DNA of 64,000 nucleotides. Source: Heliorestis convoluta. GTDB lineage: Bacteria > Bacillota > Desulfitobacteriia > Heliobacteriales > Heliobacteriaceae. Location: NCBI RefSeq assembly GCF_009649955.1, contig NZ_CP045875.1:2213501-2277500 (forward strand). Direction: 5' to 3'. This document shows, in pieces, positions 1 through 64,000 of the stretch. Both the position numbers and the translations under genes were made by a program. Under the pieces are notes generated by a model. It was not told the DNA's origin. It worked only from the letters and a program-made list of their open reading frames with translations, and searched no databases. Every line of letters begins with the position of its first letter. The first letter of the stretch is position 1.

Positions 1-701
1 ACTATATTACCAAGCCGGTGCGCAAAGCCGATCTGCTTGGACGAATTCGTTCTGTCTTATCTATGAAGAAAGAGATGGATCATCGGCAAGCCCGTGAGAA
101 AAAGCTCTTAGAAGTAACACGACAACTAGAAGAAGCCGTTCAAAACTTAGAACAGATTTCGTCTTATGATGCCCTTACGGGTGTAGCCAACCGAAGATAC
201 TTTGATAAATATTTGAATTTAACCTGGGAACGCTGTGGGGAAGAAGGATTGCCTCTTTCTTTGCTTATGTTGGATCTCGATAATTTTAAAGACTTTAATG
301 ACACCTACGGACATCAAAGTGGCGATCGTTGCTTACAAGCTGTCGCATTGACCTTGCAAAAATATTTTGTCTTGCCAGGAAGCCTTGTCTGTCGTTATGG
401 TGGGGAAGAGTTTGCCGTTATCATGCCCGATCTAGAAGGCAATAAAGCACTTTCTTACGCTGAAGAAGGAAGAAAGAAGATTGAAGAACTGTCTATTCCT
501 CATCGTAAGTCTTCAGTTAGCGCCTATGTAACTGTGAGTATTGGTGTTGCGACAACAATACCGGGCAATGGTGAGATTGATAGCTACTTGAAGCTTGTTG
601 ATGCCTCCGATAAAGCACTCTATATGGCCAAAGGACAGGGACGCAACCAGGTCATGACTTATGAAGAGATGAAGTGTTATCAGAAGGTTTCACAGAAATA
701 A
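1..701 (+). CDS. Diguanylate cyclase response regulator (GGDEF), 5' end outside the window
   Basis: The gene makes the second messenger c-di-GMP from two GTP. The frame is open to the left edge. The first residues (YITKPV, then ADLLGRIR) are the end of a receiver domain with its conserved Lys-Pro, so this is the 3' part of a receiver-GGDEF (PleD-like) protein rather than a short protein starting at the GTG at 18. A linker helix follows, then the GGDEF domain with SYDALTGVANRR, LDLDNFKDFND and the active-site loop RYGGEEFAV. No RxxD product-inhibition site stands at the usual place before GGEEF. The protein ends shortly after the domain. A terminator follows at about 730-766. The phosphorylation site and any N-terminal sensor lie outside the window. 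Confidence 0.9.
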   Translation, partial: YITKPVRKADLLGRIRSVLSMKKEMDHRQAREKKLLEVTRQLEEAVQNLEQISSYDALTGVANRRYFDKYLNLTWERCGEEGLPLSLLMLDLDNFKDFNDTYGHQSGDRCLQAVALTLQKYFVLPGSLVCRYGGEEFAVIMPDLEGNKALSYAEEGRKKIEELSIPHRKSSVSAYVTVSIGVATTIPGNGEIDSYLKLVDASDKALYMAKGQGRNQVMTYEEMKCYQKVSQK

Positions 702-729
702 CTGATATAGAGCATTACAAGGACTGATA

Positions 730-766
730 GAATTCTGACAGCATAGGGCGTCAGAATTTTTCTTTT
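730..766 (+). terminator. Rho-independent terminator after the GGDEF gene
   Basis: AATTCTGAC (731-739) pairs with GTCAGAATT (750-758), followed by a T-rich run TTTTCTTTTC. It lies 30 nt after the stop codon at 701. Confidence 0.75.
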
Positions 767-830
767 CTCTATGAATGATCAGTAAAAGAAAGGAAAAAAT
801 AAGGCGGTAGCAAGAAAGGATGGATTACAA

Positions 831-1604
831 ATGGATGGTTTGTTTAACTTATTGTCAGTTGGCTTTTGGGTTGTTCTTATCGCATTCTTCCTCTTCTCCA
901 TGGCTCGTATTGTGGGGCAATATGAGCGATCAGTCTTATTGCGATTCGGTAAATTTATTAAAGTACTTGATCCAGGTTTGAATTTTGTTCTTCCTTTTGG
1001 CATTGATCAGACCATTCCAGTCGATCTACGTACAGCAACCATTGATGTACCGAGGCAAGATTTGATCACCAAAGACAACGTACCTGTTTCTATCGACGCC
1101 GTTGTCTACTTTAATGTGTCTGATCCCAAGGCAGCTATTTTAAATGTGCAAAATTTTCGACATGCTACCACATTGCTGGCCCAGACCTTGTTACGTTCGG
1201 TCCTTGGTGCTCATGAATTAGACGATATGCTATCCCAGCGTGATAAGCTCAATCAGTTATTACAAGAACAGCTTGATAGGCAAACAGACGGCTGGGGTAT
1301 CAAAGTAACAGGTGTAGAAATCAAAAACGTAGACCTACCAGAAGGCATGCGTCGTGCCATGGCCAAGCAGGCTGAGGCAGAGCGGGAGCGACGGGCCAAA
1401 ATTATCGCTGCAGAAGGGGAATTTCAAGCATCCCAGAAACTGCTTGATGCCGCTACTGTCATCAGCAAAGATCCTGCAGGTTTAATGCTACGGACTTTGC
1501 AAACTCTCTCTGAAGTAGCCGGTGATAAAAATAGCACTCTCATTTTCCCAGTACCCGTAGAATTGCTCCGGTTGTATGGTGGAGATAAGAAGAACGAGAA
1601 ATAG
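831..1604 (+). CDS. Slipin / stomatin-like SPFH-domain membrane protein
   Basis: A 257-residue protein with one N-terminal hydrophobic segment (about residues 6-25), then the SPFH/Band-7 domain beginning at QYERSVLLRFGKF and continuing through the typical VDLRTATIDVP and DNVPVSIDAVVYF motifs. The C-terminal part has an alpha-helical stretch rich in Ala/Glu/Arg (QAEAERERRAKI), as in oligomerising prohibitin/stomatin proteins. The length fits bacterial slipins of 250-260 residues. The ATG is preceded by an AAGAAAGGATGG ribosome binding site. Slipins scaffold membrane microdomains and are often paired with a NfeD protease partner; no NfeD gene is next to it here. It stands alone with its own upstream gap and is followed by the promoter of the riboswitch-controlled gene. 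Confidence 0.88.
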   Translation: MDGLFNLLSVGFWVVLIAFFLFSMARIVGQYERSVLLRFGKFIKVLDPGLNFVLPFGIDQTIPVDLRTATIDVPRQDLITKDNVPVSIDAVVYFNVSDPKAAILNVQNFRHATTLLAQTLLRSVLGAHELDDMLSQRDKLNQLLQEQLDRQTDGWGIKVTGVEIKNVDLPEGMRRAMAKQAEAERERRAKIIAAEGEFQASQKLLDAATVISKDPAGLMLRTLQTLSEVAGDKNSTLIFPVPVELLRLYGGDKKNEK

Positions 1605-1678
1605 CACAAGGGGCGGTTATGCCCTTTAGCGCACAATCACAAAATAAGACAAATTGTGTATACAAAAAGCTATTTTTG

Positions 1679-1687
1679 TGCTATAAT
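1679..1687 (+). promoter_or_regulatory. Extended -10 promoter for the riboswitch leader
   Basis: TGCTATAAT (1679-1687) is a perfect extended -10 element. No good -35 stands at 16-18 nt, as is common for TGn promoters. Transcription would start near 1693, just before the c-di-AMP aptamer. Confidence 0.6.
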
Positions 1688-1714
1688 CTCAATGTTAAAA
1701 ACGAATAGTGCCCT

Positions 1715-1850
1715 TTTGAACGCTGAGTTTCTCATACTTGGATGAGAAAGCGGGGGAACCAATTTTTTGGGGTGAGTCCGGTATGAACCGGTAGGGTGAT
1801 CCATTCATCCGAATCCGTCAGCTAACTTCGTAAGCGTGGATGGTGTAAAG
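1715..1850 (+). promoter_or_regulatory. c-di-AMP riboswitch (ydaO/yuaA class)
   Basis: The leader carries the ydaO-class conserved blocks in order: CGCTGAGTTTC, GGGGGAACC, TTGGGGTGAGTCC, GGTAGGG, and CCGAATCCGTCAGCTAAC followed by TTCGTAAGCG. A matching set occurs on the minus strand at 8505-8628 before ablA. The class binds c-di-AMP and usually turns expression off at high ligand. A terminator at 1904-1938 lies between the aptamer and the gene at 1963, consistent with transcriptional attenuation. The 358-nt stretch 1605-1962 holds no gene, only this promoter, aptamer and terminator. Class assignment comes from remembered consensus, not from a covariance search. Confidence 0.88.
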
Positions 1851-1903
1851 GGGTCTGCAAGTTTGTATGTAAATACATGCTTTTTATTTCTATCGCCTTT
1901 TAA

Positions 1904-1938
1904 GCCCTCGACATCATCCTTGTCGAGGGCTTTTCTTT
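1904..1938 (+). terminator. Riboswitch terminator
   Basis: GCCCTCGAC (1904-1912) pairs perfectly with GTCGAGGGC (1922-1930), followed by TTTTCTTTT. It stands between the c-di-AMP aptamer and the ribosome binding site of the next gene, so it is the likely expression platform. Confidence 0.85.
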
Positions 1939-1962
1939 TGGAATATGGAAGGAGTGAGGGAC

Positions 1963-3771
1963 ATGGGTTTTGAGCATCCGATTCCACAGTGGATTCCGAA
2001 AGAAAGCGCTCTACCCTATAAAGTAGAAAAAGCGGTGACTTCTTTCTGGGAAGCCAATCCGATACTTCTAGAGCTACTTTCAAGCAGTAGAACTTTAGAA
2101 GAAGCACGCGAGAGAGTGTATAACTATCTTCACGACTTTGAAAGAAAAAGCTTGCATGGCAAGGTTTACCTGAATCCTATGGAGCGGCAAGTAGGCCGTA
2201 AAGCTTTGCACGTATTAAAAAATATATTTGCGAAAAGAAACGAAGAAGTTACTCAAAAGAGTGCACTCAAAACTTTATATAAATTAGCCCATAACTCGAA
2301 CCGCCCTGTTTCTATGGCTTTTATTGAAGAGATGAGCCACCTTTTCACGGCCATGAAGGGACAGACCAAGCTATATGGTGCTGTGCAGCAAGGTGAAGTT
2401 GCAGCGCAAGATGAGAGGCTTACTTCTATGGCTCGACAGGCCTTGCAGCAAAGCCGACGTTATCCCGATGGTTTTGACGCCGATGTTCAAGAGGAACGAG
2501 AAAAAAATCGTCAGCGAATTATGGCCTTCTTTGGTGCTATAGAAGAGAACTGGCAAGATTGGCGTTGGCAATGTAGAAACGTAATTCGTGACGCAGAAAC
2601 ATTGTCACAACTGGTAAAGCTCACGGAGGATGAGAAAGAAGCCATTGTTCAAGCTAACAAACATGGAATACCTTTTGGAATCACACCTTATTATGTATCA
2701 TTAATGGACTTTGCAGACCATCGCCATCGTGATCACGCCATACGAGCGCAAGTACTCCCACCTCTTGACTATGTAAAAGAAGTTGTAGAAGGCCAAAAAG
2801 ATCCTACGAAAACTTTTGACTTTATGGGAGAGAAAGATACTTCTCCAGAAAACTTAATTACACGGCGCTATCCTATGATCGCGATTTTAAAGCCGTACAA
2901 CACTTGCGCCCAAATATGTGTCTACTGCCAACGTAACTGGGAGATTGATGATGTACTTTCTGAGAAGGCACAAGCGCCACGTCATAAGCTAGAAAAAGCC
3001 ATGGCTTGGTTCCGCAAGCACCCTGAAGTAGAAGAAATCTTAATCACCGGCGGCGACCCTGCTGTGATGACCGATCAAGTTTTTGCCTCTGTACTGGATG
3101 AAGTGAGCAAGCTTGATCATGTACGCAGAATTCGCATTGGAAGCCGCATGCCTGTTGTTCTCCCCATGCGCTTTACAGAAGAATTTGCTGACCTGCTTGC
3201 CCAATATCGTATTCCTGGAAAGCGCGAAGTGGCAGTTATGACACACTTTGAACATTCTTATGAAGTAACACCAGAAGCTATGCAAGCCATTCAGCGGTTA
3301 CGTCAACGAGGCATTGCCGTCTACAATCAAGGTGTCTATACCATGGAAAATGCCCGTCGCTTTGAAATGGTCGCCTTACGCAAGCGACTGCGTCTTATGG
3401 GCGTAGACCCTTACTACACCTTTAACGCCAAAGGCAAAGAAGAGACCAAAGACTACCGCATTCCCATTGCTCGACTTTTACAAGAGCAAGCAGAAGAAGC
3501 TCGACTAAACCCCGGTCTCGATCGAACTGATGAAGCCGTTTTCAACATTCCTCGCCTAGGCAAGAATTATCTTCGAGCAGGGCAAGATCACGAAGTGATC
3601 ATGATCGACGAAAAAGGCGGCCGCATCTATGAATTTTTCCCTTGGGATCATAGCAACCTAGAAAGCGAACCTTTCTTGCATCAAGATGTGCCGATTTCTG
3701 GTTTCTTACAAGAGATGGAACGAAGAGGGGAAAAAGCAGAAGACTATCGTTCTATCTGGTACTACTATTAA
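1963..3771 (+). CDS. Long KamA-family radical SAM/PLP enzyme, probable glutamate 2,3-aminomutase
   Basis: A 602-residue radical SAM, PLP-dependent aminomutase-family protein. The SAM cluster motif CxxxCxxC is at Cys315, Cys319 and Cys322. In lysine 2,3-aminomutase two Asp (293 and 330 in the Clostridium enzyme) hold the side-chain amino group of lysine. Aligned with AblA of this window (PYYLYQCD versus PYYTFNAK), the first Asp is Lys490 here; the second (VDAP versus FNIP) is Asn528. This Lys/Asn pair is the published signature of glutamate 2,3-aminomutase, which makes beta-glutamate. The likely PLP lysine is Lys534 (RLGKNYL). About 190 extra N-terminal residues of unknown role precede the catalytic part. 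The ATG at 1963 is chosen over 1945 because GGAGTGAGGG stands just before it. Control is by the c-di-AMP riboswitch upstream. The substrate is inferred, not shown. Confidence 0.8.
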   Translation: MGFEHPIPQWIPKESALPYKVEKAVTSFWEANPILLELLSSSRTLEEARERVYNYLHDFERKSLHGKVYLNPMERQVGRKALHVLKNIFAKRNEEVTQKSALKTLYKLAHNSNRPVSMAFIEEMSHLFTAMKGQTKLYGAVQQGEVAAQDERLTSMARQALQQSRRYPDGFDADVQEEREKNRQRIMAFFGAIEENWQDWRWQCRNVIRDAETLSQLVKLTEDEKEAIVQANKHGIPFGITPYYVSLMDFADHRHRDHAIRAQVLPPLDYVKEVVEGQKDPTKTFDFMGEKDTSPENLITRRYPMIAILKPYNTCAQICVYCQRNWEIDDVLSEKAQAPRHKLEKAMAWFRKHPEVEEILITGGDPAVMTDQVFASVLDEVSKLDHVRRIRIGSRMPVVLPMRFTEEFADLLAQYRIPGKREVAVMTHFEHSYEVTPEAMQAIQRLRQRGIAVYNQGVYTMENARRFEMVALRKRLRLMGVDPYYTFNAKGKEETKDYRIPIARLLQEQAEEARLNPGLDRTDEAVFNIPRLGKNYLRAGQDHEVIMIDEKGGRIYEFFPWDHSNLESEPFLHQDVPISGFLQEMERRGEKAEDYRSIWYYY

Positions 3772-3825
3772 GATTGGGTGTAAAAAATAACCTGGTTTTT
3801 TATAACTAGAAGTCTTTTCTATACG

Positions 3826-3873
3826 AAAAGAGAGGCGCAGACCTTTATGATAGGTTCTGCGCCTCTCTTTTTT
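3826..3873 (+). terminator. Strong terminator after the aminomutase gene
   Basis: A stem of AAAAGAGAGGCGCAGA...CC (3826-3843) with GGTTCTGCGCCTCTCTTTT (3853-3871) is followed by more T. The A-rich left arm makes it potentially bidirectional, but the minus-strand gene at 4125 ends some 250 nt away. Confidence 0.85.
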
Positions 3874-3911
3874 AGGAAAGCTGAACTAGCTTAAGAAAGA
3901 GAAGCCTTATG

Positions 3912-4050
3912 CTGGGCCTAGGCATCTCACTTTCCTCCGCTCTGGACTGGTCCCACGCTGTTACCGACAGCAAAGCTGTCGACAGCTGAGGTCCCAAGTC
4001 CCGCTACGGAAAGTGAGATGCCCAGGCCAGGGACATATTGCTTGATTGCT
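3912..4050 (+). repeat. Truncated copy of the hairpin repeat family (element E0)
   Basis: A single long hairpin between the convergent genes at 1963 and 4125. The arms GGCATCTCACTTTCC (3921-3935) and GGAAAGTGAGATGCC (4008-4022) are perfectly complementary. Inside are the family core blocks GGACT, TCCCACGC, a small hairpin GACAGC-AAA-GCTGTC, GCTGAGGTC and AAGTCC. The core is nearly the reverse complement of the second hairpin of the units at 13.7 and 19.75 kb, but several stem positions differ with both partners changed. After the hairpin, ACATATTGCTTGATTG resembles the sequence that follows the first hairpin of those units, after which similarity ends. The rest of 3874-4124 holds nothing I recognise. 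Confidence 0.8.
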
Positions 4051-4124
4051 CCTTAGGAGAGACAGCACAGGAGAACCGTCCCTCTGAGTTAGGTGTGGCA
4101 AACGAAACGTCCCCTTGGCATTGC

Positions 4125-5507
4125 CTATACCTTAGACCCCGGTACTGACTCCAAATCAGGATCAACTTCTTCCTCTTCCACTTCAGAAACTTCAACCATA
4201 GGCTGCACAATCGATAACAGAACTTTTCGCTTTAGCCGATCTTCCATTAACGTCGTGAGCAAAGAGGGCAAAGAACCATCTATCGTGGCCTCCGCTTCTA
4301 AGTGCAATGTTACCTTATAAGTAGAAGTTTCTCGATCGTAAGAAAAGGAAAAAGTCCTCCATAAAAAATCAGGTGAAACACGATTCTTTTCAACAAGAAT
4401 ATCTTCAATCAATTTCTCTGGATTATTAAGAACAATGCCGGCTTGTTCCGGTGATAAAGTCGTACCCATTGCTGGAACGACAGCACCTTCTTCTGGTGCA
4501 AGAGGAGGCGAATCAATCAGGCCGTGACGGTTTACTTCTGCGACTCGAACCATTTGCAACTGCAAAGAAACAGGTGCTTTGAGGCGATACTCTAAGAGAT
4601 TTTCAATCTCTCGCAACTGATTCGGTGTAAAATGCTCTGGAGAACGTACTACAGCATAAATCTCTAGCCCTTTAGAATCCCGTTGATATTGATACGTTAC
4701 CAGTTCTGTACGAGGAATAATCTGCAAGTTATCACTTAAGGATTGTAAGATCAATTTATCAGTCTGATTTCTATCAACAGCGCGAGCCATAATGGTGATC
4801 AGTGGAATCGAGATCAGAACGAGCATGGCAATCGAAATCATAAAGCGTTGACGAACCGAGAGGACTTCGTCTTTTTCACCGGTAAACTTCGAAGTAAACC
4901 CAGCCAACAAAAAGACAATAGAGCTAGCCAAACTAATGGCAATTAAGTTGGCTAAAAATAGAAGAAAACCACCCATAACAACGGCGTATTCGTAGGTTGC
5001 CAAACCAATCCCTACTACGCAAAGAGGTGGCATTAAGGCTGTGGCAATCGCAACGCCTGGCAGTGCAGCCGACTTGGGATGGTAGGTAATTGTATAAGCG
5101 CCAGCTGCACCAGAGGCTAACGCTATTAATAAATCGAAAAGTGTAGGTTCTATCCGTGCTAATATCTCTGGCGTCAGTTCTCGAGTGGGTGAAAGCAAGG
5201 TAATGAAAGTAGAAAGGACGATGGCCAAAGCAAGGCCTGTAAACTCAGCAAAAGAGGCTCGACGAAGTAGTTGTGTATCACCCAGTGTAATGGCCAGTGA
5301 ACCCGATATAATGGGATTCATTAACGGTGCAATCAACATGGCCCCGATAATAACAGCAGCGCTATTGGTCAACAAACCCAATGTTGCTACCGTACCAGAC
5401 AAAGCCACCATGAGATAAAAGTAAGCGTTGGCTTGTCCTGATTCACTAAGCTCATGATAAATCTCTCGTTTTTGCTCCTCTGATATTTTCGAAGCAACTC
5501 TTTGCAT
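4125..5507 (-). CDS. DUF389 / TIGR00341 family integral membrane protein
   Basis: A 460-residue protein of the uncharacterised DUF389 family. The N-terminal half (about residues 25-250) is a run of hydrophobic segments including NSAAVIIGAMLIAPLMNPI, the family hallmark. The C-terminal half (from about 260) is soluble, with alternating charged stretches, and ends in a Glu-rich tail (VEEEEVDPD). The role of the family is unknown. The ATG at 5507 follows a GCGAGGTG ribosome binding site. It is transcribed toward the hairpin repeat at 3.9 kb and appears to be a single-gene unit. Confidence 0.88.
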   Translation of the reverse strand: MQRVASKISEEQKREIYHELSESGQANAYFYLMVALSGTVATLGLLTNSAAVIIGAMLIAPLMNPIISGSLAITLGDTQLLRRASFAEFTGLALAIVLSTFITLLSPTRELTPEILARIEPTLFDLLIALASGAAGAYTITYHPKSAALPGVAIATALMPPLCVVGIGLATYEYAVVMGGFLLFLANLIAISLASSIVFLLAGFTSKFTGEKDEVLSVRQRFMISIAMLVLISIPLITIMARAVDRNQTDKLILQSLSDNLQIIPRTELVTYQYQRDSKGLEIYAVVRSPEHFTPNQLREIENLLEYRLKAPVSLQLQMVRVAEVNRHGLIDSPPLAPEEGAVVPAMGTTLSPEQAGIVLNNPEKLIEDILVEKNRVSPDFLWRTFSFSYDRETSTYKVTLHLEAEATIDGSLPSLLTTLMEDRLKRKVLLSIVQPMVEVSEVEEEEVDPDLESVPGSKV

Positions 5508-5611
5508 GAAACACCTCGCAAATTACAAAAAGTCTTTTGCATAAAGTATAGCAAAAGACTTTTCACCATGCTACGACAAAATTTCCATTCTGAGGTATCT
5601 TTTTATCGTGA

Positions 5612-6133
5612 CTACTTCCGCGTTGCTCGAAAGGTTCCACCCCGAATGGGTTTTGTGTCCATCACAGTCACGAAAGCTTTCGGGTCCCACTCATTGACCT
5701 TTTTCTCCAGCTCACGAAACCTTTTTCTTTCAAAAACAACGTTCAGAAGCTGATGGCAACCTTCACGGCCTTGGCAGGGAAACAGGCTTACACCGAAACC
5801 TTCTTCACGCAATCGATCGGAGAAATTCCAGGCGTCCCGGAAGGTGATAACTTGCATGGTTAAGTAACCAATGGCGAGTTTTTCTTCGAGCCAGGTACCG
5901 ACTACGTTGCCGGCTGCAAAGCCGAGGGCGTATATAATCAGGCTTAAAGGGTCATCAAGCGTATCAAAGACAAGCTTAAGAGCAATGATGTAGATTAAAA
6001 CTTCAAAGAATCCAAAGGTGGCAGCCCATAGTTTTTTCCCTCGCATGACCATAAGCACGCGCAGTGTCATCATTGTGACGTCAATAACCCGTGCCATAAA
6101 TACTACGAAATAGCCGAATAGTAGTGCCGTCAC
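5612..6133 (-). CDS. UPF0316 / DUF2179-type membrane protein
   Basis: A 173-residue protein with three hydrophobic segments near the N-terminus, followed by a soluble C-terminal domain of the DUF2179 (YebE/YitT C-terminal) type containing FRDAWNFSDRLREEGFGVS and VNEWDPKAFVTVMD. This order fits the UPF0316 family, whose soluble part is suspected to bind a nucleotide or small ligand. The GTG at 6133 is chosen because GAAAGGAG stands 8 nt upstream; a longer frame to 6211 would run through the terminator of the preceding ablAB genes. The gene lies downstream of ablAB on the same strand but is separated by that terminator. Confidence 0.82.
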   Translation of the reverse strand: MTALLFGYFVVFMARVIDVTMMTLRVLMVMRGKKLWAATFGFFEVLIYIIALKLVFDTLDDPLSLIIYALGFAAGNVVGTWLEEKLAIGYLTMQVITFRDAWNFSDRLREEGFGVSLFPCQGREGCHQLLNVVFERKRFRELEKKVNEWDPKAFVTVMDTKPIRGGTFRATRK

Positions 6134-6159
6134 CTTGCTAACTCCTTTCCTCACTTTGA

Positions 6160-6192
6160 ATAAGGAAACCTGCCTATGGTCGGCAGGTTTCC
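6160..6192 (-). terminator. Terminator after ablB
   Basis: GGAAACCTGCC (6164-6174) pairs perfectly with GGCAGGTTTCC (6182-6192). Read on the minus strand it follows ablB, with a short TTATTC tail. It separates ablAB from the UPF0316 gene. Confidence 0.7.
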
Positions 6193-6231
6193 TGTTGTTT
6201 CTATGAGTCAAATTGGAGCTTTATCAAAATC

Positions 6232-7092
6232 TTATGGTTTTACCCATAAGTTCATATCTTCAAAGTCGCCTGCAATATGACAGTTGTTAATCAGCCTGCC
6301 TTGAAAGCGATAGCCTAATTTATAGAATACCCTGTTGATACCAAAAGATGTAGCGCGGGCTAAGGTGTAGCAGCAGTAAGGGCCACTCTCTTTGATCTCT
6401 TTTTCAAGTTCGGGAATAAGTCGCTCTGTCAAAGATAGGCCGCGGTGTTCTGGGTGAGTGGCGCAGTCTGTAATCTCGTAGCCCTGCCATTCTCTTTCGG
6501 GATAGGTGGCGGCCATGCTGACGAGCTTTCCTTGATGAAAAACACCGGCAAAAAGGCATCCTTTGGAGAAGAGTTCTTGGATATAGGAAGGATTTTCCAC
6601 TGGACTGGGGTAGCTTGCAAAAACTTCCTTGAGCAGCCCTGAGATGGCAAAGCTATCTTTGCGTTGCAAAGAGCGTATCTCGTAAGCATCAGGAATGGGT
6701 GAGAGGTTTTTGATAGGTCTTTTCGTCAGTTCTTGTAGAACCTTTTGTTCTGCTTCAAGATTTTTGGAGACGCCACGCTCTTGATCTATATAGTAAGCCA
6801 GAGAGGCCAATGTTTTCTCATCTATATGACTTTCTACAATTCCTTCGAGAACAAAACCTTGATCAAGCCAGTGACCTAGATCTTGCACTGATGTCCAGAG
6901 CCAGATCTTTTCTAAGCCTTCGTTTCTGGCGATCTTTCGTAGTTTTGGTGTCGATTTTGGAGATATGGGGGATCGAATAGAGGTTACGATCAATCGTCGA
7001 TTGTGCGGGTCCTTTTGCAGGTTGGAAGTAGCATAGGCTTTATAATCTCGTTGGCAATTCTCTGAAGTATAAGTCTTTTTACATGATATCAT
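6232..7092 (-). CDS. ablB: AblB, beta-lysine N6-acetyltransferase
   Basis: A 286-residue GNAT-family protein that acetylates the epsilon amino group of beta-lysine to give N-epsilon-acetyl-beta-lysine, a compatible solute first known from methanogens. The C-terminal half carries the GNAT fold with the acetyl-CoA motif PEHRGLSLTERL and the substrate-side segment YEITDCATHPEHRG. The N-terminal half (RNEGLEKIWLWTSVQDL) is typical of AblB. Its ATG overlaps the TGA of ablA (ATGA, 7089-7092), indicating translational coupling. The pair is the complete known pathway from lysine. Control comes from the c-di-AMP riboswitch before ablA. Confidence 0.9.
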   Translation of the reverse strand: MISCKKTYTSENCQRDYKAYATSNLQKDPHNRRLIVTSIRSPISPKSTPKLRKIARNEGLEKIWLWTSVQDLGHWLDQGFVLEGIVESHIDEKTLASLAYYIDQERGVSKNLEAEQKVLQELTKRPIKNLSPIPDAYEIRSLQRKDSFAISGLLKEVFASYPSPVENPSYIQELFSKGCLFAGVFHQGKLVSMAATYPEREWQGYEITDCATHPEHRGLSLTERLIPELEKEIKESGPYCCYTLARATSFGINRVFYKLGYRFQGRLINNCHIAGDFEDMNLWVKP

Positions 7093-8372
7093 CGGTTTTC
7101 CACCGCCGCTTCACGGTAGTAGTTACTGTTTCTTCGGCGATCTCGTTGATTGTCTTGTGGTATAAGACATACTTTTTCTCCACGGAATAGCTTGGCTAGG
7201 CCAGCGCGACTTGCTTTTTTGGAATTGCAATTTTTCTCACAACTATCGCAAGCACTTTGTTTGTCGCGAGGCTCTTGATAGACTGTAATCAGACCTTCGT
7301 AATTACGTAAGACCACTTGGTCGCCTGACTGAGAAATTAGGTACGTTGGTTGAACAGGAATCTTTCCGCCTCCACCGGGTGCATCGACAACGAAGGTAGG
7401 TACGGCTAACCCAGATGTATGGCCACGCAATGTTTCTATAATTTGAATGCCTTTACTTACAGAGGTACGGAAATGCTCAATACCTCGAGAAAGGTCACAC
7501 TGGTAGAGGTAGTATGGGCGGATACGTATTTTTACAAGCTTATGCAAGAGTTCTTTCATAGTGATAGGGCAGTCGTTAACACCTTTTAATAAAACAGCTT
7601 GATTGCCTAGAGGTACGCCAGCATTGGCTAGCAAGGCAATGGCTTTTTCTGATTCTGCTGTTATTTCTTTCGGATGATTAAAATGAGTGTTCACCCATAC
7701 AGGATGATGCTTTTGAATAATTTCGATTAGCTTTGGTGTAATCCGCTGTGGCATTACGACAGGCGCTCTTGTACCTATACGGATAATTTCTACATGTGGA
7801 ATTTTGCGTAAAGAGGAAAGGAGATAGTCTAACATTTCATCGCTAATGCAAAGCCCATCGCCACCTGATATTAGGACATCGCGAATGTCGGGTACAGAAC
7901 GAATATAGTTAAGAGCCTGGTTAAGCTCCTTTTTACTTCTTTGTTTATCTTTTGTTCCCGCAAAGCGCCTTCTAGTACAATGTCGACAATACATGGCGCA
8001 CTGATCAGTCGTTAACAAAAGAACGCGATCGGGATAACGGTGTGTCAACCCTGGAACGGGAGAGTCGCTATCTTCATGAAGAGGATCGTCTTGATCGGCC
8101 GGTGAAGATTGTAGCTCTAAAGCAGAAGGGATAGACTGTAAACGAATGGGGCAACGGCTGTCCTTCTGATCGATGAGTGTAAAGTAATAGGGTGTGATAG
8201 CCATACGGAAACTATCAAGGCATTGTTGGATACTCTGGGCTTCTGTATCTGTAAGTGTCATTTTCGTTCGTAGGTCTTCTAGTGTGGTGATACGATTGGC
8301 CATTTGCCAGGTCCAATCGTTCCATTGTTCATCTGTAGCCTGAGGCCAAAAGCGTTTTCGAGATTCGGTCAT
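7089..8372 (-). CDS. ablA: AblA, lysine 2,3-aminomutase
   Basis: A 427-residue radical SAM, PLP-dependent enzyme that converts L-lysine to L-beta-lysine. The cluster motif is CAMYCRHC. The pocket residues match the characterised enzyme: Asp293 in YQCDLSRG and Asp330 in VVDAPGGGGK, with the PLP lysine at Lys337. This numbering comes from the ATG at 8372, which stands 6 nt after AGGAGG; that the numbers coincide with the Clostridium enzyme supports this start over the longer frame to 8405. A C-terminal Cys group (CDSCEKNC) follows, as in clostridial lysine aminomutases. It is the first gene of ablAB and lies behind a c-di-AMP riboswitch with terminator. Confidence 0.93.
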   Translation of the reverse strand: MTESRKRFWPQATDEQWNDWTWQMANRITTLEDLRTKMTLTDTEAQSIQQCLDSFRMAITPYYFTLIDQKDSRCPIRLQSIPSALELQSSPADQDDPLHEDSDSPVPGLTHRYPDRVLLLTTDQCAMYCRHCTRRRFAGTKDKQRSKKELNQALNYIRSVPDIRDVLISGGDGLCISDEMLDYLLSSLRKIPHVEIIRIGTRAPVVMPQRITPKLIEIIQKHHPVWVNTHFNHPKEITAESEKAIALLANAGVPLGNQAVLLKGVNDCPITMKELLHKLVKIRIRPYYLYQCDLSRGIEHFRTSVSKGIQIIETLRGHTSGLAVPTFVVDAPGGGGKIPVQPTYLISQSGDQVVLRNYEGLITVYQEPRDKQSACDSCEKNCNSKKASRAGLAKLFRGEKVCLIPQDNQRDRRRNSNYYREAAVENR

Positions 8373-8404
8373 TCTCATCCTCCTAGAATTTCGTAAGACT
8401 GGCA

Positions 8405-8445
8405 CAAAAATAAAAAAGCTCTCGCTAAAGGAGCAACAAGAGCTT
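8405..8445 (-). terminator. Riboswitch terminator before ablA
   Basis: On the minus strand AAGCTCT (8445-8439) pairs with AGAGCTT (8422-8416), followed by TTTTTATTTTT. It lies between the c-di-AMP aptamer and the ablA ribosome binding site. Confidence 0.8.
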
Positions 8446-8504
8446 GTGGTTTCAAGTACTAATGAAGAAGAAACCCTGTTCGTGCCAGACCGAGATACTG
8501 CTCT

Positions 8505-8628
8505 TTTCGCGCTTACGAAGTTAGCTGTCGGATTCGGACCAAAGAGCAGGTCCTACCAGTTCAAGAACTGGATTCACCCCATAACGAGTGGGTCCTCCGC
8601 TTCCACCGTAGTTGTGGAACTCAGCGCT
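8505..8628 (-). promoter_or_regulatory. c-di-AMP riboswitch (ydaO/yuaA class) controlling ablAB
   Basis: Read on the minus strand the blocks are CGCTGAGTTCC, GCGGAGGACCC, TGGGGTGAATCC, GGTAGGACC, and CCGAATCCGACAGCTAAC followed by TTCGTAAGCG. They match, block for block, the leader at 1715-1850. Variable hairpins between the blocks differ in sequence but stay complementary (for example CCAGTTC-TT-GAACTGG). The downstream terminator suggests that c-di-AMP binding shuts off osmolyte synthesis. The interval 8373-8730 holds only this element, its terminator and the terminator of the next minus-strand gene. Confidence 0.9.
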
Positions 8629-8679
8629 GGTCTTTATGATGATGTCCTTATTTAGGATATCATGTATAGATTATGCTTG

Positions 8680-8714
8680 TAAAACAGAAAGAGGAACCTT
8701 CTGGCTCCTCTTTC
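8680..8714 (-). terminator. Terminator after the HD-GYP gene
   Basis: On the minus strand GAAAGAGGA (8714-8706) pairs with TCCTCTTTC (8695-8687), followed by TGTTTTAC. It ends the HD-GYP unit just before the ablAB leader. Confidence 0.7.
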
Positions 8715-8730
8715 CGGTACGTCGTAGGCT

Positions 8731-9852
8731 CTATAGGCTTTGTTCTTCTTTAGGGCATGATAACAATAAATTGGTCTCATTTTCTGTAAGAAGCTTATGA
8801 ATGAACATGGTAGGATGCCTTGTTAGGTCAATTTCGGTAGCTTCGACCAGTTGTTTTCCCTCATCAGAAAAAATAAGCCGCACAACAGGACGAGTCTGAA
8901 ATAGTTTGTTCACATCAACAACGATGCCCACGGCACCCGTATTCAATTGAACGACCGACCCAATGGGGTAGATAGCGATGTTTTGGAGAAAGACTTGTGT
9001 TATTGAAGGATCGAGATGTTGTGATGTTGCGGCCATAAGGATCTCGTGGGCTTGATAGGGCAAAAATCCTTTGCGATAGACGCGGTCTGCTACAAGAGCG
9101 TCAAACATGTCTGCAACGGCTACAATACGAGCAAACTCATGAATGTCATTGCCATGAAGACCTCTCGGATAGCCCGTGCCATCAAAGCGTTCATGGTGTT
9201 GAAATGCTACATGGGCACTAAGGCTAGAAAAATCTTCTCTCTTTTTTCGAATTACGTCAAAGCCGTAGTAGCTATGCTTTTGGATTTCCTTGTATTCATC
9301 ATCCGTCAATGAGCCAGGCTTGTTAAGAATTTCTATGGGAACAAACATTTTACCAATATCGTGAAGAAGAGCACCACAGGCTAAATCACGAAGTTTTAGC
9401 TCATTATAGCCTAACGCGAGCCCTGTTAAGGTTGCAAGAACGGCCACATTGACAGAATGCCCAAAGGTATAGTCATCATAAGCTCGTATATCGCTCATAT
9501 GAATCAGAATATGCCGGTTCGCTATGATTTCATCAATAAGATGAGAGACTGCTTTTTTAATTTCTCGTCCATCGATGCCTTTTTCTCCTAGCAATTGAAC
9601 TCGAAAAAAAGTATCGCGCACGGTCTTGATGGTAGCATTGCGAACTGATTCTCGTATAACTTGCGGAATTGGTAAGTCATCGGTCAATTGGTCTTTGATA
9701 AAAACAGCAGGGATACCCAGTTTTTTTAGTCGCTCGATAAACGAGGCAGATACGGTGATACCTGCACCTAATAAAATTTTTCCATCGGAGCTATATAAGG
9801 TACGAGCGAGTATCATACCTGGTGTTAATTGCTCCATTGATATTTTTCTCAA
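8731..9852 (-). CDS. HD-GYP domain c-di-GMP phosphodiesterase
   Basis: A 373-residue soluble protein. Its N-terminal about 120 residues (TPGMILARTLYSSDGKILL) are a common HD-GYP-associated domain (DUF3391-like). The catalytic HD-GYP domain follows, with LLHDIGKMFVP, a second His in QKHSYYG, HHERFDGTGYP and ARIVAVADMFDAL. All expected metal ligands and the GYP triad are present, so activity in c-di-GMP breakdown is likely. A short C-terminal beta-rich domain ends the protein. The start is TTG at 9852, 11 nt after GGGAGG; ATG at codon 6 is an alternative. It is transcribed alone. Confidence 0.9.
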   Translation of the reverse strand: MRKISMEQLTPGMILARTLYSSDGKILLGAGITVSASFIERLKKLGIPAVFIKDQLTDDLPIPQVIRESVRNATIKTVRDTFFRVQLLGEKGIDGREIKKAVSHLIDEIIANRHILIHMSDIRAYDDYTFGHSVNVAVLATLTGLALGYNELKLRDLACGALLHDIGKMFVPIEILNKPGSLTDDEYKEIQKHSYYGFDVIRKKREDFSSLSAHVAFQHHERFDGTGYPRGLHGNDIHEFARIVAVADMFDALVADRVYRKGFLPYQAHEILMAATSQHLDPSITQVFLQNIAIYPIGSVVQLNTGAVGIVVDVNKLFQTRPVVRLIFSDEGKQLVEATEIDLTRHPTMFIHKLLTENETNLLLSCPKEEQSL

Positions 9853-10116
9853 AACAAGGTGGCCTCCCTGTTTGCTTACTATCTTTGTCTTGTTCTATCT
9901 TTTTAAGGTGAAATCCTGCTTTCGTTGGCAGAGGGAAATAATTGGACCTAAAAGCTTTTGCGTGACTTTTTCGAAAAAAAGGGATAAAATGATTTTTGTA
10001 GAATCGTTACTTAAGCCCCCCTGTTAGACAAGAAGCTGGTATTTGGGCCATGGGGCTCCATGGACAGTACAGAAATGGAACAGGACATAAACACTGGATA
10101 TTTTTCAGTCATAATG

Positions 10117-10221
10117 ACCGCTAGGGGAGCCCGGTTTTTGCTCGGGCTGAGAGGGAGCAAGCAATGGATAGCTCCGACCCTTTGGACCTGATCTGGCGTA
10201 ATACCAGCGGAGGAAAGCGGA
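10117..10221 (+). promoter_or_regulatory. TPP riboswitch (THI element)
   Basis: The classic THI-box blocks are present: GGGCTGAGAGGGAGC, ACCCTTTGGACCTGATCTGG and TAATACCAGCGGAGGAAAG. The closing helix pairs CCGCT (10118-10122) with AGCGG (10216-10220). It precedes thiC, with a hairpin at 10245-10275 in between. The interval 9853-10116 upstream holds nothing else I recognise. Confidence 0.97.
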
Positions 10222-10244
10222 TAGATTAAGAATCTATTTTCTTT

Positions 10245-10283
10245 ATCCCTCCTCTTATTTTTACCGAGGAGGGATTGTTTGTG
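10245..10283 (+). terminator. TPP riboswitch expression-platform hairpin
   Basis: ATCCCTCCTC (10245-10254) pairs perfectly with GAGGAGGGAT (10266-10275), followed by a modest T tract (TGTTTGTG). It is placed to terminate transcription before thiC when TPP is bound. Confidence 0.75.
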
Positions 10284-10316
10284 TCTGCAAGGGGTAATAA
10301 AGCAGGAGGATGAACA

Positions 10317-11624
10317 ATGACTACGATGCAGCGGGGCACACAAATGATGCGAGCACTGCAAGGCGAAGTTACGCCTGAAATGGTGCAAGTGGCCAAAGAA
10401 GAAGGTTGGCAAGCGGAAGAGTTAAGAGCCGAGATTGCCGCTGGCCGAGTTGTAATTCCAGCGAACAATCAGCGTCCTAGAGAAAAGTATTGCGGTGTCG
10501 GTCGTGGCTTGCGAACCAAAGTAAACGCCAATATTGGAACGTCTAAAGGGACTTCCGGTATTGATTACGAAAAAAGCAAGTTGGCCATTACCGTAGCTTG
10601 TGGTGCCGATGCTGTTATGGACTTAAGCACCGGTCCTGATATCGATGGAGTTCGTAGAGCTTTAATTGATGGTTGCCCCATTGCTTTTGGCACCGTGCCT
10701 ATCTATCAAGCAACTGTTGAAGCGCAAGAGAAGAAAGGTTCTTTTATTGCTTTAACAGAAGAAGATATTATGAAAGCGGTACAAGCACAGGCAGAAGATG
10801 GCGTTGACTTTATGACCATTCATTGTGGCCTAACTTTAGAAGCACTAGAAAAGTTACGCAATCATAACCGCATTACCGATGTCGTTTCTCGCGGTGGCTC
10901 TTTTTTAACAGGTTGGATGTTACATCATGAAAAAGAGAACCCTTTCTACACGCGCTTTGATGAAATCTTAGAAATTGCTCGTCAATATGATATTACGCTT
11001 AGTTTGGGCGATGCTTTACGACCCGGATGCCTTGCTGATGCAACGGACAGAGGTCAGATTCAAGAACTGATCTTGTTAGGCGAACTGGTTGATCGCTGCC
11101 GTGCTGCAGAGGTACAAGTTATCGTTGAAGGGCCGGGTCACGTCCCTCTTGATCAAGTTGAAATGAACATTAAGCTACAAAAGAGACTCTGCCAGGATGC
11201 ACCTTTCTATGTCTTGGGACCTCTCGTTACCGATGTTGCACCTGGTTATGATCATATTACGAGTGCCATTGGTGGTGCTATCGCCGCTGCAGCGGGTGCT
11301 GATTTTCTATGCTATGTAACGCCTGCAGAGCACCTAGGCTTGCCCGATGAAGATGCAGTTCGTCAAGGTATTATGGCTTCCCGTATTGCTGGTCATGCTG
11401 CCGACATTGCCAAAGGTATTAAAGGTGCTGCCGATTGGGATCGCTCCATGGCTCGAGCACGGAAAGCTTTAGATTGGGAAGAACAGCGTAAGCTTGCCAT
11501 GGATCCAACGACTTTCGATAAGCATCCTCATACCCGGAGCAAAGAAGGTTGCTCTATGTGTGGGCCCTATTGCTCTATGAAGATTGTGAGCGAATATCTG
11601 GGTCGTCCTATGGGAACTTGCTAA
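10317..11624 (+). CDS. thiC: ThiC, phosphomethylpyrimidine synthase (short form)
   Basis: ThiC is a radical SAM enzyme that rearranges AIR to HMP-P, the pyrimidine half of thiamine. This is the 435-residue short form found in Clostridia and archaea, without the long N-terminal extension of proteobacterial ThiC. The C-terminal cluster motif reads CSMCGPYC (CxxCxxxC). Other family blocks seen are ADAVMDLSTG, EGPGHVPLDQVEMN and ATDRGQIQEL. The ATG at 10317 follows AGGAGG at 10304-10309. It is controlled by the TPP riboswitch and followed by thiL and thiD. Confidence 0.97.
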   Translation: MTTMQRGTQMMRALQGEVTPEMVQVAKEEGWQAEELRAEIAAGRVVIPANNQRPREKYCGVGRGLRTKVNANIGTSKGTSGIDYEKSKLAITVACGADAVMDLSTGPDIDGVRRALIDGCPIAFGTVPIYQATVEAQEKKGSFIALTEEDIMKAVQAQAEDGVDFMTIHCGLTLEALEKLRNHNRITDVVSRGGSFLTGWMLHHEKENPFYTRFDEILEIARQYDITLSLGDALRPGCLADATDRGQIQELILLGELVDRCRAAEVQVIVEGPGHVPLDQVEMNIKLQKRLCQDAPFYVLGPLVTDVAPGYDHITSAIGGAIAAAAGADFLCYVTPAEHLGLPDEDAVRQGIMASRIAGHAADIAKGIKGAADWDRSMARARKALDWEEQRKLAMDPTTFDKHPHTRSKEGCSMCGPYCSMKIVSEYLGRPMGTC

Positions 11625-11686
11625 CGGTAAGAGATGCATGCTTTTCTAGGTAGTTGCAATTTGTGCAGAAGGAGTGCCTGGATCTC

Positions 11687-12775
11687 GTGGTAACACCAAT
11701 CAATCGCATCGGTGAGTTTGGGCTTATCGATAAGCTTGCAAAAGCTTGGTCAGAAGGTGCTTCAGAGACAGCCCCTTCTTACAAACAAATGCTTCAACAG
11801 ATAGGCGGTATAAACTCTGACAAAGCAGGTCCTTTTCTACCGCGGCTTGCTGTAGGTGATGATGGCGCTATTCTTGATGTACCATCTCACCGACCTTTGT
11901 TAACCACAACAGATATGCTCGTTGAAAAGGTTCACTTTCTATGGTCGCCCGAGAGAATTGCTTCTCTCGGGCATAAAGCCATGGCCGTAAATATCAGCGA
12001 TATCGCGGCCATGGGAGGTCTTCCAACGTGGGCTTTTTTGTCTATTGCAATACCGCCTGTAGCAACGGTCGAAGAAGTTGTAGCTTTATATCGTGCTATG
12101 GGAGAAACCGCAGGCCGCTATGGTATTTCCTTGGCTGGTGGTGACACCGTTCGATCGGATCAATGGGTTATCAATGTTACTTTGATGGGATTGGCGATCA
12201 AAGAGCCAGTACGGCGTAGTGGTGGTAAGCCCGGTGACTTGCTTGTTGCTACGGGATGGCTCGGCGATGCAGCAGCAGGCCTTCATTTGCTATTGTCAGG
12301 GAAACCTTTTCAGGAGATGACGATGCAAGAGCAATTATTGCTACACCGTCACCTAGAGCCAACGCCTCGAGTGAAAGAAGCCGTGATGCTTGTTCAACAA
12401 AAAGCAGTAAAAGCCATGTTAGATATCAGTGATGGCCTAAGCAGCGAAATTCATCATCTTTGTAAGCAATCCGACTGTGGCGCTCTCCTTGATTTGTCAC
12501 GCCTTCCCATCAGGGACGAGACAACTGAAATCGCTACATCGACAGGGCAATCAGCTCTTTCGTGGGCTTTATCAGGTGGTGAAGATTTTGAACTGCTTTT
12601 TGCTATCGACAAGGAAAAAGTATCTCTACTATCGACAATAGAGCAAAAAACAGGAACAAAATGTACAATTATCGGTGAATTGACGCCGCCCAATGAAGGA
12701 ATCAATGCCTTTCATGGCCCCGAGCATAAAAGCCAAGCCTTCCCTCTTCGAGCAAAAGGCTATAATCATTTCTGA
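11687..12775 (+). CDS. thiL: ThiL, thiamine-monophosphate kinase
   Basis: Phosphorylates TMP to the active cofactor TPP. The start motif IGEFGLIDKL, the metal-binding TTDMLVEKVHF, the segment KAMAVNISDIAAMGG and the C-terminal SGGEDFELLF are all typical of ThiL (PurM/ThiL-like ATP-binding fold). The reading frame is open from a TTG at 11654, but AGAAGGAG stands at 11667-11674, inside that extension. The GTG at 11687 gives MVTPINRIGEFGL, the usual N-terminus, and a 362-residue protein. It lies 62 nt after thiC. Confidence 0.93.
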   Translation: MVTPINRIGEFGLIDKLAKAWSEGASETAPSYKQMLQQIGGINSDKAGPFLPRLAVGDDGAILDVPSHRPLLTTTDMLVEKVHFLWSPERIASLGHKAMAVNISDIAAMGGLPTWAFLSIAIPPVATVEEVVALYRAMGETAGRYGISLAGGDTVRSDQWVINVTLMGLAIKEPVRRSGGKPGDLLVATGWLGDAAAGLHLLLSGKPFQEMTMQEQLLLHRHLEPTPRVKEAVMLVQQKAVKAMLDISDGLSSEIHHLCKQSDCGALLDLSRLPIRDETTEIATSTGQSALSWALSGGEDFELLFAIDKEKVSLLSTIEQKTGTKCTIIGELTPPNEGINAFHGPEHKSQAFPLRAKGYNHF

Positions 12776-12822
12776 GACAACACAGAGGGACGGTATAAGC
12801 TGTATTTTTGAAAGGAAGTAGA

Positions 12823-13689
12823 ATGAGCAAGAGAGATTTTTCAGAACTACCGAAAGTACTTTCTATTGCTGGCTCTGATCCCAGTGGTGGTGCAGGTATA
12901 CAGGCTGATCTGAAAGTGATGGCTCAACTGGATGTTTACGGAGCAGCTGCTGTCACCGCTTTAACAAGACAAACGACGCGTGGTGTTCATCATATCTACG
13001 CTTTAGAACCAGACTGGGTACTCAGGCAGATTGAAGAAGTACTTTATGATCTGAAACCTAGGGTAGTAAAGACAGGGATGCTACAAAGCCCAGCCATTTT
13101 ACAAGGCTTAGCAAAAATATGGCGTGCTTATCAAGAAGAGTATCGTTCTCTTTTGGATTCTGATTGCAGCGATAATGAACAGGAACGACGCCTCGTCATC
13201 GATCCTGTAATGCACTCAGGAACAGGCATCAGCTTGCTCGATGAAGGCAGCTTACGCCTTTTTCGAGAGGAACTATTGCCATTAACAACAGTTCTTACAC
13301 CCAATATTCCAGAAGCAGAAGCTTTCACGGGTATGAGAATCAAAAACATGGAAGATATGGAGAAAGCAGCGGGTCTTCTTCTGGATTGTGGTGTACAATG
13401 GGTATTACTGAAAGGTGGCCATCTACCAGGGCAAGAAGAGGGCGAGATTGTCGATCTGCTTTGCTCTCACGATGAGAGCTATGCCTTTGCAGGGCCTCGT
13501 ATACCTTATCAGGACCCTCATGGTACAGGTTGCACGCTTGCTTCAGCTCTGGCCTCTTACATGGCCCAGAATTACTCTGTACGAGAAAGTGCGGCGAGTG
13601 CCATTACTTGGGTGCGAAGAGCCATTGAAAAGCCTTTGCAAGTGGGTACAGGTCGACCTGTTGTATGTCAGCCTGCTTTGGTAAAGTAA
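12823..13689 (+). CDS. thiD: ThiD, hydroxymethylpyrimidine (phosphate) kinase
   Basis: Phosphorylates HMP and HMP-P in thiamine synthesis. The 288-residue protein has the ribokinase-like fold: SIAGSDPSGGAGIQADLK at the start, VVKTGML, TPNIPEAE, and the C-terminal PHGTGCTLASAL anion-hole motif with the catalytic Asp in DPHGTGC. A GAAAGGAAG ribosome binding site precedes the ATG at 12823. The product would join the ThiC pathway. thiE and the thiazole branch are not in the window. A hairpin repeat unit begins 19 nt after the stop codon. Confidence 0.95.
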   Translation: MSKRDFSELPKVLSIAGSDPSGGAGIQADLKVMAQLDVYGAAAVTALTRQTTRGVHHIYALEPDWVLRQIEEVLYDLKPRVVKTGMLQSPAILQGLAKIWRAYQEEYRSLLDSDCSDNEQERRLVIDPVMHSGTGISLLDEGSLRLFREELLPLTTVLTPNIPEAEAFTGMRIKNMEDMEKAAGLLLDCGVQWVLLKGGHLPGQEEGEIVDLLCSHDESYAFAGPRIPYQDPHGTGCTLASALASYMAQNYSVRESAASAITWVRRAIEKPLQVGTGRPVVCQPALVK

Positions 13690-13707
13690 GGGTCCAAGAT
13701 TAGCACG

Positions 13708-14114
13708 GAAAATAGCTACCTTGTGGTGGGGTCAGGCGTTATGAATTCCTTCCGAACGGACTCATCCCACGCCATGAGCGGCAGCAAGCTGCCGATGGCT
13801 GAGGTCTGAAGTCCTCTCTCCAGGAAGTCATAACGCCTGACCCAGGTACATCTTGCTGGTTGTGACTGGGTTTTGGCCTGTTGCAAATACGATAGGTAGT
13901 TGCGTATACATAGCAAAAAGTTATGCAAAGCAATGCCAATGGGAGTAACAATCAGCAAAAACCTTCTGGGACTGGGCATCACGCTTTCCGCAGCGGGACT
14001 TGGGACCTCAGCTGTCGCCAGCTTGCTGGCGGTAACAGCGTGGGACCAGTCCAGAGCGGAGGAAAGCGTGATGACCAGGCCCCTGCTCAAAGTAACCCCA
14101 ACGTAATCAGGAAA
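13708..14114 (+). repeat. Structured repeat unit A: two hairpin elements in opposite orientation
   Basis: A unit of about 407 bp between thiD and hydC, nearly the same as unit B at 19754-20162. Hairpin E1 (13729-13843) has perfect 16-nt arms, GGGTCAGGCGTTATGA and its complement, around the core GGACT (13758), TCCCACGC (13765), GGCAG-CAAG-CTGCC, GCTGAGGTC (13798) and AGTCC (13810). Hairpin E2 (about 13967-14084) has the same core read on the minus strand with a different outer stem. The spacer folds too: TTGCTGGTTGT and ACAATCAGCAA pair with one G-U, and TTGGC pairs with GCCAA. The rest of 13690-14339 holds a possible terminator near 14135-14180 and the hydC promoter region (TATAAT at 14255-14260). 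Confidence 0.85.
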
Positions 14115-14339
14115 AGAAAAAGTGACCTTTTCGCCCCTCTTTGCATAGGTAGGGGAGAGAGGGTTGCTTTTTTTATTGGAACAAAGAAAGTGGTGGAATC
14201 AGGAAAGAAGAATGATCTGACCTAACAATTAATAAAAGTCTAAAAGTGCTCTTATATAATTGCAAAATGAAAAAAGCCTGCCCCACAAGGTGATATAAGG
14301 GAATCACTTTGTTTCGCGAACACCAAAGGAGGGTTTTCC

Positions 14340-14864
14340 ATGACCCAATGCTTATGCCAAAGTAAGAAACTGGAAAAACTTCACGAAATTATTGCAGTTC
14401 ACAAAGGAAAAGCAGGAACCTTAATTCCGGTCATGCATGAAGCACAAGATCTTTTTGGCCATCTGCCCCTAGATGTACAAAGCATGATTGCAGAAGGGTT
14501 GGAAGTACCGTTGGCTGATGTCTATGCTGTAGCAACTTTTTACTCTAAATTTACACTGCAACCGAAAGGCGTCTATTCGATTCAAGTTTGTCTTGGTACT
14601 GCTTGCTATGTAAAAGGAGCGCAAGCCCTTTTGGACAAGCTGGCGGAGCTATTGCATATCAAGGTAGGTGAGACAACAGAAGACGGTCTTTTCACCCTAG
14701 AAGCTACAAGATGTATTGGTGCCTGCGGTCTTGCACCGGTCATGACTGTAAACGATGAAGTCTATGGTCGCCTGTCCGTAGAACAAATTGACGACATTGT
14801 GCATAAGTACATGGAAATGGCATGGAAGGATGAAGAACATGGCGACACTTCAGAATCTCGCTGA
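14340..14864 (+). CDS. hydC: HydC, NuoE-like [2Fe-2S] subunit of the [FeFe] hydrogenase
   Basis: A 174-residue thioredoxin-fold protein of the 24-kDa (NuoE/HndA) family. The four [2Fe-2S] ligands are in VCLGTACYVKG (Cys-x4-Cys) and TRCIGACGLAP (Cys-x3-Cys). It passes electrons between the flavin subunit and the hydrogenase subunit of a soluble NAD(H)/ferredoxin-linked hydrogenase. The ATG follows AAAGGAGGG. The 3' end overlaps the hydB start by 26 nt, so translation is probably coupled. A TATAAT box at 14255-14260 could be its -10 element, with no clear -35. Confidence 0.92.
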   Translation: MTQCLCQSKKLEKLHEIIAVHKGKAGTLIPVMHEAQDLFGHLPLDVQSMIAEGLEVPLADVYAVATFYSKFTLQPKGVYSIQVCLGTACYVKGAQALLDKLAELLHIKVGETTEDGLFTLEATRCIGACGLAPVMTVNDEVYGRLSVEQIDDIVHKYMEMAWKDEEHGDTSESR

Positions 14865-16668
14865 GATTCGCCAGAAGACGCTACAACAAGCCAACTTGGA
14901 TAGGTCGCGCCAGGGCATTCGTATTGTTGTAGGCATGGCCACTTGTGGTATTGCAGCAGGTGCCCAAAAAGTGTATGAAACAGTGCAGCAAGAGATTGCA
15001 CGCTATGGTCTAGCTGTTACGGTAGTACCGACAGGTTGTATTGGTCTCTGTCGTTATGAACCCATTGTTGACATTTATGTACCTGGCCAAGAAGAGGCTG
15101 TTCGATACGGACAGATAACACCAGAAAAAATAAAAAAAATCATTGCCCTTCATCTTTTTGCAGGTCAACCCGTACCTGACTATGTCTGTCAAGATCATAG
15201 AGGAAAGCAAATGATGGTAGCGCTACGCAACAGCGGTGTGATCAACCCTGAATCAATAGAGGAATATATCGCTGTTGGAGGCTATCAAGCTCTTGCCAAA
15301 GCGCTTTTCGAAATGACACCGCAAGAAGTGATTGAGGAAGTAAAAGCATCAGGCTTACGAGGTCGAGGCGGTGGCGGCTTTTCCACAGGGTTGAAATGGG
15401 ATTATTCCGCTCGTGCAGAAGGTGACCAAAAATATGTGCTTTGTAACGCCGACGAAGGTGATCCCGGTGCCTTCATGGACCGCAGTATTTTAGAAGGCGA
15501 TCCACACAGCATCATTGAAGCGATGACTATCGCTGGTTATGCCATTGGTGCTGATCGTGGCTATATCTATGTTCGCGCCGAATATCCTCTCGCTGTAAAG
15601 CGCTTAGAAAAGGCGATGTCACAAGCACGGCAGATGGGTTTTCTCGGGACAAAGATTTCTGGAAGTGCTTTTTCTTTTGACCTGGAGATTCGGCTCGGTG
15701 CTGGCGCTTTTGTTTGTGGTGAAGAGACGGCTCTTATGGTTTCGATTGAAGGAAAAAGAGGTGAACCACGACCACGACCGCCTTTTCCGGCTGTAAAAGG
15801 CCTTTATGGCCAGCCGACGGTACTGAACAATGTAGAGACTTATGCCAACATTCCTATTATCCTCAGGCGCGGTGCTTCTTGGTTTTCTTCTTTTGGAACA
15901 GAAAAAAGCAAAGGGACAAAAGTCTTTGCTTTAGGTGGCAATATCCATCATACCGGTTTAATTGAAGTTGTCATGGGAACGCCACTGCGCCATGTAATCT
16001 ATGATCTCGGTGGCGGAATACCGGGAGGAAAGAAGTTTAAAGCAGCGCAAACGGGAGGACCATCTGGTGGTTGCATTCCCGCTGCCTATATTGACACAGC
16101 CATTGACTATGAAAACTTGCTAGAACTGGGATCCATGATGGGCTCTGGTGGACTCATAGTAATGGATGAAGAAACTTGTATGGTCGATGTGGCACGTTTT
16201 TTCTTAGAATTTACCGTTGATGAATCTTGCGGAAAATGCCCTCCTTGTCGTATCGGTACCAAACGAATGCTAGAACTACTAGAGCGCATTACCAGCAACA
16301 AAGGAGAAAAAGGTGATCTAGAAAAGTTAGAGCAGCTTGCAAAAACCATTCAGGCCGCTTCTCTCTGTGGTCTCGGCCAAACAGCCCCCAATCCTGTGAT
16401 GAGTACCCTGCGTTATTTTCGCGCGGAATATGAAGCCCACATTGAGGAAAGAAAATGTCCTGCAGGCGTCTGTAAAGCCTTTTTGGAGTATACCATCATT
16501 GAAGAAAAATGTCGCAAATGTAGCCTCTGTGCTCGTACTTGTCCTGTCGGTGCTATTACTGGAAAAATTAAAAAGCCTCATCGCATCGATACAGAGAAGT
16601 GTACCCAATGTGGCCTCTGTATGAGCAAATGCCCTGTCAAAGCCATTGCCAAAAGGCCAAAGCAGTAA
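14839..16668 (+). CDS. hydB: HydB, NuoF-like flavin/NADH subunit of the [FeFe] hydrogenase
   Basis: A 609-residue protein. Domains in order: an N-terminal thioredoxin-like segment (about 15-110); the NADH/FMN-binding NuoF core with GLRGRGGGGFSTG and LCNADEGDPGAFMDR; the [4Fe-4S] motif ESCGKCPPCRIGTKRM; and a C-terminal two-cluster ferredoxin domain (CRKCSLCARTCPVG and CTQCGLCMSKCPV). This is the flavin subunit of HydABC/Hnd enzymes, which couple H2, NAD(H) and ferredoxin by flavin-based bifurcation. The N-terminal domain shows only three Cys at the usual [2Fe-2S] positions (TCGIAAG and GCIGLC). The ATG at 14839 has GGAAGG upstream; the frame also extends to 14788 without a good ribosome binding site. 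Confidence 0.93.
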   Translation: MATLQNLAEIRQKTLQQANLDRSRQGIRIVVGMATCGIAAGAQKVYETVQQEIARYGLAVTVVPTGCIGLCRYEPIVDIYVPGQEEAVRYGQITPEKIKKIIALHLFAGQPVPDYVCQDHRGKQMMVALRNSGVINPESIEEYIAVGGYQALAKALFEMTPQEVIEEVKASGLRGRGGGGFSTGLKWDYSARAEGDQKYVLCNADEGDPGAFMDRSILEGDPHSIIEAMTIAGYAIGADRGYIYVRAEYPLAVKRLEKAMSQARQMGFLGTKISGSAFSFDLEIRLGAGAFVCGEETALMVSIEGKRGEPRPRPPFPAVKGLYGQPTVLNNVETYANIPIILRRGASWFSSFGTEKSKGTKVFALGGNIHHTGLIEVVMGTPLRHVIYDLGGGIPGGKKFKAAQTGGPSGGCIPAAYIDTAIDYENLLELGSMMGSGGLIVMDEETCMVDVARFFLEFTVDESCGKCPPCRIGTKRMLELLERITSNKGEKGDLEKLEQLAKTIQAASLCGLGQTAPNPVMSTLRYFRAEYEAHIEERKCPAGVCKAFLEYTIIEEKCRKCSLCARTCPVGAITGKIKKPHRIDTEKCTQCGLCMSKCPVKAIAKRPKQ

Positions 16669-16684
16669 GGAGTGGTTAAGGCCT

Positions 16685-18439
16685 ATGGATACTGTCAACT
16701 TGACGATTGATGGCCGAAAGGTAACGGTCCCAGCCAACACCACGGTCCTTGAAGCTGCTAAGAAATTAAAAATTAAAATTCCTACGTTATGTTATGTTAA
16801 AGAAATCAATGCCATTGGCGCTTGTCGAATGTGCCTGGTAGAGGTTAAAGGAAACCGTTCTTTACAGGCCTCCTGTGTTTTACCTGTAACAGAAGGTATG
16901 GAGATTAAAACGAACAGCCCACTGGTACGCACAACAAGACGAACCGTTCTAGAGTTAATCTTATCGAACCACAATCGAGAATGTACTTTCTGTGCTCGCA
17001 ATAGCAAATGTGAGTTGCAAAAGCTAGCTATGGAATTGGGAGTCCGCGAAATATCTTTCCCAGGGGAAGCAGCGAATCAACCCATTGACGAAGGCTCGCC
17101 AGCCCTTCATCGAGACGGTAGCAAATGCATTCTTTGTCGGCGCTGTGTCGCCGTCTGTCATCAAATCCAGACTGTCGGTGTTATCCAAGCAACGGAACGA
17201 GGATTCAAAACGACGATAGAACCTGCTTTTGGGAAAAGTCTTGATGAAGTAGCTTGTATTCTCTGTGGTCAATGTATCCATGCTTGCCCTGTGGCAGCCT
17301 TGCAAGAAAAAGATGATCGAGAAAAAGTATGGAAAGCCTTGTCTGATCCGGCGCTTCATGTGGTTGTTCAGACGGCACCGGCGGTACGTATTGCTTTGGG
17401 AGAAGAATTTGGATTGGAAGAAGGGTCTCCAGTCACCGGTAAAATGGTAGCCGCTCTTCGCCTTCTAGGCTTTCATCGCGTCTTTGACACAGATTTTGCC
17501 GCTGATTTGACCATTATGGAAGAAGGTCATGAGCTTCTTCATCGTCTGCAAAAAGGTGGCACTTTGCCTATGATCACCTCATGCAGTCCCGGTTGGGTAA
17601 AGTTTGTAGAACATCACTATCCCAACTTGCTACCGCATCTTTCAAGCTGTAAGTCACCGCAGCAAATGATGGGTGCCATTGTAAAAACCTACTATGCACA
17701 ACAAGCTGCCATCGATCCAGGCAAAATCTATCTAGTTTCTATTATGCCTTGTATCGCCAAAAAGTACGAATGCAATCGCCCTGAAATGAACGCTTCAGGC
17801 TATCAAGACGTAGATGTTGTTTTAACGACAAGAGAATTGGCTCAGATGATTCGACAGGCCGGTATCTGTTTTACTGACTTGCCAGAGGAAGACTTTGACT
17901 CTCCCTTGGGTGAATCAACGGGAGCTGGCCTTATCTTCGGTGCCTCTGGTGGAGTAACCGAAGCAGCATTGCGAACGGTTGTTGAAATTGTTACAGGGCA
18001 AGAGATGGAGACCTTAGACTATGAAGAAGTGCGAGGTCTTGAAGGAATTAAAGAAAGTACAGTAACAGCGGGGGAGCAACAGCTCCAAGTAGCCGTAGCT
18101 CATGGAACAGGCAATGCCAGGAAACTGTTAGATCAAATTCAAAAAGGAGAAAAGAAATATCACTTCATCGAGGTTATGGCTTGTCCCGGCGGTTGTATCG
18201 GCGGTGGTGGACAGCCAATTGCTCCAGTAGGATTCAATGAAAAGAGAGAAGTTCTATTAAAACGAAGTGAAGCCCTATATCAAGATGATAAAAGAAAAAA
18301 AATAAGAAAGGCCCACGAAAACGAAATGATTCAAAAACTCTATCGAGATTTTCTGGGCTCACCCAATAGCAAAAAAGCGAAAGAATTGCTTCATACACAA
18401 TACTGCAAGCGGTCTCTAGTGCCAAGTGATTCGGAATAG
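16685..18439 (+). CDS. hydA: HydA, catalytic subunit of the [FeFe] hydrogenase
   Basis: A 584-residue protein reducing protons or oxidising H2 at an H-cluster. In order: plant-type [2Fe-2S] domain (CRMCLVEV), the His-ligated cluster HNRECTFCARNSKC, two [4Fe-4S] motifs (CILCRRCVAVC, CILCGQCIHAC), then the H-cluster motifs TSCSPGW, MPCIAKKYE and EVMACPGGCIGGGGQP. The L1 motif has Ser where many enzymes have a second Cys. The C-terminal tail is charged and longer than the minimal domain. The ATG at 16685 has AAGGAG at 16667-16672; the frame is open further upstream to 16646. It is the last gene of hydCBA. The maturases HydE, HydF and HydG are not in the window. Confidence 0.95.
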   Translation: MDTVNLTIDGRKVTVPANTTVLEAAKKLKIKIPTLCYVKEINAIGACRMCLVEVKGNRSLQASCVLPVTEGMEIKTNSPLVRTTRRTVLELILSNHNRECTFCARNSKCELQKLAMELGVREISFPGEAANQPIDEGSPALHRDGSKCILCRRCVAVCHQIQTVGVIQATERGFKTTIEPAFGKSLDEVACILCGQCIHACPVAALQEKDDREKVWKALSDPALHVVVQTAPAVRIALGEEFGLEEGSPVTGKMVAALRLLGFHRVFDTDFAADLTIMEEGHELLHRLQKGGTLPMITSCSPGWVKFVEHHYPNLLPHLSSCKSPQQMMGAIVKTYYAQQAAIDPGKIYLVSIMPCIAKKYECNRPEMNASGYQDVDVVLTTRELAQMIRQAGICFTDLPEEDFDSPLGESTGAGLIFGASGGVTEAALRTVVEIVTGQEMETLDYEEVRGLEGIKESTVTAGEQQLQVAVAHGTGNARKLLDQIQKGEKKYHFIEVMACPGGCIGGGGQPIAPVGFNEKREVLLKRSEALYQDDKRKKIRKAHENEMIQKLYRDFLGSPNSKKAKELLHTQYCKRSLVPSDSE

Positions 18440-18640
18440 AGGTTTATTGTAAAGCTTTGCAGTGGGGCTCAAAAGCTTTGCGTAGATTGGAATCTGAGAA
18501 GGCGATTTCCCAGCGACAAGGAAATTGCCTTCTTTATATCGAAACTATTCACTTGTCTTGATGAATGTGGCATACTTCAAGTAGAGTATATTCGCCAAAA
18601 ATACATTATAACTTTATAGTAAATCGTAAGGATGGTGTCA

Positions 18641-19657
18641 ATGAGTAAAAAAGAAGACTTAGTTGATGTTTCACTTTTATTGAAAGAACTGAAGAAAGCA
18701 AACGGTCAGATGGGGCAAGTGGTCAAGACAATTGATCAGATTACCAAAAAAACCAATCTGCTCGCATTAAATTCAGCCATTGAAGCAGCTAGAGCGGGAG
18801 AAGCGGGACGAGGCTTTCGAGTCGTTGCCGATGAGATCAAGAAATTAGCCGATCAAAGCTTTTCTTCTACGAAAGTGAGTCATGATCTCATCGAAAATAT
18901 TCAGAAAAAAGCCAATGAAGTGATCGCCGTTCGTACAGCTGACGTAGCCTACGATACGATTGACAAAATCGATCGCAACCTCTTTGAACGGAACTGCGAC
19001 GTGCAAGCCTGGGCCACTTTTGACAAAATTAAGAGATGCTTGGAAAATGAAAAAGCCGAATGCGCACCTGCTACAGAATTACTTCGAAAAATTATTGATG
19101 TTTATGAAGTATACTATGATCTATTCGTACTGGATCGAAATGGCACTATTGTTGCAGCGGGACATTCCCGAGATGTTGTCGGTCAGGATATGTCGCAAAG
19201 AGAGTGGTTTCGGGAAACAATGCGAACCCAAGGTGTCTATGTAACAGACCTTTATTACTCAGAGTCCTTAAAAGGCTATACGGTTGCCTATTCTTGCCCG
19301 ATTCGAGATGATCAGGGCAAAATACTTGGTGTTTTTTCAACGCGCTTTAATTGGGATTACATATATGATATTCTTGACAGTGCTCGCATTGGAAGCACTG
19401 GTGATATTGTTGTCGTCAACCAATCGGGCACGGTCATTGCATCGCGAGATCGTACCGGTATACTTACAAGAGAGCTAAAGGGACTGCAAGCTGTACAAAA
19501 AGCCATTGCAGGAGAGCACTATGGTTATACCATAGAAAATGACGAAATGGGTCGAACACAGATTTTTGGCTATGCTCATACGAGGGGTTACAATGCGTAC
19601 CAAGGGAAAAACTGGTCTGTCATCGTTACAGAACTGCTAGAAAATCGTCATAAGTAA
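18641..19657 (+). CDS. Soluble chemoreceptor-like protein with reversed order: MCP signalling fragment then Cache domain
   Basis: A 338-residue protein with no membrane segment. Residues about 10-85 carry the tip of an MCP signalling domain ([22 protein letters not shown] and [11 protein letters not shown]), the region that binds CheA and CheW. Residues about 105-335 form a Cache sensor domain ([47 protein letters not shown]). In ordinary receptors the Cache domain is outside the cell and N-terminal, with the signalling hairpin at the C-terminus. Here the order is reversed and the hairpin is much shorter than usual. It could be a cytoplasmic sensor or a decoy for the array. AAGGA stands 8 nt before the ATG at 18641. 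Confidence 0.85.
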
Positions 19658-19753
19658 CAAAACTTTGGACCTTTCATAGCTTGATCTTTTGCAACGGGAT
19701 CATTAGGTCTTATCATCTTTGGTTGTGCCCCCCCAGGCATGACTGGTTAGTCC

Positions 19754-20162
19754 GAAAATAGCTACCCTGTGGTGGGGTCAGGCGTTATGAATTCCTTCCG
19801 AACGGACTCATCCCACGCCATGAGCGGCAGCAAGCTGCCGATGGCTGAGGTCTGAAGTCCTCTCTCCAGGAAGTCATAACGCCTGACCCAGATACATCTT
19901 GCTGATTGTGACTGAGTTTTGGCCTATTGCATTGCAAATACAATAGGTAGTTGCGGATAGAAGAAAGTTTCGCCAAGCTATTCCAACGGAAGTAACAATC
20001 AGCAAAAACCTTCTGGGACTGGGCATCACGCTTTCCGCAGCGGGACTTGGGACCTCAGCTGTCGCCAGCTTGCTGGCGGTAACAGCGTGGGACCAGTCCA
20101 GAGCGGAGGAAAGCGTGATGACCTGGCCCCTCTATGAAGTAACCCCAACGTAATCAGGAAAA
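19754..20162 (+). repeat. Structured repeat unit B: two hairpin elements in opposite orientation
   Basis: A second copy of the 13.7-kb unit, here between the MCP-like gene and the glutamate synthase gene. Hairpin E1 (19775-19889) and the E2 core (20014-20123) are identical to unit A as far as I can read, while the spacer between them has many substitutions and small indels. In the spacer, TTGCTGATTGT and ACAATCAGCAA pair perfectly, as do CCTATTG and CAATAGG; unit A keeps these pairings with G-U pairs. The ends share AAAATAGCTACC and GTAATCAGGAAAA with unit A. No target duplication is visible. The remainder of 19658-20300 holds nothing I recognise. Confidence 0.85.
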
Positions 20163-20300
20163 ATTGGCCGACTCTCAAAGCGAATTCCCTAACAAATACC
20201 ATATAGAAAAACTCTAAACTAGAATAGTTCCTCTAGATTCCACTGAAACTTTCAGTAAGACAAATGACAATTTGCGAATACAAGGGGGAATCAAGAAGTT

Positions 20301-21881
20301 ATGACTTTTAGTCGCCCCAACCGCTCTGAGGCCATTCTTGCACGAAATCGTACGCCCAATTCGATTACTACCATTAGTGGGCTTTGTGCCACCTGTACCA
20401 GAGAGTGCCCTGGCCTTTGCGAAGTGGGCAAAGCCGCCTATCGTGGCAAAGAGGTTCTTTATCCACAGCCTTTTGGTGCTGTAACAGCAGGCTCTGAGAA
20501 AGACTATCCCATTGACTATTCTCACTTTAACGTGATGGGCACAGCTACTGGTGCCTGGGGTATTCAAGAAGATAGCGATCAAGCGATTTTCCCCAACGTT
20601 TCCACCAGTACATCGATTGGCGTGACGATGAATCAGATTCCTATGGAGTTACCTTTGGTGATCGGTGGTATGGGTTCTACGAAAATTGCTGCTGATTTCT
20701 GGGCTGGTATGGCTACGGGCGCGGCCATTACAGGGACAGGCATTGTAATAGGTGAAAATGTCTGCGGTATGGATCCAGAACTTGAAGTGAAAAAGGGCCG
20801 TGTTGTTCGCTCCCCTGATCTGGATCGACGGATTCGAGATTTTCTCGACTATGACGAAGGCCAAGGCTTTATTGCTGTGCAAGCCAATGTAGAAGATACT
20901 CGCTTGGGTGTACAAGAGTATGCCATTGAAAAACTGGGCGTAAAAGTGGTAGAACTCAAATGGGGACAAGGGGCCAAAAATATTGGGGGTGAAGTAAAGC
21001 TTAACTCCTTAGAACGAGCTTTACAGCTTAAATCTCGTGGCTACGTAGTGTTGCCCGATCCTGAAGACCCTAAAATCCAAGAAGCTTATAAAAAAGGCGC
21101 TTTCAAAGAATTCGAAAGACACTCTCGCGTTGGTATGGTTACAGAGGAAAGCTTCCATCGACGTGTCAAGGAACTGCGTCAAGCAGGTGCTCAATACATC
21201 TTCTTAAAAACAGGGGCCTATCGTCCCGCCGACTTGGCGCGAGCGCTGCGCTTTGCTTCCGATGCAAAGATCGATCTACTGACCGTAGACGGTGCTGGTG
21301 GCGGTACTGGCATGAGCCCCTGGCGCATGATGAACGAATGGGGTATGCCTGTTGTAGAACTTCACAGCCTTACCTATCAGTACGCGCACAAACTAAAAAG
21401 CATGGGCAAACACGTACCAGCCCTGGCTTTTGCCGGTGGCTTTAGTTCTGAGGACATGATCCTGAAAGGATTGGCGCTGGGCGCACCTTATTCGAAGCTG
21501 ATAGGAATTTCTCGTCCTGCTATTATTGCTTCTTTTGTAGGACAAAATATATACGATGCTTTAAAAGCAGGCAAAGACATCAAAGCCTACAGCACCTACG
21601 GTCAAAGCTTGGACGAAGTCTTTATCTACGCCACAGAGTTACAGCAACGTTTTGGCAAAGACTTTGACAAACTTCCACCAGGGGCTATTGGCCTATACTC
21701 CTATTATCAAAAACTCAAACAAGGCCTCCAGCAATTTCTCTGTGGCTTACGCAAGTTCAACTTAGATTACGTCAGTCGCGACGACATTGCCGCTTTAACC
21801 AAAAAAGCTTCCAAAGTAAGTGGTATACCCTATATCATGGATATGGACAAAGAAGAAGCCGAGAAGATCTTGACGCATTAA
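20301..21881 (+). CDS. FMN-binding glutamate synthase domain protein (GltB2-like)
   Basis: A 526-residue protein with the FMN-binding, alpha-beta barrel domain of glutamate synthase (for example VIGGMGSTKIAADFWAG, VVELKWGQGAKNIGGEVK, LTVDGAGGGTGMSP). It lacks the N-terminal glutamine amidotransferase and C-terminal GXGXG domains of bacterial GltB, as in the archaeal-type enzyme. Near the N-terminus CATCTRECPGLC (CxxCxxxCxxxC) could bind an Fe-S cluster. It probably forms glutamate from 2-oxoglutarate with ammonia delivered by another protein, or acts on a related substrate; the partner is not nearby. A GGGGGAA stretch lies before the ATG. A terminator follows. Confidence 0.85.
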   Translation: MTFSRPNRSEAILARNRTPNSITTISGLCATCTRECPGLCEVGKAAYRGKEVLYPQPFGAVTAGSEKDYPIDYSHFNVMGTATGAWGIQEDSDQAIFPNVSTSTSIGVTMNQIPMELPLVIGGMGSTKIAADFWAGMATGAAITGTGIVIGENVCGMDPELEVKKGRVVRSPDLDRRIRDFLDYDEGQGFIAVQANVEDTRLGVQEYAIEKLGVKVVELKWGQGAKNIGGEVKLNSLERALQLKSRGYVVLPDPEDPKIQEAYKKGAFKEFERHSRVGMVTEESFHRRVKELRQAGAQYIFLKTGAYRPADLARALRFASDAKIDLLTVDGAGGGTGMSPWRMMNEWGMPVVELHSLTYQYAHKLKSMGKHVPALAFAGGFSSEDMILKGLALGAPYSKLIGISRPAIIASFVGQNIYDALKAGKDIKAYSTYGQSLDEVFIYATELQQRFGKDFDKLPPGAIGLYSYYQKLKQGLQQFLCGLRKFNLDYVSRDDIAALTKKASKVSGIPYIMDMDKEEAEKILTH

Positions 21882-21929
21882 AATAAATCATAAAAAAAGG
21901 TAGATGGAATTAAAAAATATCGAAAAGCT

Positions 21930-21976
21930 AGGAACTGAGACGCCCTTACTTCCACGATGCCTCAGTTCCTTTCTCA
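21930..21976 (+). terminator. Terminator after the glutamate synthase gene
   Basis: AGGAACTGAG (21930-21939) pairs perfectly with CTCAGTTCCT (21961-21970), followed by TTCTC. The T run is weak but the stem is long. Confidence 0.65.
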
Positions 21977-22114
21977 TCCACTATCATTTCTCAAAGCACC
22001 CCGGCGGCTGAACTGAAGAGGTGATTCAGGTTGGATCAAACTCTTTTTTACATAGAATACTTTTTTTTAAGCTTCTCCTGTTGCTATAATAGAAATTAGG
22101 AGGAGGCAGCAGGA

Positions 22115-22762
22115 ATGGAGAAAATAAAACAAGGAATTGTCGCTTTCTTCAAGCATTCTATATCCGGCACAATAGGCATGGCCGGTTTTCTTTTTTCTTT
22201 AATCGCTTTCGAGCTGGGCGTTCTACTCTCGTTGTTAAGCGGTGCTCTACTTTACGGTGGCACCCTCTATGCATTGCGTGTCCCTGCACGGATGGCTCTC
22301 CAGGCAAAGAATGCAAACCCCTATGGCCTTGAGCCAGCGTATGTAAAGCAAACATTGCGAGAAGGACAGCAAAAGCTGCGCCAAATTGGTCGACTGCGAA
22401 GAAAAATCAAAGGTTGGTTCATACGACGCAAAGTGAATCACATTCATCGGCTCGGTACCGAGATTTTAGACGTTCTACACAAAGATCCGAAGCGTATTAA
22501 GTTGGCCCGTTCTTTTTTTACCCATTATTTAGATAGCACCATCAACATTTTGGAAAAATACATTTTCTTATCATCAAAGCCCATTCATGATGCAGAGATT
22601 CGAGCCGCTTTACGAAAAACAGAAGATACACTCAATCGGTTGCGAGAAGCCTACGAAAAAGAACTGGCCCAAATATTATCAGACGATGTATTAGATTTGG
22701 ATGTGGAACTTGAAGTACTCAAAAAATCCCTTCACCAAGAAGATCCAAAGAAAAAACCGTAG
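22115..22762 (+). CDS. XpaC-family protein (5-bromo-4-chloroindolyl phosphate hydrolysis family)
   Basis: A 215-residue protein with one or two hydrophobic segments at about residues 15-50, then a long basic, helical region ending in an acidic helix (SDDVLDLDVELEVL). It fits the XpaC family, named after a Bacillus gene affecting X-phosphate hydrolysis, whose function is unknown. It is directly followed by telA, the usual pairing in Firmicutes. AGGAGGAGG precedes the ATG. The TATAAT at 22084-22089 is a likely -10 element. Confidence 0.78.
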   Translation: MEKIKQGIVAFFKHSISGTIGMAGFLFSLIAFELGVLLSLLSGALLYGGTLYALRVPARMALQAKNANPYGLEPAYVKQTLREGQQKLRQIGRLRRKIKGWFIRRKVNHIHRLGTEILDVLHKDPKRIKLARSFFTHYLDSTINILEKYIFLSSKPIHDAEIRAALRKTEDTLNRLREAYEKELAQILSDDVLDLDVELEVLKKSLHQEDPKKKP

Positions 22763-22831
22763 TTAAAAGAAACCTTGCTAGAAAGAACCATAGATGGATT
22801 CTCAGTCCTAGGGAAAGGAGACGGGAAAGAC

Positions 22832-23983
22832 ATGAATCGTGACGATGTAAACAAAGAAGGCTTTCTTCTACTAACAGAGGAGAAGGCACCGCAGTGGGAG
22901 CAAAAAGCAGCGCCCCCTTCGCCGCCTCATGAAATTGTATCACTCGAAGCTTTGCCAGCGGAACAAAAAGCAAAGGCCAAAGAACTGTCCCAACAGCTCA
23001 ACCCGGCTGATCCGCAAACGCTTTTGCAATATGGTCTACCGGTACAGTCAGAACTCTCTCGCTTTGCCGACACCATTTTGGATCACATACGAACGAAAGA
23101 CACGGGTCCCGTTGGCGAAGTCCTCAGCGATTTGATGGTCAAGCTCAAGGGCATTGATCCCGATCAACTTGACAAACCAAAAAGCTTTTTCTCCAAGCTA
23201 CCGTTCTTCGGCTCTGCCGTCAAGTCCACAGAAAAAATCATGGCCAGTTATCAAAAAGTAGGCCACGAAGTAGAACAAATCTCACATCTTCTCGATAAAA
23301 AAAGAGTCCAACTGCTCAAAGACGTAACCTTATTAGAAAGCCTTTTTCACAAGAACAAAGAGTACTTCCAAGCCCTCAATTTACACATTGCCGGCGCAAG
23401 GCACAAACTAGAAGAACTTCGACAAACCATAATCCCACAGATGCAACAAAAAGTAGCCGCAAGCGGTGACGCCCAGGCTGTACAAGATCTAAATGATTTG
23501 ATTCAATTTACCGATCGCCTGGAAAAGAAAGTCCACGACCTCCTCTTAAGTCGTACCATCACCATGCAAACAGCACCGCAGATTCGTCTAATTCAGAATA
23601 ACAACCAGGTCTTAATCGAAAAAATACAATCTTCCATCATGATGACCATTCCACTATGGAAAAATCAACTCGTTCTAACCCTCTCCCTTTTCCACCAACA
23701 AAAAGCCTTAGAAGCACAACGGCACGTCACCGATACAACGAATGAACTCCTCCTGCGCAACGCTGAAATGCTACGCAGCAATAGCATTCAAGTAGCTCGA
23801 GAAAACGAACGAGGCATTGTCGATCTAGATACTTTGAAAAAGACACAAGAACATCTCATAGCCACCTTAGACGAAACCCTAAAAATCCAGCAAGAAGGTC
23901 GGACACAGCGACAAGCGGCAGAACGAGAGCTTGTACTAATGGAGCAAGAGCTTAAAGAAAAGCTACTTTCTGTGAAGAGATAA
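22832..23983 (+). CDS. telA: TelA-family toxic anion resistance protein
   Basis: A 383-residue soluble, largely helical protein of the TelA family, linked in other bacteria to resistance to tellurite, some bacteriocins and cell-envelope antibiotics. Typical features are FADTILDHIRTKDTGPVGEVL, KPKSFFSKLPFFGS, and the C-terminal ENERGIVDLDTLKKTQEHLIATLDE split over two helices. The ATG at 22832 is preceded by GGAAAGGAG; the frame extends to 22775 without support. It is 69 nt after xpaC and probably co-transcribed. A bidirectional terminator follows. Confidence 0.88.
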   Translation: MNRDDVNKEGFLLLTEEKAPQWEQKAAPPSPPHEIVSLEALPAEQKAKAKELSQQLNPADPQTLLQYGLPVQSELSRFADTILDHIRTKDTGPVGEVLSDLMVKLKGIDPDQLDKPKSFFSKLPFFGSAVKSTEKIMASYQKVGHEVEQISHLLDKKRVQLLKDVTLLESLFHKNKEYFQALNLHIAGARHKLEELRQTIIPQMQQKVAASGDAQAVQDLNDLIQFTDRLEKKVHDLLLSRTITMQTAPQIRLIQNNNQVLIEKIQSSIMMTIPLWKNQLVLTLSLFHQQKALEAQRHVTDTTNELLLRNAEMLRSNSIQVARENERGIVDLDTLKKTQEHLIATLDETLKIQQEGRTQRQAAERELVLMEQELKEKLLSVKR

Positions 23984-24013
23984 TCTAGAGGCAGAAGCAT
24001 AGGTTCAATACGC

Positions 24014-24059
24014 AAAAAAGGTGAGTCTTCATTCTCTATATAGAAGACCCACCTTTTTT
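24014..24059. terminator. Bidirectional terminator between telA and the TRAP permease gene
   Basis: AAAAAAGGTGAGTCTTC (24014-24030) pairs with GAAGACCCACCTTTTTT (24043-24059), with an A run on one side and a T run on the other. It serves the convergent telA (plus) and TRAP permease (minus) genes. Confidence 0.88.
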
Positions 24060-24065
24060 CTCATG

Positions 24066-26084
24066 TTAAGCCGATGAACTAACCGTCTCAGGCTTCTTGT
24101 CCACTTTTTGCCTGTTCATAGCCCATAAAGCAGCTAAAATAACAAAGCCCAAAAGATCAAGCCACGTATGATGCGTCACTAGCAATAGAGCAGCCGCAAA
24201 GAGCAAAGCCCGTTGCCAAGGATTGGCCGAACCAAAGTACCAACCTTGTACAGCCGAAGAAAGAGCAAAAATCCCAATCAAAGCCGTAGCCGCACGGATG
24301 GCTACATCAACATAGGTATAACCGTAGATCTCCATTAGATTGCTGTTCATCAAAATTTCAGGGGCGTAAAAGAACATAAAAGGCACGATATAGGCTGCAA
24401 TGCCCAAACGGAAAGAAGTATAGCCTGTTTTCATCGGATCAGAACCACTAATGGCCGATGCAGCATAAGAAGCCAACGCCACAGGTGGTGTAATCGCTGA
24501 AACACAAGCAAAATAGAAAACGAAGAAGTGAGCGAGAAGCGGTTGAATGCCCATTTGAATCAAGCCCGGTGCAACGACAGAAGCTGCCACTGCATAGGCT
24601 GCTGTCGTAGGCATCCCCATCCCCAATACAATGGCAATGAGCATGGCAAAGACAAGGGCTAAGAATTCACTGGTACCAGCAATACCCAGTAAAAGAGATG
24701 AGAATTTCAAGCCAATACCAGTCAGGGCGATAACACCCATAATAATACCAGCCGCTGCACAAACAGCCATGAGCTGAATAGCACCTTTCGCACCCATCTC
24801 AAGAGCCCGTAAGGTCTTCGCAAAGCCCATCCGTGAATCTTTGTTCAACCAGCTAATAACCAGGGCAGCCAATATCGCATAGAAACCGGACTTAATAACC
24901 GATTGCCCCATCATAAGCATCCCGAAAAGGATGAGAACAGGGAAAAACATATAAGCACGGCGCATTACTTCGCCAAGTGGTGGCAGTTGATCTCTTGGTA
25001 CACCATACAAGCCTAGCTTGCTTGCTTCTTTATCAACCATGAAGTAAGTAGAAGCAAAGTAGAGAATCGCTGGAATAATACCGGCAATCATCAAAGTCTG
25101 ATAGGGAATGCCTGTCATTTCAGCCATAATAAAGACGCCTGCTCCCATAATGGGCGGCATAATCTGGCCACCTGTTGAAGCGACTGCTTCTGTGGCCGCT
25201 GCAAAGCGAGGATTATAACCAACTCGCTTCATCAAAGGAATGGTCAAACTGCCTGTGGCCACAGCATTGCCTGCAGAAGTTCCATTCATGGTGCCCATCA
25301 AGGCACTGGCTAAAATGGCAACTTTGGCCGGCCCACCACGTAAGTGACCGCTTACAGAAAAGGCCCATTGCACAAAGTACTTGCCCACACCCGAGACAGT
25401 TAAAAAGGAGCTAAAAATAATAAATAGGATAATATACTTCGATGATATATTAATCGGAACACTAAAAATTCCGTCAAGACCATAGATATAGGTAAAGAAG
25501 CGCTCCGGCGAATAGCCTCTATGTTCAAAAATGCCTGGTAAGTAGGGCCCCAGAAAAGCATAGGCAATAAAAACCATGCTTAGAATCGGCAAGGCCCAAC
25601 CACTGGCACGACGAGCAATTTCTAAGACGAGAATGGTCCCAGCTAAAGCCACATAAAAGTCCATCTGTGTCGGCATAACGCCCATGCGGAACATCAATAC
25701 TTTATAGTTCAGTATGATGTAAAGCGCCACTACAATCGAAGCGGCTGCCAAAAGCCAGTCTGACCAATGGGGGTTGGTTTTACAAGCTTTCGTCCAACCG
25801 GGTAGTAAAAGAAAGCCAAGTACAGAGAGGGTCATCACGTGAATCGTTCGAAAGACCCAGGGATCTAGAGGATAGAAGACGAGACTGCCAATGTGAAAAA
25901 GAGCCGTTAAAGCAGCCATCAAAGCAATGGCTTTCCCGAGCCACCCTTCGGGCTTTCGCTGCGCTTTCAATTCGATTTCATCATCTACATCAAAATTGAT
26001 TTTGCCTTTCTTCTGTTCCGCAGAGTCATTCTTCTTCAAAGCATCTTTATCTAGGCTTTTTATGTCTTTATTCTCTTCTGTCAA
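24066..26084 (-). CDS. TRAP transporter fused permease (4TM/12TM)
   Basis: A 672-residue membrane protein fusing the small (DctQ-like) and large (DctM-like) subunits of a tripartite ATP-independent periplasmic transporter. A charged N-terminus (about 55 residues) is followed by many hydrophobic segments with family blocks such as GTMNGTSAGNAVATGS, STGGQIMPPIMGAGVFIMAE and GMGMPTTAAYAVAASVVAP. It moves an organic acid with Na+ or H+, fed by the TAXI protein encoded just upstream. The TTG at 26084 has AAAGGGG 9 nt before it. The longer frame to 26162 would start inside the intergenic hairpin. Confidence 0.9.
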   Translation of the reverse strand: MTEENKDIKSLDKDALKKNDSAEQKKGKINFDVDDEIELKAQRKPEGWLGKAIALMAALTALFHIGSLVFYPLDPWVFRTIHVMTLSVLGFLLLPGWTKACKTNPHWSDWLLAAASIVVALYIILNYKVLMFRMGVMPTQMDFYVALAGTILVLEIARRASGWALPILSMVFIAYAFLGPYLPGIFEHRGYSPERFFTYIYGLDGIFSVPINISSKYIILFIIFSSFLTVSGVGKYFVQWAFSVSGHLRGGPAKVAILASALMGTMNGTSAGNAVATGSLTIPLMKRVGYNPRFAAATEAVASTGGQIMPPIMGAGVFIMAEMTGIPYQTLMIAGIIPAILYFASTYFMVDKEASKLGLYGVPRDQLPPLGEVMRRAYMFFPVLILFGMLMMGQSVIKSGFYAILAALVISWLNKDSRMGFAKTLRALEMGAKGAIQLMAVCAAAGIIMGVIALTGIGLKFSSLLLGIAGTSEFLALVFAMLIAIVLGMGMPTTAAYAVAASVVAPGLIQMGIQPLLAHFFVFYFACVSAITPPVALASYAASAISGSDPMKTGYTSFRLGIAAYIVPFMFFYAPEILMNSNLMEIYGYTYVDVAIRAATALIGIFALSSAVQGWYFGSANPWQRALLFAAALLLVTHHTWLDLLGFVILAALWAMNRQKVDKKPETVSSSA

Positions 26085-26149
26085 TTGCGGAACCCCTTTC
26101 TTCGCACCGTATCTTACTAAAGAAGTCGTATAAAAAAGGTTAAAATTTT

Positions 26150-26180
26150 GGAGATGCCCCATGATAACGGGAACATCTCC
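26150..26180 (-). terminator. Hairpin between the TAXI and TRAP permease genes
   Basis: GGAGATG (26150-26156) pairs with CATCTCC (26174-26180). On the minus strand it is followed by AAAATTTTAACCTTTTTT. It may weaken read-through so that the binding protein is made in excess over the permease, a common arrangement. Confidence 0.5.
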
Positions 26181-26208
26181 AAAGAATCCTATTGGATTTT
26201 ACACCTTT

Positions 26209-27225
26209 TTATTTCTTATATTCAGGTGGATAAACATTGGGGTTCAGCTCAATGCCTTGCTCTTCAAAATAGCGAATGGCGCCTGGATGCATCCACATCC
26301 AAGTATTCTTGTCAATGTTCTCAATCGCTGTCTCAGAAGCGGCACTGTGTACTTGCTGTAAGGTATTAACATTGTCAAAAATACCTTTTACAATGTCATA
26401 GACCAGATCATCATCTAAATCTTTATGAGCCACAGCCATATTCCAGACTCCAATGGTTTCTACATCTTTTTGCAAGAAGTCATAGGAGCTAGCAGGGATA
26501 ACAGCAGGTGTAAAATAAGGGAATTGGGCAATAACTTTGTCTCTATCTTCTCCATCAATTCCAAACATCACAATTCTACGCTGATTGGACATTTCCAAGA
26601 CACTTGCAACAGGTAGGCCCGCCGCAAAACTATTGGCATGCAATTGGCCATCTAAGTGCTGACTTACAAGATCACTGATGCCGGCATGACGAACTGTTGC
26701 ATTAACACCTAGCAACTCTAAGATACGAGGATGGTATGTACCAGCTGTTCCACCTTGTGGCCCTACGCCGACAATTCTTCCTTCTAGATCACGAACAGTT
26801 GTTATGCCGGAATTTTCCGTAGCCCACCATTGTGAATAGGTATTGTACATGGGGAAAATAACGCGTACGTTGCGATGTTCCACGCCATTGGTCCAATCGC
26901 CTTCGCCATGCCAAGCTTCGTAGGCAGGACCCATCGTAACAAGACCTAATTCAAGTTGACCATTATGAATCAAGGTCATATTGTGATTGGGACCACCCGT
27001 TACTTCAACGCCCGTTGGGATTCCTGTAGCTCTCTCAATAATCTGAGACATGCCACCAGCATAAACATAGTAGGTTCCACCGATGGAAGCCGATCCAATG
27101 GTCATTGAAGAGGGTCTACCATCAATCTGGCCGCTTGTATCGCCGCATCCTGTAAGTAGCAAAGACGTTGATAGAACGGCAGCTGCAAAAAGTGTGACTG
27201 TTTTCTTCTTTAGCTGGTTGAACAA
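26209..27225 (-). CDS. TAXI-family TRAP transporter solute-binding lipoprotein
   Basis: A 338-residue extracytoplasmic binding protein. The N-terminus has a lipoprotein signal (basic start, hydrophobic core, lipobox LLLTGC at about residues 22-27). The mature part has the TAXI motifs IGSASIGGTYYVYAGGMS and the later GPQGGTAGTYHPRILE. TAXI proteins bind dicarboxylates or amino-acid-like ligands; the ligand here is unknown. It is first of the two-gene TRAP unit. A GAGGAGG-type ribosome binding site stands upstream. The 277 nt between it and dsrE-like gene hold no other gene. Confidence 0.92.
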   Translation of the reverse strand: MFNQLKKKTVTLFAAAVLSTSLLLTGCGDTSGQIDGRPSSMTIGSASIGGTYYVYAGGMSQIIERATGIPTGVEVTGGPNHNMTLIHNGQLELGLVTMGPAYEAWHGEGDWTNGVEHRNVRVIFPMYNTYSQWWATENSGITTVRDLEGRIVGVGPQGGTAGTYHPRILELLGVNATVRHAGISDLVSQHLDGQLHANSFAAGLPVASVLEMSNQRRIVMFGIDGEDRDKVIAQFPYFTPAVIPASSYDFLQKDVETIGVWNMAVAHKDLDDDLVYDIVKGIFDNVNTLQQVHSAASETAIENIDKNTWMWMHPGAIRYFEEQGIELNPNVYPPEYKK

Positions 27226-27502
27226 AAGCCAAACCTCCTCAAATAGTTAAAAAGTCCTAAAAGCAGAAGTGAAAAAATTTGAAATTAACAGAAAATAAAA
27301 ACCCTGCTGTCCCTACTCCCCCCCTTTTTGTAGCCACTGTCATTTTTTATAAACCTGTACACTTTGAGACATGAAAAGCTACTGTTAAGTATGTCAAGTT
27401 TACCATTATCACACTTTTTAGCACAAGGTTATATGCTCCATTACTGGGTTATATAGTCACAAAATGTCGATTTTGTTGTTATTTTGTCAAATCATATTGT
27501 AA

Positions 27503-27898
27503 CTACATTTTAATATAGGCATACCCTTCTTGTTGACGCTCTATCATTTCTACGATAGAAGAGTCCACAAGAGTAAAAATTGATTCAATCATTTCTTCTG
27601 TAATAAAATGTTTCTCCAATGCATTACGGCAAGCTACAAAAGTAACACCTCGAGCATGCAATTCGCGCGCTTGCACCATCAGATTCTCTGGTCGATTGGA
27701 ACCGCATTTGGCCAAAGCTTGGGCATTGCTTTCAAGGGTGTTAGCTGTAGGACAACCACAAACACCAGGACCGTTGACAATCACTCGTACTTCTGCCTTT
27801 TCTTCTCCTACTACATTGAGAAAGTGACCGAGACCATTAAAAGCTTTCATCCAACCTACCATATCGTTGATGTGAATTAAGACTTTTTTCTTTTCCAA
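27503..27898 (-). CDS. DsrE/DsrF-like family protein
   Basis: A 131-residue protein of the DsrE-like fold (VLIHINDMVGWMKAFN, VRVIVNGPGVCGC, FVACRNALEKHFI). Family members carry sulfur on a Cys or act in sulfur relay. Candidate Cys residues are in GVCGCPTAN, KCGSN and ACRNAL; the ACRN Cys is at the usual active-site position. It stands alone between the TRAP unit and the MetF-like gene, and its sulfur partner is not evident. The exact role is unknown. Confidence 0.78.
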   Translation of the reverse strand: MEKKKVLIHINDMVGWMKAFNGLGHFLNVVGEEKAEVRVIVNGPGVCGCPTANTLESNAQALAKCGSNRPENLMVQARELHARGVTFVACRNALEKHFITEEMIESIFTLVDSSIVEMIERQQEGYAYIKM

Positions 27899-28179
27899 TT
27901 TACTGCACTCCTCGCTTTTGTATTGTTATCTCTTTTTCAATCCTACTTGGATGCTTTCAGTGCCAAGAATTCTGTTCTGCCAGAAGAAGATCTACAACCC
28001 TGTGATTCCTTGGTCCTTTTGGTTTTTTTGTCCATGCATCAAATTATAGCATATCCTCGCGTGAACTTACTACAATCTGCTTTGATTCTTTTCTTCTCTC
28101 TTTGTGTTTTCTTTCCTTGAGCCTGATGCCTTGCTGTTATAAAATTGAACTTGTACTTTATGTTGGGGAGGAAAAAAAT

Positions 28180-28923
28180 ATGACCCGTATTGTTGTTGAA
28201 CTGGTTCCGCGAACAGAAGAAGTGCTCCGCGGGGAGCTTGAAACGATTCAGAATCACTTCCCCATCGTGGAAGGAATCAATATTCCAGAGCTGCTTCGTT
28301 TTGATATTCGCAGTTGGGATGCCTGTGCTATCGTCAAAGACTTTTATCAAAAGGCCATTCCTCATATCCGCTCCATCGATATTAACCCCCAAGAACCACT
28401 GCCTATGGCCGAGCGCTTGGTAGATCTAGCGATTCAAGAAGTTCTTGTTGTTACAGGCGATCCACCGGCCGATATGCGCAGCAAAGTCTATCCTTGCAAT
28501 TCTATCGACATGATTAAGAAGTTTAAGAGGGAATTGCCTCACATCAAAGTGTACGCTGCCATCGATCCCTATCGAAAAAGCATCTCTAAAGAAGCCGATT
28601 ACATTAAACGCAAAATTGATGCTGGTGCCGATGGCTTCTTTACGCAGCCTTTTTTTGACCTTCGTTTGATGGAGATCTACGGTGAGTTATTCCAAGATAC
28701 AGAAGTCTACTGGGGCTTGTCACCGGTTACTTCAGAAAAATCAGTAAGCTACTGGGAAACAAAAAACCACGTCGTCTTCCCACGGGACTTTGCGCCCACA
28801 CTGGAATGGAACGTGGATTTCGCTCGAAAAGCTCTTCAGTTTGCGCGCCAACAAGGTGGTCATGTCTATTTCATGCCCATACGCCTAGACGTTAAAAGTT
28901 ATTTGCAAGGCGTTTTTGCATAG
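28180..28923 (+). CDS. Methylenetetrahydrofolate reductase family protein (MetF-like, short)
   Basis: A 247-residue TIM-barrel protein resembling MetF: DINPQEPLPMAERLVDLAIQ, EVLVVTGDPPADM and DYIKRKIDAGADGFFTQPFFD are typical of the flavin-dependent reductase that makes 5-methyl-THF. It is shorter than standard MetF (about 290 residues) and starts directly in the first strand. The ATG at 28180 follows GGGGAGG. The product would supply MetH, encoded 3 kb away on the other strand. No MetV-like partner lies next to it, so a related folate or methyltransfer role is possible. Confidence 0.75.
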   Translation: MTRIVVELVPRTEEVLRGELETIQNHFPIVEGINIPELLRFDIRSWDACAIVKDFYQKAIPHIRSIDINPQEPLPMAERLVDLAIQEVLVVTGDPPADMRSKVYPCNSIDMIKKFKRELPHIKVYAAIDPYRKSISKEADYIKRKIDAGADGFFTQPFFDLRLMEIYGELFQDTEVYWGLSPVTSEKSVSYWETKNHVVFPRDFAPTLEWNVDFARKALQFARQQGGHVYFMPIRLDVKSYLQGVFA

Positions 28924-28953
28924 ACACTTTTTAGGGAGACGATTCTACTTCTT

Positions 28954-29496
28954 TTATTCTACTTTAACGGTTCGACCTGCTTTTTGTTGATAGCGTCGAT
29001 AAGCTTCTGTAAAAAGCTTCAGATGATGTTGTTCGTCTTTGATAATTCTTCGCAAGATGGCTTTTACATAGGGATCGTCAATTTGATCAATCAAACGGCG
29101 ATACTGTAATATAGCGCTTCTTTCTGCTTCCATATCAGCTGCTAACATATCTAAGACATGACGACCATAGTAGACAAAGGACGCATTGTAAGAACAGTTC
29201 TTGCTGTCTACATAGCGTGGATCGCCACCTAATTTTAAGATGAGTTCCGCTAATATTTCCATGTGGTACATTTCTACGATTGAAATTCCTTCTTCTAGTT
29301 CTGCAATGTCTTTCAGGCAAGCATGATCAAAGCGAAAGTAATGGTACAAATACTGGTTGATAGCATTGACTTCGCTTACATTGGAAGCGTAGGGATCAAG
29401 AAGCAGTTGCGCATAGAATATGTTTTTTCCGGCTACCTTGATTTCTGGATAGGGTTCCGGAATGGCAAAGCGCCCTCGAATATCGTGCAAAGACAT
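28954..29496 (-). CDS. Ferritin-like diiron protein
   Basis: A 180-residue protein with a four-helix ferritin-like domain. The metal ligands follow the pattern Glu in SEVNAINQYLYH, ExxH in EMYHMEILAE, Glu in MEAERSAILQY and ExxH in KDEQHHLKLF. This resembles short clostridial ferritin-like or rubrerythrin-type proteins without a rubredoxin domain, which handle peroxide or iron. The ATG has GAGAGGTG upstream. It converges with the MetF-like gene at 28923. Confidence 0.8.
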   Translation of the reverse strand: MSLHDIRGRFAIPEPYPEIKVAGKNIFYAQLLLDPYASNVSEVNAINQYLYHYFRFDHACLKDIAELEEGISIVEMYHMEILAELILKLGGDPRYVDSKNCSYNASFVYYGRHVLDMLAADMEAERSAILQYRRLIDQIDDPYVKAILRRIIKDEQHHLKLFTEAYRRYQQKAGRTVKVE

Positions 29497-29567
29497 AGCA
29501 ACACCTCTCTTTCTTATTTACATCCTATGAGCAGGCTTTTGATGAATATGTTATGGAGCTAGGAATG

Positions 29568-29606
29568 GAAAAAAGAGGTGGTTCTTTCGAACCACCTCTT
29601 TTTTTA
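29568..29606. terminator. Bidirectional terminator
   Basis: GAGGTGGTTC pairs with GAACCACCTC around a TTTC loop, flanked by an A run on the left and TTTTTTT on the right. It overlaps the stop codon of the minus-strand gene ending at 29604. Confidence 0.85.
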
Positions 29607-29909
29607 CGAAACCACTTGCACAGTGCCTCCAGCTTTTCTAATCTGATCGACTAGGTTGTTGACATCGTTGTGGCCAAAGAGATTGCCTAAAGCAGGAATT
29701 CTTACCAATAAGCAAATACCGGCAGGAGAACTAACTTCAAGGAAGAGTAAATTAATTACAGCACCTGCTGGAATAAAAATTCTCAATAAGGTACCTGGAA
29801 GTTTCGGACAAGGTTCTACAGGTACGTGTTTGCCGGTACCACAAGCAATTGTGCTTGTCGGTAGATAATGAAAGCAACGTTTCACTTTTTTCGTTTTTTT
29901 CTTACACAT
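29604..29909 (-). CDS. Hypothetical protein, basic N-terminus and Cys pairs
   Basis: I do not recognise this 101-residue protein. It starts with a lysine-rich stretch (KKKTKKVKRC), has several Cys (RCFHY, ACGTG, EPCPK, GICLL), and a hydrophobic central part (LLRIFIPAGAVINLLFLEV). It ends with HNDVNNLVDQIRKAGGTVQVVS. The AAGGGGG before its ATG and the terminator at its end support a real gene. The pattern suggests a small structural, possibly spore-associated protein, which is a guess. Confidence 0.65.
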   Translation of the reverse strand: MCKKKTKKVKRCFHYLPTSTIACGTGKHVPVEPCPKLPGTLLRIFIPAGAVINLLFLEVSSPAGICLLVRIPALGNLFGHNDVNNLVDQIRKAGGTVQVVS

Positions 29910-30048
29910 TTTTGTTAACCCCCTTTCTTATTAGGTAGTTCATCCTATGTTTCCTCTTTTGAAGTCGTTACCATTTTTTCCATTTTAAGGCTTTGTCGCT
30001 GTGGATTTTCCAAGTATTTTGCTCTTGTTTGTCAAAGGAGGACTTTTT

Positions 30049-31222
30049 TTGGCAAGTTCATTTTTTGAAGGGGTTATTACAGGCACTTTTATTGATAGAC
30101 CCAACCGTTTTATTGTCCATTGCCTCGTAGAAGGCAAAAAAAAGAGAGCCTATCTACAATCCTGGGCGGCTCTGGGAGCTTTTGTTTCCCCATCGAATTC
30201 TCTATCTCACCCCAAACCGCGCTGGCCAAAAGACAGAGTATACGGTTGTTGCGGTGGAGCGAGAAGGGCTGCCTATTATGCTTCATACCCATGTAACCAA
30301 CAAAGTTGTTCAACACCTTCTTGAGACAAATCGAGTGCCCGGTCTTGAAGGCGCCACGATCACGAAGGCAGAAGCGACAGTAGGCCATCATCGCTTTGAT
30401 TTTTTACTTCATCATCAGGGACGGCCTTATATGCTGGAGGTTAAGTCCTGCACTCTCTTTGAAGGTGCTATTGCCATGTTTCCCGATGCTGTTACAGAGC
30501 GAGGGCGCAGCCATTTGGAGAGCCTTGCTCAATTGGCGCAAAGCGAAGATATGGGCTGTGGGGTTCTGTTTTTGGTACAGTGGCCGAAGGGACGTTTTTT
30601 CTTGCCTGATTACCATTCTGATCTGGCTTTTTCTCAGACCTTTTACGCTTTACGAGACAAAATTGACTATAAAGCCTTGGCTGTGACCTGGAATCATGAT
30701 TTAACTTTAGCGGAAGGTCAAGCTGAATTGGCTATACCCTGGGAGTTTCTATCGGAAGAAATTCAAGATGGCGGGACTTATCTTGTTATACTGCATGTTC
30801 CTGAACCATTGACGCTGTCTATTGGTAGCCTTGGTCAAAGAACCTTTCAACCCGCCTATTATGTTTATACAGGTACAGCCAAAAAGCATCTTACCCAGCG
30901 TATCAACCGTCATTTGCGCAAAAAGAAAACCCTGCGGTGGCACGTTGACTACCTCAGGGAAAAAGCAGCTTCCTGCCAGGCTCTCCCCATTCGAACGACG
31001 GAGCGCATTGAGCATGTACTTGCCCAGCGGCTCTCACCCCTTGCTGACTGGGTCGTACCTGGCTTTGGTTGCTCTGACTGTAATTGCACCAGTCATCTTT
31101 TTGCGTTTCGTGATAATCCTGTTCGTTCCCAACCTTTTATGGAAGTTTTGCAATACTTCCGCATGGGTCGAGTAGAAGAGCGGTTGTTTGCACCGATTAA
31201 TCCGGAGTGCTCTGCCGATTAA
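30049..31222 (+). pseudogene. sfsA: SfsA-DUF123 fusion gene interrupted by a frameshift
   Basis: The N-terminal SfsA region (FFEGVITGTFIDRPNRF to KKKRAYL) is read in one frame from a TTG at 30049, 7 nt after AAAGGAGG. The continuation NPGRLWELLFPHRILYL is in the next frame, beginning at AAT 30158. The break is at CTA-C-AAT (30154-30160), where the family has L-P-N, so two bases appear lost. From there the frame is open to 31222 and includes the SfsA nuclease-fold part (FDFLLHHQGRPYMLEVKSCTL) and a C-terminal DUF123 domain (YYVYTGTAKKHL, RWHVDYLREKA, GFGCSDCNCTSHLF). It is either a recent pseudogene or a sequence error. Confidence 0.85.
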
Positions 31223-31388
31223 AGGCTGAGTCATCGTCAAAATCTTGCGGGTTAATGCTCGATGTAGTAAAAACAGCTGTGTTGTCAGGCTTTTCCATAT
31301 CCTTATTCATGGCAGGATCCAGCGCCGGAAAAGGTTCCTTGGGTTCTTCTTCGCAGGGGTTGAGCCCGATTTTTTTCTCTTTCTCCAT
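31197..31388 (-). CDS. Small acidic hypothetical protein
   Basis: A 63-residue hydrophilic, probably disordered protein (MEKEKKIGLNPCEEEPKE at the start, later NPQDFDDDSAFNRQ). I do not recognise it. The AAGGAGCG ribosome binding site at the right distance from the ATG is the main support. Its end overlaps the 3' end of the sfsA-DUF123 gene on the other strand. It is the last reading frame downstream of metH. Confidence 0.5.
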   Translation of the reverse strand: MEKEKKIGLNPCEEEPKEPFPALDPAMNKDMEKPDNTAVFTTSSINPQDFDDDSAFNRQSTPD

Positions 31389-31438
31389 ATAATTCGCTCC
31401 TTATTTTTGCTTTCATTATTGCCTGGAATAGCGCTAAG

Positions 31439-31612
31439 CTATTCATAGAGCAAAAGATAGACAGTGGCAACAACATAGCCCATGAGGGTCCCCCAGTAAA
31501 TGCCGTAAAGAGGATAGGCATAGGTTACTGTAAAGGAGTAAAAAGCAAGAGAAGAAAAACCAATCGGTGCCCCTTTAATAAAAGTATGGATGTACCTAGT
31601 TCCCCAGGCCAT
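31439..31612 (-). CDS. Candidate small membrane protein downstream of metH
   Basis: A 57-residue frame, ATG at 31612, overlapping the 3' end of metH by 17 nt. It has two hydrophobic stretches (IGFSSLAFYSFTVTYAYPL, then TLMGYVVATVYLLLYE) separated by GIYWG, so a hairpin membrane protein is possible. The ribosome binding site is weak (AAAGAAAAAG). No homologue is recognised. It fills an otherwise empty gap between metH and the 63-residue gene. Confidence 0.4.
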   Translation of the reverse strand: MAWGTRYIHTFIKGAPIGFSSLAFYSFTVTYAYPLYGIYWGTLMGYVVATVYLLLYE

Positions 31613-34049
31613 GTGCTTTTTCTTTAAGCAGCCTTTCAGCTAACTTCACCGCAGCGACAGCGTCAGGCGCATAACCGTCTGCTCCCGCTTCGTCAGCATA
31701 CTCTTCTGTAACAACAGCACCACCTACAATGGTGATACAAGGTACGCCCTCTTCTTTCAGAGCTGCAATGGTTACATCGATTTCTGGCAGTGTCGTTGTC
31801 ATGAGAGCACAAAGGCCTACAATATCGACTTCTTGTGCTTTTGCTTCGGCTACGACTTTTTCAGCAGGCACATCTTTGCCGAGATCGATAACTGTAAAGC
31901 CATTGTTTTCTAGCAATGCTGAAACAATATTCTTTCCAAGGTCGTGTACGTCTCCTTTAACGGTGGCCATTAAGACTTTGCCTTTGCTTGTCATCGCTTG
32001 GGCTGGGATTTCTTGTTTCAGCGTCTGGAAAGCAGCACGCATCGTCTCTGCCGCTAGCATAACCTGTGGCAAGAAACAGCGTCCGCTGCCGTAGGCTTCA
32101 CCAATCTCTGTCATGGCCGCGGTGAGTCCTTCTTCGGTAAGGCGCAAAGGTTCGATCTCTTGACGCAAAGCTTCTTGGATCAGTGGAATAATGCTTTCTT
32201 TTTCTCCGCCTACGACGGTTTTGCGAATCTGGGCAAGAATATCGCCTTCTTCTGCCGGTTCTGCCCCTACTGCTGTCGTTGCTACTTCAGGGCCTTTGCC
32301 GGAAGGGAAGGTCGAGCCGCTCGCTTTTTTGTTTTGTTCATAGTTGCTATAGCGTATGCTGAAAGCTTGCCCCTGCACATCATGGCCGAGTAACACTTTG
32401 GCGCCATCAATGGCATCTCGCAACGCTTCATCGAAAGGATTCATAATCGGTGCATCGAGTCCTGCTTCAAGGGCTAGGGTGCAGAAAGTAGCATTTAAGA
32501 GATTGCGCCTTGGCAAGCCGAAAGAGATATTGCTTAAGCCCATTACGGTGGGGAATCGGAAGACTTGACGGAAGAGTCGCAGTGTTTCTAAGGTCTCTTT
32601 CCCTGCTTTTCCATCTGTTGCAATCGTTAAGACCAGCGGATCTAAGAGTAGATCTTGCTTTTGTAAGCCTGCCTCGTAGGCTGCATCGACAATTCTCTGG
32701 GCGACTTCGACCCGTTCTGTGGCCTTTTCAGGCAGTCCACCTGGTGCAATGGGCAGACAAAGGATGGCTGCACCGTATTTTTTGGCGAGTGGAAGAAATT
32801 CTTCCATACGCTCTGGCTCTGCACTGACAGAGTTAATAAGAGCTCGCCCTGGGTAGGCTTTCAAGCCTGCTTCAAGCGCTTTGACGTCTGTCGTATCAAT
32901 GGCCAAGGGGGCATCGACGAGCATCGACAATTCCGTAATCGCTTTGTGCATAGCCTCGCTTTGATCGATGCCAGGTACGCCCATATTCACGTCAAGAATT
33001 TGAGCACCTGCTTCAATCTGGCCTAAGGCATCTTTTTTAACAGTTTTCCAGTTACCTTCTTTGATTTCAGCGGCTAAGGCTTTGCGACCTGTTGGATTGA
33101 TTCTCTCTCCAATTAAGACAGGCGCAAAGTCTGGGCCAAGAAAGACCGTACGACTGCGGCTCGTCAGGGCTGTGTAAGAGCTGGCTACCCGCTCTGGCCG
33201 TGGTGGTGCTTGAAAGTTTTGCAGGGCCTTTTGGACAGCTTCAATATGTTCCGGCGTAGTACCACAACAACCACCGATATAAGTGGCGCCGGCTGCAGCT
33301 AGCTTCGGTGCCCAGGAGGCAAATTCTTCTGCTTTCATAGGGAATACCGTTTTGCCTTCTATCAATACAGGCATGCCTGCGTTCGGTTGAATGCTGATGG
33401 GTTTACTTGTTGAGCGAGCGAGTGTCTCGATCAAAGGCAACAGTTGGGCTGGCCCTAAAGAGCAGTTGGCGCCGATAACGTCAGCACCCATCGCCTCTAA
33501 CAAGATGGCAGCCGTCTGGGGATCTGTACCTGTAACGGTGCGACCATCGGAGCCAAACGTGAGCTGACAAATCACTGGTTTTGTCGTAACTTCTTTGGCT
33601 GCTAGCAAGGCCGCTCGCATCTCTTGAATATCAATAATCGTCTCAATGATAATATAATCAACGCCGGCTCGATCTAAAGCGCCGATCTGCTCACGAAAGA
33701 CTTCAACAGCTTCATCAAAAGTGAGATCGCCGAGCGGTGCAATTAATTTTCCTGTAGAGCCTACCGATCCGGCCACTTCTGTCGTAGGGCCGCAGGCTGC
33801 ACGGGCTGCTTGCACAGCACCTGTACAAAGTGCTTCTACTTGATCCGATAAGCCATAGTGCGCCAGTTTAATGCGGTTGGCGCCAAAGGTATTCGTTTCT
33901 AAAATTTGAGCGCCCTTTTCTACATAGAGACGATGAATGGCTGTAACTGCTTCTGGTTGATCGATGTTCATCTTTTCTGGACATTGACCAGGCTGTAAGC
34001 CAGCTTCTTGCAACATCGTACCCATGGCACCATCGAATATTTTGATCAT
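31596..34049 (-). CDS. metH: MetH, B12-dependent methionine synthase without reactivation domain
   Basis: An 817-residue methyltransferase moving a methyl group from methyl-THF via cobalamin to homocysteine. Domains in order: homocysteine-binding (FDGAMGTML; zinc Cys in GANCSLGP and GGCCGTTPEH), pterin-binding (IGERINPTGRKAL), a linker rich in Ala/Gly/Ser, and the cobalamin domain with the B12 His motif GDVHDLGKN. The S-adenosylmethionine-binding reactivation domain of long MetH is missing and is encoded by the gene just upstream. The start codon overlaps that gene's stop (TAATG). A downstream candidate membrane peptide overlaps its end. Confidence 0.95.
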   Translation of the reverse strand: MIKIFDGAMGTMLQEAGLQPGQCPEKMNIDQPEAVTAIHRLYVEKGAQILETNTFGANRIKLAHYGLSDQVEALCTGAVQAARAACGPTTEVAGSVGSTGKLIAPLGDLTFDEAVEVFREQIGALDRAGVDYIIIETIIDIQEMRAALLAAKEVTTKPVICQLTFGSDGRTVTGTDPQTAAILLEAMGADVIGANCSLGPAQLLPLIETLARSTSKPISIQPNAGMPVLIEGKTVFPMKAEEFASWAPKLAAAGATYIGGCCGTTPEHIEAVQKALQNFQAPPRPERVASSYTALTSRSRTVFLGPDFAPVLIGERINPTGRKALAAEIKEGNWKTVKKDALGQIEAGAQILDVNMGVPGIDQSEAMHKAITELSMLVDAPLAIDTTDVKALEAGLKAYPGRALINSVSAEPERMEEFLPLAKKYGAAILCLPIAPGGLPEKATERVEVAQRIVDAAYEAGLQKQDLLLDPLVLTIATDGKAGKETLETLRLFRQVFRFPTVMGLSNISFGLPRRNLLNATFCTLALEAGLDAPIMNPFDEALRDAIDGAKVLLGHDVQGQAFSIRYSNYEQNKKASGSTFPSGKGPEVATTAVGAEPAEEGDILAQIRKTVVGGEKESIIPLIQEALRQEIEPLRLTEEGLTAAMTEIGEAYGSGRCFLPQVMLAAETMRAAFQTLKQEIPAQAMTSKGKVLMATVKGDVHDLGKNIVSALLENNGFTVIDLGKDVPAEKVVAEAKAQEVDIVGLCALMTTTLPEIDVTIAALKEEGVPCITIVGGAVVTEEYADEAGADGYAPDAVAAVKLAERLLKEKAHGLGN

Positions 34050-34747
34050 TACTGGGTCTCCTTTCTAGCGGGACAGTTTGGCTGATTACAGCTTTGGCAG
34101 TGATTTCGACAGTTTTTCTTGGCGATTATTTCCTTGTCCTTCATTGACTCTCTTGGAAACAAGCCAATGATAGCCGTTATTGATTTCTGAGGTTGCAACA
34201 TGGAGCGACTCGTTAGCTGAAGAGGTAGCTTTGAAGCTTCTATTAAAGCCAATAAAGATGCTTGTACTTCAAGATCCCAGTCTCCATAACCAGGGCTAAA
34301 GCGCCAAGTTGCTTCATAGCCTCTTCGTGCTGCTTCTTCTTCAATCAAACGATTGGCTTGATTGGCGATGGCTTCTATGGCTGTCGTTCCTGCCGCATCA
34401 AGGAGCAGAGCATGGCTATAGCGACCGGCCGCAAAATGTTCTTCTACCGCTTCTTCTAGACCGGGACCGATGGTAGCTGCGAGTACGACCACTTCTTCAG
34501 CTTTGGCTAGGTGATGACGTATCCCTTCGCCTTGCAAAAGAAAGGGCGCCTTGCTGTCGATCGTGCCGTCTTTCCTATTATAAGGATAGCTTGTCCACGT
34601 CGCTCTTCCTTCAATGTGGAGAAGCCCTTCCTGACAAGCCGCCTCTAGCAACTTTTCAGGAAAGGCTTCTCCTGCTTTTGTCAGACCAGCATAGCGACGT
34701 GTTTCTTCGATGTCTATTTTGGTAAGAGGAAAACGGTATAAAGCCAT
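34049..34747 (-). CDS. Methionine synthase activation-domain protein
   Basis: A 232-residue stand-alone counterpart of the MetH reactivation domain, which uses S-adenosylmethionine to remethylate oxidised cobalamin. The part WRFSPGYGDWDLEVQ carries the SAM-binding motif of the family (RxSPGY), with RSMLQPQKSITAIIGL after it. The C-terminus adds a Cys-rich tail (CRNHCQSCNQPNCPARK) seen in clostridial members and possibly metal-binding. It precedes metH with a one-base overlap, so the two are coupled. Confidence 0.9.
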   Translation of the reverse strand: MALYRFPLTKIDIEETRRYAGLTKAGEAFPEKLLEAACQEGLLHIEGRATWTSYPYNRKDGTIDSKAPFLLQGEGIRHHLAKAEEVVVLAATIGPGLEEAVEEHFAAGRYSHALLLDAAGTTAIEAIANQANRLIEEEAARRGYEATWRFSPGYGDWDLEVQASLLALIEASKLPLQLTSRSMLQPQKSITAIIGLFPRESMKDKEIIAKKNCRNHCQSCNQPNCPARKETQ

Positions 34748-34886
34748 GTTGCCACCTTCCTTCCATTCTGTTGAATTATATCTCGATTCGCTTGCTTCTG
34801 CAAAGGAATTTGTTCATTTCTGGCGAAATAATCCTTGGTGTCTTATGTAAAGAATTAGGAAGAGCAAGGGAGGTTGACTCTTAACC

Positions 34887-36311
34887 ATGACTGCGACCTA
34901 TGGTCTTTTGATCGGTAGCAAAGAGATCTTTACAGACGATCTTTTGCCTGTCCAGGACAAGTATTCCGGCGATACAATCGCTTATATTTGCCAGGCTCGT
35001 CAAGCTGATGTAAATGATGCTGTAAGGGCTGCTTCACAGGCACGCAAGGAGCCCTTAAGTCCCTATCGCAGAAGCCAGATCCTCTATGCAGCCTCTACCA
35101 TTATGAAAGGTCGTCGCGATGAATTGGCTGCTATTATTGCAGCAGAAGCAGGCAAGCCTTTAAAAGATGCTTTGGTTGAAGTTGGAAGAGCCATTGAGAC
35201 CTTCCGACTCTCTGCGGAAGAAGCCACACGCATTACTGGCGAAATGGTTCCCGTGGAAGCCTATCCTGGCTCAGAAAATCGCCTTGCTTTTACCATTCGA
35301 GCGCCGCGAGGCACTGTCTGTGCCATTTCTCCTTTTAACTTTCCTCTTAACCTGCTTTGTCATAAGGTAGCGCCAGCACTCGCAGCAGGCAATGCTGTTA
35401 TTACCAAGCCTGCTTCCACCACACCCTTATCAGCTTATAAAGTTGGCGAGATCTTGCAAGAAGCGGGCTTGCCTGCAGGCTGGTATAACTTACTTGTGGG
35501 ACCTGGTTCAACGGTGGGAGAGTGGCTTCTTGATCATCAAGAGATCAATTATTATACCTTTACTGGCTCTTACGAAATTGGAAAACGAGTGCAAGAAAGA
35601 GCAGGCTTCCGTAAGACTACCTTAGAACTGGGGTCGAACGCAGCCACCATTATCCATAAAGATGCTGATCTGGAGTTGGCGGCACCGCTTTGTGCACGAA
35701 TGGCTTTTGCCAATGCAGGGCAAGTCTGTATCTCTGTACAGCGCCTTCTGGTTCACCGTGATGTTTATCAGTCTTTTCGTGATGCTCTGATCAAACATAC
35801 AAAAGCCCTTGTTCTTGGCGATCCCAAAGATCCTACCACCGATGTGGGGCCTTTGATTTCTGCCAAAGAAGCGGACCGCATTATGGCCTGGATCGAAGAA
35901 GCTTGTAACGATGGTGCCCAGCTTCTTAGCGGTGGTACTCGTCGAGGTAACATGATTGAGCCCACCATCTTGGCTGATGTCAAGGGTGAGATGAAAGTAT
36001 GGTGCCAAGAGATTTTCGGCCCTGTTGTTACCCTCGTTCCTTATGATTCTCTTGAAGAAGCGATTGAACAAACGAACCAATCAGAATATGGCTTGCAAGC
36101 TGGCGTTTTTACTCGTTCTATTGATGTCGCTTTCGAATGTGCCAAGAAGCTCCATGTTGGTGGCGTCATTATCAATGATACATCGGCCCATCGCACGGAT
36201 TCTATGCCTTATGGCGGTGTGAAGAATAGCGGTACAGGTCGTGAAGGCCCTAAGTATGCAGTTCAGGAAATGACAGAAAGCAAAGTCATTGTAATCAATC
36301 ACCGCATGTAA
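34887..36311 (+). CDS. NAD(P)-dependent aldehyde dehydrogenase
   Basis: A 474-residue aldehyde dehydrogenase-superfamily protein. It has the cofactor motif FTGSYEIGKRV, the catalytic Glu in TLELGSN and the catalytic Cys in FANAGQVCISVQR, followed by EIFGPVV. The proximity to lactaldehyde- and glyceraldehyde-phosphate-type dehydrogenases is a family impression; the substrate is unknown. AGGGAGG precedes the ATG. It is divergent from the metH unit and ends at a terminator shared with the tandem HD-GYP gene. Confidence 0.9.
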   Translation: MTATYGLLIGSKEIFTDDLLPVQDKYSGDTIAYICQARQADVNDAVRAASQARKEPLSPYRRSQILYAASTIMKGRRDELAAIIAAEAGKPLKDALVEVGRAIETFRLSAEEATRITGEMVPVEAYPGSENRLAFTIRAPRGTVCAISPFNFPLNLLCHKVAPALAAGNAVITKPASTTPLSAYKVGEILQEAGLPAGWYNLLVGPGSTVGEWLLDHQEINYYTFTGSYEIGKRVQERAGFRKTTLELGSNAATIIHKDADLELAAPLCARMAFANAGQVCISVQRLLVHRDVYQSFRDALIKHTKALVLGDPKDPTTDVGPLISAKEADRIMAWIEEACNDGAQLLSGGTRRGNMIEPTILADVKGEMKVWCQEIFGPVVTLVPYDSLEEAIEQTNQSEYGLQAGVFTRSIDVAFECAKKLHVGGVIINDTSAHRTDSMPYGGVKNSGTGREGPKYAVQEMTESKVIVINHRM

Positions 36312-36330
36312 TAAGTATAATAAACCTAGT

Positions 36331-36380
36331 AAGAAAAAAAGACCTCTCTACCTTGTGCTGTAGATGGTCTTTTTTCTTAC
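36331..36380. terminator. Imperfect bidirectional terminator
   Basis: AAAAAAAGACC pairs with GGTCTTTTTT, extended by TCTAC and GTAGA across a short mismatch. It lies between convergent genes ending at 36311 and 36392. Confidence 0.7.
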
Positions 36381-36391
36381 TATAGGTATGG

Positions 36392-37645
36392 TCATAAGGG
36401 AAGCGCTATAGGTTCTAAGGCGTAAGTAAACTTCAGCAGACGATTGTATTTATCGATTTGCGAAAGGAGCACTTCTACTACATTTTTATCTAATTTATTC
36501 TGCATGGCTTCGCTTTGTAAAATCTTTATGATCTCACTTTGCTTCATGGGACCTCGGTAAGAGCGCTTACTTGCTAAAGCTGCATAGACATCAGCAACGG
36601 CTATGATCCTAGCTTCGAGAGAAAGTTCTTTCGCTGTAGCTCCCATAAAATAGCCACTTCCATCTAATCTTTCGTGATGAGAGGCAGCCCAGCGACTGAT
36701 GGAGCCTAACTCGGGAATGCGATCAAGAATAAGTGCTGTAAAATAAGGATGTCTCTCGATGATCATGCGTTCTTTTGCCGTGAGGGGGCCTGCTTTTTCT
36801 AGAATCTCCTTGGGTACTACGACTTTTCCCAAATCATGAAGCAGTCCGGCTAGATAGAGCTCTTCTTCTTTTTGTGGGCCAAGCCTAAAAGACCGAGCCA
36901 GCTTTTTGGAGACAACAGCTACGTCTCGACTATGATTGACCGTACCGATTCCTTTGTAGTCTGTAAAATGAGCAAAGAGCACACCTACAATTTTGAGACT
37001 ATCAACAAAGATAGGTTGTTCTTTTTCTAAAAAAGGCTTCCACCGCTCTAACTGACCGCCCCGTGATATATCTAGAATAAAGCGATACTCTTTGATCAAA
37101 GCGATAGCAACTACGATAATGGAAGGATCAAAGATCGTCCCTTTATATTTTTGGAGATAACTCTCTGTCCAGTGACGCCAGACTAGATAATCTCTGCTTG
37201 AGTCCCAGACTTCTGTCATAATCATGGCTACTGAAATAATTCTTGAGAGTAAGGGAATTCTTTCTCCGCTGAGCCCAAGTGGCCCCGATCCATCCCAGTT
37301 TTCCTGCGCCTTCAGTACAATATCTTCTACCTCAAGTAGTAACGGTAAAACATAGGCCTCCTTCTGATCTTCCTCTTGAATTTTCTTAAGTCTATACTTA
37401 TCGCCATCGTCACATAAGATATGATGCAAAAGCCCTGCATAATAGAGCAAACGCTGTTCTTCTCTCGGTAACGCTAACATCTCTCCAAGGGAAGAGGCTA
37501 TAAAAGCCATGTTTTTCGCATGTTCCGTTGGCTTTCCTTCTGCCAAGTCGCCAGCTAAGGATAAGCCTTCTAAGAGGTTGATCAGTTGTATCCCTTTTGT
37601 AACACTTTGCCACGGTGGGCTTTTGTGTTGATAATGGGTTGCCAT
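36392..37645 (-). CDS. Tandem HD-GYP protein: degenerate first domain, intact second
   Basis: A 417-residue protein with two HD-GYP-like repeats. The C-terminal repeat keeps LLHDLGKVVVPKE, HPYF, HHERLDGSGY and ARIIAVADVYAAL, so c-di-GMP hydrolysis is likely. The N-terminal repeat has LLHHIL in place of the HD pair and ENWDGSGPLGL in place of HHERxDGxGYP, so it has lost metal ligands and probably acts in regulation or dimerisation. GGAGG precedes the ATG at 37645. With the proteins at 1 and 8731 the window has three c-di-GMP genes. Confidence 0.88.
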   Translation of the reverse strand: MATHYQHKSPPWQSVTKGIQLINLLEGLSLAGDLAEGKPTEHAKNMAFIASSLGEMLALPREEQRLLYYAGLLHHILCDDGDKYRLKKIQEEDQKEAYVLPLLLEVEDIVLKAQENWDGSGPLGLSGERIPLLSRIISVAMIMTEVWDSSRDYLVWRHWTESYLQKYKGTIFDPSIIVVAIALIKEYRFILDISRGGQLERWKPFLEKEQPIFVDSLKIVGVLFAHFTDYKGIGTVNHSRDVAVVSKKLARSFRLGPQKEEELYLAGLLHDLGKVVVPKEILEKAGPLTAKERMIIERHPYFTALILDRIPELGSISRWAASHHERLDGSGYFMGATAKELSLEARIIAVADVYAALASKRSYRGPMKQSEIIKILQSEAMQNKLDKNVVEVLLSQIDKYNRLLKFTYALEPIALPL

Positions 37646-38174
37646 TTTTACTCATCCTCCTTTGTAAACACCTGAAAAAAAGCAAGTAGATGTTTTAATC
37701 TATCTATTTGAATCGAGTCCCTTCTTGCTTACTTTGTTTTACAAGTTCCATGGTAGGAAGATGTCTCTTGAATGTCAATAAAAGTGCTGAATTATTAACG
37801 CATTGTTCAAATACATAATCGAAGAACACCGCAGGACCGTTTTGCTATGTTATTAGAGCACGGATGGCCTGGTGGATTTTGATTTTCATTCTCTATTGTC
37901 TTTTTGTTAAATTATATCTTACCTATCGTGGAATAACAAGTAGTCATGTGAGATTTATCACATTTAGCTTTTTTCGTATTACCTTCATCATTGGTAGGGT
38001 ACAAACCACCAACGATGAAGTCTGTTTTTGTCTATCATTTCTGATCATTGTTTCGTAAATATCGAATTCCAAAATTCGGAAACACCATTCTTTCCACTAC
38101 CACTTTCACAATAAAGCTATTACAATAGAGAGAGAAAAAACTTTTTATTACATAAAGAAAGAGGCGAGCCTGTA
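37646..38174. other. Intergenic stretch without a recognised gene
   Basis: The 529-nt gap between the divergent tandem HD-GYP gene and the RND efflux pair is AT-rich. It contains an imperfect hairpin near 37984-38020 (TTGGTAGG with CCACCAA) followed by TCTGTTTTTG. AAGCAAG and CTTGCTT are inverted at about 37680-37735, the latter giving a T run on the minus strand before the HD-GYP gene, a possible leader attenuator. TACAAT at 38121-38126 is a candidate -10 for the efflux genes. No open frame looks coding. Confidence 0.6.
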
Positions 38175-39401
38175 TTGTTACGTACATATTCGATGGTTGC
38201 TCTGGCAGCTTCGATGTTATTACTTTCTGGTTGTGGTGCATCTGAACCAGAGCAACTTGTTAGAGAAGAGCGTCAAAAAGTAATTTCTGTTCTTGAATTG
38301 AATGAAGAGCATCAACAGACCACGTTGTCGGTTGCTGGCTTTGTAGAAGGTAGAAACGAAAGTGCACTTTCGTTTGGAACTTCTGGAACGATTACAAGAG
38401 TCAATGTGGAAAAAGGAACTCGAGTCAGCGAGGGTCAGTTGTTAGCTGAGGTAGAAAGCGTTGACTTGTATGCTAGAGCAGAGCAGGCAGCGAGCGCCAT
38501 GGTTGATCTTGCCCAAGATAACAAGGTCCAGCGAGCTACGGGGGAAAGCGTTGAGAATATTGAAAGACAGCGTATCCGCGTTGCTGAAGCAGAGCGAGAT
38601 CTGGAGTTAGCCGCTGCTGACTTGGAGCGTTTCGAAGTTCTTTTTGAAAGTGGCGCTCTCTCGAAGAAAGACTTTGAAGATCAACAAAGTCGATATGTTC
38701 GTGCTGAATCTGCGTTGGAAAGAGAAAGGATTACACTAGATGGTATGTTAAAAGGAGATCCTCAACTGCTTGCTTCTGTGGAATCTTCTGTGCTTTCTAG
38801 TTACAACACACTGGCACAAGCCCAAAGAAATGTAAATGCCGCACAAATCCGCGCCCCTTTTTCCGGTGTTGTCGCCGAAGTTTCGAAAAAAGTTGGTGAA
38901 CAAGCTTCGCCAGGTACAGCCATCATTCATCTTGTTGACTTGGCTGAAGTAAAAGTGGTACTGCAAGTCGATCGAGATCGAATTGATTATTTTCGAAAGG
39001 GTCAGCAAGTAGAGGTTCAGGGAGAACGTGGTGCTGTAAGCAAAGGAACGATTGCTTTTGTCTCACCCACTCTTGATACGCGCAGCGGGAAGTACACTGT
39101 AGAAGTTAGAGTGTCCAATCAAGACGGACAATGGCGAAGTGGCATGGTAGCTCGTGTTTCTCTACCACACCGCTCTTCTGGGTACTGGTTGCCTTTAAGT
39201 GCTGTTGGACTTGGCTCAGAAGGACGTTATGTTATGGCTGTGGAAGAAGGTAAAACAGTTCGCCGCAGCGTAACAGTCGGTTTGCTCATTGATGACAGAA
39301 TTGAAGTTCTTTCTGGTGTGGACAAAGATGATTGGATTATTACTGCTGGCATTGCTTTTCTAACAGAAGGTGAAGAAGTAGAACCTCGCTTTGTAGATTG
39401 A
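38175..39401 (+). CDS. RND efflux membrane fusion lipoprotein
   Basis: A 408-residue periplasmic-adaptor (HlyD/AcrA-like) protein. The N-terminus has a lipoprotein signal with lipobox LLLSGC. Then come the biotinyl-lipoyl part (SGTITRVNVEKGTRVSEGQ), a long coiled coil (about residues 95-200, rich in Glu/Arg/Ala), and the beta-barrel part with APFSGVVAEVSKKVGEQASPG. The start is TTG at 38175 after AAGAGGCGAG; ATG at 38193 is an alternative. It is followed by the RND pump gene 25 nt on. No outer-membrane TolC-type gene is nearby. Confidence 0.9.
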   Translation: MLRTYSMVALAASMLLLSGCGASEPEQLVREERQKVISVLELNEEHQQTTLSVAGFVEGRNESALSFGTSGTITRVNVEKGTRVSEGQLLAEVESVDLYARAEQAASAMVDLAQDNKVQRATGESVENIERQRIRVAEAERDLELAAADLERFEVLFESGALSKKDFEDQQSRYVRAESALERERITLDGMLKGDPQLLASVESSVLSSYNTLAQAQRNVNAAQIRAPFSGVVAEVSKKVGEQASPGTAIIHLVDLAEVKVVLQVDRDRIDYFRKGQQVEVQGERGAVSKGTIAFVSPTLDTRSGKYTVEVRVSNQDGQWRSGMVARVSLPHRSSGYWLPLSAVGLGSEGRYVMAVEEGKTVRRSVTVGLLIDDRIEVLSGVDKDDWIITAGIAFLTEGEEVEPRFVD

Positions 39402-39426
39402 TCAGGGAAAGGAATGAGGTAAACTT

Positions 39427-42400
39427 TTGGATAAGTACATACAACTTATCTTGCGTCAAAAAGTTATCATCTACATGTGCACTCTTTTGCTCTTTGTCGC
39501 TGGTGTTGGTTCCTTGCTTACTTTTGATCGCAATTTGACACCAGAAGCGAACTTGCCAGGCATTCGAGTGCTTGTAGCCGGAGGCTCTTTGCCACCGGAA
39601 GAGATGGAAGATAAGGTTACAGAGCCGATTGAAAAAGAAATCGAATCGTTAAATGGTGTGGAACGTTTTTCTTCTTCTACGAGTACAGGACGAGCTAGTA
39701 TTTACATACGCGCTTATGAAGATAAAGGCGAAGAAGTACGGCAGGAAGTACAAAGCATTGTAAGTCAACTGCGCAATCGCTTTCCTGCTGAGATTACGAC
39801 CGTAGAAGTGGTCCAAGATAGTTACAGCATGGACTGGCTGATGAGCCTTTCTATGAAAGGCGAAGATTTGCCCATGCTTTTTTCACTGGCTCATACGCGA
39901 ATTAAAGATCGCATTGAAGAAATCAGTCAGGTAAAACGAGTAGACGTTATGGAAGCAAACGTCAGCAACAAGATTGACGTCTCCCTAGATCCCCTGAAGC
40001 TTTCTCTGTATCAGCTTACGCCACTTGATGTAATCAATCAGCTTCGCAATAGCAATGTGAAACAATCCATTGGCCTTTTGAGAAACGATGGCTTTGATAC
40101 AGTCATTGAAATTGATCGCTCTTTTTATTCTGTCCAGCAAATTGGCGAGACGATGATACAGACTTCTCGGGGCAACGTAGCTCTGAAAGATCTAGCAACA
40201 GTAGAAAATCTGCGTGGTCAGAGCATTGATGCTTTTTTTGTGTATCAAGATATGCCTTATCTACAGTTGATTGTCTATAAAAGCGCCGGCGGCGATATCA
40301 TTAAGATTTCTGAAGAAGTTCGTGCTGTTATTGCAGAGCTCAACGCCGAAGCAGAAGGACTTTATGAATTGGCCCCGCTTATGGATGGCGCTGACTTTAT
40401 CCGCTCTTCACTCAGCAATCTTACACGGGATCTGGCCATCGGGGGTATACTCGCTGTTTTGGTTCTTTTCATTTTCTTACAGAACTGGCGAGTAACACTC
40501 GTAATTGCCACCACCATTCCCCTCTCGATGCTGATGACTTTCATTGGGATGAAAATTGGTGGTTATAACATTGATTTGATTACCTTGCTGTCGCTCAGTT
40601 TATCGATTGGTTTAATCGTTGACGCTGCCATTGTCGTCTTAGAAAGCATTTACGCTTTTCGAGAAAAAGGTGAAAAGTTAACAAAATCAATTGTTCTTGG
40701 AGCTCGTGAAGTAATTACACCTGTTTTTACTTCACAACTTACCGTAATTATCGTCTTTCTGCCCCTGGTTCTTGCCAACATTGGCGGGACAGACATGCAA
40801 CCAATTATGATCACCCTTGCCTTTACAGTGACCGTAGCCATTGTATCAGCGACACTCTCGGCTTTTATTTTTGTCCCTGTCTATGCCCGAAGTTTTCTAA
40901 GTACCGATAGAAGTAAGGGCCAGAGTGAGAATCGAATGCACAAAATGATCGTAGGTTCTCTAGAAAAAACGCTTACTTTGGCTTTACGACACCGCTGGAA
41001 GACAGTGATCATTGCTTTTTCTGTATTCTTCTTGTCGATCACCTTATGGGGCATGGGCTTTGTAAAGTCGACGGTGCAAATGCCCATTGACAGCTCTTAT
41101 ATGCGTATTGCTTTGATTATGCCACCAGGCACGAAAGTCGAAGAGTCTTTGTCAGCGGCTCGTGAAGCAGAGGCACTTATCAGTGAGCTGTCTGAAGTAG
41201 AGCGCATCTATATTGATAGCCGTAGTAGCCACTCTTACCTTCACATGCTCATCAAAAGCAAAAAAGAAGTAAAGTTCGATAATGATGAATTAATGGATCG
41301 GATGAATCTGTTGCTTGATACTGTTAAAGGGCCAGAGCGAGTCGAAGTTGGCTTTGGTTCTGGTGACGATTCGATCATGGTTTCTTTCGAAATTACAGGC
41401 CGAGATATGCAAGAACTGGAAAGCTTATCGAATAAGCTGGAAACATTGATGGACTCACTGCCTCAAGTTATGCGTAACCCTCGCAGTGATTTTGAAGAAG
41501 GCATTGATAAGTTGGTTTTCTTCCCCGATGATCAAGCGCTGATTCGCTTTGATGTCATGGCTGATACCTTGACACGCTCCCTATCTTATTACATGGGTGA
41601 GCACACCGTTACGACCATGACCATAGATGATATCGATATTGATGTGAAAGTGCAGTATCGAGATAGTGCCATGCAACATCCCGATCAGTTCCGCAATCTC
41701 TTAATTGCCAATCGTCAAGGCGATTTGATCCCCTTAGACCAGCTAGGCCAATGGCAAGTAACAAAGACCCCGCAGGTCATTCAGCGGAGCATGGGCGATC
41801 GGATCATTACGGTTAGTGCTGAACTTGTAGGCACCGACTTAGGCGCTGCCGGTCGAGCGATTGAAGAACGCCTCCATGAGCTACAGGCGCCTGAAGGATA
41901 CCGTATCTCGCCATCCGGCGCTTTGAAGCAACAAGCTGAGACGGTAACGGGTACGATATACGCTTTCTTGGGTACGATCTTCTTGATTTATCTAATCATG
42001 GTTGCCCAGTTCCGTCGTCTCAGTCATCCCTTTATTATTCTATTGACGCTACCGATGGCTGTAATTGGTGTTGTCTTTGGTTTGATTGTGACACAAAGAC
42101 CGATCAATCCCCTTGGCTATGTGGGGCTTATTATGCTGGCTGGTATTGTTGTATCGAACGCCATCTTGCTCATTGACCGGATCAATCGTTTGCGTTCACG
42201 TGGCTGGGCCCTAGAAGAAGCGATTGTTGAGTCGGCTCGCAATCGTGTTCGCCCAATTTTGATGACAGCGTTGACGGCCATCTTGGCTCTGCTTCCGCTG
42301 GGGTTAGGGCTCTCGGAAGGTTCAGACTTACAGACATCATTGGCAACGGTGGTTATCTTCGGTCTCGCTTTCCATACGGCTGTTACCCTCATCCTTGTGC

Positions 42401-42519
42401 CTGTTCTCTATTCACTCTTTGACGGCATGAATCAGCGGTTCTCATCTTTTTGGAAAAAGCTATGGCGTCGTAAGCGCCCTCCGGCGAAAAAGTCTGATTC
42501 TAGTTCCTTGAAGGTATAA
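39427..42519 (+). CDS. RND-family efflux pump (AcrB/MdtB-like)
   Basis: A 1030-residue inner-membrane pump with the duplicated RND layout: one N-terminal membrane helix (about 10-30), a large extracytoplasmic loop, helices 2-6, then a second loop and helices 8-12. Typical motifs include GLIVDAAIVVLESIY in the middle block and GYVGLIMLAGIVVSNAILLID near the C-terminus. The proton-relay Asp is in the first set (SLSIGLIVDAAIVV). It exports hydrophobic compounds in Gram-negatives; in a spore-forming Firmicute the route past the wall is unclear. The start TTG follows AATGAGGT. Confidence 0.93.
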   Translation: MDKYIQLILRQKVIIYMCTLLLFVAGVGSLLTFDRNLTPEANLPGIRVLVAGGSLPPEEMEDKVTEPIEKEIESLNGVERFSSSTSTGRASIYIRAYEDKGEEVRQEVQSIVSQLRNRFPAEITTVEVVQDSYSMDWLMSLSMKGEDLPMLFSLAHTRIKDRIEEISQVKRVDVMEANVSNKIDVSLDPLKLSLYQLTPLDVINQLRNSNVKQSIGLLRNDGFDTVIEIDRSFYSVQQIGETMIQTSRGNVALKDLATVENLRGQSIDAFFVYQDMPYLQLIVYKSAGGDIIKISEEVRAVIAELNAEAEGLYELAPLMDGADFIRSSLSNLTRDLAIGGILAVLVLFIFLQNWRVTLVIATTIPLSMLMTFIGMKIGGYNIDLITLLSLSLSIGLIVDAAIVVLESIYAFREKGEKLTKSIVLGAREVITPVFTSQLTVIIVFLPLVLANIGGTDMQPIMITLAFTVTVAIVSATLSAFIFVPVYARSFLSTDRSKGQSENRMHKMIVGSLEKTLTLALRHRWKTVIIAFSVFFLSITLWGMGFVKSTVQMPIDSSYMRIALIMPPGTKVEESLSAAREAEALISELSEVERIYIDSRSSHSYLHMLIKSKKEVKFDNDELMDRMNLLLDTVKGPERVEVGFGSGDDSIMVSFEITGRDMQELESLSNKLETLMDSLPQVMRNPRSDFEEGIDKLVFFPDDQALIRFDVMADTLTRSLSYYMGEHTVTTMTIDDIDIDVKVQYRDSAMQHPDQFRNLLIANRQGDLIPLDQLGQWQVTKTPQVIQRSMGDRIITVSAELVGTDLGAAGRAIEERLHELQAPEGYRISPSGALKQQAETVTGTIYAFLGTIFLIYLIMVAQFRRLSHPFIILLTLPMAVIGVVFGLIVTQRPINPLGYVGLIMLAGIVVSNAILLIDRINRLRSRGWALEEAIVESARNRVRPILMTALTAILALLPLGLGLSEGSDLQTSLATVVIFGLAFHTAVTLILVPVLYSLFDGMNQRFSSFWKKLWRRKRPPAKKSDSSSLKV

Positions 42520-42524
42520 CACGA

Positions 42525-42567
42525 TAAAAAAGGTGATCGACTTATTTTTGAGTCGATCACCTTTTTT
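42525..42567. terminator. Strong bidirectional terminator
   Basis: AAAAAAGGTGATCGACT pairs with AGTCGATCACCTTTTTT around TATTTTTG. It lies between the convergent RND pump and PHP genes. Confidence 0.92.
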
Positions 42568-42618
42568 CTGTGATATTTGGTACTGTTATTTTTGTTGCTT
42601 TTGCTATGCTTAGACTGG

Positions 42619-43392
42619 CTAGTAGCGAATGACTTCGGCTTGTCTTTGTCGATAGGTCACAACTTTCAAGTTACATTGCTCGGCGATTTCTAATGCTTCT
42701 TTCATGCCTTTTCCTACGTCGGCAGCTTTATGAGCATCGGAGCCGAGGGTGACCATGGTACCACCAAGGGTGCGGAAGCGTTTGTAGATGGGGATCAGGG
42801 CTTCTATGATTTCTCTTTTGGTAAGTCTTCTTGTATTGATTTCGATGGCTTTTTCTTTTTGTGCCACTGTCTTTAAGACGGCGTCAATATGTTCTTGCAG
42901 CTCATCGTAGTATATTTCTTTGTCAGGGTAGCGGGCATAGCGGGCGACGTAGTCAATATGGCCGAGGCTGTCGATGCTATCATAGTTTTCTAGACAGCAG
43001 TTCATCGCTTGAAAGTATTTTTCATAGACTTTTCTTTTGCTGCCAAGGCGTGAGAACTCTTCTGTGTGAACTTCTATCATATCAACAACATGAACAGAGC
43101 CGATGACATAGTCAAAGGGATAGGCCTCGATAATTTGTTGGTTCTGGTCATGCAAGCCTTCGAGCATGCCAATTTCTACGCCTAAGCGCAGGCTTTCTCC
43201 CCGATAGCGCTCATACTCAGAAAAATACTCGTCAAGATCGAATAGGAAAGAGCCTGGTTCTGGATATTCTAGGTCAAGATGTTCTGTAACAATTAGGCCA
43301 ATGCCTTTTTTCTCTGCCACTGCGATGGCTTCTTCAATGGTCATGGTTGAGTCAGTGGAAAAACGCGTATGAATATGGGTATCAAAAAGCAT
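42619..43392 (-). CDS. PHP-domain phosphoesterase, histidinol-phosphatase family
   Basis: A 257-residue PHP metallo-phosphoesterase. Metal-ligand motifs are DTHIHTRFS at the start, VTEHLD, GSVH in IGSVHVVD, and LGSDAH near the end. The family includes HisK-type histidinol phosphatase and other phosphatases; no his genes lie nearby, so the substrate is unproven. The ATG at 43392 has TTGGAGG upstream. The longer frame to 43581 would overlap the divergent neighbour. Confidence 0.85.
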   Translation of the reverse strand: MLFDTHIHTRFSTDSTMTIEEAIAVAEKKGIGLIVTEHLDLEYPEPGSFLFDLDEYFSEYERYRGESLRLGVEIGMLEGLHDQNQQIIEAYPFDYVIGSVHVVDMIEVHTEEFSRLGSKRKVYEKYFQAMNCCLENYDSIDSLGHIDYVARYARYPDKEIYYDELQEHIDAVLKTVAQKEKAIEINTRRLTKREIIEALIPIYKRFRTLGGTMVTLGSDAHKAADVGKGMKEALEIAEQCNLKVVTYRQRQAEVIRY

Positions 43393-43421
43393 AATAGAAA
43401 CCTCCAAGGTGGTTTTTGGTG

Positions 43422-43751
43422 ATGAGTAAAGGAAGAATTGAACGAGAAAAGCAGACGGTGCAAAAGATGATTGAACTTTATTGTGACCATCATCATGCAT
43501 CAACATGCAAAGAAAAGGACAGTGCAACGTTATGTCACGATTGTCAAAGTCTTTTTGACTATGCCATGGCGCGCTTGGCACGCTGTCCCTTTGGTGAGAA
43601 GAAGTCCACTTGTGGGAAATGTACGGTCCATTGTTATAAGCCTGATCAGCGCGAGAAAATCATTGCCGTCATGCGTTATGCGGGACCAAAGATGATCCGC
43701 TATCATCCTATCTTGGCATTATACCATCTGATTGACGGATGGAAAAAATAA
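43422..43751 (+). CDS. YgbA-like (nitrous oxide-stimulated promoter family) protein
   Basis: A 109-residue Cys-rich protein: YCDHHH, TCKEKD, LCHDCQSLFDYA, RCPFGEKKSTCGKCTVHCYKPDQRE, ending in YHPILALYHLIDG. This is the pattern of the small YgbA family, upregulated by nitric or nitrous oxide in E. coli and probably binding an Fe-S cluster or metal. Its start is only 29 nt from the divergent PHP gene, so their ribosome binding sites and promoters overlap. Function otherwise unknown. Confidence 0.82.
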   Translation: MSKGRIEREKQTVQKMIELYCDHHHASTCKEKDSATLCHDCQSLFDYAMARLARCPFGEKKSTCGKCTVHCYKPDQREKIIAVMRYAGPKMIRYHPILALYHLIDGWKK

Positions 43752-43772
43752 CTTTTTTTTGAAAATTGCCCA

Positions 43773-43801
43773 TTGACGTCAGCCATCCTTTATCTTAAGA
43801 T
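43773..43801 (+). promoter_or_regulatory. Sigma-A type promoter
   Basis: TTGACG (43773-43778) and TAAGAT (43796-43801) with exactly 17 nt between them. Transcription would begin near 43808. Confidence 0.65.
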
Positions 43802-43807
43802 GGTGCC

Positions 43808-43904
43808 ATAGGATCTGGTACAGAGACAAATCGATGAAGAGAAAGACTCAACGGCGAGTAGTGACCTGATTGGTCCACTGCCCCGTTGAGTCTTTTTTCT
43901 TTTT
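43808..43904 (+). ncRNA. Candidate small RNA or attenuated leader
   Basis: A promoter (43773-43801) is followed by a transcript of about 95 nt that ends in a strong terminator: AAAGACTCAACGG (43842-43854) pairs perfectly with CCGTTGAGTCTTT (43883-43895), and an inner helix (GTAGTG with CACTGC) extends the stem. The first 34 nt are single-stranded and purine-rich. No ORF is inside. It could be an sRNA or a leader that controls the small gene at 43952. Confidence 0.5.
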
Positions 43905-43951
43905 CTGGTTCTGGCCATCCTTGAAAAAATTGCAAGGCAGGTGACCAGGTG

Positions 43952-44173
43952 ATGAAGCCTTTTGTGGCTACACTACTTCTTTCGTCTTTACTTTTTACAG
44001 GCTCTCATGAGCTTACAGTAACATGGAATGTTGATACGTTGAAAGCCAACGGAGATTGTACCAAAGAACAAGGTGCAGGGAGAGCCAAGCGCGCTGTTGT
44101 GTGGGAAACAAAGACAGTCGGTTTTTCTAGAGAAAAAGGCTTTGTCGACCTACGGGCTGGTCGACCTGTCTAA
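43952..44173 (+). CDS. Possible small secreted protein
   Basis: A 73-residue frame with a signal-peptide-like start (Lys, then VATLLLSSLLFTGS) and a polar remainder (NVDTLKANGDCTKEQGAG). AAGGCAGGTG stands 8 nt before the ATG at 43952. No family is recognised and the C-terminal half has a composition that could be random. It runs into the end of the minus-strand gene at 44170. Confidence 0.35.
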   Translation: MKPFVATLLLSSLLFTGSHELTVTWNVDTLKANGDCTKEQGAGRAKRAVVWETKTVGFSREKGFVDLRAGRPV

Positions 44174-44439
44174 GGAAAGCGCGTGATCGTTGGTGTCACT
44201 CTTTCTCTTTCCGTTGCTTCTTTTTCTTCAAGTAGAGCAATGGCACGGAGGGCGATTTTTTCCGCTTCTTGAAGTTTATCAGCCATTTGGTGAAGCAGTT
44301 GAGCCAGTTCTTCTTCATTGCGCCTACTTTGAAAATACTGAGCTACCTCTTCCGTGTCGTGAAAAAGTCGGTGATTGCGACCTCTCAGCTGCTTAAGGAT
44401 GAGCTGTAGCTCTCCTGAATAGGTCTCCGTTGTGCACAT
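44170..44439 (-). CDS. Hypothetical helical protein at the end of the hyp operon
   Basis: An 89-residue, charged, probably coiled-coil protein (EVAQYFQSRRNEEELAQLL, KLQEAEKIALRAIALLEEKE). I do not recognise it. GAAAGGAG precedes the ATG, and it follows hypE by 16 nt, so it is likely co-transcribed with the [NiFe] hydrogenase genes. It may be an accessory protein of this system or simply a passenger. Confidence 0.65.
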   Translation of the reverse strand: MCTTETYSGELQLILKQLRGRNHRLFHDTEEVAQYFQSRRNEEELAQLLHQMADKLQEAEKIALRAIALLEEKEATERERVTPTITRFP

Positions 44440-44455
44440 TTATGTTTTCTCCTTT

Positions 44456-45484
44456 CTAACATATCCTGGGCAGGGGATCGCCTGCTATCATATCAAGAAT
44501 GCGATGACTGCCGAAATGGGTCTTTACGTACAACTGGCCTTTGTGGCTCTTTTTCTCTTCTACCTTGCCAATAACTGCGCTGTTATGACCGTGAGGAAGT
44601 TCTCGCATCGTTGCTAGAACTTCCTCTGCTCTTTCACCATCAACGATGATGATCACTTTTCCTTCATTGGCCATATATAAAGGATCAAGGCCTAAAAACT
44701 CAGCAGCACCAGCAACAGTTTCCCCAATCGGCAAGGCTTCTTCATCAAGTATCAAGTCTTTCTCAGAAGCTAGCGCAATTTCTTTGGCTGTTGTGGCTAC
44801 ACCACCGCGGGTAGGATCGCGCATAAATTTAACAGCACCGGGGCAAGACTGTAAAATTGCTTCGATCAAGTGATTCAGTGGCGCGCAGTCACTAGACAGC
44901 TCTGTATCAAAAGCAATGCCTGCGCGTGTAGAAAGAATGGACAAGCCATGATCGCCTATGGTGCCATTGATGATAATTTTATCACCTGCTTGAATCTGGT
45001 GATAGCCTAGATGGCGCTCTGCAGGCATGTAGCCTAGGCCTGTCGTGTTGATATAAATACCATCACCGTGACCTCTTTCTACTACTTTTGTGTCACCTGC
45101 TACGATGGCGACGCCCGCTTCTTCTGCTGTTTTTGCCAAAGAAGCTACGATTTTTTCTAGGTCTGAGATGGGGAGCCCTTCTTCGAGGATAAAAGCAACG
45201 GTTAGATAAAGGGGAATTGCGCCTGTTACAGCAATATCGTTAACGGTACCCGCTACAGCAAGCTTGCCAATATCACCACCGGGAAAAAAGTAGGGGCTGA
45301 TGACAAAGGAGTCTGTCGAAAGGACAGGCGGTCCTGATAAGGCTTTTAGAAGTGCACCGTCATTTTGTGCTTGCAGCGCTTCATGCTTAAAATGTTGGAG
45401 AAACAAATCTTGCACAAGCTGATGGGTTAAAGCGCCACCATCTCCATGGGCCAATAAGATAGGTTTCTCTTTGACTTCTTTCAC
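44456..45484 (-). CDS. hypE: HypE, hydrogenase maturation factor
   Basis: A 342-residue PurM-like protein that turns the carbamoyl group received from HypF into thiocyanate on its C-terminal Cys and passes cyanide to the active-site iron. The C-terminus ends PLPRIC, the conserved carrier Cys. Other features are AHGDGGALTHQLVQD, AVAGTVNDIAVTGA and RDPTRGGVATTAKE. The start is GTG at 45484, with AAGGAG 9 nt upstream and 16 nt after the hypD stop; longer frames run into hypD. Confidence 0.95.
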   Translation of the reverse strand: MKEVKEKPILLAHGDGGALTHQLVQDLFLQHFKHEALQAQNDGALLKALSGPPVLSTDSFVISPYFFPGGDIGKLAVAGTVNDIAVTGAIPLYLTVAFILEEGLPISDLEKIVASLAKTAEEAGVAIVAGDTKVVERGHGDGIYINTTGLGYMPAERHLGYHQIQAGDKIIINGTIGDHGLSILSTRAGIAFDTELSSDCAPLNHLIEAILQSCPGAVKFMRDPTRGGVATTAKEIALASEKDLILDEEALPIGETVAGAAEFLGLDPLYMANEGKVIIIVDGERAEEVLATMRELPHGHNSAVIGKVEEKKSHKGQLYVKTHFGSHRILDMIAGDPLPRIC

Positions 45485-45500
45485 GGCACCCTTCTCCTTA

Positions 45501-46616
45501 CTAGACAGTTCTTTCATATTTGTAGTAAATAGCACAAGTTCCTTCATGGGACACCATGCAAGGGCCCTGGGGCCGAATGGGATTACAGCGATGGGCAAAA
45601 AGTGGACATTCGAAAGGTTTTTTGAGTCCTTTTAAGATTTCTCCACAAAGACAAGGTGACGGTTTGCCTTGTGGGATCGAAGGTAAGGGAAAGACTTCTT
45701 CTGCATCGTACGCTTTATATTCTTTTTTGAGTTTATAGACGCTTTGGGAAATGGTACCGAGTCCGCGCCAAGGTCCATCTCGAAGTTCAAAAAGATGATC
45801 CATCGCTTGCCGGGCAATGATATTGCCTTCTTCTTGAACGGCTCTGCCGTAAGCGTTGCCCACTTGCTTCGATGAATTTTGGATGCGAGAGCATAGATCC
45901 TCCAAAGCGATCAATAAATCCAAAGCTTCAAAGCCTGCGATAGTTCCTTGCAAGTTATAATCCTTTGTGATTACATCCCATTGACGACGACCTGTGATAA
46001 TCGCCACATGACCTGGTAAAAGGATGCCATCTATATTCGGCAGGTTCGTCGAGAAAAGGGCTTGTAGGGCCGGCGCTGTGGCTTTATGTAAGGAATAGAG
46101 ATAAAAGTTATTGACGCCCTCTTCCATGGCTTTGCGCAAAGTCATGGCGGCTGTAGGCGTTGTCGTCTCAAAGCCAACACCAATAAAGATGACAGGTCGG
46201 TTGCTATTTTTTTTCGCGATTTCTAAAGCTTCTAAAGAAGAGTAGACGATGCGAACATCGCTTCCGCAAGCTTTTTGTTCTTGTAACGTCTTTTCTGTTC
46301 CTGGCACTTTTACCATATCGCCGTAGGTTGTAATAATCACGTTGGGAAGTTGACTGTAGGCGATTACTTGATCGATATGGGAATCTGCCGTTACACAGAC
46401 GGGACAACCGGGCCCACTTAATAGATTTACATCTTCTTTCAGTTCTTCTCGTAAGCCTGTTCGCGAGAAAGCGGCTGTGTGGGTGCCGCAAAACTCCATA
46501 AAAGTGGCTTTATAGCCAAGATGGGCTTGCAGTTCTTGCAAGCTTTTTTTTACTTTGTCCAGCATCTGCCGGGCCAACTGGGGTTCTCGAAAACGCTTTA
46601 GTTGTTCTGAGAGCAC
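45501..46616 (-). CDS. hypD: HypD, hydrogenase maturation factor
   Basis: A 371-residue Fe-S protein that, with HypC, assembles the Fe(CN)2CO unit. Characteristic are MEFCGTHTAAFSRTG, LLSGPGCPVCVT, VGFETTTPTAAM and the C-terminal Cys group (CLCGEILKG, ECPLFAHRCNP, GPCMVSHEGTCAIYYKY). The start is probably GTG at 46616 with GGGAGGAAA upstream; it overlaps the end of hypC by 19 nt. Confidence 0.95.
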   Translation of the reverse strand: MLSEQLKRFREPQLARQMLDKVKKSLQELQAHLGYKATFMEFCGTHTAAFSRTGLREELKEDVNLLSGPGCPVCVTADSHIDQVIAYSQLPNVIITTYGDMVKVPGTEKTLQEQKACGSDVRIVYSSLEALEIAKKNSNRPVIFIGVGFETTTPTAAMTLRKAMEEGVNNFYLYSLHKATAPALQALFSTNLPNIDGILLPGHVAIITGRRQWDVITKDYNLQGTIAGFEALDLLIALEDLCSRIQNSSKQVGNAYGRAVQEEGNIIARQAMDHLFELRDGPWRGLGTISQSVYKLKKEYKAYDAEEVFPLPSIPQGKPSPCLCGEILKGLKKPFECPLFAHRCNPIRPQGPCMVSHEGTCAIYYKYERTV

Positions 46617-46828
46617 AATATTTCCTCCCACAGGCGCAAGCTTTCCTTCGCATCTGCTTCATCGAGAATCTGAATGGCATAGCCAGCATGAACGAGAACA
46701 TAGTCTCCCATTTTCGCTTCTGGAACCATAAGTAAAGAGACCTTCCTTTTGTTACCGAAAGATTCCACTTCGGCCATCATAGAAGCTTCTTCAATTCGAG
46801 TGATTCTTGAAGGTGCTGCTAGACACAT
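46598..46828 (-). CDS. hypC: HypC, hydrogenase maturation chaperone
   Basis: A 76-residue OB-fold protein beginning MCLAAPSRI; Cys2 is the iron ligand in the HypCD complex. Family features: YVLVHAGYAIQILDEADAKESL. The ATG at 46828 lies inside the end of hypF, an overlap of 38 nt. A frame that extends much further upstream is only the hypF shadow. Confidence 0.93.
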   Translation of the reverse strand: MCLAAPSRITRIEEASMMAEVESFGNKRKVSLLMVPEAKMGDYVLVHAGYAIQILDEADAKESLRLWEEILCSQNN

Positions 46829-49193
46829 CTTCAACACCTGCCTTTTCCTCGTTGACTTGTTGATGGTGCCAGTATGCAATAGCAGCCTGGCCGTAAGAAA
46901 GGCCCCCATCGTTTGCTGGAACCCGTTGAGGCCAGAGCACTTGCAAGCCCTCTTGACGCAAAAGATAGTGAACCAGGGTAAATAAGTAAGGGTTTTGAAA
47001 AACACCGCCACCGAGTGCTACGGTGCTTCTCTTTTCTTTTTGTGCAACTTTACATACTGCCTCTCGAATCAACAAAGCAAAGCTATTGTGCAATCGACTC
47101 GCTAGAATAGACCTATCTACACCTTTTTCTAGATCCTCTAAAAGACCTGTTAGTACTGGAGAATAATCAAAATACAAAGACGCGTCTTGAGGAAGCAAAA
47201 AGGGATAAGAGCCAAGAGCCAATGTTTCTTCAATTTCATGGTTATGGGCTTTTCTGCCAGCAAGACCGAGGCGATAAGAGGGGGCTTCTCCGAGCTCAAT
47301 GGCAGCTTGGCCATCGTAGGTGCTTTCTTTGCAAATTCCAAGCAAGGCCGATAGAGCATCAAGAAAGCGACCTGCACTTGAGACAAGAGGGCTATTTAGT
47401 TTTTGTTGAACGAGTAGACGTGCTAGCGCAATCTCTTTGGCTTCTGCAGGAAAAAGTTCTTTGGCTTTTTCCCATCCGGGATCACCAAAAGCTTCCCCTA
47501 GAAAAGCAGCTGCCGTTATGTAAGGTTTTTTCACAGCCCTTTCTCCACCAGGCAAAGGGACAGGGCGTAAGGCATAGTGACGTTGGTAGCTTTGTAAGTC
47601 TCCTGTCATGATTTCAAAGCCCCAGATGGTACCGTCATCACCATAGCCTGTTCCATCCATGATAACACCGATGCAAGGTTGCGTGCAGCCGTGATCAGCC
47701 ATGGTTGCAGCGAAATGGCCGTGATGGTGCTGTACTGTCAGCAAAGGCTTGGACAAGCGATGGGCTAGATGAACACTGTGGTAGTGAGGATGTCCGTCAC
47801 AGGTGATACTCGCTGGTTCTAGATCAAGCAACTTTTGTAAATGCGTCAAGCTTTCTAGGTAATTCTTTTCTCCTTCTCGTGTGTGCAGGGTCCCCATGTG
47901 TTGACTTAGTACAGCTTCTCCATCTTTGACTAGAGCAAAGGTATTTTTCATATCGCCACCGACTGCCAACATAGAAGCACTCTGCAACGGCGTTGCTGAA
48001 GGAGCCGGTAGAGGCAAGCTTACAGGAACAAAGCCTCTAGAACGACGATACAAATGCCAGCTTCCGTCTATCAAGCGAAGTACAGAGTCATCGGCTCGGC
48101 TGACGATAGGTCGATTATGAAACAAAAAAGCATCGGCTATGGAAGAGAGCTGCTCTAAAGCTTCTTCTTCTGTTCTCGCTAAGGGAAAGCCAGAAAGATT
48201 GCCAGATGTCATCACGAGTACGTCAACATCATCAGCAAAGAGTAAGAAATGCAAGGGGGTATAGGGCGTCATCATACCGAGTGTTTTCACGCCCGGTGCT
48301 AAAAGATCGATGCTAGGCAATTGCTGTGCAATGTCTCGCCTTTGTTCTAAAACAACGATAGGGCTTTGAGGCCCTGTTAACATTTTTTCTTCTTCGTCGC
48401 ATAGAAGGCATAAGGCTTGCACGACTTTGATTCCCTGGCCCATAACGGCAAAGGGTTGGTGAGGGCGCTTTTTTCTTTGCCGTAATGTTGTAATGGCTGT
48501 AGCATTGCGGCCATCACAGACAAGGTGAAAGCCACCTAGACTTTTTACCGCTACAATTTGGCCTCCTCGAATCCGCTTGTGAAAGTTTTCCTGCCAGGCA
48601 CCTTGTAAGGGACGGCCCTGCCTATCGCTCATCCAAAGGTGTGGTCCACAAGTTGGGCATGCAATGGGCTGGGCGTGAAAGCGGCGGTTGAGAGGATCCA
48701 TATATTCTTGACGACAAGCCAAACACATAGCAAAAGAAGCCATCGCTGTCCGAGGCCGATCGTAGGGAAAAGTCTCTATAATGGTATAGCGAGAGCCGCA
48801 ATTGGTGCAATTGGTAAAGGGATAGTGATAATAGCGACTGCCCTTGTTGCATAAGTCTTCATGACACTGAGGGCAGATCGCAATATCAGGAGGGACAGGC
48901 GCCAATCGAGCCTGTCCCTCTTGGCTTGGTCGAATGGTAAACTCTGTATACCTTTTCCACTCTTGTTCGGAAAGATTGACTTGATCAATGCGACTTAAAG
49001 GAGGCGCCTTGGTCGTAAGATCTTGTAAGAAGGCTTCCATATCACTGTGAGTACCTTCTACAACGATGACAACCCCTTCTGCATTGTTACAGACCCAACC
49101 ACGCAGATTCCACTGGTGCGCAAGTTGATAGACAAAGGGACGAAAGCCTACGGCTTGTACCAGCCCTTTTACTTCAACTTGCAGACTCCTCAT
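46791..49193 (-). CDS. hypF: HypF, carbamoyltransferase for hydrogenase maturation
   Basis: An 800-residue protein making the carbamoyl group for the cyanide ligands. Domains: N-terminal acylphosphatase-like (VQAVGFRPFVYQLA), two Zn-finger pairs (CPQCHEDLC, NCTNCG; CLACRQEY, CPTCG), YrdC-like (IVAVKSLGGFHLVCDG), and the Kae1-like C-terminal domain with VQHHHGHFAA and ALGGGVFQNPYL. The ATG overlaps the TGA of hypB (ATGA). Confidence 0.96.
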   Translation of the reverse strand: MRSLQVEVKGLVQAVGFRPFVYQLAHQWNLRGWVCNNAEGVVIVVEGTHSDMEAFLQDLTTKAPPLSRIDQVNLSEQEWKRYTEFTIRPSQEGQARLAPVPPDIAICPQCHEDLCNKGSRYYHYPFTNCTNCGSRYTIIETFPYDRPRTAMASFAMCLACRQEYMDPLNRRFHAQPIACPTCGPHLWMSDRQGRPLQGAWQENFHKRIRGGQIVAVKSLGGFHLVCDGRNATAITTLRQRKKRPHQPFAVMGQGIKVVQALCLLCDEEEKMLTGPQSPIVVLEQRRDIAQQLPSIDLLAPGVKTLGMMTPYTPLHFLLFADDVDVLVMTSGNLSGFPLARTEEEALEQLSSIADAFLFHNRPIVSRADDSVLRLIDGSWHLYRRSRGFVPVSLPLPAPSATPLQSASMLAVGGDMKNTFALVKDGEAVLSQHMGTLHTREGEKNYLESLTHLQKLLDLEPASITCDGHPHYHSVHLAHRLSKPLLTVQHHHGHFAATMADHGCTQPCIGVIMDGTGYGDDGTIWGFEIMTGDLQSYQRHYALRPVPLPGGERAVKKPYITAAAFLGEAFGDPGWEKAKELFPAEAKEIALARLLVQQKLNSPLVSSAGRFLDALSALLGICKESTYDGQAAIELGEAPSYRLGLAGRKAHNHEIEETLALGSYPFLLPQDASLYFDYSPVLTGLLEDLEKGVDRSILASRLHNSFALLIREAVCKVAQKEKRSTVALGGGVFQNPYLFTLVHYLLRQEGLQVLWPQRVPANDGGLSYGQAAIAYWHHQQVNEEKAGVEDVSSSTFKNHSN

Positions 49194-49864
49194 GGTCTTA
49201 CCGATGACGATTCCCTTCTTTCTTGCATTTTGGTTAGGAGCCAGTCAATCCAGGCTTCTAGCCCTTCGCCAGTGCGAGCTGATACAGGAAAGGTCGGTAG
49301 CAATGGATTGATCTTTTTCAGATCCCTTGCTACTTCCTCGAGACTAAAATCGGTAAAAGGGAGTAAATCAATCTTGTTAATCAGTAAACCGTCGGCTTCT
49401 CGAAACATCAGCGGATATTTGGGGATCTTATCATTGCCTTCCGTTGTGGAAAGCAAAACGACTTTGGCTGCTTCTCCTAAATCGAATTCAGCAGGACAGA
49501 CCAGGTTCCCTACATTCTCCGCAATCAACAAGTCAAGCTGATCTAGATCAAATTGATCCAATACCGATTGAATCATCGTTGCATCTAGATGACAAGCACC
49601 ATGGGTGTTGATTTGAACCACAGGGACTTTAAGGGCGGCGATTCTTTCGGCATCTCGAAGTGTGGCAATGTCACCTTCAATGACCGCAACAGCAAGGCGC
49701 TCTTTGAAGAGAGGCAAAGTCTTTTCTAGAACCGTTGTCTTCCCGGCACCGGGCGAGCTCATTAAGTTCAAAAGAAAGACGCCTTTTTCTTCCATGCGCT
49801 TTCGATTTTCGGAAGCAACCTTTTCATTGGCTCCTAGTAGCTTTTGGTTCAGGTGAATTTGCAT
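49190..49864 (-). CDS. hypB: HypB, nickel-insertion GTPase
   Basis: A 224-residue SIMIBI GTPase that works with HypA to insert nickel. The P-loop is SSPGAGKTT, with EGDIATLRDAERI, the metal-binding HGACHLDATM, AENVGNLVCPAEFDLGE and NKIDL for guanine. The N-terminus lacks the His-rich nickel-storage stretch present in some species. It follows hypA by 11 nt and overlaps hypF by 4 nt. Confidence 0.96.
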   Translation of the reverse strand: MQIHLNQKLLGANEKVASENRKRMEEKGVFLLNLMSSPGAGKTTVLEKTLPLFKERLAVAVIEGDIATLRDAERIAALKVPVVQINTHGACHLDATMIQSVLDQFDLDQLDLLIAENVGNLVCPAEFDLGEAAKVVLLSTTEGNDKIPKYPLMFREADGLLINKIDLLPFTDFSLEEVARDLKKINPLLPTFPVSARTGEGLEAWIDWLLTKMQERRESSSVRP

Positions 49865-49875
49865 CTTTTGTTCCC

Positions 49876-50223
49876 TTACTCCCCTTCAAAATAATCAATT
49901 GAAAGCTCCCGACCTGCAATAACCTTAACGGTAAAAGATTGGCATTGAGGACAAGTAAAAAGCTGCTCCCCTTGCACCTCAAATTCTAAGGTGCAACTGT
50001 TGCAATAAGCTCTTGTCTCTATCCACTCAATTTCCAAAAGAGCCTGGGGAGAAAAAGGAGGTTCTTCTTTGACTACGGAAAAAGCAAATTGCAATGCATC
50101 GGGCAAAGCATGGGTCAAAGCGCCGACTGACATTTTCACTTTGGTGATGCTTTGAATCTTGTTCTTTGCTGCTTCTTCCTGCAGCAAGGAGACCATACTT
50201 TGCATTAAAGCCATTTCATGCAG
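49876..50223 (-). CDS. hypA: HypA, nickel metallochaperone, apparently with a CTG start
   Basis: A 115-residue protein delivering nickel to the hydrogenase large subunit. The zinc site is CNSCTLEF and CPQCQSF. The family always begins MHE, where His2 binds nickel. The first ATG in frame (50214) would remove it, but three codons upstream the sequence is CTG CAT GAA ATG, giving MHEMALMQSMV if CTG at 50221-50223 initiates. AGGAGG lies exactly 8 nt before that CTG, whereas it is 17 nt from the ATG. So a CTG start is proposed. AGGAGG can also pair with the CCTCCT just before it reaches CTG (loop GAGC), which could mask the site. Confidence 0.92.
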   Translation of the reverse strand: MHEMALMQSMVSLLQEEAAKNKIQSITKVKMSVGALTHALPDALQFAFSVVKEEPPFSPQALLEIEWIETRAYCNSCTLEFEVQGEQLFTCPQCQSFTVKVIAGRELSIDYFEGE

Positions 50224-50239
50224 GAGGGCTCCCTCCTCT

Positions 50240-50722
50240 TTACTCGATTTTTAGGGGCATGGCATCCCATTCTCTCAGCTGTTCAAGCAAAGCCTCTTTT
50301 AGCGTTGGCAAGGCTTGGTAAATAGGAGCAGACAACTCCATGCCAAAATCAAAACTGGCCGGTTGTAGCCCTAGTAAGACAATTTTTTCTGGCAAGGTCC
50401 CACGTAGACGCGCTAAAGCGAGTACTTCTTGAAAACCTAGTTGATGTTGTGACATTTTGATCCCTACATAGTGTGGAAGTTCTTCTCTTTCCATTCGTAT
50501 CAAAGTGCCCGGCTCTTCTCCACCGTTGACGGCATCAACACAGAGAAAGTAGTCTGCTTCTTCTAGATATTCTAATAGAAGCAAGCCTTGGGTTCCACCG
50601 TCTACAACTTCTACATTATCAGGAAAGAAGTATTCTCGTTGCAAAGCCTGCACAACTTGAACGCCCAGTCCTTCATCGGAGTAAAGCAGATTGCCGATTC
50701 CTAGTAGAACAATTTTTTTCAT
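50240..50722 (-). CDS. hupD: HupD, hydrogenase maturation protease
   Basis: A 160-residue nickel-dependent endopeptidase that removes the C-terminal tail of the large subunit after nickel insertion. LGIGNLLYSDEGLGV carries the metal-binding Glu/Asp pattern (GNxLxxDEGxG), with VVDGGTQG and SQHQLGFQEVLAL. It lies between hupC and hypA. The start is ATG at 50722. Confidence 0.93.
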   Translation of the reverse strand: MKKIVLLGIGNLLYSDEGLGVQVVQALQREYFFPDNVEVVDGGTQGLLLLEYLEEADYFLCVDAVNGGEEPGTLIRMEREELPHYVGIKMSQHQLGFQEVLALARLRGTLPEKIVLLGLQPASFDFGMELSAPIYQALPTLKEALLEQLREWDAMPLKIE

Positions 50723-50837
50723 GCCTATTGATACTGACGCCTTTTCCCCTGCCTTTGCAAAGCAATCACGCCGACAAGGTAAAAGGCGCCTTCTCCCCTT
50801 TCACGATAATAATGGTAGGCCCATACCGTAGGATTGA

Positions 50838-51506
50838 TTATTTCTCTACATCAAACTTATAGCCACTAAAAATGGATGACATAGTGCCATTTCTAGCAAA
50901 TACATCGTGACGTATTACCATGTAAAGGTGAACGAATATAAAGGAAACCATCAACCATGCGCCAAGGCGATGCAGCATGTGTACTTCAAAGCTTGAGCCA
51001 AGAAGTGGGATTATCCAGCCAAAATGACTGAACATAAATCCATCGGGATGAAGTTCTCCATACATGGCAAAGCCCGTAACTGCCATGAAAGCAGAGCCAA
51101 CCATAATGAAAAAGAAATAGGCCAAGTTCGCCAGTGGGTTATGTCCTAGGTGGTGAGGTTCATCCTTTTTAATGAAGAGATAGTGCAACAAAGTATCTCG
51201 AAATTCTCCCCAATAGGCTTTTTGCCAAGGCCAATGATGGGTACGAGCATATTCATTGCCTACAAAAGCCCAGTAGATACGAAAAAGATAGTTGGCTGTA
51301 AAAAGGTAAGCCACCGCCATGTGAACAGCTATGGCATCACCCATCCAAAAAACCGTGGTGGCATCACCGGTAACGACAGTGGGCCGTAAAAAAGGCGTTC
51401 CAATGTAGATACCTGTTGCAAAAAGAAGTACCATACAAAGCGCATTTACCCAGTGATAAATGCGTACAGGCAGTTCCCAAACGTAGACAGGCTTGAGCTT
51501 TCTCAT
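50838..51506 (-). CDS. hupC: HupC, cytochrome b subunit of the [NiFe] hydrogenase
   Basis: A 222-residue membrane di-haem cytochrome b with four hydrophobic segments. Likely haem His residues are in RIYHWVNALCM, AVHMAVAYLF, HMLHRLGAWLM and FVHLYMVIRHD. It anchors the hydrogenase and passes electrons from H2 to the quinone pool. The ATG at 51506 follows AAGGGGGG; the frame extends to 51620 inside hupL without support. Confidence 0.93.
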   Translation of the reverse strand: MRKLKPVYVWELPVRIYHWVNALCMVLLFATGIYIGTPFLRPTVVTGDATTVFWMGDAIAVHMAVAYLFTANYLFRIYWAFVGNEYARTHHWPWQKAYWGEFRDTLLHYLFIKKDEPHHLGHNPLANLAYFFFIMVGSAFMAVTGFAMYGELHPDGFMFSHFGWIIPLLGSSFEVHMLHRLGAWLMVSFIFVHLYMVIRHDVFARNGTMSSIFSGYKFDVEK

Positions 51507-51540
51507 CCTTGTCCCCCCTTCGGATTCAGTCGCAAGGGTT

Positions 51541-53277
51541 TTATCGTTGTACTTCGACGGTTGTAACTTTCTGCTTTTCTTTGTCGACGAGGTGCACGGC
51601 ACAAGCAAGGCAAGGGTCAAAAGAGTGAATGGTGCGCAACATTTCTAGAGGTTCATCTTCTTTAACGTAGGGTGTGCCAATTAAAGCTTGTTCCATAGCC
51701 CCGCTGACGCCTAGATGATCTTTTGGTGATCCATTCCAGGTGGTTGGAACGACACATTGATAGTTGGCGATTTTGCCGTTTTGGATATGAACCCAGTGTC
51801 CAAGGGCACCGCGAGGTGCTTCGGCCCAACCTACCCCTTTGGCATCTTTGCTCCATGTCTTAGGTTCCCATTTTTCTGGACTAAAGGTACGTTGGTCACC
51901 CTTTTTCACATTGTCGATCAAGTCTCGGTAAAAGCGCTTTAACCAGTGCGCAGCAAGTTTTGATTCAATGCCACGTGCAGCCGTTCGACCTAGTGTGGAG
52001 AAGAGCGCTTCTGGTCCTACGCCCAGCGTACTGAGGACATTGTCTACTTCTTCTTTTACTTGATCGTGGGCCAGTGCATCTTTTTTCGCGTAAGCTACGA
52101 GCATGCGAGCCAGCGGGCCTACTTCCATCGGCTTGTCTTTCCAGCGTGGTGCTTTGAGCCACGTGTATTTGTTGTTAAATTGACCGCTCTCATCAAGGGT
52201 GTAGTAGGGTGGCTTTGGTCCTGTATACTTCATTTTGGTCTCTCCATCCCAAGGATGAAGGCCGCTCTTGGAGTTGTCGTACCAGGAATGGTCGGTATAT
52301 TCTAGGATCTGCTCAGGGTCCCGAGGATCGACAGCGAGCACTTCGTTGAGGTTTTTATTCAGTATGACGCCTCTTGGCAAAAGATAATTGGAGAAATCAT
52401 CAATGTTTGTAGTAGGTAAGTCACCAAAGCAAAGATAGTTGCCTACGCCACCGCCGTATGATGCTGTATCTTTGTAGAAAGAGGCAATGGTCATTAGATC
52501 TGGAATGTATACTTGCTCAACAAATTCAATGGCTTCATTAATTAGCTTTTCAATCATATTGAAACGTTCGATATTAATGGCGTTGTCACCATTAATATCA
52601 ATAGAACAAGCCATACCACCGACGAGGTAGTTGGGGTGTGGGTTTTTACCACCGAAAATCGTGTGAATCTTGACGATTTCTTTTTGCCAGTTCAAAGCTT
52701 CTAGATAGTGCGCCAGGGCCATTAAGTTTGCTTCTGGTGGTAATTTGTAGGCTGGGTGGCCCCAATAGGCATTGGCAAAAATACCAAGCTGTCCACTTTC
52801 CACAAAGCTTTTTAGCTTATTCTGTACATCGCGGAAGTAACCTGCTGTGGATTTGGGCCAGTTCGATATGCTCTGGGCCAATGCTGCTGTTTGCGCTGGA
52901 TCGGCTTGCAAAGCGTTGGGGATATCGACCCAGTCGGCAGCATGAAGATGATAAAAGTGGACAACGTGGTCTTGTACATATTGAGCGCAGAACATAATGT
53001 TGCGAATCAGTTCCGCGTTGGGAGGAATTCGAATCGCCAAGGCATCTTCTACGGCTCGAACTGAGGTAAGAGCATGAATGGTTGTACATACACCACAGAT
53101 GCGCTGCACCAAAGCCCAGGCATCGCGAGGATCGCGATTTTGTAGAATGATTTCTAGACCTCGAATGGCCGTGCCTGAACTGGCAGCATCAATAATTTTT
53201 CCGTTTTGAACTGTTGCTTCTACCCGTAAATGGCCTTCTATACGAGTGACAGGGTCAATTACAATCCGTTCAGCCAT
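51541..53277 (-). CDS. hupL: HupL, large (catalytic) subunit of the membrane-bound [NiFe] uptake hydrogenase
   Basis: A 578-residue subunit carrying the Ni-Fe site. The N-terminal ligand pair is in RICGVCTTIHA, and the C-terminal pair in FDPCLACAVH. After that His the tail LVDKEKQKVTTVEVQR is the part HupD cleaves. RIEGHLRVEA near the start is typical of group 1 uptake enzymes. It follows hupS by 6 nt. Together with HupC it recovers energy from H2. Confidence 0.97.
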   Translation of the reverse strand: MAERIVIDPVTRIEGHLRVEATVQNGKIIDAASSGTAIRGLEIILQNRDPRDAWALVQRICGVCTTIHALTSVRAVEDALAIRIPPNAELIRNIMFCAQYVQDHVVHFYHLHAADWVDIPNALQADPAQTAALAQSISNWPKSTAGYFRDVQNKLKSFVESGQLGIFANAYWGHPAYKLPPEANLMALAHYLEALNWQKEIVKIHTIFGGKNPHPNYLVGGMACSIDINGDNAINIERFNMIEKLINEAIEFVEQVYIPDLMTIASFYKDTASYGGGVGNYLCFGDLPTTNIDDFSNYLLPRGVILNKNLNEVLAVDPRDPEQILEYTDHSWYDNSKSGLHPWDGETKMKYTGPKPPYYTLDESGQFNNKYTWLKAPRWKDKPMEVGPLARMLVAYAKKDALAHDQVKEEVDNVLSTLGVGPEALFSTLGRTAARGIESKLAAHWLKRFYRDLIDNVKKGDQRTFSPEKWEPKTWSKDAKGVGWAEAPRGALGHWVHIQNGKIANYQCVVPTTWNGSPKDHLGVSGAMEQALIGTPYVKEDEPLEMLRTIHSFDPCLACAVHLVDKEKQKVTTVEVQR

Positions 53278-53283
53278 TTTGTA

Positions 53284-54420
53284 TTACCCTCCAATGCTTT
53301 CGTCTTCCTTGTTCTTTGACGGTGTTGTTGTTTCATTTTTGGATTCGTGCATTTTTTTCGTTACAGCCGAAACAGTTGCGTGGGCGGCTGCACCAGCAAT
53401 AGCACCGCCAACAACGATAGCGCCAAATTGGTCAACATTTTTGCCAATTTTCAGGCCTGGTACATCGGAAAGATGAGAGTAAATGGATTGCCCACCTGTG
53501 TAGTCCCAGAAGCCTTTCTCGGAACAGGCAATACAGGGATGGCCTGATTTAATGGGATAACTTACACCGCCGTTAAAGCCAATGTTCGAGCAGTTGTTAT
53601 AGGCGTTCGGGCCTTTACAACCGAGCTTGTAGAGACACCAGCCTTGCTTGGCTCCTTCATCGTCAAAAGATTCCACGAACATGCCCGCATCGAAATAAGC
53701 ACGGCGATTGCACTTATCATGAATACGGTGACCATAGAAAGCTTTCGGCCTTCCTTCACCATCTAACTCGGGCAAGCGTTCAAAGGTAAGGACATGAGTG
53801 ATCACACCCGCCATAACTTCTGCAATGGGAGGACAGCCTGGTACATTGATGATCGGCTTGTTCTTGATGATGTCTTGCACAGCCACAGCACCTGTTGGGT
53901 TCGGCTTGGCTGCTTGTACACAGCCATTCACAGCACAGGAACCCCAGGCAATGATGGCTTTGGCGTGCTGGGCTTCTTCTTTGAGCAATTCCAGAGCACT
54001 GTGTCCGCCTACACAACAATAGATACCACCATCGGCCATGGGAATGGCGCCTTCTACTGCAAGTATGTAGTTGCCTTTATGTTCTTCCATTGTCTTTCTA
54101 GCCATGGCTTCTGCTCGTTCACCGGCTGCTACCATCAGTGTTTCATCATAATCGAGAGAAATCATTGACATAATAATTTCAGAAACAATGGGGTGTGAAG
54201 TACGGATAAAAGATTCGGTACAACAGGTGCACTCTTGAAAATGTCGCCAAATCACAGGCATTCTCGGTCTTGACTCTAGGGCTTCTGCTATGGTCATGGC
54301 TCCGCTAGAGCTTAAACCAAGAGAAGCGGCCATAACCGTGCAGAACTTCAGAAAGTCCCGCCGACTGACACCTCGCTTTTGTAAGGCGCCGTAAAATGTG
54401 TCTTTTTCCTTAACGTTCAT
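53284..54420 (-). CDS. hupS: HupS, small (Fe-S) subunit with Tat signal
   Basis: A 378-residue Fe-S subunit. The N-terminus carries a twin-arginine export signal (SRRDFLKFCTVMAASLGL), so the mature enzyme faces the outside. Fe-S ligands are in ECTCCTESF, GSCAVNGC, NVPGCPP, DKCNRR, CLYKLGCKGP and CSNIGF. A C-terminal hydrophobic stretch (FGAIVVGGAIAGAAAHA) anchors it in the membrane. The ATG at 54420 has AAGGAGGG upstream. It is first in the operon hupSLCD-hypABFCDE. Confidence 0.96.
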   Translation of the reverse strand: MNVKEKDTFYGALQKRGVSRRDFLKFCTVMAASLGLSSSGAMTIAEALESRPRMPVIWRHFQECTCCTESFIRTSHPIVSEIIMSMISLDYDETLMVAAGERAEAMARKTMEEHKGNYILAVEGAIPMADGGIYCCVGGHSALELLKEEAQHAKAIIAWGSCAVNGCVQAAKPNPTGAVAVQDIIKNKPIINVPGCPPIAEVMAGVITHVLTFERLPELDGEGRPKAFYGHRIHDKCNRRAYFDAGMFVESFDDEGAKQGWCLYKLGCKGPNAYNNCSNIGFNGGVSYPIKSGHPCIACSEKGFWDYTGGQSIYSHLSDVPGLKIGKNVDQFGAIVVGGAIAGAAAHATVSAVTKKMHESKNETTTPSKNKEDESIGG

Positions 54421-54465
54421 AGGGCTATCCCTCCTTATAAGTCCTACTTTTCTGCTATTTTCTTG

Positions 54466-54494
54466 CTTGTTCGACAAGAATAGAAAATATTCTT
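54466..54494. promoter_or_regulatory. Overlapping inverted repeats upstream of hupS
   Basis: CTTGT-TCG-ACAAG (54466-54478) and AAGAATA-GAAAA-TATTCTT (54476-54494) lie 45-75 nt before the hupS start codon. They could be operators for the uptake-hydrogenase operon. The regulator is unknown. Confidence 0.4.
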
Positions 54495-54650
54495 GCATTA
54501 TGAAAATTTGTACAAAGCAATTTCTCAGGCCCTTTATTTTTTGATAATTTCTAGGGCAGGCTGGATGAATGTTACTTTCTCTTATTCCAATTGTTCGAAA
54601 AAAGTCCTATTAAATCCTTCATTAAATGCATTTTTTTGTATGTATACAAT

Positions 54651-54690
54651 AAAAGCCGCCAGAAACGTAGCTGTTTCTGGCGGCTTATTA
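54651..54690 (-). terminator. Terminator after the SpoVAF-like gene
   Basis: GCCGCCAGAAAC pairs perfectly with GTTTCTGGCGGC around GTAGCT; on the minus strand it is followed by TTTTATTG. Confidence 0.8.
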
Positions 54691-54697
54691 GAGTCAT

Positions 54698-56170
54698 TTA
54701 TTGTTTGCTTCGATCTTGAGGATGTAAAATGGCTGAGCGCGTCTTGCGAAGGGGTATGGGTGCACGGAAAAGTAAGTCCAAAAATGCTTTCCAGTCAAAA
54801 GGCAAGAGGGGCCAGAGATAAGGCATTCCCAGCGATCGTGTTGTTGCGAGTAAAAGAAACCACAGCAAAACAGCCACAAGAAAACCATAGACCCCAAAAA
54901 CCGCGGCTGCAATTAAGAAAAGAATGCGAAAGATTCGATTGGCTAGGCTTAATTCATAGCTCGGCGTTGCAAAGGTACCAACTGCCGCGACAGCAAGATA
55001 TAAAATGACTTCACTGGTAAAAAGGCCTACTTCTACAGCCACTTCTCCGATTAAGATGGCGGCCACAAGACCCAAGGCCGTCGCTAAGGCACTGGGCGTG
55101 TGGATGGCCGCCATGCGTAAGATCTCCAAGCCAATCTCAGCAATGAAAAACTGCCAGAAAAGCGAGACTTCTCCTACCTCTTCCGGACCCATGAACTTCC
55201 AGTTTTCTCCTAGCAACTCCGGGTTGGTGGCTACAAGATACCACAGAGGCAGTAAGAAAAGTGATCCGATAACAGCGACAAAGCGAGCCCAGCGCAAGAA
55301 AGCACCAATGACAGGCTTTTGTCGATATTCTTCGGCATGCTGTAAGTGATGCCAGAAGGTTGTAGGGCAAATCATAACACTGGGCGATCCATCGACAATG
55401 ATAATTACATGGCCTTCCATCAGGTGGACAGCGCTGGTATCGGCTCTTTCTGTATAGCGAACCATGGGATAGGGGTTTAGGTGACGGCCAAAGATAAATT
55501 CTTCAACTGTTTTCTCACCCATTGGTAACCCGTCAATGGAGATTTGATCAATTTTCTTTTTAATAGCTTCTACCAGATTGGGGTCGGCAATGTTATCAAT
55601 ATAAGCAATGGCAATATCTGTTTTTGATCTTTCTCCGGCTTGCATGTATTCCATGATTAAGGAGCGATCACGAATTCGCCGTCGTATCAAGGCACAGTTA
55701 AAGACAATCGTTTCAACAAAGCCGTCTCGAGGCCCCCGTACGACGCGCTCTATATCGGGTTCATCGGGAGAACGGACTGGGTATTCACGAATATCGAGTA
55801 AGATAACTTTTTGACAGCCTTCTATGACGAGCGCTGCTTGGCCTGCAAGGACTTGGTTAATGACTTCTTCTAAGTCTTCTGATGTCTCTATTTCCAGATA
55901 GGGTATAATAGTTCGTGTAAGCTTCTCGATAGCGTTGCCTTCGAGTTGACTTTCTTCTAGTCTGCTAAGTTCTTTCATGATGAACGTCATAGACTCATCT
56001 TTAGCAAAGCCGTCGATAAAAAAGAGGGCTAGCTTCTTACCGCTATACTCCATCTTGTGATGGATGATATCAAAGTTTTTTTCGATGCGCAGTTCTTTGA
56101 GCAGATAGTCGATGTTTTCATCATATTGAGAAGAGAGTGGCTTTTGCGTTCCTTTTTTGCCCATTGGCAA
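54698..56170 (-). CDS. Spore germination protein, GerA/SpoVAF family
   Basis: A 490-residue member of the GerA family, closest in feel to SpoVAF. A long N-terminal soluble part (with EYPVRSPDEPDIERVVRGP and PRDGFVETIVFN) is followed by membrane segments in the last 200 residues. GerA-type proteins sit in the spore inner membrane; SpoVAF works with the SpoVA channel. The neighbouring spoVA genes are not seen. The start is taken as TTG at 56170, with GGGGAAAGGGG just upstream; an ATG at 56164 or 56197 is possible. The ribosome binding site lies within a hairpin (56173-56229). Confidence 0.88.
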   Translation of the reverse strand: MPMGKKGTQKPLSSQYDENIDYLLKELRIEKNFDIIHHKMEYSGKKLALFFIDGFAKDESMTFIMKELSRLEESQLEGNAIEKLTRTIIPYLEIETSEDLEEVINQVLAGQAALVIEGCQKVILLDIREYPVRSPDEPDIERVVRGPRDGFVETIVFNCALIRRRIRDRSLIMEYMQAGERSKTDIAIAYIDNIADPNLVEAIKKKIDQISIDGLPMGEKTVEEFIFGRHLNPYPMVRYTERADTSAVHLMEGHVIIIVDGSPSVMICPTTFWHHLQHAEEYRQKPVIGAFLRWARFVAVIGSLFLLPLWYLVATNPELLGENWKFMGPEEVGEVSLFWQFFIAEIGLEILRMAAIHTPSALATALGLVAAILIGEVAVEVGLFTSEVILYLAVAAVGTFATPSYELSLANRIFRILFLIAAAVFGVYGFLVAVLLWFLLLATTRSLGMPYLWPLLPFDWKAFLDLLFRAPIPLRKTRSAILHPQDRSKQ

Positions 56171-56172
56171 TA

Positions 56173-56229
56173 CATAACCCCTTTCCCCATTGTCCATGCT
56201 TAGTTTGCTGGTTTGGGGAAGGGGTTATG
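56173..56229 (-). promoter_or_regulatory. Hairpin covering the SpoVAF-like ribosome binding site
   Basis: CATAACCCC-CCCCA pairs with TGGGG-GGGGTTATG, an almost perfect 16-bp helix with one bulged T. The right arm on the minus-strand RNA contains the GGGGAAAGGGG Shine-Dalgarno sequence. It has no T run, so it is not an ordinary terminator. Confidence 0.5.
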
Positions 56230-56232
56230 CTT

Positions 56233-57059
56233 TTATGCTCTGCGAAAAGTAGGCAGGGTAGAAGGAAAGTACGCGAGCAGTTCATGTACCTTTTTTCTGC
56301 GATCTCCTTGACAACTGATTGTACGTTGTACGTTAAAGACTTCTAGGTGACTCTTTCGATAGAGGGCAAGCATTTCTGCTGTGGCATGATTGGAGATAAC
56401 GATGTCGATGCCTGCTTGGCTTTTTTCGTAAGCTTGTTGTGCTAGTTCTACTTGGGCATGGTATGTAAAAGCTTGTCCATCGTAGGCTGTGAAATCACTG
56501 GTTGCTGAAAGCGGTGCATAAGGCGGGTCACAGTATATAACATCGCCTCTTCTCGTCTGTGCAAAGGTTTCTCGAAAGTCTGCGATCATAAAAGTGGCTC
56601 GTTGTGCTTTTTCATGAAAGTGATGCATCTCTTTTTCGGGGAAGTAAGGTGCTTTATAACGTCCAAATGGGACGTTGTAGATTCCTTTTTTATTATAGCG
56701 ACAGAGGCCGTTGTAGCCATGCCGATTCAGGTAGAGAAAGAGGGTGGAGCGTTCCCAGGGATCTAGGCTTTCGTTGAATCGCTGTCGCAAGGCATAATAG
56801 CGCTCGGCGCTGTTGTTTTCTGGTTGAAAGAGTTTTTGGCATGCTTTAATGAAGCTTTTATCTTTTTGTAGGCATTGGTAGAGATTGATTAGATCGGCGT
56901 TGGTGTCGGCTAGAAGATATTCCGCATAGTTTTCCGTGGCAAGGAAAAGGGCACCTGAGCGACAAAAGGCTCGACGAGTCTGCGCCCTTGTGGTAGGATT
57001 TTTTGAATTCTTTGGACCAATTTATGCTTGCCACCAGGCCATTTTAAAAATGGACGCAA
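56233..57059 (-). pseudogene. Dam-type DNA adenine methylase, frameshifted
   Basis: Read from a TTG at 57059 (GAAGGGGG upstream) the first frame gives MRPFLKWPGGKHKLV and continues to RRLVEPFV. The family continuation RSGALFLATENYAEYLLAD is in a different frame; about one base is missing near 56958-56964. From there the frame runs to 56233 and carries the catalytic YCDPPYAPLSATSDFT motif, which identifies the enzyme as a GATC-type adenine methylase. Either a real pseudogene or an assembly error. Confidence 0.85.
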
Positions 57060-57148
57060 GAAAAAGCACCCCCTTCTTGATGCATTCTACCTTTTTGCGC
57101 AGGTCTTGACAAGGAGGGTACGGAGAGGGATTCAAGAGCTAGGAAAGT

Positions 57149-59131
57149 TTAAGTATAAAGCCTTTTCAATCGAACGGTAACGGTTGTTCCATGGGGCGAG
57201 GTATCGAATTGAATCGTTCCGTTGTGCCTGGCTGCAATGCCGTAACAGACGGCCAAACCTAGTCCTGTTCCGTTTTCTTTTGTCGTAAAGAAAGGAACAC
57301 CTATGTTTTTCAGGATTTCTTCGGGAATACCTGGGCCCTGATCTTGGAAGATGATCAGGAGATTCTGATCTTCTTTCAATGTTTTGACAACCATTGTCCC
57401 ACCTTCAGACATGGCGTCTACTCCATTTCGAAATAGATTTAATATGAGTTGACGGATCTCTTTTTCGTCTACCATAAGGTCCTCTATGTTCTGATCCAAT
57501 TGGAAGCTTACTTCTATCTTTGAATTTATTCCATCGGCTTGTAACAAGGGCTCTAGCTTGCGAATGATTTCGTTGATGTTCTTTAGCTCTTTCTTAGAGG
57601 TTGATTTTTTGCTGATCGATAAAAATTCTGTAATTATGCCGTTGGCTCGGTCGATCTCATCAATCATTACATCAAAGTGGTCCTGATAGATAGCCAACTC
57701 GTTTCTAGCTTTTAAAAACTGTAAGTATCCTCTGACACACGTTAAGGGATTTCTAATTTCATGGCCTATGCCGGCCGACATCTGACCAATGACATTCAAT
57801 CGAGCCAATTGCAAAAGTTCTTGCTCGAGCCTTTTCTTTTCGGTAATGTCGTTGACTTGAAATAAAAAGCATCTACGTCCTTGTATGGTGATACTTTCTG
57901 CAGAAATAAGGGCAACCATCGTTTCTCCTGATTTTCTACTAAGTTTTATCTCAAGGTTTTGATAACGACCTTTTATACCGAGAAGGTTCATGGAACCATT
58001 ACGGTCTTCTAGATCATAGTAAAAGTCGAGGTCTACAGCAGTTTTACCTATCATTTCTTCTCGTAAATATCCTGATGTATTTTCAAAGCTTCGATTCACA
58101 GCAAGAATTCGTTTGCTGTCGGTATCAACAACACATAATGGAATGGGACTCTCTAAAAATACCATGCGAAAACGTTCTTCTGAAAGACGAAGATCTTCTT
58201 CAAATCTTTTTCGCTCTGTAATATCTTCGCTCGATATGAGCACACAGGGTTCATCATTAAATTCAATCAGCATGGCTGAGCACAACATGGTGCGCTTTTC
58301 ACCTGCTTTTGTTGTAATGTTCAATTCTAAGCCGTCAAAGCGCTCGTATTGAAGGAGTTTTTCTTCTAATTCCATGAGATTATCAGGCTTGTCTGCTATA
58401 GCTAAATCTTCGCATTTATTTCCTATGACTTCACCCCTAGAGTAGCCCGTAACCTCTTCAAAAGAATCATTCACAGCCACAATCGTCAGATCCGATAACT
58501 TTAGAACATGCTTAGATAAGGGGCTTTTTTGAAAAACTTTTCGAAACCGTTCTTCAGAACGGATTAAAGCTTCTTCTGCCTTTTTCCGTGATGTAATATC
58601 TCGAAAGAAAAATAGGTAGCCTGTTGATACAGCGTAGATGAGGACTTCATGCCAGCGGTCATTTTGTTTTGAGTATTCTTCGAGCACTGCCGATAATTTG
58701 CATTTTTTTCCCCGATTTTTGATTGCTATGAGCGGCTCCGCATATTGAGGGTAATAATCTGTGATTTTCTTGCCGATGACCTCTTCTTTTTCTTTGGAAA
58801 GAAAGCGATAAGTCGCTGCGTTAATATATATGTATCGCCATTCATGATCGACTGCAACGAGGCCATCTGTAATACCTTCTAGGATGTGGTATTTTTCGTG
58901 TAGTAGTTTTTCTAGTTCTACTATCACTCGGCTGTTGTCAATTAGCTTTTCGCGCAACCGATAGTTCTCTTCTTCTAATGACTCGATACGCTGTAGCATT
59001 TCGTTGGTTGACATTTCTTTCATAAGCATTGTGTTCAGAGTCTTCTCCTCACTTTTCTGTCTCATTTCCCTTTCTGAAGAATGTCTGGTTAATGTATATT
59101 TTATTTCAAAAATCTGTTTATTCCTACACAT
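57149..59131 (-). CDS. Soluble PAS sensor histidine kinase, sporulation-kinase-like
   Basis: A 660-residue cytoplasmic kinase. An N-terminal coiled coil (EMLQRIESLEEENYRLREKL) precedes three PAS domains (about residues 75-190, 195-315, 325-440), each with a PAC-like DITxRKK or DITEKKR ending. The HisKA His is in GIGHEIRNPLTCVRGY and the ATP domain has NLFRNGVDAM, DQGPGIPEEI and FTTKENGTGLGLAV. HxIRNPLT with a PAS N-terminus is typical of KinA/KinE kinases feeding the Spo0A relay, an inference. The start is uncertain (59131 or ATG 59029). Confidence 0.9.
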   Translation of the reverse strand: MCRNKQIFEIKYTLTRHSSEREMRQKSEEKTLNTMLMKEMSTNEMLQRIESLEEENYRLREKLIDNSRVIVELEKLLHEKYHILEGITDGLVAVDHEWRYIYINAATYRFLSKEKEEVIGKKITDYYPQYAEPLIAIKNRGKKCKLSAVLEEYSKQNDRWHEVLIYAVSTGYLFFFRDITSRKKAEEALIRSEERFRKVFQKSPLSKHVLKLSDLTIVAVNDSFEEVTGYSRGEVIGNKCEDLAIADKPDNLMELEEKLLQYERFDGLELNITTKAGEKRTMLCSAMLIEFNDEPCVLISSEDITERKRFEEDLRLSEERFRMVFLESPIPLCVVDTDSKRILAVNRSFENTSGYLREEMIGKTAVDLDFYYDLEDRNGSMNLLGIKGRYQNLEIKLSRKSGETMVALISAESITIQGRRCFLFQVNDITEKKRLEQELLQLARLNVIGQMSAGIGHEIRNPLTCVRGYLQFLKARNELAIYQDHFDVMIDEIDRANGIITEFLSISKKSTSKKELKNINEIIRKLEPLLQADGINSKIEVSFQLDQNIEDLMVDEKEIRQLILNLFRNGVDAMSEGGTMVVKTLKEDQNLLIIFQDQGPGIPEEILKNIGVPFFTTKENGTGLGLAVCYGIAARHNGTIQFDTSPHGTTVTVRLKRLYT

Positions 59132-59302
59132 TTTTTAACATTACCCCAAGAAAAGTAGTAAAACTGGGAATTATAGCTCCAATCAAAAAGCCTTGCTCCA
59201 GTTCGTCTGAAGCAAGGTCTGGCAAAGATTCTTTTTTCCTGCAGCTTCGACGAATTGGCTACCCTTTCATTGGAATAATAAAGGAAAAGGAGGCTTGCTA
59301 CT

Positions 59303-59664
59303 ATGTCGATGTTAGCTGTACCCGTAGAAGGCGATCAAGTGAGTGACCATTTTGGACATAGCAAATCTTTCGCCTTTGTTTATCTAGAAAATGGAAATCT
59401 CGTTAAAAAGGAAGTTCATGCAACGCCGCCTATGCAAAACAGACACGACGAATTTCCCAAGTGGTTTTTATCGAAACAAGTTGATAGCGTCATCGTAGTC
59501 CGTATTGGTGGTGGAGTCTATAGAACCTTAAAGAGTCGGGAATCGAAATATACAAAACGGCTCCCGCAACTCTCGAAGAAGTTGTTCGGGCCTTCGCAGA
59601 GAAAAAGTTAGAGAAGGTACAAGAAGCTGACCTTGTCTCCTGTGGTCACAGTCATCATAAATAA
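59303..59664 (+). pseudogene. NifX/NafY-like dinitrogenase cofactor-binding domain protein, frameshifted
   Basis: The N-terminal part (MSMLAVPVEGDQVSDHFGH to VIVVRIGGGV) is read from ATG 59303 after AGGAGG. The expected continuation SGIEIYKTAPATLEEVVRAF is in another frame, beginning near 59540. One G seems missing at AGTCGGGAATCG (59530-59541). The restored protein ends in CGHSHHK at 59664. This family binds iron-molybdenum-type cofactors or their precursors; no nif cluster is present. It is followed by a cupin gene. Confidence 0.82.
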
Positions 59665-59682
59665 ACCCATAGGAGGTTTACT

Positions 59683-60027
59683 ATGCAAACCTTTAATTTG
59701 TCAAGTAAGATGGTGTACTCTGACAAATCGTTAACGAAAAAAGTGGTTTATAGTGATAGTAGTATCTTGTCTTTTGTCCTCAACTTTAAACCAGGACAAG
59801 TCTTACCCCCTCATACTCATCCCGGAATGGTTACAATCATTCAAATATTGCGAGGAACGGCTACATTTACAGTGGACGGAGAGGATACTCAGCTTGCAGT
59901 AGGTGAAGGGCTGGTGTGTCAGGAGCAAGAATTGTTGGGCTTGAAAAATACTGGTGATGAAGAGCTTTCTCTTTATGTAACCTTATCACCGGGTCCAAAA
60001 GATAAGATGTTTGCTGAGGAATTCTAG
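59683..60027 (+). CDS. Cupin-domain protein
   Basis: A 114-residue single cupin barrel. The metal-binding motif PPHTHPGM and the second motif QILRGTATFTVDGE...LAVGEGLVCQEQEL match. It could bind a metal and act as a sensor or small-molecule enzyme; the function is not known. AGGAGG precedes the ATG, 18 nt after the NifX-like gene, so it is probably co-transcribed. Confidence 0.85.
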   Translation: MQTFNLSSKMVYSDKSLTKKVVYSDSSILSFVLNFKPGQVLPPHTHPGMVTIIQILRGTATFTVDGEDTQLAVGEGLVCQEQELLGLKNTGDEELSLYVTLSPGPKDKMFAEEF

Positions 60028-60064
60028 CTAGTTTTCAACTTGATTTATGCCGAATAGTCATCAA

Positions 60065-60100
60065 TGAACCCCCGGTACAACTTATCGTACCGGGGGTTCA
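60065..60100 (+). terminator. Hairpin after the cupin gene
   Basis: GAACCCCCGGTAC pairs perfectly with GTACCGGGGGTTC, a 13-bp GC-rich stem followed by ATTC. The T tract is short. Confidence 0.6.
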
Positions 60101-60158
60101 TTCATACAAGCTAGTTCTATCACTTTCCACTGGTTGCGTAGTTCGAAAACGTCCATTA

Positions 60159-60187
60159 TCGACAAGTTTATATAAATAAACTATAAT
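60159..60187 (+). promoter_or_regulatory. Promoter of the chemoreceptor gene
   Basis: TCGACA (60159-60164) and TATAAT (60182-60187) are 17 nt apart. Confidence 0.6.
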
Positions 60188-60239
60188 CATTATAGAAGCA
60201 TGCGCAAAAAAATACATGAACAAATAAAGGATGATGCTC

Positions 60240-62054
60240 ATGTCGATTAAACGGCTGTTTCAGATTATGTATCTAATTACAGGGATTCTACTGGCAACTT
60301 TGATGGTTCTCATTTTTTTGCTTTACCAAAATCAAAAAGATCTTTTACTTAGTGCAGAAGTGAGGTACCAATCTTATTTGCTCGCTGATGAACTTCGACA
60401 AAGTTCTGATGACCTCACTAGAATGGCTCGTACATACGTTATAACCGGTGACGATAAATATGAAAAAATTTATTGGACGATTCTCGATATACGTAATGGA
60501 AAACAACCTCGACCACAAGGTTATGAACGTTCATATTGGGATTTTGTCGCTGCTAATGACGAGTACACACGTTCTGATGGTGAAACAATCTCATTAAATG
60601 ATCAAATGAAACAATTGGGATTTACTGAAGAAGAATTCGGCTATCTACAGCAAGCTGAAGAAAATTCAAATAACCTTGTAAAAATAGAAGAAATGGCAAT
60701 GAATGCTATGAAAGAAATGATCCGACCTGAAGAAGTACAACTGATGAATCCAGGTGAAACAAATGAAGAGTTTGCTCGGAGAATCATGCATGATCAGCGT
60801 TATCACATAGAAAAAGCAAAAATCATGGAACCAATTGATCAGTTTTTCATAAAATTGGATCAACGAACTAGTTTAGAAGTCGAGGGATTCACAAAACGAC
60901 AACAGACCTATCTACAAGTAATTATAGTGATTCTTCTTGCTTTATTAGGAAACATTATTTTGGCGTTTTGGCAGATTCATCGAAAAGTAAATACTCCACT
61001 TTCAATTTTGTACGAAGATGCTTGTCGAATTAGTAAAGGCGATTTATCACGAGTCATTCAGTATAAATCAGATGATGAGATCGGGCAACTGGCATCAACA
61101 TTGAATCAGATGCTTCAGAAGATCAACTTTATCTCTCAGATCAAAGAAGCTTCACAAGAATCACTAGCTTTTGCAGAAAAGTTATCAACTTATTCTCATA
61201 AGTCTACAGAGTCAATTAATCAAACCATCATTGAAATGGGTAACGCCTCTGAAGTTACTGATATGCAGGCCAATAAAGCGAATGAGAGCATGCAGGCCAT
61301 CGAACAGTTGACGATTGGAGTTCAACGTATTGCTGAATCGGCATCCTATATTTCTGGTGAATCAGAAAAAATGGCTACAGATGCGAAAAACGGTCAACGA
61401 ACCATAGAAAATGCAATGGACCAAATGACTACGATCCAAGAAAGCGCTCAGCAGACAGTAGATGTTATCCAATTACTTCAAAAAACAGTGGCTCAAATCG
61501 TTGAATTTACCAATACCATCTTATCTATTTCCTCTCAAACGAATTTATTGGCGTTAAATGCCGCCATCGAGGCAGCACGTGCAGGAGAACAGGGGCGTGG
61601 ATTTGCCGTTGTTGCAGAAGAAATTCGCAAGCTAGCTGATGGTACTTCTCAATCTGCTTCTCATATTGAACAATTAATTGCAGAAATTCAGACGAAGACG
61701 GCAGAAACTGTAAAAATGGTTGAAAGTAGTAAGCAAGATGCTGACCATGGAATTGTAATGGTACATGATGTACGAAAAATGTTCTTAAATATTGTCCAGG
61801 CAATTCAAAAAGTAACGGAGCAGCTTGAAGATATGTCTTCTACTTCTCAGCAAATGTCTGCTAGTTCTGAAGAAATCGCTGCAAGCTCAGAAGACATTTC
61901 TCATTCAGCGAAAGTATCTGCTGAAAGGATACTACAAGTGCTCGAAACCAACAAGAATAACCTCTCTGGTGTAAAAGAGATTTCTGTTCTTTCCAATCAA
62001 TTGACTGTTCTAGCGAATAACTTACAAAAGCGGGTTGATGAGTTCTCTGAATAA
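60240..62054 (+). CDS. Methyl-accepting chemotaxis protein
   Basis: A 604-residue transmembrane receptor. TM1 is at about residues 8-28 and TM2 at about 220-243, flanking a helical extracytoplasmic sensor ([24 protein letters not shown]). HAMP follows, then a full signalling domain with the tip [19 protein letters not shown] and [15 protein letters not shown]. It ends without a C-terminal pentapeptide. AAAGG stands 9 nt before the ATG at 60240; 60231 and 60234 are alternatives. Confidence 0.92.
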
Positions 62055-62098
62055 TAAATCGAGAAAAGCGTAGCCCAAGTAAGAATACGTAGCAAATT

Positions 62099-62131
62099 AA
62101 GGCCAAGGATTGAGAAGTCCTTGGCCTTTTT
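62099..62131. terminator. Terminator after the chemoreceptor gene
   Basis: AAGGCCAAGGA pairs with TCCTTGGCCTT, followed by TTTTTGTG. It may also serve the convergent gene ending at 62158. Confidence 0.85.
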
Positions 62132-62157
62132 GTGAGATGCAGCTTTTTTAAGGGTAT

Positions 62158-62436
62158 TTACACTTCTTCCTCAAAAGAAGTAATCTCCTGAATGATTTTA
62201 GTCCATGTTTCTTCGTTAAATTCCCCTTCTGGAAAATCAAAAGTAAGATAATCATATCTCATTGCATACCCACACAGAAGGTTTTCTTCTGCTGAGATGG
62301 TGTATGAATAGTGATCGTTCTCTATGTACAGATTAACCCTTTGATTTTGTTCGATTATCTCATACTCATACTTCATACCTGCGATAATTGGCGTAGTAGC
62401 TCGTAATTGTTCCAAACGCTCTTGAATTTGTTCCAT
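62158..62436 (-). CDS. Hypothetical protein
   Basis: A 92-residue acidic soluble protein (EQIQERLEQLRATTPIIAGM, then VNLYIENDHYSYTISAEENL). I do not recognise a family. TAAGGAG precedes the ATG. It is a single gene between two terminators. Confidence 0.7.
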   Translation of the reverse strand: MEQIQERLEQLRATTPIIAGMKYEYEIIEQNQRVNLYIENDHYSYTISAEENLLCGYAMRYDYLTFDFPEGEFNEETWTKIIQEITSFEEEV

Positions 62437-62602
62437 TGTCTTTTTTTCTCCTTAATTTTTTCCTCTACTGCGATGTGTCGACAGAAGCTGTGGAAAATCA
62501 GCACCAATCTAAACTGTAGTCGCTGCCTTTATCTTCTCCGCTAACTCACCGATATCCTATTTCATCTGATAAGAAATATAACAAACAGAAGAAACTAACG
62601 AC

Positions 62603-62635
62603 AAAAAGACCAGAAAGCGATATCTGGTCTTTTTT
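62603..62635. terminator. Bidirectional terminator
   Basis: AAAAAGACCAGA (62603-62614) pairs with TCTGGTCTTTTTT (62623-62635). It follows the CPBP gene and the remnant at 62642 on the minus strand. Confidence 0.8.
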
Positions 62636-62641
62636 GAATAT

Positions 62642-62725
62642 TATGGCATTTTCCCAGTTCTTCATTAATTCATCTCTGTGAATCTCACACCATGCTAAGA
62701 CAAGCTTTAATTGTTTAGATGGTTC
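62642..62725 (-). pseudogene. Remnant of a DUF4160-like gene
   Basis: EPSKQLKLVLAWCEIH followed by RDELMKNWENAI resembles the C-terminus of DUF4160 proteins. No start or N-terminal part exists and the frame runs into unrelated sequence. It lies between the CPBP gene and the terminator at 62603. DUF4160 genes often lie in small defence- or toxin-type pairs. Confidence 0.4.
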
Positions 62726-63473
62726 AAAACAAAAGAGGCATGACAATAAGTTGATTAAAAACGTGGGTCAGCATGTGTGCTAAAATTGCATAGGCTAACC
62801 CACTTTTCCAATAAAGATAGCCAAATCCAATACCTGCAAGGCCGTTTAATAGAAATGCTCGAATAATAATCGGCGTTGATAGCCCTAGCAGGACCGACGT
62901 AGCTGGCAAATGACCAGCAGCAAAAATCAACGCTGCTAAAAGTATTGCACTTACATAGATCCAGGAAGGAATAGACTCTTCTTTATTAGCTCTTGCGAAT
63001 AATCTCCAAAGAACAAAGACGATTAAAGATATTAAAAAGAGTCTCATCATTAATTCTTCAACAATACCACCGTATAAAACACTAGAGATAAAGTACCACA
63101 GTGAAAAACGATAAGTTTCGATCTGGTGAGGTAGATATGGAGCAAATACATACTTATCAAAACCGGACAACGTGATAGCCAAAACCGTTGCAATTATGAA
63201 AGCTATTATTACACTATTTTTTTCATATCTAAAATTTAAGCTTAAATGTACTTTCCTGGCCAATTTAAGTCCAACAAATGAAGAAATGAAAGCATATATA
63301 GCTGTTTGTACTGTGGAAATGACTAGCAGTATTTCTGTTGAGCCAAGTTGAGCCACAATCTGTTGTCTTACTTCTTCAGTCGCAGCTGATAGTTGAAAAT
63401 ATCCTAAAGAAAAACCTGCAGCAAGTCCTATCAGTGTAAAAAGAAGGCTTATCTTTAGATCGTTGTTTTTCAT
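62724..63473 (-). CDS. CPBP-family intramembrane metalloprotease
   Basis: A 249-residue membrane protein with about seven hydrophobic segments. The CPBP (Abi) motifs are GGIVEELMMRLF (EExxxR), FAAGHLPAT and HMLTHVFNQ. Such proteases process prenylated proteins, peptides or bacteriocins; the target here is unknown. GGAGG is upstream of the ATG at 63473, although it is rather far (about 14 nt); a TTG at 63494 would place the site inside the gene. Confidence 0.88.
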   Translation of the reverse strand: MKNNDLKISLLFTLIGLAAGFSLGYFQLSAATEEVRQQIVAQLGSTEILLVISTVQTAIYAFISSFVGLKLARKVHLSLNFRYEKNSVIIAFIIATVLAITLSGFDKYVFAPYLPHQIETYRFSLWYFISSVLYGGIVEELMMRLFLISLIVFVLWRLFARANKEESIPSWIYVSAILLAALIFAAGHLPATSVLLGLSTPIIIRAFLLNGLAGIGFGYLYWKSGLAYAILAHMLTHVFNQLIVMPLLF

Positions 63474-63552
63474 AGTTCCGTTCTTTTCCTCCAAATAAAA
63501 CGATTCTTAGTTAGGCCTGTGTACCAGAATCCCTTTTTATGTGAATATTGTG

Positions 63553-63690
63553 CTAAAAAAGGAAATATTGAGCCAAATCATACCAACCCTTCTGTTTATC
63601 CCAGGGAATCGCTGTTTGAGCGACTAACGTAGCCTCTAAGGCATCACCATCGGGACCGGCAACAATTCGTGGTCTTTTCTGTTCGGTCAT
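63553..63690 (-). CDS. Small hypothetical protein
   Basis: A 45-residue frame (MTEQKRPRIVAGPDGDALE, ending KGWYDLAQYFLF) with AGAGGTG 7 nt before its ATG. It has no recognised family. Its composition looks protein-like (polar start, aromatic end). It is divergent from anything to the right in the window. Confidence 0.45.
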   Translation of the reverse strand: MTEQKRPRIVAGPDGDALEATLVAQTAIPWDKQKGWYDLAQYFLF

Positions 63691-64000
63691 TACATTCACC
63701 TCTGCAAGTAGGATACCCGAGCTAGTTTAGCTTATCAGTACATCTTCAGATAGCTTAAACCAATTGATCGACCCTTCAATTGGAATGATAAAAGCGAAGG
63801 GTGAAAGATCGACTCATGCTGTTCTGGCGGAATACCGATGCTGCCGTATCTCCTAGTCCAAATGAGATGACCCTTCTCTCAATATTAATACAAAGGTCAC
63901 AGGTTAAAAATCTTCTTAACCTGTGACCTTTTATGCATTAAGGCTCTCTATCTTGAAATTTCGCTTTTTAAGTATATGCACAACACTTCTTGTATTTTTT
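63691..64000. other. Right-edge intergenic stretch
   Basis: It has an imperfect inverted pair GATCGACCCTTC and GAAGGGTGAAAGATCG (63769-63814). AAAGGTCACAGGTTAA (63892-63907) pairs with TTAACCTGTGACCTTTT (63916-63932), a strong terminator. A 38-residue frame from ATG 63813 has no further support. No gene is recognised. Confidence 0.5.

Follow-up and report, generated by a model that had tools for sequence, protein, structure and literature searches.

The hypA gene of the phototrophic bacterium Heliorestis convoluta very probably initiates at a CTG codon (50223-50221, minus strand), a start that is strongly supported because it is fixed both by homology and by the function of the nickel site. 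The gene was studied within a window comprising the whole stretch of 64,000 nucleotides that was analysed. Its frame (minus strand, 50223-49876) reads LHEMALMQSMV from the CTG onwards and comprises 115 codons followed by a TAA stop. Full-length profile matches identify the product as HypA (PF01155, E 2.6e-29, 101.9 bits against a cut-off of 28.9; TIGR00100, 91.8 bits against a cut-off of 88.1), and this is the sole HypA match in the genome, a single contig of 3,218,981 bases. The protein retains both CxxC motifs (CNSC and CPQC) and His-Glu at residues 2-3, and the Met1 of Met-His-Glu is obtained if CTG initiates. The setting is an uptake [NiFe] hydrogenase cluster, in which hypA is preceded by hupD, encoding the hydrogenase maturation endopeptidase (TIGR00140; 50240-50722, minus strand), and followed by hypB (TIGR00073; 49190-49864, minus strand), and the frames neighbouring hypA are open. 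We assigned hupC, hupD, hypA, hypB and hypF by family matches, and hupS, hupL, hypC, hypD and hypE by eye from their translations; the genome paper on H. convoluta HH, a soda-lake heliobacterium, mentions hypABCDEF and hupCDLS (PMC7143216). In comparison with the HypA/HybF nickel metallochaperones of PF01155 and TIGR00100, the gene shares the MHE motif, the two CxxC zinc motifs and the hup-hyp cluster, and departs from them in the initiator codon only.

The sequence-only reading had argued that the MHE start appears only if CTG initiates, and indeed the frame remains open for nine codons upstream of the CTG without a single ATG, GTG or TTG. It had also placed AGGAGG exactly 8 nt before the CTG, which is borne out by the positions of the Shine-Dalgarno sequence (50237-50232, minus strand) and of the spacer (50231-50224); the commonest spacing is 7-10 nt in the 81 starts of the genome that have ortholog support and a Shine-Dalgarno of at least 5 nt. 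However, the motif itself is not proof of a start: AGGAGG-N5-11-CTG occurs twice in the 64-kb window against 3.1 expected, and since it is no commoner than chance, the case rests on homology and function. In Helicobacter HypA, nickel binding requires the Met1 amine and His2, with Glu3 a likely ligand, and a variant with Leu inserted between Met1 and His2 is deficient in nickel binding (PMC5557546). Because the nickel site needs both of these groups, a working protein is not expected from an internal start at Met4, or from a product extended or fused at its N-terminus. A HupD-HypA fusion by frameshifting at the hupD stop was accordingly rejected, as the N-terminal amine would be buried and the intergenic frame is not conserved. 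A search for an altered initiator tRNA revealed nothing unusual: the usual anticodon stem-loop motif is present at five places in the genome, and the three that were read are tRNA-Met(CAT) genes, of either the initiator or the elongator type.

Relatives, a check proposed in the sequence-only reading, place the start at the same codon. A search over 61 genomes, including that of H. convoluta, gave 67 HypA matches in 55 genomes, and the codon aligned with the CTG could be read in the 66 other matches (29 closest and 37 further ones), where it is ATG in 44, GTG in 16, TTG in 6 and CTG in none, and is followed by His-Glu codons in every case. The pattern DTG-CAY-GAR-ATG-DSN-YTN-ATG was found in 28 of 398 genomes of the phylum (12 with ATG, 10 with GTG and 6 with TTG), and its CTG version in one, namely H. 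convoluta itself; these motif matches were not individually confirmed as HypA, and the 398-genome sample overlaps that of 61 genomes. A CTG start conserved across the lineage was rejected, given that the sole other genome of the genus compared has ATG. GTDB r220 contigs contained two matches to GGAG-N5-11-CTG-CAY-GAR-ATG-DSN-YTN-ATG, a pattern limited to the MHEM..LM type with GGAG and applied to a collection from which near-identical genomes are perhaps omitted. Neither was taken for HypA: one is embedded in a long frame resembling, in our reading, a PAS-type protein, and the other begins a frame of 19 codons that has no significant similarity to HypA. A separate locus search with HypA, made in named genomes, confirmed no relative. 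Starts other than ATG are found in 16 of the 29 closest relatives, in 6 of the 37 further matches (22/66 overall), and in 16 of the 28 MHEM..LM matches of the phylum. A general preference of hypA for weak starts was discarded, the overall proportion being about the genome-wide level (42/112).

CUG initiation is rare, but a single CTG start in this genome is expected rather than strange. CUG accounts for 0.024% of bacterial starts and yields 0.86% of the output of AUG in a published assay (PMC11497404); applied to 3,263 genes, this frequency predicts about 0.8 CTG starts. Reconstructed switches to CUG number four among 68,906 starts (2/61,358 from AUG, 1/5,080 from GUG and 1/2,468 from UUG), and stronger Shine-Dalgarno sequences tend to make up for weak starts (PMC5622118). 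We also compared 58 stretches of 20 kb and the window, leaving out two stretches that overlapped it, with 60 stretches of a comparison genome. The survey gave 426 reciprocal-best frames, of which 294 remained once shadow frames had been discarded; 112 of these have a shared canonical start and a Shine-Dalgarno in both genomes and served as control starts, and 182, including hypA, were left unresolved by the rule. In this partial survey 14 frames were flagged as non-canonical, four of them with CTG in H. convoluta, and in our reading hypA is the only CTG flag with a 6-nt Shine-Dalgarno and without a better alternative. In a MutS-like frame (genome 640001-660000, minus strand 16917-18729 of that stretch) homology extends upstream of the first ATG and the start candidates are TTG and CTG, of which the TTG, six codons upstream of the CTG, is the more ordinary choice. 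Like other rare bacterial CUG initiators, that of hypA is a weak NTG codon presumably read by fMet-tRNA, here with a strong Shine-Dalgarno; unlike them, its position is fixed by function, the N-terminal residues being the metal site, and its C also pairs with the Shine-Dalgarno. The hypA CTG is a rare, well-constrained case of a known kind of start and not a new kind of system. We found no report of a CUG-started HypA in the open-licence literature, where the genome paper alone was found on hypA in Heliorestis, and among the papers listed on HypA start codons or translational coupling, the titles and the beginnings of the abstracts do not name a CUG-started hypA.

The AGGAGG was also claimed to pair with the adjacent CCTCCT, and the two are perfect complements that form a predicted 6-bp stem, AGGAGG(GAGC)CCTCCT (50237-50222, minus strand). 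The 3' arm (50227-50222) includes two bases of the start codon, C and T, which are predicted to pair with bases 2 and 1 of AGGAGG, respectively. The minimum free energy is -9.8 kcal/mol in 33 nt, which is equalled by 6 of 200 shuffled sequences (z -2.2), whereas in longer contexts the fold is not exceptional (37/200 shuffles as stable in 60 nt and 38/200 in 92 nt). The window has a single AGGAGG-N3-8-CCTCCT, compared with none in 100 shuffles, and it is the only one in a sample of 1,224,000 bases of the genome, the window included. GGAGG-N3-10-CCTCC is present at none of the 112 control starts, and a looser 4-nt complement at one. The local fold from -21 to +12 reaches -9.8 kcal/mol or lower at one of the 112 (median -3.5), and opening the Shine-Dalgarno through the start codon in 103 nt costs 12.8 kcal/mol; the control starts have a median of 7.2, and seven of the 112 exceed the hypA value. 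Replacing the C of CTG by A in silico raises the mean openness of the Shine-Dalgarno from 0.04 to 0.33 (103 nt), changes the 33-nt fold to -5.9 kcal/mol and takes 2.5 kcal/mol off the opening cost, which at 10.3 continues to exceed the median of the controls; replacement by T takes off only 0.9 kcal/mol. With A, G or T as the first base the site is predicted to remain partly closed (10.3-11.9 against 12.8 kcal/mol). In this model a single base, the start-codon C that faces a Shine-Dalgarno G, would both weaken initiation and tighten the lock.

That the CTG start is real and the hairpin a chance by-product without regulatory role is a substantial possibility, to which we give somewhat less than an even chance. 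The hairpin is absent from the seven other heliobacterial copies that were folded, including the sister species, and this absence, the unexceptional 60-92 nt folds and the seven control starts that are harder to open all fit such an origin. Against it stands an exact complement of the 6-nt Shine-Dalgarno found once in 1.22 Mb. A transcription terminator was rejected as the role of the hairpin, for no T-run follows it. In one other heliobacterium, the start of hypA is covered by a different, fairly stable fold (33 nt, -7.9 kcal/mol).

Returning to a regulatory role for the hairpin, coupling of hypA translation to hupD is a plausible inference, although we hold it at slightly below even probability. 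The hupD stop (TAA, 50242-50240) is separated from the CTG by a gap of 16 nt and ends 2 nt before the stem, and stop and stem presumably lie within the footprint of a terminating ribosome. Upstream ribosomes are known to open masked initiation regions (PMC6728339). Termination-reinitiation drops steeply with distance, and one study set gaps of 11-20 nt aside because coupling at such gaps differs from gene to gene (PMC10666635). As in the systems described under UTNI or termination-reinitiation in these two sources, the Shine-Dalgarno and start are predicted to be sequestered and the upstream gene ends just before them; the hypA case differs in having a 16-nt gap instead of an overlap, and a short, local predicted structure seen in this genome only. 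The hupD-hypA spacing in seven other heliobacteria is 33, 108, 108, 64, 24, 24 and -8 nt, so that no conserved architecture was seen. Of the interpretation in the sequence-only reading, the CTG as initiator stands on strong support. As for coupling, the heliobacteria compared conserve neither the hairpin nor the spacing of 16 nt, and the regulatory reading of the start is a reasonable hypothesis.

Taking these observations together, we consider it likely that hypA is a functional gene with a CTG start, a predicted stem over its Shine-Dalgarno, low output and, less surely, opening dependent on hupD. In this scheme, CTG would have replaced a canonical NTG as the initiator of a gene that, as far as can be judged, remained functional. 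An fMet-tRNA would initiate at the CTG (50223-50221), aided by the strong AGGAGG at normal spacing, to give a product M-HEMALM whose N-terminal amine and His2 are expected, from its sequence and from homology, to bind nickel. The C and T of the CTG would complete the predicted stem with the Shine-Dalgarno, so that free 30S subunits would meet a largely closed site and a weak codon, resulting in low output of HypA, and a ribosome terminating on hupD would cover and open the stem, such that much of HypA initiation would follow hupD translation. HypA synthesis may be low, as this fits the published CUG efficiency and the predicted hairpin; a point against the scheme is that CUG at about 0.86% of AUG might give too little product. 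A stronger version, in which the first base of the start codon is a one-base double lock that lowers initiation and also closes the Shine-Dalgarno stem, with HypA made almost only behind ribosomes finishing hupD, appears to us rather unlikely.

The remaining explanations concern the gene or its start codon. That hypA is a decaying or near-null allele, its good start lost together with the need for HypA, is improbable. The low output predicted for CUG and the hairpin would suit decay, as would the identity between the two Heliorestis genomes, which is 64% for HypA, without rate asymmetry, against 89% for HypB, 91% for HupC and 75% for HupD. However, changes unique with respect to four outgroups are balanced (9-12 in this copy and 8-11 in the ATG-started sister), and this similar pace of hypA evolution in H. 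convoluta and the sister species argues against decay. The frame is intact, the four cysteines are in place, as are the residues conserved across eight heliobacterial copies, the neighbouring frames are open and the genome has no second HypA match. A base error or clone-specific variant hiding an ATG, GTG or TTG would explain why none of the 66 other HypA matches and none of the 397 other genomes of the phylum has CTG, yet it is very improbable. Isolated substitutions are rare where 14-fold 454 and 35-fold Illumina coverage are combined. Such is the coverage of this genome (PMC7143216), and by our estimate the roughly 0.8 true CTG starts expected among 3,263 genes far exceed erroneous ones at a consensus error of at most 1e-5; moreover, the same C forms a base pair in the rare stem.

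Initiation at Met4 (ATG, 50214-50212, minus strand), or at Met7 by way of an out-of-frame ATG mini-ORF encoding MKWL and a stop (50219-50205, minus strand; its ATG, a possible competitor start, lies 12 nt behind AGGAGG), is the least credible explanation: although these are the first canonical in-frame codons and the published start-codon table of the genome has no CTG class (ATG 63.5, GTG 15.7 and TTG 20.8%, summing to 100.0; PMC7143216), one CTG gene in 3,263 (0.03%) would be invisible at the 0.1% rounding of that table, AGGAGG is 17 nt from the Met4 codon, Met4 is an ordinary internal residue conserved in the aligned heliobacteria, which start three codons earlier, and the product would, as had been pointed out for the first ATG, lose His2 and Glu3, along with the native amine. 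The TAA of the mini-ORF overlaps the ATG of Met7, and its ATG is a by-product of the CAT-GAA codons, arising whenever a CAT codon for His2 is followed by the G of Glu3.

HypA offers a natural test of how start codons are chosen, since the nickel site is made of its very first residues and leaves the initiator no room to shift, and the CTG of H. convoluta hypA is, judged from sequence alone, an unusually well-constrained case. It also illustrates that gene callers limited to ATG, GTG and TTG could deprive a protein of a functional motif. If true, the double lock would link a nickel chaperone with the endopeptidase whose step follows the insertion of nickel, and, if real, it would be a compact means of keeping a metallochaperone scarce and timed.
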